Shown here one piece after another: positions 1 to 42,586 of a stretch of DNA of 42,586 bases. The translations under genes and the position numbers were made by a program. Origin of the DNA: an uncultured Pelagibacteraceae bacterium (GTDB taxonomy: Bacteria > Pseudomonadota > Alphaproteobacteria > Pelagibacterales > Pelagibacteraceae). The DNA is taken from NCBI GenBank assembly GCA_902569725.1, contig CACFVG010000008.1:1-42586 (forward strand), written 5' to 3'. A model generated the notes under the pieces. That model had not been told where the DNA came from, ran no database searches, and was given only the letters and a program-made list of their open reading frames with translations. Position 1 is the stretch's first letter. Each line of letters begins with the position of its first letter.

Positions 1-581
1 GCGAAATTTTAAAAATAGAAACTGTTCATATGCCCGGAAAAGGTAGAATGCAAATAACAGGTAAACTAGGAGATGTCATGCAGGAGTCAGTAAAAGCTGC
101 TAAATCATTCGTTAGATCCAAAAGTTTAGAGTATGGCATTATACCTCCTGTATTTGAAAAAAAAGACTTTCATATTCATGTACCAGAAGGCGCTACTCCA
201 AAAGATGGACCTTCAGCTGGTATTGGAATGGTTACTTCTATTGTTTCTTCAATAACAGAAAATCCGGTCCATAAACATATAGCAATGACAGGCGAAGTTA
301 CTATTACAGGACAAGTATTAGCTATTGGAGGATTAAAAGAAAAACTACTTGCTGCACATAGAGCCGGAATAAAAGAAGTTATAATTCCAAAAGATAATGA
401 AAAAGACTTAGTGGATATACCAAAAAAAGTTCGTGAAGATATTAAAATTACTGCAGTCGAAAATGTTGATGAAGTTCTAAAAATATCTCTAAAAAAAGAA
501 TTAAAAAGAGTTGAGTGGACTGAAGTGGAAAATATTTCCAAAACCGACAAAGATCAAAAATCACAAGCTAGCATTCAGTAA
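1..581 (+). CDS. lon: ATP-dependent protease Lon, C-terminal part (5' end outside window)
   Basis: This is the proteolytic end of Lon, the cytosolic AAA+ serine protease that degrades misfolded and regulatory proteins. The reading frame is open from base 3, so the gene begins before the window. The Ser-Lys catalytic dyad is visible: the serine in [10 protein letters not shown] (near base 210) and the lysine in GGLKEK (near base 340). The last 20 or so residues form a polar tail rich in Glu, Lys and Ser beyond the conserved domain. In many alphaproteobacteria lon is followed by hupB and then tRNA and nuo genes; here the tRNAs follow directly. The family call is certain; the true start cannot be seen. 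Confidence 0.97.
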
Positions 582-588
582 TTAACAA

Positions 589-617
589 TTTACATTATCT
601 CTACCTTGTTGTATTAG
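589..617 (+). promoter_or_regulatory. Putative sigma-70 promoter of the tRNA-Val/tRNA-Asp pair
   Basis: A TTTACA hexamer (589-594) is followed after exactly 17 bases by TATTAG (612-617), a reasonable -35/-10 pair. The predicted transcription start, near 624, lies about six bases before the mature 5' end of tRNA-Val, as expected for a tRNA transcript. It sits in the short gap after the lon stop codon. In such AT-rich DNA chance matches are common, so this rests on spacing and position only. Confidence 0.45.
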
Positions 618-629
618 TAGCCTGTTTTT

Positions 630-705
630 GGGCGGTTAGCTCAGTTGGTAGAGCATCTCGTTTACACCGAGGGGGTCAAAGGTTCGAGTCCTTTACTGCC
701 CACCA
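630..705 (+). tRNA. tRNA-Val (anticodon TAC)
   Basis: The sequence folds into a standard 76-base cloverleaf. The acceptor stem GGGCGGT pairs with ACTGCCC, with one G-T pair. The D arm begins TAGCTCAG, the anticodon loop TTTACAC carries TAC flanked by the stem CTCG/CGAG, and the T loop is TTCGAGT. Discriminator A is followed by an encoded CCA. TAC reads GTA and, with modification, other valine codons. The GC-rich tRNA stands out sharply from its AT-rich surroundings. A tRNA-Asp follows seven bases later, probably on the same transcript. Confidence 0.97.
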
Positions 706-712
706 AAAACAC

Positions 713-789
713 GGGGGTGTAGCTCAGTTGGTTAGAGCGATCGCCTGTCACGCGATAGGTCGAGGGTTCGAGTCCCTTCACTCCCGCCA
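713..789 (+). tRNA. tRNA-Asp (anticodon GTC)
   Basis: This is a 77-base cloverleaf with acceptor stem GGGGGTG pairing with CACTCCC, a D arm starting TAGCTCAG, anticodon loop CTGTCAC with GTC, a TTCGAGT T loop, discriminator G and an encoded CCA. G73 and anticodon GTC are identity features of tRNA-Asp. It lies directly behind tRNA-Val, so the two are probably processed from one precursor. The Val-Asp pair just ahead of nuoA is a familiar alphaproteobacterial arrangement. Confidence 0.97.
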
Positions 790-885
790 TTAACTTGATA
801 TTTACTATTATTAGTTACAAATAATCAATAAAATGTGACTTTAACTGCACTTTCATTTAGTTCAAAAGATTATATATAGAAATTG
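790..885 (+). promoter_or_regulatory. Gap before nuoA; candidate promoter region of the nuo operon
   Basis: This 96-base AT-rich gap separates tRNA-Asp from nuoA. It contains TATATATA at 871-878, which could be a -10 element, with TTTCAT (851-856) as a weak -35 at 16 bases. That pair would place the start almost on the nuoA ATG, giving a nearly leaderless message. TTGATA at 795-800 is a better -35 but has no good -10 partner. I see no terminator hairpin after the tRNAs. Readthrough from the tRNA promoter is equally possible. Confidence 0.25.
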
Positions 886-1254
886 ATGCTTGCGGATTTT
901 TTAAAAGATTATTTTTCAATAATTATATTTATAATAATTGCTTTAGGACTAAGCTTTTTATTTATTATAATTAATTTTGCTTTATCACCAAAAAAACCTG
1001 ATCCAGAGAAACTTTCTTCTTATGAATGTGGTTTTGAGCCATTCAATGACTCAAGGATGGAATTTGATGTTAGATTTTACTTAGTAGCAATTTTATTTAT
1101 TATATTTGATTTAGAGATAGCATTTTTATTTCCTTGGGCAATTTCTTTAGGAAGTATTGGATTCTTAGGTTTTATATCAATGATGATATTTTTGTTTATT
1201 TTAACCGTAGGTTTTATTTACGAGTGGAAAAAAGGGGCATTAGATTGGGAATAA
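886..1254 (+). CDS. nuoA: NADH-quinone oxidoreductase subunit A
   Basis: NuoA is a small membrane subunit of proton-pumping respiratory complex I. The 122-residue protein has the family layout: an N-terminal membrane helix (about residues 10-32), a cytoplasmic loop with the conserved cysteine motif YECGFEPF (about residues 46-53), and two C-terminal helices separated by a short turn. The loop cysteine lies next to the quinone cavity in known structures. A TTG lies one codon upstream at 883, but the ATG at 886 is the more likely start. It opens the nuo operon, and nuoB begins three bases after the stop. Confidence 0.96.
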
Positions 1255-1257
1255 AAT

Positions 1258-1779
1258 ATGATAAATTCAGAAAAAGAAAACCAAATACCTGAAGAGTTTA
1301 AGAAGCTTGCAAAAGATTTTAGTGACAATGGATTTATAACAACATCATTTGATAATTTAGTTAATTGGGCCAGAGCGGGCTCTTTGCATTGGATGACTTT
1401 TGGTCTTGCCTGTTGTGCGGTTGAAATGATGCATACATCAATGCCCAGATATGATTTAGAAAGATTTGGCGCTGCTCCAAGGGGTTCTCCAAGACAATCT
1501 GATGTGATGATAGTAGCTGGTACTTTAACAAATAAAATGGCTCCTGCTTTGAGAAAAGTTTACGATCAGATGCCTGAACCTCGATACGTAATTTCAATGG
1601 GAAGCTGTGCAAATGGTGGTGGATATTATCATTATTCTTATTCTGTAGTTAGAGGTTGTGATCGAATAGTACCAGTTGATGTTTATGTCCCCGGCTGTCC
1701 TCCATCTGCAGAAGCACTTCTTTATGGAATATTACAATTGCAAAAAAAAATAAGAAATAAAGGTTCTTTAGAAAGATAA
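1258..1779 (+). CDS. nuoB: NADH-quinone oxidoreductase subunit B
   Basis: NuoB is the peripheral-arm subunit that binds cluster N2, the last [4Fe-4S] centre before ubiquinone. The N2 cysteines are visible: the adjacent pair in ACCAVEMM (about residues 51-56), one in GSCANGGG (about residue 117) and one in [10 protein letters not shown] (about residue 146). Its 173 residues match the usual bacterial length. The short N-terminal extension rich in Glu and Lys is unremarkable. It sits between nuoA and nuoC with gaps of three to four bases. Confidence 0.98.
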
Positions 1780-1783
1780 ATCA

Positions 1784-2374
1784 ATGAAAAATCTGAATGA
1801 CTTAGAAAAAAAAATTAATTCTGAGCTTACAACTAAAGTTAAAAGTACAAAAATTAATCATAATCATATTTGTATAAATATTGAAAATGAAAATCTATTA
1901 GAAGTAGTTTTATTTTTAAAAAATAATAATCAAACTAGGTTTAAACAATTAATTGATATTACTGCTGTAGATTATCCTCAAAATGAAAGACGTTTTAAAC
2001 TTGTTTATTTATTTTTAAGTCACGAATTTAATTCTAGAATTATTATTGACTTTTTTATTAATGAAAATGAAATTGTTACATCGTTAACTTCAGTTTTTCC
2101 TTCTTCAAACTGGATGGAAAGAGAAGTGTTTGATATGTATGGAATTAAATTTAAAGACCACCCGAATTTAAGAAGAATATTAACTGATTATGGATTCATA
2201 GGACATCCTTTAAGAAAAGATTTTCCTTTGACTGGCCATAATGAAGTTAGATACAGCGAAGATGATAAAAAAGTTATTTATGAGCCTGTTAAATTGGAAC
2301 AAAATTATAGAAATTTTGACTACGAAAGTCCATGGGAGGGAACTGAATATATAAAAAAACAAACTAAAAAATAA
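1784..2374 (+). CDS. nuoC: NADH-quinone oxidoreductase subunit C
   Basis: NuoC (30-kDa subunit) is a cluster-free structural protein of the peripheral arm that packs against NuoD. The conserved block [20 protein letters not shown] followed by RRILTDYGF and [11 protein letters not shown] (about residues 109-149) is the family signature. The 196-residue length is normal for the stand-alone alphaproteobacterial form, not the fused NuoCD of enterics. Its stop codon overlaps the nuoD start by one base (TAATG), suggesting translational coupling. The N-terminal third is Asn/Lys-rich and poorly conserved. Confidence 0.97.
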
Positions 2375-3549
2375 TGGTTAAAGAGAAAAAAACATTAAAT
2401 TTAAATTTTGGACCACAACATCCTGCCGCACATGGTGTGTTGAGACTTATTTTAGAATTAGATGGAGAAGTGGTTGAGCATGCTGATCCTCATATTGGAT
2501 TGTTACACAGAGGTACAGAAAAGTTAATTGAAAACAAAACTTATCTTCAAGCATTGCCTTATTTTGACAGACTTGATTATGTTGCTCCAATGAATCAAGA
2601 GCATGCATTTGCTCTCGCAGTTGAAAAAATTTTAAATATTGAAGTTCCTATTAGGGCTCAATTTATAAGAGTAATGTTTTGTGAAATTGGACGAATATTA
2701 AGTCATATTTTAAATATAACTACCCAGGCACTTGATGTTGGTGCATTAACACCTTCACTTTGGGGTTTTGAAGAAAGAGAAATTTTAATGACTTTTTATG
2801 AGAGGGTTTCTGGTTCAAGACTACATGCAAATTATTTTAGAACTGGTGGAGTTCATCAAGATTTACCTAGAGGATTAAGTGAAGATATAGCAAAATTTTG
2901 TCAAAACTTTCCAAAAGTTATTAATGATTTAGAAACTCTTTTAACTGATAACAGAATATTTAAACAAAGAAATGTCGATATAGGAATTGTCTCTAAACAA
3001 GACGCTCTAGATTATTCTTTTTCTGGAGTAATGTTAAGAGGATCAGGAATTCCATGGGATCTAAGAAAATCTCAGTCTTACGAATGTTATGATCAACTCG
3101 ATTTTAAAATACCAGTTGGTAAAAATGGAGATTGTTATGACAGATATTTATGCCGTATTGAAGAGATGAAAGAAAGTGTAAATATAATAAACCAATGCTT
3201 AGTAAAAATGCCAAGTGGACCTATAAAATCACTAGATGGAAAAATAAGTCCTCCGCCAAAAAAAGAACTTAAAGAATCTATGGAGGCTTTAATTCATCAT
3301 TTTAAATTATTCACAGAAGGTTATAGAGTTAAGAAAGATGAAATATATGTTGCTGTTGAAGCACCCAAAGGTGAATTTGGTGTTTATTTAATTTCTGATG
3401 GATCAAGCAAGCCATATAAATGTAAAATAAGAGCACCAGGTTTTTCACATCTTCAAGCAATGGATTATTTGATTAAAGGACATATGTTAGCTGATGTTCC
3501 AGCTGTTCTAGGATCAATGGATGTAGTTTTTGGAGAAATAGATAGATGA
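2374..3549 (+). CDS. nuoD: NADH-quinone oxidoreductase subunit D
   Basis: NuoD (49-kDa subunit) forms most of the ubiquinone-binding cavity together with NuoB and NuoH and is related to the [NiFe]-hydrogenase large subunit. Signatures seen are [15 protein letters not shown] near the N terminus (about residues 11-25), [10 protein letters not shown] with its conserved His-Arg, the [15 protein letters not shown] block, and a C terminus ending [12 protein letters not shown], as is typical. The histidine and nearby tyrosine that contact the quinone head group in known structures lie in expected blocks. It has 391 residues, a standard length. The stop overlaps nuoE by four bases. Confidence 0.98.
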
Positions 3550-4154
3550 GTATTAAAAAAGTTTCTAAAGAACAGCCTATAGACTTTAAATTTAAGGAAA
3601 AAAATCTAGAAGAAGCAAAAAAAATAATAAAAATTTATCCAGAGGGAAAACAACAAAGTGCAGTTATGGCATTACTTTACTTAGCTCAAAAACAGAATGA
3701 TAATTGGATACCTCTAGTTGCAATGAAATATATTGCTAAATTTTTAAATATTCCTTACATAAAAGTTTACGAAGTAGCCACATTTTATTCAATGTATAAT
3801 TTATCACCAGTTGGAAAATATTTTTTTCAAATTTGTACTACTACACCATGTATGCTCAGAGGAGCATACGATATTGTAAATGTATGTAAGGAAAAAATAT
3901 CAGATAAAGAAAAAGAACTTTCAAAAGATAAAACTTGTTCGTGGATGGAAGTAGAGTGTTTAGGTGCCTGCATAAATGCTCCTATGATGCAAATCAATGA
4001 TGATTATTACGAAGATTTAAACAAAGAAAAAACAGAAAAAATTATAAATCAAATACAAAATGGAGAAAAACCTGTCCCTGGATCATATAGAGGTAGAAAA
4101 AACTCTGAACCAGAAAATAATAGAAAAACTTTATTAAATATAAAAAATGCTTAA
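3546..4154 (+). CDS. nuoE: NADH-quinone oxidoreductase subunit E
   Basis: NuoE (24-kDa subunit) is a thioredoxin-fold protein carrying [2Fe-2S] cluster N1a in the NADH dehydrogenase module with NuoF and NuoG. The four ligands appear in two blocks: [11 protein letters not shown] (about residues 97-107) and [13 protein letters not shown] (about residues 137-149). Length (202 residues) is normal. The C-terminal 30 residues are polar and charged and follow the [13 protein letters not shown] region often seen in alphaproteobacterial NuoE. The ATG overlaps the nuoD stop as ATGA, and the nuoE end overlaps nuoF by eight bases. Confidence 0.97.
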
Positions 4155-5469
4155 AGACGAAGATAGAATTTTTACAAATTTATATAATGACCTTGGACCA
4201 GATATTTTATCTGCTCAAAAAAGAGGGGATTGGCAAAGCACCAATGAAATTATAAAAAAAGGTAAAGAATGGATAATTAGTGAAATAAAATCTTCTGAAC
4301 TTAGAGGACGAGGAGGAGCAGGTTTTCCAACTGGTCTTAAATGGTCATTTGCACCTAAGAAAGTTGGTTCAAGACCTCATTATCTTGTTATTAATGCTGA
4401 TGAATCTGAACCTGGAACTTGTAAAGATAGAGATATTTTAAGATTTGAACCTCATAAATTAATTGAAGGTTGTTTGCTAACAGCATATGCAGTTAATGCT
4501 AACAAATGTTATATTTATATAAGAGGAGAATATTTTAACGAAGGTAAAAAACTTCAAGAAGCTATAAATGAAGCTTATGAAAAAAAATTAATTGGTGTTA
4601 ATGCATGTGATAGCGGATGGGATTTTGATATATATATCCATTACGGTGCAGGAGCTTATATTTGTGGAGAGGAAACTGCTTTATTAGAAAGTCTTGAGGG
4701 TAAGAAAGGCCAACCTAGATTAAAACCTCCTTTTCCAGCTTTAATAGGTCTTTATGGATGTCCAACAATTATAAATAATGTTGAAACAATTGCTGTAGTT
4801 CCAACTATATTGAGAAGAGGAGCAAAATGGTTTTCAAGCATTGGTAAGTCAAAAAATACTGGAACAAAAATTTATTGTATTTCTGGCAATGTAAATAACC
4901 CATGCAATGTTGAAGAAGAGATGGGAATTTCATTAAAAGAATTAATTGAAAAACATGCTGGTGGTGTAATTGGAGGTTGGGAAAATCTTCAAGCAGTAAT
5001 ACCAGGAGGTTCTTCAATGCCACTGCTTCCAAAAAAAATTTGTGAGACAATTAATATGGACTTTGACTCTCTCGTTGAACAGAAGAGTGGATTAGGTACA
5101 GCTGGAATTATAGTTATAAATAAAGACCAAGATATAATTAAATGTATGGCAAGAATAGCAAGATTCTACAAACATGAGAGTTGTGGACAATGCACACCGT
5201 GTAGAGAAGGTTCAGGATGGATGTGGAGAATGCTTGAAAGAATGGCAAAAGGTGAAGCATCAAGAGATGAAGTTGATATGTTGATGGATGTTACAAAACA
5301 AATTGAAGGGCATACAATTTGTGCATTTGGAGAAGGATCTGCTTGGCCAATACAAGGTTTACTTAGACATTTTAAAAAAGAAGTAGCAAAAAGAAATAAT
5401 TTTAATCCTTTAGTTAATACAAATAAGAAAATTCCTTATCTAGTGGATCAACATTTATTGGAAAAATAA
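4147..5469 (+). CDS. nuoF: NADH-quinone oxidoreductase subunit F
   Basis: NuoF (51-kDa subunit) binds NADH and FMN and carries [4Fe-4S] cluster N3; it is the electron entry site of complex I. Visible signatures are the FMN/NADH glycine-rich segment [17 protein letters not shown] (about residues 51-67), [19 protein letters not shown] (about residues 167-185), and the N3 ligands in [12 protein letters not shown] (about residues 345-356) with the fourth cysteine in HTICAFGEG. Length (440 residues) is typical. Its start lies inside the nuoE end and its stop overlaps the nuoG ATG by one base. Confidence 0.98.
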
Positions 5470-7499
5470 TGATTAAATTAAAAGTAAACGATTTAGATAT
5501 AGAAGTTGAAGAAGGCTTAACTGTACTCCAGGCATGCGAAAAAGCAGGGGCAGAAATTCCCAGGTTCTGCTATCACGAAAAACTTTCTATAGCTGGTAAT
5601 TGTAGAATGTGTTTAGTAGAAATTGAAAAATCTCCTAAACCTGTAGCTTCATGCGCAATGCCAATATCAGAAGGTATGAATATTAAAACAAATACTGAAA
5701 AGGTAGAAAAAGCAAGAAAAGGTGTTATGGAGTTTTTATTAGCAAATCATCCTTTGGACTGTCCTGTTTGTGATCAAGGTGGAGAATGTGACTTACAAGA
5801 TCAATCAATGTTCTATGGAATAGATAAATCTAGATATAAAGAAAATAAAAGAGAGGTTGAGGACAAATATATGGGCCCTTTAATTAAAACTCAAATGACG
5901 AGATGTATTCATTGTACGAGATGTATTAGATTTGCAACTGAAGTTGCTGGAGTTCCTGAACTTGGTGCAATTGGTAGAGGTGAAGATATGCAAATAACAA
6001 CTTACTTAGAAAAATCAATGGAATCAGAACTTTCAGCCAATGTTATTGATTTATGTCCAGTAGGTGCATTGACATCAAAGCCCTACGTCTTTGAAGCTAG
6101 ACCCTGGGAGCTAAAAAAAACTGAAACAATTGATGTAATGGATGGCGTAGGATCAAGTATAAGAGTTGATACATATGGATGGGAAGTCAAAAGAGTATTA
6201 CCAAGAATAAATGAGGATATTAATGAAGAATGGATATCGGATAAAACTAGATATGCATGTGATGGCATTAAAAATCAAAGAATAGATATACCTTACCTTA
6301 AAAACAAAGAAGGCTTTGAAAAAATTTCATGGGAAGAAGCAAATAAAATAATTGTCAAAAAAATTAACGAAACATCATCAGATAAAATTGCTGGATTTAC
6401 AGGAGACCTTACTAATATGGAAACTTTATATGTAGCAAAAGAATTTTTTAACAAAACTATTAAGTCTAAATATTTAGATTCAAGAACTACCAATACTTAT
6501 GTAAATACAACCAATAAAGAAAACTATATTTTTAATTCAACAATTAATGGCATTGAAGATTCTGATTTAATTATTCTAATAGGAACAAACCCAAGATACG
6601 AAGCTACAATTTTAAATTTAAGAATAAGAAAAAGTTATCTAAAAAATAGTTTAGAAGTTTATTCAATTGGAGATGTTGGTGATTTAACTTATCCATACGA
6701 AATTTTTCCTAATGATACAAAAGTTATTAAAGACATAATAGAAGGAAATCATAGTTTATCCACTAAAATTGAAAATTCAAAAAAGCCTATAATAATTATT
6801 GGACAATCTGTGCTAAATTTGAAATCAGGAAAATATGTATTTGAGGAAATTAAAAAATATTTAACATCAGTAAATAAAATTACAGATGAGTGGAATTCAT
6901 TAAATGTTTTATCAAAAGATGCATCTACAGTAGGTTCAAATGATTTAAATATTATAAGTTCGACGGACTCGCAAAATTTAACTTTAACAAAAACTTTGAA
7001 AAATGAATTTGAAGTTTTATTTTTAATCGGCCAGGATAATCTTAAATTTAAAAAGAAAAATGAATTTGTAATATATATAGGTAGCCATGGTGATTCAGGA
7101 GCTGAATTTGCAGATATTATATTGCCCGGATCAACTTATACAGAGCAAGATGGACATTTTGCCAATCTAGAAGGAAAAATTCAAAAAGCTTATAAAGCAT
7201 CTTATCCGCCTGGTGATGCTAAAGAAGATTGGGAAATTATTAATAATTTATCTGAATTATTAAAAAGAAAAAAATTATTTAAAAATAAAGATGAATTGAT
7301 TGACAGTATGTTTAATTATCTAAATTTAAAATCAGAAAATGATAAAAGTGAATCAACATCTGCAGATTTTGCTGATGAAAAAATTATTGTAGATAATTCT
7401 GACTATTATTTTTCAAATGTTATTGCGAGAGCTTCAAAAACTATGGCTGATTGCCATAACGAAAAAATAAAACTAAAAAATACTGGAACTGACGGATAA
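5469..7499 (+). CDS. nuoG: NADH-quinone oxidoreductase subunit G
   Basis: NuoG (75-kDa subunit) conducts electrons through several iron-sulfur clusters in the peripheral arm. The N-terminal ferredoxin-like domain (residues 1-80) holds the N1b cysteines in [16 protein letters not shown] His-Cys N5 motif follows in [14 protein letters not shown] (about residues 94-107), and two further groups in CIHCTRC and DLCPVGAL complete N4. The remaining part is a degenerate molybdopterin-oxidoreductase-like fold that is shorter and more Lys/Asn-rich than in larger genomes (676 residues in total, near the usual alphaproteobacterial size). The stop overlaps the nuoH start by one base. Confidence 0.97.
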
Positions 7500-8500
7500 T
7501 GATTGAAAATTTAAATATTTTAATATTTGAAATTTATAAAATTTTTCTTTTAATTATTCCAATTTTAACAGCGGTGGCAATGATAGTTTGGCTTGATAGA
7601 AGAGTGTGGGCATTTGTTCAAAAAAGAAGAGGACCAAATGTGGTTGGTCCTTTTGGGTTATTTCAATCTATAGCTGATGCTTTAAAATATATATTTAAAG
7701 AAATAATCATCCCTGCTAGTGCTAATAAAATTATATTTATTCTTGCACCAATCGTAACAATGACATTAGCTTTAATTGCCTGGGCAGTTATACCTTTTAG
7801 TGAAGAAATTGTTTTAGCTAATATCAATGTTGGTATACTATATCTTTTTGCTGTCTCATCTCTAGGAGTTTATGGAATTATAATGGGTGGTTGGGCGTCA
7901 AATTCAAAATATCCTTTTTTAGGTGCAATCAGATCTGCTGCGCAAATGGTATCTTATGAAGTTTCTATAGGAGTTATAATAATAAATGTTTTGTTGTGTG
8001 TTGGCTCATTAAACTTAACCGATATTGTTTTAGCTCAAAAAAATTTATGGTTCATAGTTCCTCTATTTCCAATGTTTGTCATTTTTTTTATTTCCGCTCT
8101 TGCTGAAACTAATAGACCTCCATTTGATTTACCTGAAGCTGAAGCTGAACTTGTAGCAGGTTATCAAACTGAATATTCAGGAATGATGTACGCAATGTTT
8201 TGGTTAGGAGAATATGCAAATATTTTATTAATGTGTAGCCTGGGATCTATTTTGTTTTTAGGAGGGTGGTTATCACCAATAGATATTTATCCTTTCACAA
8301 TTGTTCCTGCTCCACTTTGGTTGATAATTAAAATATTGTTGTTATTTATTTTATTCTCCTTAGTTAAAGCTATAGTCCCAAGATATAGATATGACCAATT
8401 AATGAAATTAGGTTGGAAAATTTTTCTTCCTCTATCATTAACTTGGGTAGTTTTAACTGCAAGTTATTTGTTTTATTTTAACCTATTGCCGGTAAACTAA
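7499..8500 (+). CDS. nuoH: NADH-quinone oxidoreductase subunit H
   Basis: NuoH is the membrane subunit that joins the peripheral and membrane arms and lines the quinone tunnel. About eight hydrophobic helices are visible across 333 residues. Conserved loops include the Arg-rich [16 protein letters not shown] (about residues 40-55), where quinone-site residues lie, and [20 protein letters not shown] (about residues 200-219) with the run of conserved acidic residues. The sequence is well preserved compared with the more drifted genes downstream. It starts at the last base of nuoG and is followed two bases later by nuoI. Confidence 0.98.
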
Positions 8501-8502
8501 TT

Positions 8503-8988
8503 ATGAAAATATCAAGATTTATTAAAACAATTTTATTAGTAGATTTTATAAGTGCTTTAATTATTGCTATTAAAGAATCTTTTAAATCCAAAAAAACTTT
8601 AAATTATCCTTTTGAAAAAGGGAAAATTAGTCCAAGATTCCGAGGTGAACATGCTTTAAGAAGATATCCTAATGGAGAGGAAAGATGCATAGCATGTAAA
8701 TTATGTGAAGCAGTTTGTCCAGCTCAAGCAATTACAATTGAATCAACTGAAAGAGAAGATGGTAGTAGAAAAACCACAAGATATGACATTGATATGCTCA
8801 AATGTATATATTGTGGTCTATGTGAAGAGTCTTGTCCGGTTGATGCAATTGTTCAAGGACCTAATTTTGAATTTTCAACAGAGACACGAGAGGAACTTTA
8901 TTACAATAAGGAAAAATTATTAGATAATGGTGATAGATGGGAAAGTATATTAGCAGCAAATATTAAAGCAGATAACCCTTACAGATAA
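8503..8988 (+). CDS. nuoI: NADH-quinone oxidoreductase subunit I
   Basis: NuoI (TYKY subunit) is an 8Fe ferredoxin-type protein carrying clusters N6a and N6b that pass electrons to N2. Two complete [4Fe-4S] motifs are visible: [16 protein letters not shown] (about residues 62-77) and [16 protein letters not shown] (about residues 101-116). The N-terminal amphipathic stretch anchors it to the membrane arm. At 161 residues it is the standard alphaproteobacterial form. A small internal frame at 8705-8923 is a shadow of this gene, not a separate coding region. Confidence 0.98.
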
Positions 8989-8990
8989 AT

Positions 8991-9626
8991 ATGATAATTC
9001 ATTCTATATTTTTTTATATTTTTTCAATTATTGCTGTTTTTTCTGCAATCATGGTTACCATTTCAAGAAATACCGTTCATTCAGTTTTTTTTCTAATATT
9101 AGATTTTATAACTATTTCTTGTCTATTTATAATGATAGGTGCTGAATTCATAGGGATGATCATGCTAATAGTTTATGTTGGTGCAGTAGCAGTTTTATTT
9201 TTATTTGTAGTAATGATGCTTAATGTTTCTAAGCAAAAAAATGAATGGCTAGGTGGTGAAAAAAATTCAAATCATATTCCTATTGGTCTGTTAATAAGTG
9301 GAGTTATATTTTTTGAGCTAATTATTGTTATTGGTGGATGGAAATATAAGCCTGAATTATTTAAAACATTTTCTTCAATTGGTATAGACTTAAACAGCAC
9401 AAATACACATGAAATAGGTAAAGTTTTATACACAGATTATATTCACCTTTTCCAGTTAAGCGGAATGGTTCTATTAGTAGCTATGATAGGAGCTATTGTT
9501 TTAACATTCAGACAAAGAGAAGGCATTAAGAAACAAAGTTATTTTAGACAAATATCAAGAGAACGAAATGAAGGTGTTGAGCTAACAGATCCAAAAAAAA
9601 ATGAGGGAGTAAAAATTGATGTTTGA
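8991..9626 (+). CDS. nuoJ: NADH-quinone oxidoreductase subunit J
   Basis: NuoJ (ND6 equivalent) is a membrane subunit of complex I with five hydrophobic helices. The conserved third helix with [18 protein letters not shown] (about residues 62-79) is clear; it holds the pi-bulge region linked to proton coupling in known structures. The 211-residue protein ends in a charged tail of about 40 residues with an internal near-repeat, [17 protein letters not shown] (residues about 193-209), where NEGV occurs twice. The 3' end overlaps nuoK by eight bases. Confidence 0.96.
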
Positions 9627-9930
9627 AATATCTCTAGGTCATTACCTGATTCTTGCAGCAACCATTTTTACTATTGGAGTTGTTGGAATTTTTTTAAATA
9701 GAAAAAACATTATAGTAATTTTAATGAGCATTGAATTAATACTTCTTGCTGTCAATATTAACTTAGTTTCTTTTTCAATTTATATGAATGATTTAACCGG
9801 CCAGATATTTACTCTATTTATTCTAACTGTTGCAGCAGCTGAGGCAGCAATAGGTTTAGCAATAATTGTAATTTACTACAGAAATTCTGGAACTATTAGA
9901 GTTCAAGAAATTGATAAATTAAAAGGTTAA
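9619..9930 (+). CDS. nuoK: NADH-quinone oxidoreductase subunit K
   Basis: NuoK (ND4L equivalent) is a small three-helix proton-channel subunit of complex I. The family block [19 protein letters not shown] (about residues 30-48) contains the conserved membrane glutamate, and the second helix has [12 protein letters not shown] with the other glutamate (about residues 71-82). From the ATG at 9619 it has 103 residues, a usual length; the TTG at 9616 is a less likely start. The start lies inside the nuoJ coding end, suggesting translational coupling. Confidence 0.97.
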
Positions 9931-9931
9931 A

Positions 9932-11851
9932 ATGGAATTTGAATATCTAATTATTTTTCTACCTTTATTAGGCGCTATCATTTCAGGATTTTTTGGAAAT
10001 TTTATAGGTTCAAGAAATTCAGAAATTTTAACTAGTTTTTTTGTTTCGATTTCATCAATTTTTTCTTTTTTAATTTTTTATAAGGTCTTTAATAATGGTT
10101 ACACAAACAATCTAGATATACTTACTTGGATAAACTCAGGAACATTTAATGTTAACTGGTCCATAAAAATAGATGCTCTTTCATCAGTAATGTTGGTTGT
10201 TGTAACATTGGTCTCCTCAATTGTTCACATATACTCAATTGGATATATGTCACACGATCCACATAAACAGCGATTTATGTCATACTTGTCATTATTTACA
10301 TTTTCAATGTTAATGCTCGTGACTTCAAATAATTTTTTACAGCTATTTTTTGGATGGGAAGGTGTAGGTTTATGTTCATATTTTTTAATAGGTTTTTGGT
10401 TTAAAAAAGAAAGTGCTAATACTGCCGCTATAAAAGCTTTTGTTGTTAATCGTGTAGGAGATTTTGGATTTGCTTTAGGAATATTTTTAATATTTTATTT
10501 GTTTGGAACAGTTAATTATACTGAAGTATTTGAATTAATACCTCAGTCTTTAGATAAAAATTTATCCTTTCTAGGGATAAATTTTAATGCAATTAATTTA
10601 ATTTGTATTCTTTTATTTATTGGCGCAATGGGAAAATCTGCACAAATATTTTTACACACATGGTTACCTGATGCAATGGAAGGACCTACGCCAGTATCTG
10701 CATTGATTCATGCTGCCACTATGGTTACTGCTGGTGTATTTTTAATTGTTAGATGTTCGCCAATTTTCGAGTATTCTCCACTTGCATTAAATATTATTAC
10801 TATTGTTGGTATGTCCACGGCTTTTTTTGCTGCAACAGTAGCTTTAGTTCAAGATGACATTAAAAAAATAATAGCTTATTCAACTTGCAGCCAATTAGGT
10901 TATATGTTTTTTGCTGCTGGTGTTGGTGCTTATAATGTTGCTATGTTTCATTTATTTACCCACGCCTTCTTTAAAGCTTTATTATTTCTAGGATCTGGTT
11001 CAATAATTCATTCATTTAAGGACGAACAAAATATCAATTTAATGGGAGGTGTTTGGAAAAAACTTCCTTATACCTGGATATTAATGATAGTAGGAACTCT
11101 TGCATTAACGGGTTTTCCATTTTTATCTGGTTTTTATTCTAAAGATGCAATTATTGAATTTGCTTATTTAAGAGGAAATACAGCTGGTTATTTTGCTGCT
11201 GGAATAGGCGTATTTACAGCATTATTAACTTCAATCTATTCTTGGAGATTAATGTTTAAAGCTTTTCACGGTAACTACAATAATAAAAAATTAAATATAT
11301 CTAGTATACATGAGTCACCAATGGTTATGATCATCCCATTAATCATTCTTGCAATTGGTGCTATATTTTCTGGATTTTTATTTAAAGACTTATTTATAGG
11401 AATTGAATCATCAGGTAATTTTTGGAAAAATTCAATTTTATTTTTAGAACCATTGAGCAAAGATCATCCTCCTTTATGGTTTATACTTTTAACACCAATA
11501 TTAGTGATTTTATCAATACCTATGGCTTACTACTTTTTTATTAAAAATATTAAAATTACAAAAGATATAGTTAATGGAAACCTACCTTTGTATAATTTTC
11601 TAAAAAATAAATGGTATTTTGACGAATTATATGACTATTTATTTGTAAATCCTTGTAAGAAAATAGGTTTATATTTTTGGAAAAAAATAGATTTAAGATT
11701 TATAGACAGATTTGGACCAGATGGAATTTCAAGTTTAATAAAAAATATTTCTTTATTAGCAGTTAAATTTCAAAATGGATTTATATATCATTATGCATTT
11801 GTAATGTTATTAGGATTTTCTGCCTTATTAACTTTTTTAATACTTAAATAA
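9932..11851 (+). CDS. nuoL: NADH-quinone oxidoreductase subunit L
   Basis: NuoL (ND5 equivalent) is the distal antiporter-like proton-pumping subunit, which also carries the long lateral helix. Conserved elements are FFGWEGVGLCSYFLIGFW (about residues 138-155) with the channel glutamate, HTWLPDAMEGPTPVSALIHA (about residues 243-262), and the following helix ATMVTAGVFLI. The length of 639 residues is typical. The C-terminal third, which holds the lateral helix, is less conserved but remains strongly hydrophobic. Its stop overlaps the nuoM ATG by one base. Confidence 0.98.
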   Translation: MEFEYLIIFLPLLGAIISGFFGNFIGSRNSEILTSFFVSISSIFSFLIFYKVFNNGYTNNLDILTWINSGTFNVNWSIKIDALSSVMLVVVTLVSSIVHIYSIGYMSHDPHKQRFMSYLSLFTFSMLMLVTSNNFLQLFFGWEGVGLCSYFLIGFWFKKESANTAAIKAFVVNRVGDFGFALGIFLIFYLFGTVNYTEVFELIPQSLDKNLSFLGINFNAINLICILLFIGAMGKSAQIFLHTWLPDAMEGPTPVSALIHAATMVTAGVFLIVRCSPIFEYSPLALNIITIVGMSTAFFAATVALVQDDIKKIIAYSTCSQLGYMFFAAGVGAYNVAMFHLFTHAFFKALLFLGSGSIIHSFKDEQNINLMGGVWKKLPYTWILMIVGTLALTGFPFLSGFYSKDAIIEFAYLRGNTAGYFAAGIGVFTALLTSIYSWRLMFKAFHGNYNNKKLNISSIHESPMVMIIPLIILAIGAIFSGFLFKDLFIGIESSGNFWKNSILFLEPLSKDHPPLWFILLTPILVILSIPMAYYFFIKNIKITKDIVNGNLPLYNFLKNKWYFDELYDYLFVNPCKKIGLYFWKKIDLRFIDRFGPDGISSLIKNISLLAVKFQNGFIYHYAFVMLLGFSALLTFLILK

Positions 11852-13338
11852 TGGATTTTCCTATTTTATCATCGTTAATTTTGTTGCCATTATTAGGCTC
11901 TATATTTATATTTTTTTCAAAATCTAAATCAAGTACACATCTAACAAGTAAATATTTGTCACTATTTGTTTCATTTGCTAATTTTATTTTATCTTTATAT
12001 CTTTGGTATTTATTTGATCCAACTTCTGCTGAATTTCAATTTTTAGAAGAACAATCTTGGATTAAAGGTTTTGTAAATTATAAAGTGGGAGTAGATGGTA
12101 TTTCAATTCTATTTATTATTTTAACAACGTTTATAACACCTATATGTGTTGTATCTGTAAATAGTACAATCAAATATAGATTAAAAGATTTTCTTGTTGC
12201 AATCCTTGTAATGGAATCTCTAATGATTGGTGTTTTTTGTTCATTAGACTTAGTTATATTTTATCTTTTTTTTGAAGGAGGTTTAATTCCAATGTTTTTA
12301 ATCATTGGTATTTGGGGTGGTGAAAGAAGAGTTTATTCTGCATTTAAATTTTTTCTTTACACACTGCTTGGTTCAGTTCTTATGCTTGTCGCAATAATTT
12401 CAATATATTGGATTACAGGTACAACAGATGTTACTTATTTACTTAGCCTAGGAATTGATCAGAAGTATCAATATTTATTATGGCTAGCTTTTTTTAGTTC
12501 GTTTGCAGTTAAAACTCCAATGTGGCCTGTTCATACTTGGCTACCAGATGCTCACGTTGAAGCGCCAACTGCTGGATCAGTCTTATTAGCTGCGATTTTA
12601 TTAAAAATGGCTGGATATGGATTTATAAGATTTTCGATTGGTCTTTTTCCTATTGCTTCAGAATATTTTATCCCTTTAATATATATTTTAAGTTTAATTG
12701 CTATTATTTACACTTCACTTGTTGCGTTAATGCAAGAAGATATGAAAAAATTAATTGCTTATTCTTCTGTAGCACATATGGGATTTGTAACTTTGGGAAT
12801 ATTTACATTTACACAGCAGGGTCTAGAAGGAAGTATATTTCAAATGATTAGCCATGGTTTAGTCTCAGCTGCACTATTCTTATCAGTTGGTGTAATTTAT
12901 GAGAGAATGCATACAAGACTAATAGTTAATTATGGTGGGTTGGTTTCTGTAATGCCTAAATACGCTATTGTTTTAATGGTATTTACACTTGGTGCAGTAG
13001 GTCTTCCGGGCACAAGTGGTTTTATAGGAGAATTTTTGATTTTGATTGGTACATTTAAAAAAAGTTTTTTAGTTGCAACTATAGCAAGCTTAGGAGTGAT
13101 TTTAGCTGCATCCTATATGTTATGGCTTTACAAAAGAGTAGTGTTTGGTGAAATTCAGAAAAATGAAATTAAAAAAATGGTTGACTTAAATAAATCAGAA
13201 ATTTTTATACTTTCTTCACTTGTTTTTCCAATTATTTTTTTTGGTTTTTATCCTGAGCCATTATTGAGTACAACAGAAACTTCTATAGAAAATTTAATTG
13301 AAATGTACAACATTAATATAAATTTAATAAAAAAATAA
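11851..13338 (+). CDS. nuoM: NADH-quinone oxidoreductase subunit M
   Basis: NuoM (ND4 equivalent) is an antiporter-like proton-pumping subunit. The key glutamate lies in FEGGLIPMFLIIGIWGG (about residues 140-156), and the HTWLPDAHVEAPTAGSVLLA block with the lysine-containing LLKMAGYG (about residues 230-258) is clear. Hydrophobic segments run across nearly all 495 residues, a usual length. It begins at the last base of nuoL and ends immediately before the nuoN ATG. Confidence 0.98.
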   Translation: MDFPILSSLILLPLLGSIFIFFSKSKSSTHLTSKYLSLFVSFANFILSLYLWYLFDPTSAEFQFLEEQSWIKGFVNYKVGVDGISILFIILTTFITPICVVSVNSTIKYRLKDFLVAILVMESLMIGVFCSLDLVIFYLFFEGGLIPMFLIIGIWGGERRVYSAFKFFLYTLLGSVLMLVAIISIYWITGTTDVTYLLSLGIDQKYQYLLWLAFFSSFAVKTPMWPVHTWLPDAHVEAPTAGSVLLAAILLKMAGYGFIRFSIGLFPIASEYFIPLIYILSLIAIIYTSLVALMQEDMKKLIAYSSVAHMGFVTLGIFTFTQQGLEGSIFQMISHGLVSAALFLSVGVIYERMHTRLIVNYGGLVSVMPKYAIVLMVFTLGAVGLPGTSGFIGEFLILIGTFKKSFLVATIASLGVILAASYMLWLYKRVVFGEIQKNEIKKMVDLNKSEIFILSSLVFPIIFFGFYPEPLLSTTETSIENLIEMYNININLIKK

Positions 13339-14754
13339 ATGATTAATTTAAATTTTATTTATTCGGAAATATTTATTTGTTTAGCAATAATGATTTTGTT
13401 AATTATAGGAGTATTTAAAAAAAATAGTTCATATTTAATTTACAATTTAAGTATTTTATCCTTATTTGTTTGTTTAGCCCTGATTTTTAATTTCCCAATA
13501 AATGAAAATGTGGAATTATTTAATAATAGTTACAAGATTGATTACTTATCATCCTTTATGAAAATTTTATTAATTTTGTCAGGAATTTTTGTATTGCTTT
13601 CATCTAGTAAATATATCCAAATAATTAAAATAAATAAAATTGAATATCCAATCTTAGTTTTATCATCAATAACAGGAATGATGGTAATGATTAGTTCAAA
13701 TGATTTAATCTTATTTTATATGGGTTTAGAATTACAGTCACTAGCATTATATGTTTTATCATCATTTAATAGAGACAATATATTATCTTCGGAGTCTGGA
13801 TTAAAATATTTTGTTTTAAGCGCATTATCATCTGGTCTACTTCTTTATGGTTGTTCATTAATTTATGGTTTTTCGGGTTCAACAAATTTTAATATAATTG
13901 CAGAAAATATAAATCAAGATAGTTATGGATTAACTTTTGGAATAATTTTTATAATTACCGGATTAGCGTTTAAAATATCTGCTGTTCCATTTCATATGTG
14001 GGCCCCAGATGTTTATGAAGGGTCGCCAACATCAGTAACTATTTTTTTTGCAATATTGCCAAAAATCGCAGCTTTAACGGTCTTTATAAGAATTTTATAT
14101 GTTCCGTTTTTTAATATTATAGATCAATGGCAAACTATAATCGTTTTTCTTTCTATAGCTTCAATGTTGTTTGGATCAATTGCAGCAATTGGCCAAAAAA
14201 ATCTTAAAAGACTAATTGCATATAGCTCTATAGGTCATATGGGTTATGCCTTAGCAGGTATATCAACAGGAACTAATCAAGGAATACAAAGTTCAATAAC
14301 TTATATTTCAATTTACTTATTTATGAATTTGGCATTTTTTGGTTGTCTTTTTATGTTAAGAAGAGATGAAAAGTATTTTGAAAATATTGCAGATTTATCA
14401 GGATTATCTAAAAATCATCCATTATTATCATTTTCATTTTTGATTGTATTATTTTCTTTAGCAGGCATACCTCCACTAGTTGGTTTTTTTGCTAAATTTT
14501 ATATTTTTACTGCCGTGATTGAACAATCGATGTACTCTTTAGCAATAATCGGCTTACTTTCAACAGTTATAGCTGCATTTTATTATTTAAGAATTATAAA
14601 AGTAATTTATTTTGATAAAGAAAAAGACAAATACGATAAAAATCATAATATTGGATTAAAAATATCACTAGCTATTTCAACAATATTTATTCTTTTTTAT
14701 TTTATCTATCCAAGCCCTCTAATTGAAATAATAGAAAAAATTAATATTATTTAA
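13339..14754 (+). CDS. nuoN: NADH-quinone oxidoreductase subunit N
   Basis: NuoN (ND2 equivalent) is the third antiporter-like subunit and closes the complex I operon. It shows the channel glutamate in YMGLELQSLALYVLSSF (about residues 127-143) and the block FHMWAPDVYEGSPTSVTIFF (about residues 218-237). It has 471 residues with hydrophobic helices throughout. The stop TAATG overlaps the biotin ligase start by one base, so transcription and probably translation continue into the next genes. Confidence 0.97.
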   Translation: MINLNFIYSEIFICLAIMILLIIGVFKKNSSYLIYNLSILSLFVCLALIFNFPINENVELFNNSYKIDYLSSFMKILLILSGIFVLLSSSKYIQIIKINKIEYPILVLSSITGMMVMISSNDLILFYMGLELQSLALYVLSSFNRDNILSSESGLKYFVLSALSSGLLLYGCSLIYGFSGSTNFNIIAENINQDSYGLTFGIIFIITGLAFKISAVPFHMWAPDVYEGSPTSVTIFFAILPKIAALTVFIRILYVPFFNIIDQWQTIIVFLSIASMLFGSIAAIGQKNLKRLIAYSSIGHMGYALAGISTGTNQGIQSSITYISIYLFMNLAFFGCLFMLRRDEKYFENIADLSGLSKNHPLLSFSFLIVLFSLAGIPPLVGFFAKFYIFTAVIEQSMYSLAIIGLLSTVIAAFYYLRIIKVIYFDKEKDKYDKNHNIGLKISLAISTIFILFYFIYPSPLIEIIEKINII

Positions 14755-15275
14755 TGAGCTTTAAAAAATTTTCTTATAAAAATGTTAATAACACTAATGA
14801 TTTAGCAATTAAAAAAATTAAAACAGGAATTACCCAAGGTATAATTGTTGCTGATTATCAAAAAAAAGGAAGAGGTCAATATGGAAAAAAATGGATATCA
14901 TTTAAGGGAAATTTATTTATGACTATTTTTTTTAAAATTAAAGAAAATATAAATATAAAAAAAACTACTATTCTTAACTGTAAAATAATAAAAAAATCAT
15001 TAATACAATATATTAAAAAAAAAATTACGATTAAGTCACCTAACGATTTATTGCTTAATAAAAAAAAAATATGTGGGATACTTCAAGAGGTAAAGTATAG
15101 CAACGAAGCAAAATTTATAGTAATTGGAATTGGAATTAACTTAATCAAGAATCCAACAATTAAAAATTATCCAACTACTAATATTTTTGAAGAAACTGGC
15201 TTAAAAGTAAAAAAGTATAATCTAATCAAAAATATAGAAAAAAATTATATTAAAAACCTAAAACTATTTGCATAA
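14754..15275 (+). CDS. birA: Minimal biotin-[acetyl-CoA carboxylase] ligase
   Basis: This enzyme activates biotin with ATP and attaches it to the biotin carrier protein of acetyl-CoA carboxylase and other biotin enzymes. The biotinyl-adenylate loop is visible as KGRGQYGKKW (about residues 38-47), followed by SPNDLLLNKKKICGILQE (about residues 96-113) and GIGINL. The tryptophan usual in the KWPND motif is replaced by serine. At 173 residues it contains only the catalytic domain, with neither the N-terminal DNA-binding domain of E. coli BirA nor the full C-terminal domain, so it cannot act as a classical repressor. The position after nuoN and before coaX is common in alphaproteobacteria. Confidence 0.9.
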   Translation: MSFKKFSYKNVNNTNDLAIKKIKTGITQGIIVADYQKKGRGQYGKKWISFKGNLFMTIFFKIKENINIKKTTILNCKIIKKSLIQYIKKKITIKSPNDLLLNKKKICGILQEVKYSNEAKFIVIGIGINLIKNPTIKNYPTTNIFEETGLKVKKYNLIKNIEKNYIKNLKLFA

Positions 15276-15301
15276 AAAACTTAATTGATTAAGAATATAT
15301 A

Positions 15302-16045
15302 ATGTACGTTATTGGAGATATAGGAAATACCGAAACAAAAATCTGTGTATATTCTACGCAAAAAAAAATTGTAAAAAAAATAATTTTAAAATCTTACTTA
15401 ATAAATAACAAATATCTAAAAAAAAATTTATCTTCTATTTTTAAAAAAAAAAAAGTAATTAAAAAAATTATTTTCAGCAGTGTTGTTCCAAAAATATTTA
15501 AACTTATAAAAGTTTTTCTATTAAAAAACTATAAATTAAAATGTTATGAAATTAAACAGCTTAAAATAAATAAATTAATCAAAATTTTAGTTAATAGAAA
15601 ACAAATAGGATCTGATAGACTTTGTAATGCAATTGGAATTAATGATAATAGAAATAATTATATTATTATAGACTTTGGTACTGCTACTACTTTTGATGTT
15701 ATAATTAAAAATAAATATTTAGGTGGTATTATTGCACCTGGTGTATCACTTTCTCTCAATACTCTTGTTTCTAAAGCTTCACTTATACCTTCTTTAAAAT
15801 TAAAAAAAGTTAAAAATGTTTTAGGTAAAAATACTATTTCGGCTGTTAGATCTGGTTTTTATTGGGGTTATATTGGTTTAGTAGAAAATATAATTGATAA
15901 AATTTCCAAATATACTAAAAAAAAATATAAGTTAATTTTAACAGGTGGTTACTCGCATTTATTTATTAAATCTTTAAAGCAAAAAGCTTATTTAGATAAA
16001 GATATAACTATAAAGGGTCTATTAAAAATTGCTAAATTATTATGA
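15302..16045 (+). CDS. coaX: Type III pantothenate kinase
   Basis: CoaX phosphorylates pantothenate, the first step of coenzyme A synthesis, and belongs to the ASKHA fold. Signatures are the N-terminal phosphate loop GDIGNTETK (about residues 5-13), GSDRLCNAIG (about residues 103-112) with the catalytic aspartate, and DFGTATTFDV (about residues 124-133). Length (247 residues) is usual. The region around residues 30-60 is extremely lysine-rich, with a run of 12 A at 15443-15454 encoding four lysines. It follows birA after 26 bases and overlaps RNase J by four bases. Confidence 0.94.
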   Translation: MYVIGDIGNTETKICVYSTQKKIVKKIILKSYLINNKYLKKNLSSIFKKKKVIKKIIFSSVVPKIFKLIKVFLLKNYKLKCYEIKQLKINKLIKILVNRKQIGSDRLCNAIGINDNRNNYIIIDFGTATTFDVIIKNKYLGGIIAPGVSLSLNTLVSKASLIPSLKLKKVKNVLGKNTISAVRSGFYWGYIGLVENIIDKISKYTKKKYKLILTGGYSHLFIKSLKQKAYLDKDITIKGLLKIAKLL

Positions 16046-17700
16046 AAGATGAATTAATATTTTGTCCACTTGGTGGGTCCGGAGAAATTGGGATGAATAT
16101 GAATTTATATGCATATGGAAAACCTGATTCTCAAAAATGGATTATTGTTGATGTTGGTGTTACTTTTGCAGATGATGCTCTTCCGGGTATAGATTTAATA
16201 TATGCTGACCCTGGTTTTATAGTTGATAAAAAAGAAAATCTATTAGGCATTGTTTTAACTCATGCTCATGAGGATCATATTGGAGCTATAACTTTTGTTT
16301 GGAGAAAATTAAAATGTAAAATTTATGCAACTCCATTTACTGCAAATCTTGTTACTGAAAAATTTAAAGAAAAAAAAATCGATATAATTCCTTATTTAAA
16401 AATTGTTAAATTAAATGGAATAATTGATCTTAATCCATTTAAAATAGAGTTTGTGACTTTAACTCACTCAATACTTGAACCGAATGGTTTAAAAATTGAT
16501 ACTCCAGCTGGAACAATTTTTCATACTGGTGATTGGAAAGTCGACCCTAACCCTTTGGTGGGTAATAAGGTTAATGAAGAAAAGCTTAAAAAAATTGGAG
16601 ATAGTGGAGTTCTAGCTATGATATGTGACTCAACAAACGTTTTTAGCATAGGAAGAGCTGGATCTGAAGCAGATGTAAGAAAAAATATGCTTAATGTTAT
16701 GTCACGCCAAAAAAAAAAAATTTTAGTAACTTCTTTTGCTTCTAATGTTGCTCGAATGGAAACAGTATTTTATTGTGCCGAGAAGATAGGTAGGCATATT
16801 TCGTTGGTTGGTAGATCCATGCAAAGAATATATAAAGCTGCAAGACAATGTGGTTATCTTCAAAATGTTATAGAACCTCTTGATCCAAGGGATACAAAAA
16901 AATTAGCACGAGATAAAATCGTTTATCTTTGTACAGGTAGCCAAGGAGAACCTATGGGCGCATTAAATAGAATTTCAAATTTTAATCACCCAGATGTATT
17001 TATTGAAAAGGATGATACAGTTATATTTTCTTCAAAGATAATACCAGGTAATGTTAGAAAACATTACAATGTTCATAACAAACTTTTAAAAGATGGGATT
17101 AATGTAATCACAGAAGAAACCGAGTTTGTTCATGTTTCTGGTCATCCAAATAGAGAAGATTTGAAAGATATGTATAATTGGATTAGACCTAATTGCCTTA
17201 TTCCAGTACATGGTGAACATAGACATATGAAAGAACAAATAAATTTTGCTCATGAATTGAAAATTCCATATCCTGTTCAAGTAGAAAATGGAGATATAGT
17301 AAAAATTTATCCAGGTAATAAACCGCATGTTTATGATAAAGCTCCATCCGGTAGATTGTGTGTTGATGGAGAAATCTCAATAGAAGAAGATTCTATATTT
17401 ATTAAAGAAAGAAAAAATTTAGCTAATAATGGATTTATTGACTTAACGCTAATTATTTCAAATAAAGGAACGTTAATTAGCAAACCCCTGCTAAATCTTA
17501 AAGGTTTACCAATTTTTGAAGAAGAAGAATTTTTTGATGGTTTAGAAGAAGAAATATTAAAGATTACGAAAACTTTTTCATTAAAAAATGCTAAACAAAA
17601 TCAAAATTTAATTGAAGGGCTAAAAAAAACGTGCAGAAAATATACAAAAGAAAAAACTGGAAAAAAGCCAATAACTAATATTAATGTGGTAAGAATATAA
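16042..17700 (+). CDS. rnj: Ribonuclease J
   Basis: RNase J is a metallo-beta-lactamase/beta-CASP nuclease with 5'-to-3' exonuclease and endonuclease activity in mRNA decay and rRNA maturation. The zinc-binding motif HAHEDH is at residues 74-79, and further metal ligands occur in HTGDWK (about residues 159-164) and in VSGHPNRED and VHGEHRHMKE in the beta-CASP region. At 552 residues it matches the alphaproteobacterial family. It carries a run of 12 A at 16709-16720 inside the frame. The coaX-rnj-proS order is conserved in alphaproteobacteria. Confidence 0.96.
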   Translation: MKDELIFCPLGGSGEIGMNMNLYAYGKPDSQKWIIVDVGVTFADDALPGIDLIYADPGFIVDKKENLLGIVLTHAHEDHIGAITFVWRKLKCKIYATPFTANLVTEKFKEKKIDIIPYLKIVKLNGIIDLNPFKIEFVTLTHSILEPNGLKIDTPAGTIFHTGDWKVDPNPLVGNKVNEEKLKKIGDSGVLAMICDSTNVFSIGRAGSEADVRKNMLNVMSRQKKKILVTSFASNVARMETVFYCAEKIGRHISLVGRSMQRIYKAARQCGYLQNVIEPLDPRDTKKLARDKIVYLCTGSQGEPMGALNRISNFNHPDVFIEKDDTVIFSSKIIPGNVRKHYNVHNKLLKDGINVITEETEFVHVSGHPNREDLKDMYNWIRPNCLIPVHGEHRHMKEQINFAHELKIPYPVQVENGDIVKIYPGNKPHVYDKAPSGRLCVDGEISIEEDSIFIKERKNLANNGFIDLTLIISNKGTLISKPLLNLKGLPIFEEEEFFDGLEEEILKITKTFSLKNAKQNQNLIEGLKKTCRKYTKEKTGKKPITNINVVRI

Positions 17701-17703
17701 CAA

Positions 17704-19035
17704 ATGCTCTTTTCAAAATTATTTATACCAATTTTAAAAAATAATCCTTCTGAAGCTGTAATTAAATCACATCAATTAATGCTTAGAACGGGAATGATAA
17801 AACAATCCTCAGCTGGAATATATTCATGGCTACCATTAGGATTTAAGGTAATGAAAAAAATAGAACAAATTGTTCGTGAGGAGCAGGATAGAATTGGTGC
17901 ACAGGAAATTTTAATGCCTACTATACAATCCAGTGAAATTTGGAAAGAAAGTGGGAGATACGAAGATTATGGTGAAGAAATGTTAAGAATTAAAGACAGA
18001 CAAAACAGGGAAATGCTTTATGGACCAACTAATGAAGAATTAATAACCGACATATTTAGAACAAGTGTAAAATCTTACAAATCTCTGCCACAACTTCTTT
18101 ACCACATTCAGTGGAAATTTAGAGACGAACTAAGACCTAGGTTTGGAATAATGAGGTGTAGAGAATTTTATATGAAAGATGCATATTCATTTGATTTAAG
18201 TGATGAAGAAGCAAATTTTTCTTATAATAAATTTTTCCTTTCTTATTTAAGAACTTTTCAAAGATTAGAACTATCGGCAATACCTATGGCAGCAGATACA
18301 GGGCCGATAGGAGGAAATTTATCACATGAATTTGTAATACTTGCCGAAACCGGAGAAAGCAAAATTTATTCTGATAAAAGAATATTTGATGTTAATAGCA
18401 ATAAAACTAAATTAGAAAAAAATTCATTAAATGAATTAAGAGAACAGTATGAAAAATTTTATGCTGTTACAGATGAAAAATTTAACAAAAGTGAATTTGA
18501 AAAAAATGTACCTGAACAATATAGATTGCATACAAAAGGTATCGAGGTAGGGCATATTTTTTATTTTGGAGATAAATATTCTAAACCAATGAATGCATCA
18601 GTAGATTTTCAAGGAAAAAAAGAATTTGTTAAAATGGGATCATATGGTGTTGGTGTGTCAAGATTAGTTGGAGCGATTATAGAAGCAAAATATGATGAAA
18701 AAAATGAAATTATGAATTGGCCAATTTCAGTTTCTCCATACGAATGTGCTATTATTCCATTGATTAATAAAAATGATAACTCTAATTTAGAGAAAGCACA
18801 CAATATTTATAAATATTTAAATGAAAAGGAAGTTGATGCTATAATAGATGATGCTGATGAAAACTTTTCTTCAAAAATAAAAAAATTCAATCTAATTGGA
18901 ATACCTTTTCAAATTATGATTGGTAAAAAATCTGAAGGAAATTTACTTGAATTTAATGAAATTGGAAAAAAAACTCAAAATCTGCCTATTGAAGATATAG
19001 CAAAAATTATAATTAATAAAAAAAAAATAAATTGA
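17704..19035 (+). CDS. proS: Prolyl-tRNA synthetase (short alphaproteobacterial type)
   Basis: ProS charges tRNA-Pro with proline. Class II motifs are visible: motif 2 as FRDELRPRFG followed by RCREFYMKDAYSFD (about residues 140-166) and motif 3 as GSYGVGVSRLVGAIIEA (about residues 312-328). At 443 residues it is the short form lacking the editing insertion found in the 570-residue E. coli enzyme, as is usual in alphaproteobacteria, so any Ala-tRNA-Pro editing must be done by a separate protein. The C-terminal anticodon-binding domain covers about residues 345-440. Its stop overlaps the TTG start of lolE. Confidence 0.97.
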   Translation: MLFSKLFIPILKNNPSEAVIKSHQLMLRTGMIKQSSAGIYSWLPLGFKVMKKIEQIVREEQDRIGAQEILMPTIQSSEIWKESGRYEDYGEEMLRIKDRQNREMLYGPTNEELITDIFRTSVKSYKSLPQLLYHIQWKFRDELRPRFGIMRCREFYMKDAYSFDLSDEEANFSYNKFFLSYLRTFQRLELSAIPMAADTGPIGGNLSHEFVILAETGESKIYSDKRIFDVNSNKTKLEKNSLNELREQYEKFYAVTDEKFNKSEFEKNVPEQYRLHTKGIEVGHIFYFGDKYSKPMNASVDFQGKKEFVKMGSYGVGVSRLVGAIIEAKYDEKNEIMNWPISVSPYECAIIPLINKNDNSNLEKAHNIYKYLNEKEVDAIIDDADENFSSKIKKFNLIGIPFQIMIGKKSEGNLLEFNEIGKKTQNLPIEDIAKIIINKKKIN

Positions 19036-20261
19036 TTTCACAATTAGAAAAAGAAATTACATTAAGATACATAAGAACTAAAAAAAAAGATGGTTTTTTA
19101 AATGTAATTTCTATTTTTTCATTTATAGGAATTAGCCTTGGAGTAGCTGTTTTAATTATTGTTATGTCTGTAATGAACGGATTTCGTACTGAGTTAGTAG
19201 AAAAAATTGTAGGGTTTAATGCTCATACAGTTATAAAGCCTTACGAAAAAGCAATTGACAAAAATCTATTTAAGAATGAACAGCTAAAAAATTTATCTAA
19301 AATATTTGTTTATAGTAATAGCGGTGAAGGAGTTCTTATAAGTAAAGATTATACAAAAGGTTTATTATTAAGAGGTTATTTACCGGATGATTTTAAAAAG
19401 TTGTCCATTGTAAAAAATAGTAATTTTTTAGGTAATAAAAAACTAAACCCAAGCCATATTTCAATTGGTAAAGAATTAAGTTTTAATTTCAATATTAAGA
19501 TAGGTGACAAAATATTAATAATGTCTCCTACAGGTGTACAAACAATAGTTGGTAATTTACCAAAACAAAAAACATATATAGTTGATTCAATTTTTGATAG
19601 CGAAATAGCTGATTTTGATCAAAATGTCGCCTTTATTAACCTCAAAGATTTAGAAAATTTTTTTGAGTTAAAAAGTGACGATAGAAATTTAGAAATTTAT
19701 TTAAAAAAGCCAAAAAAAATTGAATCTACAAAAAAAAAATTAGAAATAATTTTTGAAGATTATTATGTATATACCTGGTCTGATTTAAATAAATCTCTAT
19801 TTTCTGCTCTTAAAGTAGAAAGAAATGTGATGTTTATAATACTTTCTTTAATAATTATTGTAGCTGCTTTTAACATCATTTCTGGTTTGACTATTTTAGT
19901 AAAAAATAAAACAAGGGAAATTGCTATACTTAAATCAATTGGAGTTTTGAATAAATCAATTTCAAAAATTTTTTTTATGGTAGGTTTTTTAATTGGCTCA
20001 GTTGCAACATTATTTGGAATAATATTGGGTGTTTTATTTTCTATTTATGTAGAAAATATTCGTGAATTTTTAAGTAATGCTTTTAATATTAATCTTTTTC
20101 CAGAAGAAATATATTTTCTTAGTAAAATGCCTTCTGAAATTAACTTAAATTTAATTTTATTAATTGCAATATGTTCAATAGTAATAACAAGTATAGTTTC
20201 AATTTATCCTGCATTAAAAGCTTCTCAAATGAACACCGCAAAAGCACTAAAATATGAATAA
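19032..20261 (+). CDS. lolE: Lipoprotein-releasing ABC transporter permease LolC/LolE
   Basis: This inner-membrane permease works with LolD to release lipoproteins from the inner membrane for transfer to the outer membrane. One membrane helix near residues 25-45, a large periplasmic domain, and three C-terminal helices (about 263-290, 312-335 and 365-390) give the MacB/LolE topology. The start is TTG at 19032, overlapping the proS stop. No in-frame ATG occurs before the first helix and an in-frame stop lies just upstream, so TTG is the only standard choice. A single permease gene suggests a homodimer, as in other alphaproteobacteria. It overlaps lolD by eight bases. Confidence 0.92.
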   Translation: MISQLEKEITLRYIRTKKKDGFLNVISIFSFIGISLGVAVLIIVMSVMNGFRTELVEKIVGFNAHTVIKPYEKAIDKNLFKNEQLKNLSKIFVYSNSGEGVLISKDYTKGLLLRGYLPDDFKKLSIVKNSNFLGNKKLNPSHISIGKELSFNFNIKIGDKILIMSPTGVQTIVGNLPKQKTYIVDSIFDSEIADFDQNVAFINLKDLENFFELKSDDRNLEIYLKKPKKIESTKKKLEIIFEDYYVYTWSDLNKSLFSALKVERNVMFIILSLIIIVAAFNIISGLTILVKNKTREIAILKSIGVLNKSISKIFFMVGFLIGSVATLFGIILGVLFSIYVENIREFLSNAFNINLFPEEIYFLSKMPSEINLNLILLIAICSIVITSIVSIYPALKASQMNTAKALKYE

Positions 20262-20943
20262 TTTAATTGAATTAAAAAATATTGTAAAAATTTACAACTC
20301 TAAAAAAAAAATTAAAGTATTAAATAAAGTTAATTTTTCTTTTAAATCTGGAAAAATATACTCTCTAATGGGTCCATCTGGCTCTGGCAAGTCTACATTG
20401 TTAAATTTACTTTCTTTAATCGATATTCCTAACTCTGGTATCTTAAAAATTTCTAATCATCAAATTGATTATTCATCTAAATCTTACAATGATAAATTAA
20501 GAGCAAATAAAATTGGTATAATTTATCAAGATAACAACTTGTTGTCCGACTTTACTGCTATTGAAAATATTTATTTATCTAGATTATCAATAAGTGATAA
20601 TAAAAATAGTGCTATGATTGATGCAAAAAAATTAATTACAAATTTAGGTTTAAAAAATAGGGAAAATCATTTAGCCTCTGAGCTTTCTGGTGGTGAGATG
20701 CAAAGAGTAGCTATCGCTAGAGCACTAATTAATTCTCCTGAAATTATTCTTGCAGATGAACCAACTGGTAGCTTAGACCTTAAAAATGCTAAAGAAGTTT
20801 TTAAAATTTTGCTTAAGTTGAAAAATAAAAATAGACTAATAATATTTGCAACTCATAATAGATTTTTTGCTAATATGGCTGATTGCAAAATTGAACTAAT
20901 TAGTGGTAAAATAAAAAGATCCACTAATGCAAGAATCAAATAA
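20254..20943 (+). CDS. lolD: Lipoprotein-releasing ABC transporter ATP-binding protein
   Basis: LolD is the ATPase that powers lipoprotein release with the LolE-type permease. Walker A is GPSGSGKST (about residues 40-48), the ABC signature is LSGGEMQRVAIARAL (about residues 143-157), and Walker B is EIILADEPTGSLD (about residues 164-176). At 229 residues it is a standard single-domain ATPase of the MacB/LolD group. It lies inside a lolE-lolD pair, which supports the assignment over other exporters of that group. Its end overlaps dnaE by 17 bases. Confidence 0.94.
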   Translation: MNNLIELKNIVKIYNSKKKIKVLNKVNFSFKSGKIYSLMGPSGSGKSTLLNLLSLIDIPNSGILKISNHQIDYSSKSYNDKLRANKIGIIYQDNNLLSDFTAIENIYLSRLSISDNKNSAMIDAKKLITNLGLKNRENHLASELSGGEMQRVAIARALINSPEIILADEPTGSLDLKNAKEVFKILLKLKNKNRLIIFATHNRFFANMADCKIELISGKIKRSTNARIK

Positions 20944-23900
20944 TAAAATATTTAATCATCTTAAGGTCCATACACAGTATTCTATATGTGAAGGAGCTAT
21001 TAAAATTGAAGATTTAAAAAATTTTTGTAAGGAAAATAAGGTTAGATCTGTAGGTTTGTCTGATACCTCTAATCTATGTGGTTCTTTAGAATTTTCTGAA
21101 AACTTATCTAAATCAGGAACTCAACCAATAATTGGCACCCAAATATTATTCAATTTCAAGGATGAAATTGGTTTATTACCATTAATTGCTATGTCTGAAG
21201 TTGGTTATAAAAAAATAGTTGAGCTATCATCCAAATCCTATCTGGACAGTAATAAACAAGTTCCACAATGTAATTTAGAAGGTTTAATGGATAATCCAGA
21301 AGGAGTTATTTTATTATCAGGATCAATAAATGGTTTAATAGGTAAATTATTTAATAAGGGAAAATTTGTACAAATAGAAGAAATTTATAAATTAATTAAA
21401 AAAAATTATGGAGATAATTTTTATATTGAAATTCAAAGGCATAATGATCAAAATGAAAAATCTTTTGAAAATTATAATTTAAATTTATCAAAAAAGTTTG
21501 ATCTTCCAATAATTGCTACACATGAAATTTACTATTTGAATAAAAATATGCATGATGCGCACGAGGCTTTAATTTGTATTGGGCAAAAAACCTATTTAAA
21601 TGATAAAAATCGAATATCATTTTCTAATCAACATTATTTTAAATCATCTGATGAAATGAATAAATTGTTTTTAGATTTACCTGAAGCTTTAGAAAATAAT
21701 TATAACTTACCTTTAAGATGTAGTTTTAGACCACTTTCTTCAAAACCTATACTTCCAAATATAAGCTCAGATAAAAGTGGTAATGCTGACGAGGCCCTAG
21801 CTTCTTATAGTGAAGAAGGATTAATAAATAAATTTATAAATTTTTTTAAAATTCCAAATGACGAGATTGAAACAAATAAAAAATTTAAAATTTATAAAGA
21901 AAGATTAAATCATGAATTAAAAATTATTACTGAAATGAAATATGCTAGTTATTTTTTAATTGTTTCTGACTATATTAAATGGGCAAAAAATAATTCTATT
22001 CCAGTTGGACCTGGAAGAGGTTCTGGTGCTGGCTCACTTGTTGCTTGGTGTTTATCAATTACTGATTTAGATCCAATAAAATTTAATTTAATTTTTGAAA
22101 GATTTTTAAATCCAGATCGTATTTCTATGCCTGATTTTGATATTGATTTCTGTGAAGAAAAAAGAGATTTAGTTTTTGAATATCTGAATAAAAAATATAA
22201 AGACAGCGTTGCTCATATTATTACATTTGGAAAATTAAAAGCTAGAATGGTTATTAGAGATGTTGGACGAGTAGTAGGTTTGCCATATGGTTTTGTTGAC
22301 AGTATTTCTAAAATGATACCTTTTGATCCATCTAGACCTCAAAGTTTAACCGAGTGTATAAATAATGAACCTAGATTACAAAAATTAATAAAAGAAGACT
22401 CAAGAGTAAAAAAATTAATTGATTTGTCCTTAAAACTTGAAGGTCTTAATAGAAACGTAGCAACACATGCTGCGGGTGTAGTAATTGCTGATAGGAAATT
22501 AACAGATTCAGTTCCACTCTATAAAGATTCATCATCAAATTTATTATTACCATCGACCCAATTTGATATGTATTCAGCAGAAAATGCAGGATTAATCAAA
22601 TTTGATTTTTTAGGTCTTAAAACTCTTACAGTAATAAGTAAAACTCAAAAATTAATTAATAAAAAAAATAATGATTTTAAAATAGAGAATATAAGTTTCG
22701 AAGACCAAAAAGTATTCGAGTTATTATCATCAGGAAAAACAGTTGGTTTATTTCAATTAGAGAGCTCAGGTATGAGAGACGCCTTAATAAATATGAAGCC
22801 CAACCAATTAGAGGATATTATAGCTTTGGTAGCATTGTATAGACCTGGCCCAATGAGCAATATACCAATTTATAATGACTGTAAGCATGGTAAACAAAAG
22901 CCAGATTATTTACATCCACTATTAGAAGAAATTTTAAAACCAACTTATGGAGTTATAATTTATCAAGAACAAGTTATGCAAATAGCGCAAAAACTTTCTG
23001 GTTTTACTCCTGGTGAGGCAGATATTTTAAGAAGAGCAATGGGTAAAAAAAAAAGATCTGAACTGGAGAAACAAAAACAAAGATTTATTGAAGGGGCAGT
23101 AAAAAATGGAATAAACAAAGAAACCGCAGCAGGAATATTTTTAAAAATTGAACCATTTGCAGAATATGGCTTTAACAAGAGTCATGCTGCAGCTTATGCA
23201 ATTATTGCTTACCAAACTGCATATTTAAAAACATATTTTCCAAATGAATTTTTTGCAGCATCAATGACTATGGATATATCTAACCAAAATAAATTAAGTG
23301 AATTTTATGAAGAGTTAAAAAGATTAAATATAAAAATTGTTAGACCAGATATTAATAAATGCTTTGCTGATTTCAAATCTGAAAACAATAACTTTTATTA
23401 CGCATTAGGATCAATTAAAAGTGTTGGTTATGAGGCTATCTCAAATATTACACATGAAAGAATTAAAAATGGTAATTTTAAATCAATTAATGATTTTATA
23501 AATAGAGTAAATCCTAAAGATATTAATAAACTACAATTGGAGGGTCTTGTTAAAGGTGGAGCTTTTGATAGCTTAAATAATAACAGACAGCGCTTGTTTA
23601 AAGCTATCCCTAATTTAATATTAAAATCAAAAAATATTTTTGAAAATAAAATAGCAAATCAAATTGATTTATTTGAGCTTGATGAGAGCGAAAATAAAAA
23701 TGACGACAATATACTTTCTGAAATTAAAGATTGGGAATTTGAAGAAAGACTCTCAAAAGAATTTGAGGCTATAGGTTTTTTTATTTCTGATCATCCAATA
23801 AATCAATATAAGGAAATATTTAATGATTATGATATTATAGACTATAAAAGTTTTATATCTGACAATTCACTTAAACAATGCAATATTGCCTCAACGTTAT

Positions 23901-24346
23901 TAAAGATACAAGAAAGAAAAACTTCAAAAGGAAATTCTTATGCTGTAATTAAACTAACTGATTTATCAAGTGTTTTTGAACTATTTATATTTTCTGATGT
24001 TTTAGAATTAAATAGAAATATTTTGTCAGAAGGAAATTCTTTATTGATTACCTTAAACAAAAATTTGTCAAGTGACGAAAATAGATTTAGAAGAATCAAT
24101 GTAAATAAAATAATTTTAATTAAAGAATTGTTTAACAAACCTATTTCAAACTTAGAATTATCTTTTGATGATTTAAAAAAAATATCTAATTTAAAAATTT
24201 TAGAATCTGATGGAAAAACTAATGTTACTTTAAATTATCAAAAAGATAAAAAATTATATGTCTTTAAACTTAAAAAAGGCAGAAAAATTGATAGAAATCT
24301 ATTAAATTTAATCAAAAAAGAAGGAATTACGACACAAATTAATTAA
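20927..24346 (+). CDS. dnaE: DNA polymerase III alpha subunit
   Basis: DnaE is the replicative DNA polymerase subunit. The 1139-residue protein has an N-terminal PHP domain (HLKVHTQYS near residue 10), and the palm catalytic aspartates appear in PDFDIDFCEEKRD (about residues 400-412), with the third in KFDFLGLKTL (about residue 559). Further blocks are GPGRGSGAGSLVAWCL (finger/palm) and EYGFNKSHAAAYA (about residue 745), followed by a C-terminal OB-fold region. It ends a plus-strand run starting at nuoA in which no gap exceeds 26 bases. The start at 20927 lies inside lolD. No promoter of its own is obvious. Confidence 0.98.
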   Translation: MQESNNKIFNHLKVHTQYSICEGAIKIEDLKNFCKENKVRSVGLSDTSNLCGSLEFSENLSKSGTQPIIGTQILFNFKDEIGLLPLIAMSEVGYKKIVELSSKSYLDSNKQVPQCNLEGLMDNPEGVILLSGSINGLIGKLFNKGKFVQIEEIYKLIKKNYGDNFYIEIQRHNDQNEKSFENYNLNLSKKFDLPIIATHEIYYLNKNMHDAHEALICIGQKTYLNDKNRISFSNQHYFKSSDEMNKLFLDLPEALENNYNLPLRCSFRPLSSKPILPNISSDKSGNADEALASYSEEGLINKFINFFKIPNDEIETNKKFKIYKERLNHELKIITEMKYASYFLIVSDYIKWAKNNSIPVGPGRGSGAGSLVAWCLSITDLDPIKFNLIFERFLNPDRISMPDFDIDFCEEKRDLVFEYLNKKYKDSVAHIITFGKLKARMVIRDVGRVVGLPYGFVDSISKMIPFDPSRPQSLTECINNEPRLQKLIKEDSRVKKLIDLSLKLEGLNRNVATHAAGVVIADRKLTDSVPLYKDSSSNLLLPSTQFDMYSAENAGLIKFDFLGLKTLTVISKTQKLINKKNNDFKIENISFEDQKVFELLSSGKTVGLFQLESSGMRDALINMKPNQLEDIIALVALYRPGPMSNIPIYNDCKHGKQKPDYLHPLLEEILKPTYGVIIYQEQVMQIAQKLSGFTPGEADILRRAMGKKKRSELEKQKQRFIEGAVKNGINKETAAGIFLKIEPFAEYGFNKSHAAAYAIIAYQTAYLKTYFPNEFFAASMTMDISNQNKLSEFYEELKRLNIKIVRPDINKCFADFKSENNNFYYALGSIKSVGYEAISNITHERIKNGNFKSINDFINRVNPKDINKLQLEGLVKGGAFDSLNNNRQRLFKAIPNLILKSKNIFENKIANQIDLFELDESENKNDDNILSEIKDWEFEERLSKEFEAIGFFISDHPINQYKEIFNDYDIIDYKSFISDNSLKQCNIASTLLKIQERKTSKGNSYAVIKLTDLSSVFELFIFSDVLELNRNILSEGNSLLITLNKNLSSDENRFRRINVNKIILIKELFNKPISNLELSFDDLKKISNLKILESDGKTNVTLNYQKDKKLYVFKLKKGRKIDRNLLNLIKKEGITTQIN

Positions 24347-24354
24347 AATAACTC

Positions 24355-24383
24355 TTGTTAAATTACAAATTAATTTGTAAATA
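24355..24383 (+). promoter_or_regulatory. Putative rpsB promoter with embedded 18-base palindrome
   Basis: TTGTTA (24355-24360) and TAAATA (24378-24383) are separated by exactly 17 bases and would start transcription near 24390. Between and overlapping them lies a perfect 18-base palindrome at 24363-24380, TTACAAATTAATTTGTAA. The palindrome has no following T-run, so it is not a normal terminator for dnaE, and its position suits an operator. No known regulator is recognised from the motif. The promoter call rests on spacing and on its place ahead of a long structured leader. Confidence 0.45.
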
Positions 24384-24389
24384 CCTGCA

Positions 24390-24474
24390 TAAATTAATAC
24401 GCACACAATTTTTGGTTTAATAACCCTCCGGTCCTTAATTGGAAATAATTGTGGTGGCATAACCGGGAAATATT
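24390..24474 (+). promoter_or_regulatory. Structured rpsB mRNA leader (ribosomal protein S2 leader)
   Basis: This 85-base leader is more GC-rich than its surroundings. CACAATT (24404-24410) can pair with AATTGTG (24447-24453). Inside that loop GGTT (24414-24417) pairs with AACC (24422-24425), and CCGGT (24428-24432) can pair with ACCGG (24462-24466), which lies outside the first helix and 8 bases before the ATG. This makes an H-type pseudoknot next to the ribosome-binding region. From literature memory, a cis-regulatory leader ahead of S2 has been described for Candidatus Pelagibacter ubique, so the class is probably known; autoregulation by S2 is the usual model. The helices are by eye. Confidence 0.65.
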
Positions 24475-25272
24475 ATGAAAATACCAAACGTTACAATCCA
24501 ACAACTACTAGAAGCTGGCGTACATTTAGGTCATAAAACTTTAAGATGGAATCCAAAAATGAAAAAATATATTTTTGGGAAAAGAGATTCCATACATATT
24601 ATCGATTTAACTCAAACTTTAGAGTTAATAAATGTAGCGCTTGAAAAAGTTTATAAAGTTATTTCAGAGAATGGAAAAATTCTTTTTATTTCAACAAAAA
24701 AACAAGCGTCGGAAGCAATTGCTGAATTAGCTAAAGTAACAGATCAATACTATGTTAATCATCGTTGGTTAGGGGGTATGCTAACTAACTGGGGAACAAT
24801 TTCAAACTCAATAAAAAAACTAGAAAAGTTAAACATTGACTTAGTATCTGAGAATAGAGGCTTTACTAAAAAAGAATTGTTAAAAATGAGTGTTCAGAGA
24901 GATAAACTTCAAAAGTCCCTGGGTGGAATAGCTAATATGAAAAAAATCCCTGACTTAGTATTTGTAATAGATACAAATTATGAATCGTTAGCAATTAAAG
25001 AATCAATTAAATTATCAATTCCAATTGTTGCGATTCTAGATACAAATTCAAATCCTGAAGGTATAAGTTTTCCAATACCAGGAAATGATGATGCAAGAAG
25101 ATCGATAGATCTTTACTGCAACTTAATTAAAGAAACTATAGAGAGTGCAAAAAAAGAAATACCAATTGCCGAAGAAAAAACCATTGTTGATAATGAAAAA
25201 GTAACTAAAAAAAACAAAACTGAAATTGAAAAAAAGGTAATAAATAAAAAGACCAAAAAACCTTTAAATTAA
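24475..25272 (+). CDS. rpsB: 30S ribosomal protein S2
   Basis: S2 is a late-assembling small-subunit protein needed for S1 binding. The N-terminal block [20 protein letters not shown] (about residues 12-31), the central [11 protein letters not shown] (about residues 97-107) and the PDLVFVID and AILDTN stretches are family hallmarks. It has 265 residues, of which the last 40 or so form a Lys/Glu-rich tail beyond the conserved core, as in many alphaproteobacteria. It heads rpsB-tsf-frr behind a structured leader. The ATG at 24475 is set by the conserved [15 protein letters not shown] start. Confidence 0.98.
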
Positions 25273-25282
25273 TCAAATAACG

Positions 25283-26134
25283 ATGAGTGATTTAGAAAAA
25301 ATTAAACAGTTGAGAAAGTCTACTGGCGCTGGATTTAAAGATTGCAACACCGCTATTCAAGAATCAGAAGGAGATCTTGTTAAAGCTGCAGAAATTTTAA
25401 GAGTTAAAGGAATATCTAAAGCAACCAAGAAAATGTCAAGAGATGCTAAAGAAGGAGTAGTAGCATTAAATGGTGATAGTAATAAAACTTCAATTTTAGA
25501 AGTAAATTGTGAAACAGATTTTGTTGCAAAAAATGAAGATTTTATTAATTTTGTAAAAGAATTAAGTGAAATTAACAATTCAGTTAGCTCAGATATAGAC
25601 AAATTAAAAAAATCTATTATGAAGAATAAAAAATCTGTTGAAGAAAATCTAGTCACAATGATTGCAAAAATTGGTGAAAAAATAACTTTAGGTAGAGCAA
25701 AAACTTTAAATCATGAAAATTCTAAAAATTATTTTTATTTACACACAATAGTTAAAGATAATTTGTCTAAAATTGCAGTTATAGCATCAATAAATAGTAA
25801 AGAAACATCTGAAAAAATTGATTTATTTGGAAAACAATTAAGCATGCATATTGCTGCTTCCAATCCAATATCAATCAATTCCGATGAAATTAATAAAGAA
25901 ATTTTAGATAAAGAGCATGAACTTATTACGGAGGAATTAAAAAACTCAGGAAAACCAGAAGATATAGCAAAAAAAATTAGTTCTGGTAAAATGAATAAAT
26001 TTAAAGAAGATAATAGTTTAATGACTCAGCAATGGGTTATGGAACCAAAAAAAAAAGTTAAAAATATTATTGCGGAACTAGGATTCAAAGATTTAAAGAT
26101 AATTGACTTCTGCAGAATAAAGATCGGTGACTAA
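25283..26134 (+). CDS. tsf: Translation elongation factor Ts
   Basis: EF-Ts recycles EF-Tu by exchanging GDP for GTP. The N-terminal UBA-like domain has [20 protein letters not shown] (about residues 10-29), and the core motif [13 protein letters not shown] (about residues 74-86) contains the TDFVA contact that inserts into EF-Tu. At 283 residues it is a normal length. It follows rpsB after ten bases. Its stop overlaps the frr start by one base, and pyrH, often found at this point, is absent. Confidence 0.97.
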
Positions 26135-26685
26135 TGTTTAACGAAAAAAATTACCTGGAAAAAATGTCTAAAACTTTTGATGTTTTTACTAAAGAATTAT
26201 CTTCATTAAGAACAGGAAGGGCTAATTCAAATATGTTAGATATCATAAAGGTTGATGTTTATGGACAAAAAATGCCAATTAACCAACTAGGAAGCATAAC
26301 AACACCTGAGCCTAGAATGATTAATATTCAAGTATGGGATTTAAATAACGTTCCATTAATAGACTCTTCTATAAGAAAATCTGAATTAGGATTAAATCCT
26401 CAAATTGATGGTCAACTTATAAGATTACCGGTCCCAGATTTAAGTGAAGAAAGAAGAAACGAAATAAAGAAAATTATTAAGTCTATGGGAGAAAAATGTA
26501 AAATTTCTATAAGAAATATAAGAAGAGAGGCTAACGATGAATTAAAAAAACTATTAAAATCTAAAGAAATTAGTGAAGATGATGAAAAAAAATTTGAAAA
26601 GAAAATACAATCAATTACGGACGATCAAATAAAAAAAATTGAAGAAAAAGTTATTTCTAAAGAAACAGAAATAATGAAAATATGA
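26134..26685 (+). CDS. frr: Ribosome recycling factor
   Basis: RRF, with EF-G, splits post-termination ribosomes. Conserved blocks are LRTGRANSNMLDIIKVDVYG (about residues 25-44), GSITTPEPRMINIQVWD (about residues 52-68) and RLPVPDLSEERRNEIKK (about residues 106-122), followed by the long helix pair typical of domain I. The length of 183 residues is standard. It starts at the last base of tsf and overlaps uppS by four bases, giving an unbroken translational chain from tsf to cdsA. Confidence 0.98.
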   Translation: MFNEKNYLEKMSKTFDVFTKELSSLRTGRANSNMLDIIKVDVYGQKMPINQLGSITTPEPRMINIQVWDLNNVPLIDSSIRKSELGLNPQIDGQLIRLPVPDLSEERRNEIKKIIKSMGEKCKISIRNIRREANDELKKLLKSKEISEDDEKKFEKKIQSITDDQIKKIEEKVISKETEIMKI

Positions 26686-27356
26686 ACTCAGTAAAACATG
26701 TCGCCATTATTATGGATGGCAACGGACGTTGGGGAATAAAGTATAAAAAATCAAGAAACCTAGGACATAAAGAGGGACTTAAAACCGTTGAGAAAATTAT
26801 TAAAGCTTCTATTAAAAACAAAATAAAATATTTAACCTTATTTGCATTTTCAACAGAAAATTGGAAAAGACCCAAAAAAGAAATAAATTTTTTATTTAAT
26901 TTATTAGAAAATTTTCTATTAAATAAAATTTCAGAGTTTAATAAGAAAAGTATTAAATTAAAAATAATTGGAAAAAAAAACTTTTCAAAAAAAATAAATG
27001 ATCTCCTTAATAAATCTGAGAAAAAGACGATTAAAAATAAAAAATTACTAATTAATCTGGCTTTAAATTATGGCTCTAAAAGTGAATTAATACATTCTTT
27101 TAACAATATTATTAAAAACAAAAAAAGTATTAATGAAAAAAATATTTCAAAATACCTATTTACTCAAAATATCCCTGATCCCGATCTGTTAATAAGAACT
27201 GGAAATACACACAGACTTAGTAATTTTTTGCTATGGCAATTGGCCTATTCTGAAATATTCTTTGAAAAAAAGTTATGGCCAGATTTTAATGAAAAAGATT
27301 ACAATAAAATATTAGAAAAATTTAAAAAAATAAAAAGAAATTACGGTAATATTTAA
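26682..27356 (+). CDS. uppS: Undecaprenyl diphosphate synthase
   Basis: UppS extends farnesyl diphosphate with isopentenyl diphosphate to make the C55 carrier lipid for peptidoglycan and glycans. The catalytic aspartate lies in IIMDGNGRWG (residues 9-18), then FAFSTENWKRP (about residues 54-64), and the C-terminal RLSNFLLWQLAYSE (residues 178-191). The block normally read as RTGGE-H/K-R is RTGNTHR here (residues 172-178), so the usual Gly-Glu is Asn-Thr. It has 224 residues, slightly short, and is Lys-rich in the middle. It overlaps frr (ATGA) and cdsA. Confidence 0.94.
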   Translation: MNSVKHVAIIMDGNGRWGIKYKKSRNLGHKEGLKTVEKIIKASIKNKIKYLTLFAFSTENWKRPKKEINFLFNLLENFLLNKISEFNKKSIKLKIIGKKNFSKKINDLLNKSEKKTIKNKKLLINLALNYGSKSELIHSFNNIIKNKKSINEKNISKYLFTQNIPDPDLLIRTGNTHRLSNFLLWQLAYSEIFFEKKLWPDFNEKDYNKILEKFKKIKRNYGNI

Positions 27357-28009
27357 TGAAAAATGAAACTTTTAAAAGAATATTAAGTTCATTAATTCTC
27401 TTGCCATTAGCACTTTTTTTTATTGTAAAAGGCTCATTTTTATTTAATTTTTTTATATTTATTTGCTTTTTAATCACATCTTATGAATGGCATATGATGA
27501 GTAAAAATAAATCATATTATTTATTTGGTTTTATTTTTTTGGTTTTGTCATTTTATACTGTTTTCAAACTAATAGATTTTAATGGTAATTATATTTATTT
27601 CTTATCTATAGCATTAATATGTGTATCAACTGATTTAGGGGGATATATATTTGGTAAAATATTTAAAGGTCCTAAATTAACTAAAATTAGTCCAAAAAAA
27701 ACCTACGCTGGAATGATCGGTGGATATTTTTTATCAATTATATCAATTAATTTATTTTTTCATTTTACATATTTATTTTCAAATGAAATGAAAATTACTA
27801 TTGATACTTTAATATTTGTTATTTTAATTTCTACAGCGAGTCAATTTGGAGATATATTTATTTCATATTTTAAAAGATTATCAAAAATTAAAGATACTGG
27901 TAAAATTATACCTGGTCACGGTGGACTTTTGGATAGAATTGACGGAATGATTTTTGCTTTTCCATTTTCTTACTTACTCTTAAATATAAATATACTTAAA
28001 TATTTTTAA
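27356..28009 (+). CDS. cdsA: Phosphatidate cytidylyltransferase
   Basis: CdsA makes CDP-diacylglycerol, the precursor of all membrane phospholipids, from phosphatidic acid and CTP at the inner membrane. The C-terminal family signature is present from SYFKRLSKIKDTGKIIPGHG to LLDRIDG (about residues 168-195), and the protein is hydrophobic with about six membrane segments. At 217 residues it is clearly shorter than E. coli CdsA (about 285), mainly at the N terminus. Its first codon overlaps the uppS stop and dxr begins directly after its stop. Confidence 0.93.
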   Translation: MKNETFKRILSSLILLPLALFFIVKGSFLFNFFIFICFLITSYEWHMMSKNKSYYLFGFIFLVLSFYTVFKLIDFNGNYIYFLSIALICVSTDLGGYIFGKIFKGPKLTKISPKKTYAGMIGGYFLSIISINLFFHFTYLFSNEMKITIDTLIFVILISTASQFGDIFISYFKRLSKIKDTGKIIPGHGGLLDRIDGMIFAFPFSYLLLNINILKYF

Positions 28010-29179
28010 ATGAAAAAAAAAATTGCAATTTTAGGTTCAACAGGATCAATTGGAAGAAATACGTGTAAAATAATTAATAATAGCAAAAAAGATTTTGATG
28101 TCGTATTTTTATCAACTAATAATAATATTAAAGAGCTATATAAACAGTCAATCAATCTTAACCCAAAAGCTGTAATTATATTCAATATTAAAAAGTTTTT
28201 AAAATTTAAAAATAAATTCATTAAAAAAAAAATTAAAGTTTATAATTCATTTAATGATTTAAAATCATCAATTATAAAAAAAAAAATTGATTATGTCATG
28301 TGTTCCATATCTGGGTTAGCAGGTTTAGATTCTACAATTAACTCAATTAATATTACAAAAAATATTGCTATAGCCAACAAAGAGTCAATTATATGTGCTT
28401 GGAATCTTATAAATAAAAAATTAAAAAGTTGTAAAACAAACTTTATTCCAGTTGATTCTGAGCATTTTTCTATTTGGTCGCTACTACAAAATGAGTCTGT
28501 CGATAAAGTTGAAAAAATAATTATTACTGCTTCTGGGGGTCCTTTTCTTAATTATGACATTAAAAAATTAAAAAATGTTAAACCAAAGGTAGCCACAAAA
28601 CATCCAAATTGGAAAATGGGAAAAAAAATTTCAGTTGACTCGGCTACTCTTATGAATAAAGTTTTTGAAATAATTGAAGCCCAGAGAATTTTTAATATCG
28701 ATATTAATAAATTCGAAATTCTTATACATCCAAAATCATATATACATTCAATAATTAAATTTATTAATGGACAGATTAAAATTTTAGCTCATGATACAGA
28801 TATGAAGATTCCTATATTTAACTCTATTTATCATAAAAAATTGAAAAAAATTAAAACAAATAAAATCGATATTAATTTGCTTAATAACTTAAATTTAAAA
28901 AAGGTTGATTTACAAAAGTATCCTTCAATTAAAATATTAAAAAAGATTAATAATAATAATACATTATTCGAAACTGTATTAATATCTGCAAATGATGAAT
29001 TGGTTGATCTTTATATTAAAAATAAAGTTAATTTTTTAGAGATTAACAAAATTTTAATTAAAGTACTAAGTTATAAAAAATATGCAAAATTAATAAAGGT
29101 AAAACCTAAAAAAATATCTGATATAATAAATTTATCAAAAGAAGTTAGGTTGAAAACTAGAAATCTATGTATACAGTAA
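28010..29179 (+). CDS. dxr: 1-deoxy-D-xylulose 5-phosphate reductoisomerase
   Basis: Dxr (IspC) makes 2-C-methyl-D-erythritol 4-phosphate with NADPH, the first committed step of the MEP isoprenoid pathway that supplies UppS. The nucleotide-binding start ILGSTGSIGRNT (residues 6-17), the NKES motif (about residue 123), the metal and substrate motif PVDSEHFSIWSLL (about residues 147-159), ASGGPF and HPNWKMGKKISVDSATLMNK (about residues 199-218) are all visible. It has 389 residues and is strongly Lys/Asn-rich with an 11-A run at 28276-28286. bamA follows after eight bases; no rseP lies between them. Confidence 0.96.
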   Translation: MKKKIAILGSTGSIGRNTCKIINNSKKDFDVVFLSTNNNIKELYKQSINLNPKAVIIFNIKKFLKFKNKFIKKKIKVYNSFNDLKSSIIKKKIDYVMCSISGLAGLDSTINSINITKNIAIANKESIICAWNLINKKLKSCKTNFIPVDSEHFSIWSLLQNESVDKVEKIIITASGGPFLNYDIKKLKNVKPKVATKHPNWKMGKKISVDSATLMNKVFEIIEAQRIFNIDINKFEILIHPKSYIHSIIKFINGQIKILAHDTDMKIPIFNSIYHKKLKKIKTNKIDINLLNNLNLKKVDLQKYPSIKILKKINNNNTLFETVLISANDELVDLYIKNKVNFLEINKILIKVLSYKKYAKLIKVKPKKISDIINLSKEVRLKTRNLCIQ

Positions 29180-29187
29180 TTATTTGA

Positions 29188-31422
29188 ATGAAAATAATAT
29201 TTAAATCAATAATAGTTTTGTTATTTATTACAATTTCAGCCAATTCCGAAGTTATAAAAGAAATTAAAATTAATGGAAACAAAAGAGTATCTAGTGAAAC
29301 AATTAAAGTTTTCACTGAAATAAAATTAAATACTGATTTAAACAATAATCAATTAAATAATGTTGTTAAAAAACTATACTCAACAAATTTTTTTAGCGAT
29401 GTTGAAATTAACGTCGATAAAAATATTTTGTATATTTCCGTCACAGAGAATCCTGTAATCCAAACATTAAAATTTGAAGGAGTTAAAAATAAAAGAATTG
29501 TAAAATTATTAAAAGACCAAGTTGAAATGAGAGAAAAAAATTCTTTTATTGAAAATAAAGTAAAAAATGATGAAGAAAGAATTATAAATATTTTAAGAAC
29601 AAATGGATATTATTTTTCAAAAGTTATTCCAAAATTAAAAAAAAATCCAAATAACACAGTTGATTTGATTTTTGAAATAGATCTTGGTGACAAAGCTTAT
29701 ATTAAAAAAATTACATTTATCGGAGATAAAAAAATCAAAGAAAATAAATTAAAAAAAGTTATAGTTTCTGAAGAGGCAAAATTTTGGAAATTTGTAAGCC
29801 CAAGAAAATTTTTAGATTTAAATAGAATAAAATTAGATGAAAATTTATTACATAATTTTTATAAAAATAAAGGTTATTATAATGTATCGGTAGAGAGTTC
29901 TTCTGCAAAAATAATTGATGAATCTAATTTTGAATTAATTTTTAATATCAATGCTGGAAAAAAATATTATTTTGGAAATATAGATCTAATCATACCAGAT
30001 GATTACTCACAAGATAGTTTTGAAAAAATTATTGAAGTTCAAAATAAACTTGAGGGTAAAATTTACTCGCTTAGTAAAATAAAACAAATTCTTAACAAAA
30101 TAGATGAAATCGCATTAACAAAGGAATTTGAATTTATTAGCGCCAAATATCAAGAAAATATTGTAGATAATAATATAAATCTTATTATTAAATTAGAAGA
30201 GAGCAAAAAATATTATATAGAGAGAATAAATGTTTTTGGTAACTATATTACTGAAGAAAATGTTATACGAAATTCCTTATTAGTTGATGAAGGTGATGCA
30301 TATAATGAAATATTGGTTAATAAATCTATAAACGAGATAAAATCAAGAAGATTGTTTAAAATTGTTGAAAAATCAATTGAGGATGGTTCTTCAAACGAAT
30401 TGAAGATTATTAATATAAGTGTTGAAGAACAACCCACTGGAGAAATTTTTGCTGGAGCCGGAACAGGTACAAGTGGTTCTTCTTTAAATTTTGGAATTAA
30501 AGAAAATAATTATTTAGGAAAAGGTACAAAAGTAAGTACCAATGCATCTATAAGCAATACATCAGTCCAAGGATCGCTTTCATTTAATAATCCTAATTAC
30601 AAAAATAGTGACAAAAGTTTAAGAACTAGTTTTGAAGCTACACAGATAGATCTAATGTCTAAATTTGGTTATAAATCAACGAAAACAGGCTTTTCAGTAG
30701 GTACAGTGTTTGAACAATATGAAGATATATATTTTTCACCTTCTATTTCCAATTACCTTGAAACTTTAAAAACATCATCCAGCGCTTCTGAGGCTAAGAA
30801 AAAACAAAAAGGTGATTATTTTGATAGTAATTTTAACTATGGTTTATCATTAAATAAATTAAATCAAAATTTTCAACCATCTTCAGGGTTTAAGAGCACA
30901 TTTTTCCAAACATTGCCTATATATTCAGATGATTTAAGTATTTCAAATAAATATGATTTTGCTAAATATTATTCTCCAAATGAAAATGCCATTCTGTCTT
31001 TTAGGTTTTTAGCTCAATCTATAAACTCTCTCTCTGGTGACGATGTAAGAATTTCAAAAAGAATTTACTTACCAAACAAAAGATTAAGAGGATTTGAATT
31101 TGGAAAAATAGGTCCTAAAGATGGACAAGATTTTATAGGAGGAAATTATGCGACTGCATTAAATTTTGCCACAACGCTTCCTGGAATTCTTAAAGATTTA
31201 GAAACAATTGATTTTAGTTTTTTCATTGATTCAGGAAATGTATGGGGTGTTGATTATAGCGATTCAATAGACGACAATAGCAAAATTAGATCCTCTACTG
31301 GTTTAGCGGTAGACTGGTTAACCCCTATAGGCCCATTAAGCTTTTCTTTTGCCAAACCTATAACTAAGGCTGATACAGATAGGACAGAAACTTTCAGATT
31401 TGATATAGGCACAACATTTTAA
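29188..31422 (+). CDS. bamA: Outer membrane protein assembly factor BamA
   Basis: BamA inserts beta-barrel proteins into the outer membrane. It starts with a signal peptide (about residues 1-20, cleavage near ANS). Five POTRA repeats then run to about residue 420, recognisable by repeated patterns such as IKEIKINGNKRVS and YIERINVFGNYITEENVIR. The 16-strand barrel covers about 430-744, with LRGFEFGKIGPKD matching the conserved lock-loop region and the final FRFDIGTTF ending in the phenylalanine expected of outer-membrane proteins. The 744-residue length is normal. skp begins at its last base. Confidence 0.97.
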   Translation: MKIIFKSIIVLLFITISANSEVIKEIKINGNKRVSSETIKVFTEIKLNTDLNNNQLNNVVKKLYSTNFFSDVEINVDKNILYISVTENPVIQTLKFEGVKNKRIVKLLKDQVEMREKNSFIENKVKNDEERIINILRTNGYYFSKVIPKLKKNPNNTVDLIFEIDLGDKAYIKKITFIGDKKIKENKLKKVIVSEEAKFWKFVSPRKFLDLNRIKLDENLLHNFYKNKGYYNVSVESSSAKIIDESNFELIFNINAGKKYYFGNIDLIIPDDYSQDSFEKIIEVQNKLEGKIYSLSKIKQILNKIDEIALTKEFEFISAKYQENIVDNNINLIIKLEESKKYYIERINVFGNYITEENVIRNSLLVDEGDAYNEILVNKSINEIKSRRLFKIVEKSIEDGSSNELKIINISVEEQPTGEIFAGAGTGTSGSSLNFGIKENNYLGKGTKVSTNASISNTSVQGSLSFNNPNYKNSDKSLRTSFEATQIDLMSKFGYKSTKTGFSVGTVFEQYEDIYFSPSISNYLETLKTSSSASEAKKKQKGDYFDSNFNYGLSLNKLNQNFQPSSGFKSTFFQTLPIYSDDLSISNKYDFAKYYSPNENAILSFRFLAQSINSLSGDDVRISKRIYLPNKRLRGFEFGKIGPKDGQDFIGGNYATALNFATTLPGILKDLETIDFSFFIDSGNVWGVDYSDSIDDNSKIRSSTGLAVDWLTPIGPLSFSFAKPITKADTDRTETFRFDIGTTF

Positions 31423-31937
31423 TGAAAAAATATTTTTTATTTTTTCTCTTTCTAGTTTTTTCCACATACTCTTTAGCTGAAGAAAAATTTGTTTATTTAG
31501 ATGTAAATTTTTTATTATCTGAGTCTGAATCAGGTAAGTATATTAATAATGAACTTAATAAAATTAATAATAAGAATATTGAAGAATTTAAAAAAATTGA
31601 AAATTCAATTAAAACAGAAGAAGATAATCTTCTTAAACAAAAAAATATATTAAAAGAAGAAGAATTTAATTCAAAACTTAAAAAATTAAGAGAAAAATAT
31701 AAATCTTATCAAGAATTAAAAAAAAAGAAAAATAATGATTTAAAAAAGTTAAGAGATGATGCGGTAAATCAAATCTTAAAAATTATTAATGATGTATTGA
31801 CTCAATATTCAACAAAAAATAATATTTCATTAGTTATAGAAAAGAAAAATGTAGTTATTGGTAAAACGGAATTAGATATAACAAAAGATATTTTAAATGT
31901 TTTAAATAAAAAAATAAAAAAAGTTGAGATAAATTAA
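31422..31937 (+). CDS. skp: Periplasmic chaperone Skp (OmpH family)
   Basis: Skp binds unfolded outer-membrane proteins in the periplasm and delivers them toward BamA. It has a signal peptide (residues 1-19, ending SLA before EEK). A mature start KFVYLDVNFLLSESESG follows, as in OmpH proteins, then a long charged coiled coil (about residues 45-125) rich in Lys and Glu. Its size of 171 residues and its place directly after bamA support the call more than residue identity does, because the family is weakly conserved. It overlaps bamA and fabZ by one base each. Confidence 0.88.
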   Translation: MKKYFLFFLFLVFSTYSLAEEKFVYLDVNFLLSESESGKYINNELNKINNKNIEEFKKIENSIKTEEDNLLKQKNILKEEEFNSKLKKLREKYKSYQELKKKKNNDLKKLRDDAVNQILKIINDVLTQYSTKNNISLVIEKKNVVIGKTELDITKDILNVLNKKIKKVEIN

Positions 31938-32386
31938 TGAGCAATAGATTAAATAAAAAACAAATTATAGAATTATTACCACACAGAGATCCAATGTTAT
32001 TAATCGATGAATTAATTAATATCAAAAAATTATTTTCTGCAACAGCAATTGTAAATGTCAAAAAGGATAGCTTTTTTGTCCAAGGTCACTTCCCTGGTAA
32101 TCCTGTTATGCCTGGAGTACTTATTGTAGAAGCTTTTGGTCAAGCTGCTGCAGCATTAACAGCTGCTGGTATTGATAAATCAGAATATGAAAATAAATTA
32201 GTTTTTTTGATGAGTGTTGAGAAAGCTAGATTTAGAAATCCCGTTATTCCTGATTGTAAATTAGAATTAAATATTGAAGCAATTAGGTCTCACGGAAGAG
32301 TTTGGAAGTATAAAGGAGAAGCTTTTGTTAATGGTAAAAAAATGGCTGATGCTCAGTGGTCTGCAACAATTGTCGATAGGAAATAA
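31937..32386 (+). CDS. fabZ: 3-hydroxyacyl-[acyl-carrier-protein] dehydratase FabZ
   Basis: FabZ dehydrates beta-hydroxyacyl-ACP in fatty acid synthesis and competes with LpxA and LpxD for the same substrate. The active-site segment GHFPGNPVMPGVLIVEAFGQ (about residues 51-70) shows the catalytic histidine and glutamate. Its N-terminal LLPHRDPMLLIDEL is also typical. The length is 149 residues. It is placed before lpxD rather than between lpxD and lpxA, the more frequent order. It starts at the last base of skp. Confidence 0.97.
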   Translation: MSNRLNKKQIIELLPHRDPMLLIDELINIKKLFSATAIVNVKKDSFFVQGHFPGNPVMPGVLIVEAFGQAAAALTAAGIDKSEYENKLVFLMSVEKARFRNPVIPDCKLELNIEAIRSHGRVWKYKGEAFVNGKKMADAQWSATIVDRK

Positions 32387-32414
32387 TTAGCAATAAATCT
32401 TGATAAGCAATTAA

Positions 32415-32439
32415 AATAAGTTTTGATATTAAACTTATT
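32415..32439 (+). promoter_or_regulatory. Hairpin directly upstream of the lpxD start codon
   Basis: AATAAGTTT (32415-32423) and AAACTTATT (32431-32439) form a perfect nine-base-pair stem with a seven-base loop, ending one base before the lpxD ATG at 32441. No T-run follows, so it does not look like a complete intrinsic terminator. It would cover the ribosome-binding region of lpxD. The stem is AT-rich and such inverted repeats can arise by chance in this composition. It lies in one of the few gaps (54 bases) in this operon. Confidence 0.4.
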
Positions 32440-32440
32440 A

Positions 32441-33421
32441 ATGAATAATCCTTTTTTTAAGAACAAAGGTCCTTATAAAATAGATAATCTTTTAAAGTTA
32501 TCTGGTTTGCAAAATGTTAAAAATTTTAAGAATATTAATGTTTATGATATTAAAGACCTATCAACATCAACATCAAAAGACATTACATTTTTTCATACAA
32601 AAAAATATTTTAAACTTGCATCAAAGACAAATGCACTTTTTTGTATTACCACAGAAAATCTTAAAAATTATTTACCTGAAAAATGTAATAAAATAATTGT
32701 TGATAAAGTTTTAATGGCAACAGCTAAAATTACCAAATTATTCTATCCTAGTTCAGTGACTGATGATTTTGACATTACTTGCAAAGATATAAACAAAACT
32801 TCTTTTAAGAAAAAAGTTAATTTTGGAAAAAATGTGTTAGTTGGTAAAAATGTAAAAATAGGAAAAAATTGTTTAATTGGACATAATTCAATTATAGAAA
32901 AAAATGTTATCATTGGAGATAATTGCTCTATTGGTTCTAATGTGATTTTAAGAAACACTATGGTTAATAATAATGTTTATATTTTAGACGGTTGTGTAAT
33001 TGGTAAAAAAGGTTTTGGTTTTTTTCCAGATAAAAAATTAAATTATAGATACCCTCAAATTGGAATAGTTATAATTAATGACAATGTAGAGATAGGATGT
33101 GGAGCTACTATTGATCGTGGATCAATGTCAAACACTATAATTGGAAAAAATACTTACCTAGATAATCAGGTTCATGTTGCTCATAATGTTAAAATTGGTG
33201 ACAATTGCATTATAGCAGGGCAGGTCGGTTTTGCTGGAAGTTCAACTTTAGGTAGCCATGTTATGATTGGAGGTCAAGCCGGTGTTTCTGGTCATTTAAA
33301 AATTGGCAACAATGTTCAGATAGGTGGTGGAAGTGGTGTAATAAAAGATATACCAGATAACTCTAAAGTAATGGGTTATCCAGCTAAAAATTTAAAAAAT
33401 TTTATAAGAGAAAATAAATGA
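32441..33421 (+). CDS. lpxD: UDP-3-O-acylglucosamine N-acyltransferase LpxD
   Basis: LpxD adds the second 3-hydroxyacyl chain in lipid A synthesis. The N-terminal uridine-binding domain (about residues 1-100) is followed by a left-handed beta helix of hexapeptide repeats, such as VGKNVKIGKNCLIGHN. The catalytic histidine lies in QVHVAHNVKIGDN (about residues 243-255). I place the start at ATG 32441, giving MNNPFFKNKG and 326 residues; the TTG at 32423 would add six residues inside a hairpin and is less likely. It overlaps lpxA by four bases. Confidence 0.95.
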   Translation: MNNPFFKNKGPYKIDNLLKLSGLQNVKNFKNINVYDIKDLSTSTSKDITFFHTKKYFKLASKTNALFCITTENLKNYLPEKCNKIIVDKVLMATAKITKLFYPSSVTDDFDITCKDINKTSFKKKVNFGKNVLVGKNVKIGKNCLIGHNSIIEKNVIIGDNCSIGSNVILRNTMVNNNVYILDGCVIGKKGFGFFPDKKLNYRYPQIGIVIINDNVEIGCGATIDRGSMSNTIIGKNTYLDNQVHVAHNVKIGDNCIIAGQVGFAGSSTLGSHVMIGGQAGVSGHLKIGNNVQIGGGSGVIKDIPDNSKVMGYPAKNLKNFIRENK

Positions 33422-34203
33422 TACACAAAACAGCAGTAGTAGATAGTAAAGCTAAAGTTTCAAGTTCAGTAAAAATTGGAGCTTATTCTGTAATTGGACC
33501 CAATGTTGAAATTGGAGATAATACTATAATTCATTCACAGGTAAATATTGCAGGAAATACCAAAATTGGAAGTGGAAACAAAATTTATCCATTTGTAGCT
33601 ATTGGAAATGATCCCCAGGATTTGAAATATAATGGAGAAGAAGCAAAACTTGTAATTGGAAATAATAATAAAATAAGAGAATATGTAACAATTCATCCAG
33701 GAACATCAGGTGGTGGTGAAATAACTAAAGTTGGAGATAATTGTCTTTTTATGATTTCATCGCATATAGCTCATGATTGTAATGTGGGAAACAATGTAAT
33801 TATTGCAAATAATGTTCCATTAGGTGGTCACGTAACTATTGAAAATAATGTAGTTATAGGAGGAAACTCAGCAGTGCAGCAATTCACTAGAATTGGTCAA
33901 ATGGCAATGATTGGTGGAATGACAGGTGTTTTACACGATGTTATTCCATACGGCCTATCAATAGGAAATAGAAATTATTTACAGGGTCTTAATTTAATTG
34001 GATTAAGAAGAGCTAATTATGAGAACAAAGATATTTTAGGTCTTACAGAAGCATATAAGGAAATTTTTGCTACAAAAAATCTTACAGATAATCTAAGCAA
34101 ATTGAATGGCGAATTTAAAGAAAACCCATTAGTAAAAAATGTTATTGAATTTATAACAAAGGATAAAAAAAGATCTATTTGTACACCTTTTTCAAAGGAT
34201 TAA
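33418..34203 (+). CDS. lpxA: UDP-N-acetylglucosamine acyltransferase LpxA
   Basis: LpxA starts lipid A synthesis by moving a 3-hydroxyacyl group from ACP to UDP-GlcNAc. Hexapeptide repeats fill residues 1-190, and the catalytic histidine is in SSHIAHDCNVGNNVII (about residues 117-132). The segment YGLSIGNRNYLQGLNLIGLRR (about residues 181-201) begins the C-terminal helical domain. It has 261 residues, a normal length. It overlaps lpxD as ATGA and lpxI follows after one base. Confidence 0.97.
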   Translation: MIHKTAVVDSKAKVSSSVKIGAYSVIGPNVEIGDNTIIHSQVNIAGNTKIGSGNKIYPFVAIGNDPQDLKYNGEEAKLVIGNNNKIREYVTIHPGTSGGGEITKVGDNCLFMISSHIAHDCNVGNNVIIANNVPLGGHVTIENNVVIGGNSAVQQFTRIGQMAMIGGMTGVLHDVIPYGLSIGNRNYLQGLNLIGLRRANYENKDILGLTEAYKEIFATKNLTDNLSKLNGEFKENPLVKNVIEFITKDKKRSICTPFSKD

Positions 34204-34204
34204 G

Positions 34205-34999
34205 ATGATTGGTTTGATATTTGGAGAGACTAACTTTCCAATAGAAATTCTAAAAAAAATAAAGAAAAAAAGATTCAATTATTTAATAATTGATTTATCT
34301 AAATCAAAAAAATTTAAAAAAGATAAAAAATCATATTCCGTTTCAATCGGAGAGTTTGGTAAAATTATCAACATTTTAAAAGATAATAATTGTAAAAAAG
34401 TACTTTTCGCTGGCAAAGTCTCAAAACCAAATTTTTCAAAACTTAAACTCGATTTAAAAGGTATTTATTATATGCCAAGAATAATAAAAGCCTCAAAAGA
34501 TGGTGATGCAGCTATATTTAAAGAAATTATTAATATATTGAAACGCCAATCAATTAAAACAATAAGTTCGATATCATTTAATCCAGAATTATCACTAAAG
34601 AAAGGAAACTATTCAAAAATAAAACCTAACAAAGATGATAAACAAGATATTAAAAAGGCAATTGTCACTCTTAATGGACTAAGTAAGTATAACTTTAGTC
34701 AAGGAACAGTAGTTAGAAAAAATAAAGTTATAGCCATTGAAGGTAAAGAAGGAACGGAAAAAATGCTCAAAAAATGTAAAAAAAAAGAGTATAAAAAGGA
34801 AGGCGTTTTAGTAAAATTTCCAAAAAAAAAACAAGATCTTAGAATTGACTTACCTACAGTAGGTTTAAAAACATTAAAACATTGTAGTATGGCTGGTCTT
34901 AAAGGCATAGTGCTAAAGAACAATCAGAATGTATTTTTAGATAAAAATAAATGCTTAAATTGGGCTAACAAAAATAAAATGTTTATTACAGTTAAATGA
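34205..34999 (+). CDS. lpxI: UDP-2,3-diacylglucosamine diphosphatase LpxI
   Basis: LpxI cleaves UDP-2,3-diacylglucosamine to lipid X in lipid A synthesis; it replaces the unrelated LpxH in alphaproteobacteria. The N-terminal GLIFGETNFPIEILKK, the central ASKDGDAAIFKEI (about residues 97-109), SQGTVVRKNKVIAIEGKEGT (about residues 163-182) and the C-terminal DLPTVGLKTLKHC (about residues 217-229) match the family. It has 264 residues and lies between lpxA and lpxB, the usual place. The protein is very lysine-rich. It overlaps lpxB by four bases. Confidence 0.92.
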   Translation: MIGLIFGETNFPIEILKKIKKKRFNYLIIDLSKSKKFKKDKKSYSVSIGEFGKIINILKDNNCKKVLFAGKVSKPNFSKLKLDLKGIYYMPRIIKASKDGDAAIFKEIINILKRQSIKTISSISFNPELSLKKGNYSKIKPNKDDKQDIKKAIVTLNGLSKYNFSQGTVVRKNKVIAIEGKEGTEKMLKKCKKKEYKKEGVLVKFPKKKQDLRIDLPTVGLKTLKHCSMAGLKGIVLKNNQNVFLDKNKCLNWANKNKMFITVK

Positions 35000-36132
35000 A
35001 AAAGATATTTATACTTACTGGAGAGCCATCAGGCGATAAATTAGCATCAACTGTTATTTCTAAATTAATACAAAAGAATTCAGATATTGAATATTCTTGT
35101 GTTGGTGGAGCGCATTTAAATTCTTTAGGCATAAAATCGATATATGACCTAAAAGAAATTACATATATAGGTTTTACAAGTGTTTTACTTAATATATTTA
35201 AAATAAAAAAAAAAATTAACGAAACTGTACATAAAATAATAGAATTTAAACCTGATATTTTATTTAGTGTTGATAGTCCTGATTTCACACTAAGAGTTGC
35301 TAATAAAGTCAAGAAAATCAACCCTAATATAAGAATAGTGCATTATGTTGCACCTCAAGTTTGGGTCTGGAGAGAGGGTAGAGTAAAGAAATTTAAAAAA
35401 TTTTTAGACCACATACTTTTATTATTCAATTTTGAAAAGAAATATTTTGATAAAGAAAATATTAATAATACATTTGTAGGACATCCGTTACTTGAAAAAA
35501 CTATTAAATCAAAAACTGATTTATCAAATTTAATTCCAAAAAATAAAAAAATTATTTCTCTATTTGCAGGAAGTAGATCATCTGAAGTTTCTATACTTTT
35601 GCCAATTTTAATAGACTTTATAAAACTTATGAATGATAAATTTAATGATTATTTATTTGTATTTCATACAACTGAAGAAAATAAAAATTATGTAAATGAT
35701 AATATTAAGTTAACTAACTTAGATAATATTCAAGTTATTTCTGATGAAAATATTAAATCACAAATATTATCGAACTCTGTTTTTGCAGTTTCTAAATCTG
35801 GTACAGTTTCACTAGAAATTTGTAATGCAAAAATTCCATTAATTATTATTTATAAAATGAATTTTTTAAATTTTATTTTTGTTAAATTATTAGTAAAAAT
35901 TAAATATGCCAATATTATTAATATAATTAACAATAAAGAAGTTATTCCTGAACTTATTCAAAACGAATGTAACCCTAAAGAAATTTTTAAATCAGTTGTT
36001 TATTTTCTAAAAAATCCAGTACTTATGGATAAGCAAATTAATGATTTTAGTAATACTTTAGATGAAATTAGATCTAAAACATCATCTGCAGATGAGGCTT
36101 CATCAGTTTTATCAAGTTATCTTATTTCGTAA
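34996..36132 (+). CDS. lpxB: Lipid-A-disaccharide synthase LpxB
   Basis: LpxB joins lipid X and UDP-2,3-diacylglucosamine to form the lipid A disaccharide at the inner membrane. The N-terminal GEPSGDKLAS (about residues 8-17), PQVWVWREGRVKK (about residues 120-132), TFVGHPLLEK (about residues 157-166) and the nucleotide-sugar loop LFAGSRSSEV (about residues 190-199) are diagnostic. It has 378 residues. An 11-A run lies at 35205-35215. It closes the plus-strand operon and its last 21 bases overlap the 3' end of gltX on the opposite strand, with no terminator visible between them. Confidence 0.96.
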   Translation: MKKIFILTGEPSGDKLASTVISKLIQKNSDIEYSCVGGAHLNSLGIKSIYDLKEITYIGFTSVLLNIFKIKKKINETVHKIIEFKPDILFSVDSPDFTLRVANKVKKINPNIRIVHYVAPQVWVWREGRVKKFKKFLDHILLLFNFEKKYFDKENINNTFVGHPLLEKTIKSKTDLSNLIPKNKKIISLFAGSRSSEVSILLPILIDFIKLMNDKFNDYLFVFHTTEENKNYVNDNIKLTNLDNIQVISDENIKSQILSNSVFAVSKSGTVSLEICNAKIPLIIIYKMNFLNFIFVKLLVKIKYANIINIINNKEVIPELIQNECNPKEIFKSVVYFLKNPVLMDKQINDFSNTLDEIRSKTSSADEASSVLSSYLIS

Positions 36133-37509
36133 TCTTTTTAAAACTTCGTCTTTACCAAGAGAACTAATTATATCATAAATTCCAGGACCAAACTTTGAGC
36201 CTGTTAAAAATATTCTTAGTGGTTGACCAACCCCCTTAAAGTTTGTTTCGTTTGTTTTTATGAGATTATTAATAATTGGTTCTAAGTTTTCTTTATTCAA
36301 TTTTTCTATTTTTGAAATACTATTTGAAAATTCAGATACTATTTTTTTTGCTTTATCATCAATTAGTTTAATGTCATCTTGATTTATAGTAACTATATTT
36401 TGAATTATGTATTTAGAATTTTTGTATATATCCTCTAAAGTTTTAGCTTTGTTCTTAAGAAATGTTAAAGAAGATCTAATTTTATCTCCTTTTTCATTAG
36501 GTATTTTTTCCTTATAAATTTCACAGTATTTTGTAAATTGATTGAAAAGCTTACTTTCATCAATATTTTTAATATAATGTTCATTCATAGATAATATTCG
36601 ACTCATATCAAGTTTTGATGGAGATTTACCTATTCCTTCTAAATTAAAGTGTTGAATACTTTCTTCTTCAGTAAATATTTCTTTATCTTTAAAAGACCAA
36701 CCTAATCTTAGAAGATAGTTTCGCAATGCCTCAGGCATTATTCCAATTCTCGAATAATCGTCTAATGTTGATGCTTTATCTCTCTTAGAAAGTTTTTTGC
36801 CTTCGGTTGTATGTATTAACGGTATATGAGCGAATGATGGTACTTCCCATTTCATAGCCAAATAAATCTGTATTTGTTTAAAGGTATTAATTTTATGGTC
36901 ATCACCTCTGATTATATGGGTAATATTCATTTGATGATCATCAACTGATACTGATAAATTATAAGTTGGAGATCCATCATTTCTCAATATTATGAAATCT
37001 TCTATGGTGTTATTCTCTATTTGAATATCACCTTGAACTAAATCTTTTAATATAGTAGATCCATTAATTTTACTTTTAAATCTTATCGTGGGATTTATAT
37101 TTTTAGGAGCATCAGTTTCATTTTTGTCTCTCCATTTTCTATCATAAATGTAAGGAATTTTTTTTTGTTTTGCTCTATTTTTCTGTTCTTCTATTTCTTC
37201 ATTTGAACAATAACATTTATAAGCATAGCCATTTTTTAGTAGCTCATTAGCAACTTTAATATGATCATCTATTTTTTTTGATTGTATGTATTCATTTCCA
37301 TCTTGTTCAATACCTATCCATTTAAGAGATTCTATTATTTGATTTTTATATTCATCTTTTGATCTTTCCTTATCTGTATCTTCAATTCTTAAAAAAAAAG
37401 ATCCTTTTTGCTTTTTTGAAAACAACCAATTAAATAATGCAGTTCTCACACCACCTATGTGTAATGGTCCAGTTGGTGATGGAGCAAATCTTGTTGCTAC
37501 TTTAGACAT
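36112..37509 (-). CDS. gltX: Glutamyl-tRNA synthetase
   Basis: GltX charges tRNA-Glu; some members also charge tRNA-Gln, for later amidation. The class I HIGH-like motif occurs as RFAPSPTGPLHIGGVRTALF (about residues 7-26) and the KMSKS-like loop as KKLSKRDKAS (about residues 234-243). Its 465 residues are typical. It starts 19 bases after the lexA stop, so it is probably transcribed from the lexA promoter. The 3' end overlaps lpxB on the other strand. An alphaproteobacterial genome may carry a second gltX copy; which tRNA this one prefers cannot be decided here. Confidence 0.96.
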   Translation of the reverse strand: MSKVATRFAPSPTGPLHIGGVRTALFNWLFSKKQKGSFFLRIEDTDKERSKDEYKNQIIESLKWIGIEQDGNEYIQSKKIDDHIKVANELLKNGYAYKCYCSNEEIEEQKNRAKQKKIPYIYDRKWRDKNETDAPKNINPTIRFKSKINGSTILKDLVQGDIQIENNTIEDFIILRNDGSPTYNLSVSVDDHQMNITHIIRGDDHKINTFKQIQIYLAMKWEVPSFAHIPLIHTTEGKKLSKRDKASTLDDYSRIGIMPEALRNYLLRLGWSFKDKEIFTEEESIQHFNLEGIGKSPSKLDMSRILSMNEHYIKNIDESKLFNQFTKYCEIYKEKIPNEKGDKIRSSLTFLKNKAKTLEDIYKNSKYIIQNIVTINQDDIKLIDDKAKKIVSEFSNSISKIEKLNKENLEPIINNLIKTNETNFKGVGQPLRIFLTGSKFGPGIYDIISSLGKDEVLKRLRNKIT

Positions 37510-37528
37510 TAAAGATGTTTAGACTATT

Positions 37529-38209
37529 TTAATGGAAGTTTCTATATAAAGATACCAGAATACCTTGAACTTTTACTCTATCAGGGCCAAAGATTTTAGT
37601 TTCGTAATTGCTATTTGCACTTTCAAGAGCAACAGTTTTTCCTTTTCTTCTTAATCTTTTTAACATTGCTTCATGATCATCAATTAATGCAACAACAATT
37701 TTTCCATTTTCAGCAGTATCTGTTTTTTTTATAACGACTGTATCACCATCATTTATTCCTGCTTCAATCATTGAATCTCCACTCACTTTTAACCCGAAAA
37801 ATTCGCCATTTTTTTCAATATTTTCAGGTAGGGGAATTCTAGTCACTTCGTTTTGTATAGCCTCAATAGGCGTACCTGCAGCAATACTTCCAAGCACAGG
37901 AATATCTGTATTTTTATTTGATGAATTGCTATCATCTAGTCCTCCTTTTATAACGCTTGGAGAAAACGAATTATAAATATCATTTGCTGATGCTGTTTCA
38001 GGAAGCTTGATAACTTCTAAAGCTCTTGCTTTATGAGCCAATCTTTTAATAAATCCTCTTTCTTCTAAAGCACTTATTAATCTATGTATACCTGACTTCG
38101 ATTTAAGATTTAATGACTGTTTCATTTCTTCATAAGAGGGAGAGACACCAGAAGATCTCAACTTCTTGTTGATAAATAAAAGCAGGTTTTTTTGTTTTTT
38201 AGTTAACAT
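37529..38209 (-). CDS. lexA: SOS repressor LexA
   Basis: LexA represses DNA-damage genes and cleaves itself when RecA is activated. The N-terminal winged helix-turn-helix covers about residues 1-65. The cleavage site is Ala111-Gly112 in [10 protein letters not shown]. The catalytic serine is Ser146 in SGDSM and the lysine is Lys184 in AMLKRL. I place the start at the ATG ending at 38209 (MLTKKQKN, 226 residues); an in-frame ATG at 38227 adds six residues that do not match the family. A GTTC-N7-GTTC box lies 23 bases upstream of the start, which indicates autoregulation. Confidence 0.96.
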
Positions 38210-38231
38210 AGAACAAATTAAGTACATCTAT

Positions 38232-38246
38232 GTTCTATAAAAGTTC
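38232..38246 (-). promoter_or_regulatory. LexA-binding SOS box, alphaproteobacterial type
   Basis: On the plus strand the sequence reads GTTC, seven bases (TATAAAA), GTTC, an exact match to the direct-repeat SOS box GTTC-N7-GTTC known from alphaproteobacteria such as Caulobacter and Rhizobium. It lies 23 bases ahead of the lexA ATG and overlaps a -10-like TATAGA on the minus strand (38234-38239), so bound LexA would block transcription. One GTTC half is also part of a wider inverted repeat, ATAGAAC (38208-38214) and GTTCTAT (38232-38238). Confidence 0.8.
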
Positions 38247-38280
38247 TTTTAAATTAACAATAGCTTAAAAGTCAATGAAA

Positions 38281-38299
38281 TATAGCTTTTTTAGCTATA
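38281..38299 (-). terminator. Putative intrinsic terminator of the trp operon
   Basis: TATAGCT and AGCTATA form a seven-base-pair stem with a five-base loop (AAAAA on the minus strand), followed on that strand by ATTTCATT. The hairpin overlaps the trpC stop codon. It separates the trp genes from the lexA promoter. The stem is AU-rich and the U-tract short, so it may be weak. On the plus strand it would not terminate any gene. Confidence 0.4.
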
Positions 38300-39119
38300 A
38301 AACCGAAAAAATAGAATTTTTATTGAGATTTTTTAAAAGTGATTCACCAATTAAAAAAGTTTTAATTCCAGTTTTATTTTTAATTTCTAAAAGTTCTTCT
38401 TTATTTTTAATTCCACTTTCAGAAATTAATGGCCCAGAGTGATTAATTAAAATATCATTGATATCATAAGTTGTATTTATATCTGTTTTTAAAGTTTTAA
38501 GATTTCTATTATTTATACCTATTAAGGCATTTTTGAATTTCAATGCACGTTTAGCTTCATCAACTGTATGAACTTCAACAATAACTGACATATCCAATTC
38601 TAAAGCTTCCTCATATAATTCGTTGGCAAGACTATCATTAACCCCTGCCAAAATAATAAGTATTGCATCAGCTCCATAATATTTAGCTAAATGTACTTGA
38701 TAAATATCTATAAAAAAATCCTTACATAAAATTGGAATACTCATATTCTTTGAACTTTGAGGTTCCATTGGATTACTTAAAGATTTAATTTTATAAATGT
38801 GAGATAAATTACCTAAAAAAAAATCTTCTTCAGTCAAAACTGATAAGCAAGTTGCTCCATTTTTATAATATATTTTAGCTATATCTAAAGGTTTATAATT
38901 TTCAACTAATATACCAGCAGATGGGCTTGCCTTTTTAATTTCAGCAATTATAGATAATTTATTTTTTTTAATATTATCTTCAATTCTTTCTTTAAAATTA
39001 ACAAAATTCATAGAGTCAGGTGAATGTAATTTTATACTTTCTAAAGGTTTTTTTTTCTTTAACTCAGAAATTTTAATTTCTTTTTTTTTAATAATTTTAT
39101 TTAAAATATTTTCAGTCAT
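38295..39119 (-). CDS. trpC: Indole-3-glycerol phosphate synthase
   Basis: TrpC closes the indole ring in tryptophan synthesis, converting carboxyphenylamino-deoxyribulose phosphate to indole glycerol phosphate. The TIM-barrel signatures are AEIKKASPSAG (about residues 60-70) with the catalytic lysine, PILCKDFFIDIYQVHLAKYYGADAILI seen in part at about residues 129-155, VEVHTVDEA, GINNRNLKTL (about residues 197-206) and SESGIK near residue 233. It has 274 residues. It is a stand-alone enzyme, not fused to TrpF. It overlaps trpD by eight bases and ends the trp gene set here. Confidence 0.96.
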   Translation of the reverse strand: MTENILNKIIKKKEIKISELKKKKPLESIKLHSPDSMNFVNFKERIEDNIKKNKLSIIAEIKKASPSAGILVENYKPLDIAKIYYKNGATCLSVLTEEDFFLGNLSHIYKIKSLSNPMEPQSSKNMSIPILCKDFFIDIYQVHLAKYYGADAILIILAGVNDSLANELYEEALELDMSVIVEVHTVDEAKRALKFKNALIGINNRNLKTLKTDINTTYDINDILINHSGPLISESGIKNKEELLEIKNKTGIKTFLIGESLLKNLNKNSIFSVL

Positions 39120-40125
39120 TATTTTTTAAAAGAAAGCCTACTTGAAGAGGAATTAAATGATGATAAGCTTTACCACTTAAAATATGTTTCCTTGCTTCAT
39201 TATATGCGAATTCAAAATTATTATGTATTTCAGCAACAATTAATCCAGCAGCTGCATTTAGACAAACTGCTTTTGAAAAATCGTTATCTTTACCTTTTAA
39301 TATTTCAATTATTTTTTGTGCATTAAATTTTGCGTCGTTGCCAAGTATATTTTCAAATTTTTCTGCATTAATCTTTAATTTATCAGGATCAATTATAATT
39401 TCTGTAAGCTTTCCATTCTTTAACTGAATAACATTAGTTTTAGCATACGGTGAAATTTCATCTAGCCCATCTTCACTATTTACTATCCAAGCAAATTTAG
39501 TATTTAAATTTTTTAAGGCATATGCAAAAATTTTTAATAATTTTTTATCAAAAACTCCCACAACTTGTCTGTCAACAAGAGCTGGATTGCTTAAGGGACC
39601 TATCATATTAAATATAGTTCTTTTACCAATCTTTTTTCTTGTTGGCCCAACATATTTCATAGCTCTATGATAATTTGGAGCAAACATAAAACCAAAATTA
39701 TGTTTTTTTATATCATCTTCTACATCTTCAGGTGAATAATCAATTATGATATCTAATGCTTCTAGTACATCTCCCGAACCACATTTTGAAGAAACAGCTT
39801 TGTTTCCGTGTTTTGCAACTTTTACTCCCATAGCAGACAATAATAAAGCTGAAGCTGTTGAAATGTTTAGCGTATTCATTCCATCCCCACCAGTTCCACA
39901 TGTATCGACACAATTTTGAATATTTACTCTTATTGATTTTTCTCTTAATACATACACGCCACCCGCAATTTCATCAGAAACCTCACCTTTGATTGATAAA
40001 AGAGTAAGAAAATCAAATATTTGGTCTTCAGTAGCTTCGCCATTCATTAATATATCGAAAGCTGATTTACTTTCTTCAAAAGATAAATCTTGTTTTTTTC
40101 TGAGTTTTTCTAAAAAATGTTTCAT
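39112..40125 (-). CDS. trpD: Anthranilate phosphoribosyltransferase
   Basis: TrpD transfers phosphoribosyl from PRPP to anthranilate. The PRPP-binding loop VDTCGTGGDGMNTLNIST (about residues 74-91), HGNKAVSSKCGSGDVLEALD (about residues 106-125), FMFAPNYHRAMKYV and GPLSNPA (about residues 176-182) are all family signatures. It has 337 residues, a usual length. Its start overlaps the trpG stop by one base and its end overlaps trpC, so the enzymes are probably made in coupled translation. Confidence 0.97.
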   Translation of the reverse strand: MKHFLEKLRKKQDLSFEESKSAFDILMNGEATEDQIFDFLTLLSIKGEVSDEIAGGVYVLREKSIRVNIQNCVDTCGTGGDGMNTLNISTASALLLSAMGVKVAKHGNKAVSSKCGSGDVLEALDIIIDYSPEDVEDDIKKHNFGFMFAPNYHRAMKYVGPTRKKIGKRTIFNMIGPLSNPALVDRQVVGVFDKKLLKIFAYALKNLNTKFAWIVNSEDGLDEISPYAKTNVIQLKNGKLTEIIIDPDKLKINAEKFENILGNDAKFNAQKIIEILKGKDNDFSKAVCLNAAAGLIVAEIHNNFEFAYNEARKHILSGKAYHHLIPLQVGFLLKNND

Positions 40126-40697
40126 TAGTTTTTATAATTTAAAAAGTTTCTTAAAATTTTTATCCCAATAGTAGTTTTTATACTTTCTGGATGAAATTGT
40201 ACTCCATGAATATTATACTTTTTATGCATAACTCCCATAATTATACCATTTTTTGTTTGAGCTGTAATTTTAAGGTTTTTTGATAAAGTTTTTTTATCAA
40301 TTATCAAGCTATGGTATCTTGTTGCCTCAAAGCTTTTAGGTAAATTTTTTAGAATACCGATTCTAAATGATTCAATTTTACTTGTTTTGCCATGCATCAA
40401 CTTTTTTGCCTGAATGATCTTAGATCCAAAAACTTGTCCAATAATTTGATGACCCAAACAGACTCCTAGTATTGGAATTTTTTTATGAAGTTTTTTAACA
40501 ATTCTTAAACAGTTTCCAGATTGATTTGGATTACCTGGTCCAGGCGATATTACAATTCTATTATATTTTTTTTTAACAATTTCTTTTTCTGTAATCTCAT
40601 TATTTCTAATTACTTCAACATTTACCTTTAATGAAGATAAGTAATGGTAAAGATTATAAGTAAAACTATCGTAATTATCTATTAATAATATTTTCAT
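40125..40697 (-). CDS. trpG: Anthranilate synthase glutamine amidotransferase subunit
   Basis: TrpG supplies ammonia from glutamine to TrpE for anthranilate synthesis; in some bacteria it also serves para-aminobenzoate synthesis. The class I amidotransferase triad is visible: cysteine in LGVCLGHQIIG (about residues 77-87), histidine and glutamate in GVQFHPESI (about residues 169-177). The N-terminal IDNYDSFTYNLYHYL and ISPGPGNP are typical. It has 190 residues. It follows trpE after two bases. Confidence 0.97.
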   Translation of the reverse strand: MKILLIDNYDSFTYNLYHYLSSLKVNVEVIRNNEITEKEIVKKKYNRIVISPGPGNPNQSGNCLRIVKKLHKKIPILGVCLGHQIIGQVFGSKIIQAKKLMHGKTSKIESFRIGILKNLPKSFEATRYHSLIIDKKTLSKNLKITAQTKNGIIMGVMHKKYNIHGVQFHPESIKTTIGIKILRNFLNYKN

Positions 40698-40699
40698 TT

Positions 40700-42154
40700 T
40701 TATTCTAGTGATTTTAATAAAGCTTTTGCTTTATTTACTGTTTCTTTATATTCGTTAATTGGCTTACTATCAGCTACAATACCAGCACCAGCTTGTACAT
40801 AAAATTTATTATTTTTCGAAACTGCTGTTCTTAATGCAATACAAGTATCAAAATCACCATTAGCCGAAAAATAACCGATGCCACCAGCATAAACCTTTCT
40901 TTTTGTATTTTCTAAATCATCAATTATCTCCATCGCTCTTATTTTTGGTGCACCAGACACAGTTCCTGCTGGAAAGCCCGAAAGAAGTGTGTCAAATTTT
41001 GAAAATTTTTTATTAAATTTACCAACTACGTTCGAAACTATATGCATAACATGAGAATATTTTTCTATTACAAATTTTTCTGTTACTTTTACAGTATTAA
41101 TTTTTGATACTTTACCTGTGTCATTTCTACCTAAATCTAGCAGCATTAAGTGTTCAGAAAGTTCTTTTTTATCTCTTAATAAATCTCTTTCAAAATATCT
41201 ATCTTCTTTCTTATTTTTTCCTCTTGGTCTTGTCCCAGCAATAGGTCTTACTGTAATATTATTATTTCTTAATCTAACTAGAATTTCAGGACTTGCTCCA
41301 ATTATCTGAAAATCATCAAAATTAAAAAAATACATAAAAGGTGATGGGTTGTTAATTCTAAGCTTTTTATATATTTCAATCGGATTTTTAGTAAGCTTTG
41401 CTTCAAATCTTTGACTTAAAACAACCTGAAAAATATCACCAATTTTAATGTATTTCTTTGCTTTTATAACATTTCGTAGAAATTTATTTTTTGAAACGTT
41501 TGATTTAATTTTAATTTTTTTTTTAAATTTATTATTTATTAAATTTGTTCTGTAGTTTGAAGTAAAAATTAAATCACCAATTTCTTCCTCTATTGAATTA
41601 AATTTTGCTTTATAATCTTTTATTTTTTCATCTGAAAAACAGTTTATTATATAGTATATTTTTTGCTCATAATTATCATGTATTATCAATGTTTTAGGTC
41701 TTAAAATTCTAGCATCTGGAATTTTTAGATCATCAACACATGAATTTGGAATATTTTCTATATATCTTATTGTATCATATGAAAAATACCCCGATAAAAG
41801 AGAACTAATAGGTGGAAGTTTTTTTGGAATTTTAAATTTAAATTTTTCAATTATATTTTCTATTATTTCTTTTGGCTTTCCTTTGATTTTAAGTTTTTTA
41901 TTTTTTTTATAAATAAAACAATTATTATTATTAAATTCCCATATTTTATCAGGATTTTTTCCAAAAATTGTATATCTTCCTTTAATTACACCTTTTTCAA
42001 CTGACTCAAAAACAAAACTATTTTTTTCACTTAAGAAATTATTAATTAAATTGTTAATTTCATTTATTCCGTTGGTTTTTGTGCAAAAATAAATAATTTG
42101 GTTTATTTTTTTTTTGTGTCTTTTTTTAAATTCTTTATGATCAACATTTAGCAT
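40700..42154 (-). CDS. trpE: Anthranilate synthase component I
   Basis: TrpE converts chorismate to anthranilate with ammonia from TrpG. The chorismate-binding core includes GDIFQVVLSQRFEAKL (about residues 239-254), RPIAGTRPRGKNKKEDRYFE (about residues 302-321), EHLMLLDLGRNDTGKVS (about residues 332-348) and FPAGTVSGAPKIRAMEIID (about residues 392-410). The N-terminal FVFESVEKG probably matches the LLES-type region that binds tryptophan for feedback inhibition. It has 484 residues. It is preceded by three bases after the ppiD stop, so no trp attenuator leader is possible at this position. Confidence 0.96.
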   Translation of the reverse strand: MLNVDHKEFKKRHKKKINQIIYFCTKTNGINEINNLINNFLSEKNSFVFESVEKGVIKGRYTIFGKNPDKIWEFNNNNCFIYKKNKKLKIKGKPKEIIENIIEKFKFKIPKKLPPISSLLSGYFSYDTIRYIENIPNSCVDDLKIPDARILRPKTLIIHDNYEQKIYYIINCFSDEKIKDYKAKFNSIEEEIGDLIFTSNYRTNLINNKFKKKIKIKSNVSKNKFLRNVIKAKKYIKIGDIFQVVLSQRFEAKLTKNPIEIYKKLRINNPSPFMYFFNFDDFQIIGASPEILVRLRNNNITVRPIAGTRPRGKNKKEDRYFERDLLRDKKELSEHLMLLDLGRNDTGKVSKINTVKVTEKFVIEKYSHVMHIVSNVVGKFNKKFSKFDTLLSGFPAGTVSGAPKIRAMEIIDDLENTKRKVYAGGIGYFSANGDFDTCIALRTAVSKNNKFYVQAGAGIVADSKPINEYKETVNKAKALLKSLE

Positions 42155-42157
42155 TAT

Positions 42158-42586
42158 TTATCTAAAATAATTTTTCATTCTATCAAGAGTATTTTCATTT
42201 ATATTGATTTTATATTTTTCATTAAGCAACAAATCATAAGAGTTATAAAGACTGTTTCTTAAACTTATATTTGTTTGATCAATAAATTTTTTTATATTTT
42301 TGTTATCACTACTTAAATTATTTTCATCAATTTTTATTATTTTAGCTAAATAGACGTTGTTTTTTTTATCAGAAACTAATGAAAAACTATTCAAGCTAAG
42401 TGAGTATAATAACTTTATCGAATCAGGTGTAAATTTATTTACATCTTTTATTGAGGAAATTTTTAAATTATTAATCGAATTTTTTGACATTTTGTCAAAA
42501 TCATTATTTGAAAACTCTTTTTTTGATATCTTAATTAATAAATCTTTGTTTAGATCATATTTATTTGATTGATATAAATCATTTCT
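42158..42586 (-). CDS. ppiD: PpiD/SurA-like peptidyl-prolyl isomerase, C-terminal part
   Basis: The frame stays open to the window edge, so only the last 142 residues are seen; an ATG at 42490 is an internal Met rather than the start. The visible segment has the pattern of the end of periplasmic parvulin-type isomerases of the PpiD/SurA_N group: a stretch around FTPDSIKLLYSLSLNSFSLV, then VYLAKIIKIDE, then a polar helical tail. The parvulin domain itself lies outside the window. A ppiD homologue directly before trpE is usual in alphaproteobacteria and drives the call; sequence identity is weak. Confidence 0.65.
   Translation of the reverse strand, partial: RNDLYQSNKYDLNKDLLIKISKKEFSNNDFDKMSKNSINNLKISSIKDVNKFTPDSIKLLYSLSLNSFSLVSDKKNNVYLAKIIKIDENNLSSDNKNIKKFIDQTNISLRNSLYNSYDLLLNEKYKININENTLDRMKNYFR

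Follow-up and report, generated by a model that had tools for sequence, protein, structure and literature searches.

The gap between dnaE and rpsB in the window, a stretch of 42,586 nucleotides of DNA from an uncultured Pelagibacteraceae bacterium, raises the question of whether the leader of rpsB folds into a pseudoknot reaching the ribosome-binding region and whether such a fold might serve the control of rpsB by its own product, ribosomal protein uS2. A sequence-only reading of this DNA had proposed both on the basis of two helices. These are present exactly where it had placed them, with seven exact pairs in CACAATT/AATTGTG and five in CCGGT/ACCGG, among the following features:

24355-24383, + strand: promoter-like element in the dnaE-rpsB gap (TTGTTA 24355-24360, 17 nt, TAAATA 24378-24383)
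24400-24402, + strand: lower 5' strand of stem P1, CGC, pairing with GTG 24454-24456 according to the Rfam alignment; C-G/A-U and G-U/U-A exchanges in SAR11
24403, + strand: single bulged A in P1, from the sequence and the Rfam alignment
24404-24410, + strand: upper 5' strand of P1, CACAATT; 5 of 7 pairs changed on both sides among 95 SAR11 leaders
24414-24425, + strand: P2 hairpin, GGTT 24414-24417 with AACC 24422-24425
24428-24432, + strand: 5' strand of the pseudoknot, CCGGT, in J2-3; constant across SAR11, with compensatory changes elsewhere in the class
24433-24442, + strand: P3, CC 24433-24434 with GG 24441-24442, two pairs, matching the published P3 of 'Ca. P. ubique'
24447-24456, + strand: 3' strand of P1, AATTGTG (24447-24453) and GTG (24454-24456)
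24462-24466, + strand: 3' strand of the pseudoknot, ACCGG; constant across SAR11, with compensatory changes elsewhere in the class
24465-24468, + strand: Shine-Dalgarno (SD)-like GGGA, its first two G inside the pseudoknot
24475-25272, + strand: rpsB (ribosomal protein uS2), an open reading frame of 265 amino acids whose N-terminus aligns with other RpsB proteins
25283-26134, + strand: tsf (elongation factor Ts), an open reading frame 10 nt behind rpsB, presumed to be co-regulated

P1 is longer than noted earlier, with three more pairs (CGC/GTG) below the bulged A at 24403, and a sixth pseudoknot pair is possible, a U27-G67 wobble (24427/24467). The single sequence proves little, since the nested folding energy of the leader is ordinary relative to shuffles (z 0.19) and 273 of 20,000 dinucleotide shuffles (1.4%) hold a comparable 7-bp stem together with a G+C-rich 5-bp pseudoknot. 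Because the folding energy is unremarkable, the evidence for the fold is comparative, not thermodynamic.

For the comparison, leaders were chosen via the position of the RpsB protein, independently of any RNA score. Of 147 genomes of the SAR11 order, 123 contained a single full-length RpsB relative, and the nested structure and the pseudoknot sequence stand upstream of every detected rpsB (123/123). A covariance model made from alignment A1, termed R1, matched once, and no more than once, in each of 123 of the 147 SAR11 genomes, as many as have an rpsB that was detected, and the matches run up to the start of rpsB; since many of these leaders also built the model, the result speaks more to uniqueness and placement than to sensitivity. 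Among the 95 distinct leaders in A1, 7 of the 10 pairs of P1 have changes on both sides, and the covariation score of the whole structure is 0.256, whereas shuffles give 0.129 and slid controls do not exceed 0.094. The smaller stems are less constant. Other SAR11 groups have GGU/ACC, AGGGC/GCCCU, GGC/GCC, or AUAGC/GCUGU in place of the P2 seen here, and P3 is weak, its two pairs being kept in 70/95 and 56/95 rows; counts for both stems are lower bounds, as A1 is a plain sequence alignment that misplaces P2 and P3 across families. On comparative grounds, the conservation of the element settles that the fold is real.

CCGGU/ACCGG is invariant throughout the SAR11 leaders, and because its letters never vary there, leaders from SAR11 by themselves speak neither for nor against the pseudoknot. 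Its support from covariation therefore comes from outside the order. Among 147 non-SAR11 alphaproteobacterial leaders, the pseudoknot underwent 6 compensatory double changes versus a shuffled mean of 0.27 and a maximum of 3 in 2000 shuffles, examples being CCAGU/ACUGG, UCGGU/ACCGA, and CUGGU/ACCAG. In this test, the 5' strand was chosen for resembling the consensus and not for being complementary, and at least the leaders L096 and L118 were mispicked (by eye, they read CUGGU/ACCAG and CCAGU/ACUGG), which renders the test conservative. In the SAR11 alignment A1, rows L157 and L160 were counted as unpaired at the pseudoknot, which reflects a one-column shift of these two rows. Hence, both proposed helices show compensatory change, P1 within SAR11 and CCGGT/ACCGG once sampling is widened to Alphaproteobacteria.

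The sequence-only reading had pointed to the Rfam models of S2 leaders, and a cmscan of the region matched RF01815 ('rpsB') at 24400-24466 over the whole model, although at 33.0 bits (E 3.3e-5) this match falls short of the 40-bit gathering score, which is a cut-off for searches and no structural trait. At gathering thresholds, the window yielded two tRNAs alone and no other match. In SAR11 this cut-off is non-discriminating, because the motif was itself described from SAR11 and yet 0 of 147 SAR11 genomes reach 40 bits; the default Rfam setting overlooked it in every SAR11 genome searched. The motif was reported by Meyer et al. (2009; PMC2704228) from the dnaE-rpsB gap of 'Ca. Pelagibacter ubique', where stem P1 accompanies a P2 of three pairs and a P3 of two, and J2-3 forms a pseudoknot with a 3' extension of P1. 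The window leader resembles it in its dnaE-rpsB placement, P1, short P2, two-pair P3, and J2-3/P1-extension pseudoknot, and the gene order dnaE-rpsB-tsf is the same. It likewise displays the traits of RF01815: it lies in the 5' leader of rpsB and ends 8 nt before the AUG, P1 is long (10 pairs, 95.8% of cells paired), P2 and P3, variable and possibly absent in the family, have four pairs and just CC/GG, and a pseudoknot of about five pairs connects J2-3 with the 3' extension of P1. The relatives of the window RpsB, with 74-87% identity, belong to uncultured Pelagibacteraceae and 'Ca. P. ubique' HTCC9565. Thus, the window leader is an ortholog of the 2009 'Ca. P. ubique' rpsB motif, a real structure but an already known RNA.

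As the structure has been published, the value of the present analysis lies in its geometry. What is new is one point: throughout the SAR11 order, the knot is placed on the ribosome landing site itself and not upstream of it. In all 97 SAR11 leaders compared, the distance from the end of the pseudoknot strand to the AUG is 4-10 nt (median 8-9), and this strand holds the sole Shine-Dalgarno-like bases (97/97), with GGGA, GGA, or GGAG beginning inside the pseudoknot. In the window, ACCGG ends 8 nt before the ATG at 24475, and the duplex with the anti-SD amounts to -4.3 kcal/mol including GGGA and to -0.3 kcal/mol without the pseudoknot strand. SAR11 thus departs from RF01815 both in scoring below the gathering threshold and in this overlap, whereas most of the Alphaproteobacteria have a separate SD behind the pseudoknot strand: across 145 alphaproteobacterial leaders from outside SAR11, pseudoknot and AUG are a median of 17 nt apart, and in 125/145 the spacer contains an SD at least as strong as -4 kcal/mol, versus 2/97 in SAR11. 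The earlier proposal that the pseudoknot reaches the ribosome-binding region is borne out, in that the strand covers the SD-like bases at a conserved spacing. Pseudoknot covariation beyond SAR11, a sub-threshold covariance-model match, and conserved spacing, on which that proposal had staked itself, were all found. The section on the rpsB motif in PMC2704228 does not mention the spacing between pseudoknot and AUG, and we did not find the SAR11 geometry, with the pseudoknot strand on the SD 4-10 nt from the AUG, described.

This arrangement raises the possibility that in SAR11 the pseudoknot strand and the SD have become fused, so that the same G residues would pair either with J2-3, in the S2-bound state, or with 16S rRNA during initiation. 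We advance this idea tentatively, as one that could well be right but on which we would not yet insist. The SD match in the window leader is weak, and several window genes are without any SD. For these reasons, SAR11 initiation may depend little on the SD, and covering the 30S footprint could be more important than SD pairing. The 3' end of SAR11 16S rRNA carries ACCUCCUUU, retaining the anti-SD core, and the pattern GGATCACCTCCTT was not found in four SAR11 genomes. In the three genomes with readable ends (L350, L351, and L352), 16S rRNA ends with GGATTACCTCCTTT, not the usual GGATCACCTCCTTT, and from this reading the anti-SD core is present. Outside SAR11, about six other alphaproteobacterial leaders (L093, L095, L194, L216, L221, and L311) have ACCGGAG, and their pseudoknot strand lies 9-10 nt away from the AUG. 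The SD and the pseudoknot seem to have been merged independently in a few members of the class besides SAR11.

In E. coli, uS2 represses translation of rpsB-tsf through the 5' UTR, helped by bS1, and the details of blocking are unclear, as the ribosome-binding site lies outside the operator (PMC10931766). The E. coli S2 operator, represented by t44 (RF00127), shares its core sequence with the SAR11 element (CACAC ... GUGGNGGCNUAAC), and its pseudoknot can be written as GGGGU/ACCCC, at places equivalent to CCGGU/ACCGG in SAR11. However, 24 nt separate the end of the ACCCC strand from the AUG, the SD lies downstream of that strand, and the ribosome-binding site is not part of the operator according to that review (PMC10931766), whereas the SAR11 pseudoknot overlaps the SD-like bases. 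If the fusion of SD and pseudoknot holds, repression by S2 in SAR11 would amount to direct steric occlusion, unlike at the E. coli operator with its free ribosome-binding site. The window leader does not qualify as t44, as its 19.9 bits fall short of the gathering score, 44 bits. The rpsB leader of E. coli (L346), for its part, matches RF00127 and not RF01815; Rfam seemingly splits one homologous element into RF00127 and RF01815, which have no common clan.

From the homology of structure and place, we infer that the same S2 control would operate in SAR11. Once the sites on ribosomal RNA are occupied, unbound uS2, possibly together with bS1, would bind and stabilize the closed fold, which would directly hide the ribosome landing site because the pseudoknot strand carries the sole SD-like bases, 8 nt before the AUG. 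Translation of rpsB would then drop and, by coupling, that of tsf as well, which the gap of only 10 nt between the two genes makes likely. We consider it likely, with some confidence, that an S2-stabilized pseudoknot hides the landing site and lowers rpsB and tsf translation in this way. A pseudoknot on the ribosome-binding site would represent a simple, testable mechanism in one of the ocean's most abundant cell types. Close gene spacing suggests that the predicted control might possibly extend to frr, uppS, cdsA, dxr, and bamA, as the sequence-only reading had suggested for the envelope genes behind rpsB-tsf.

Other explanations of the leader deserve consideration. Chance complementarity in an A+T-rich leader would agree with a folding energy no better than that of shuffles and with the comparable layouts among them, but conservation and compensatory changes have already refuted it, and we regard its probability as negligible. 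The sequence-only reading had also envisaged a two-state switch, in which GGUU pairs either with the AACC of P2 or with AACC 24461-24464 to give open and closed states. The fold with the alternative helix is just 1 kcal/mol above the nested minimum (-13.2 versus -14.2), and GGUU is found in 50/52 leaders of the genus. Nevertheless, the pairing probability of the alternative helix is about 0.04 in the nested ensemble, and the pairing is not conserved beyond the genus: GGUU occurs in 2/17 leaders from other genera of the family and in 0/28 of the sister family, while AACCGG stays. Since P2 by itself accounts for GGUU, we drop this part of the earlier proposal as a conserved feature; such a switch is highly improbable, though conceivable within the genus.

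A more serious rival holds that the fold is real and ancestral, but that SAR11 employs it constitutively for initiation, for example to present the start region or to recruit S1/30S, with S2 feedback weakened or lost. The leader has been retained in strongly reduced SAR11 genomes and yet its SD-pseudoknot spacing has been altered, and the frozen pseudoknot sequence would also fit a role as a ribosome-binding site. On the other hand, the many compensatory changes in P1 keep the fold, in the layout of the S2-autoregulated leader of E. coli, and we therefore consider a purely constitutive role unlikely, though less so than the switch, and favor repression through an S2-stabilized pseudoknot.

Upstream of P1, a motif of the form CTTG-N17..21-GTA is present in 43/52 leaders of the genus, versus a mean of 0.08 in shuffles. 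A consensus scan for promoters and terminators reported none, and the promoter-like element is visible by comparing relatives alone. Judging from this element, the leader probably has its own transcription start a few bases before P1. A perfect 18-bp palindrome, TTACAAATTAATTTGTAA, at 24363-24380 overlaps the element; its right half (TTTGTAAATA) recurs in relatives, and its left half does not.

Downstream, the gene for bacterial UMP kinase (pyrH), normally an essential enzyme, is missing between tsf and frr (window position 26134). The TIGR02075 cut-off was reached in 0 of 60 genomes of the window's family, single-contig ones included. In the sister SAR11 family, pyrH lies exactly between tsf and frr.
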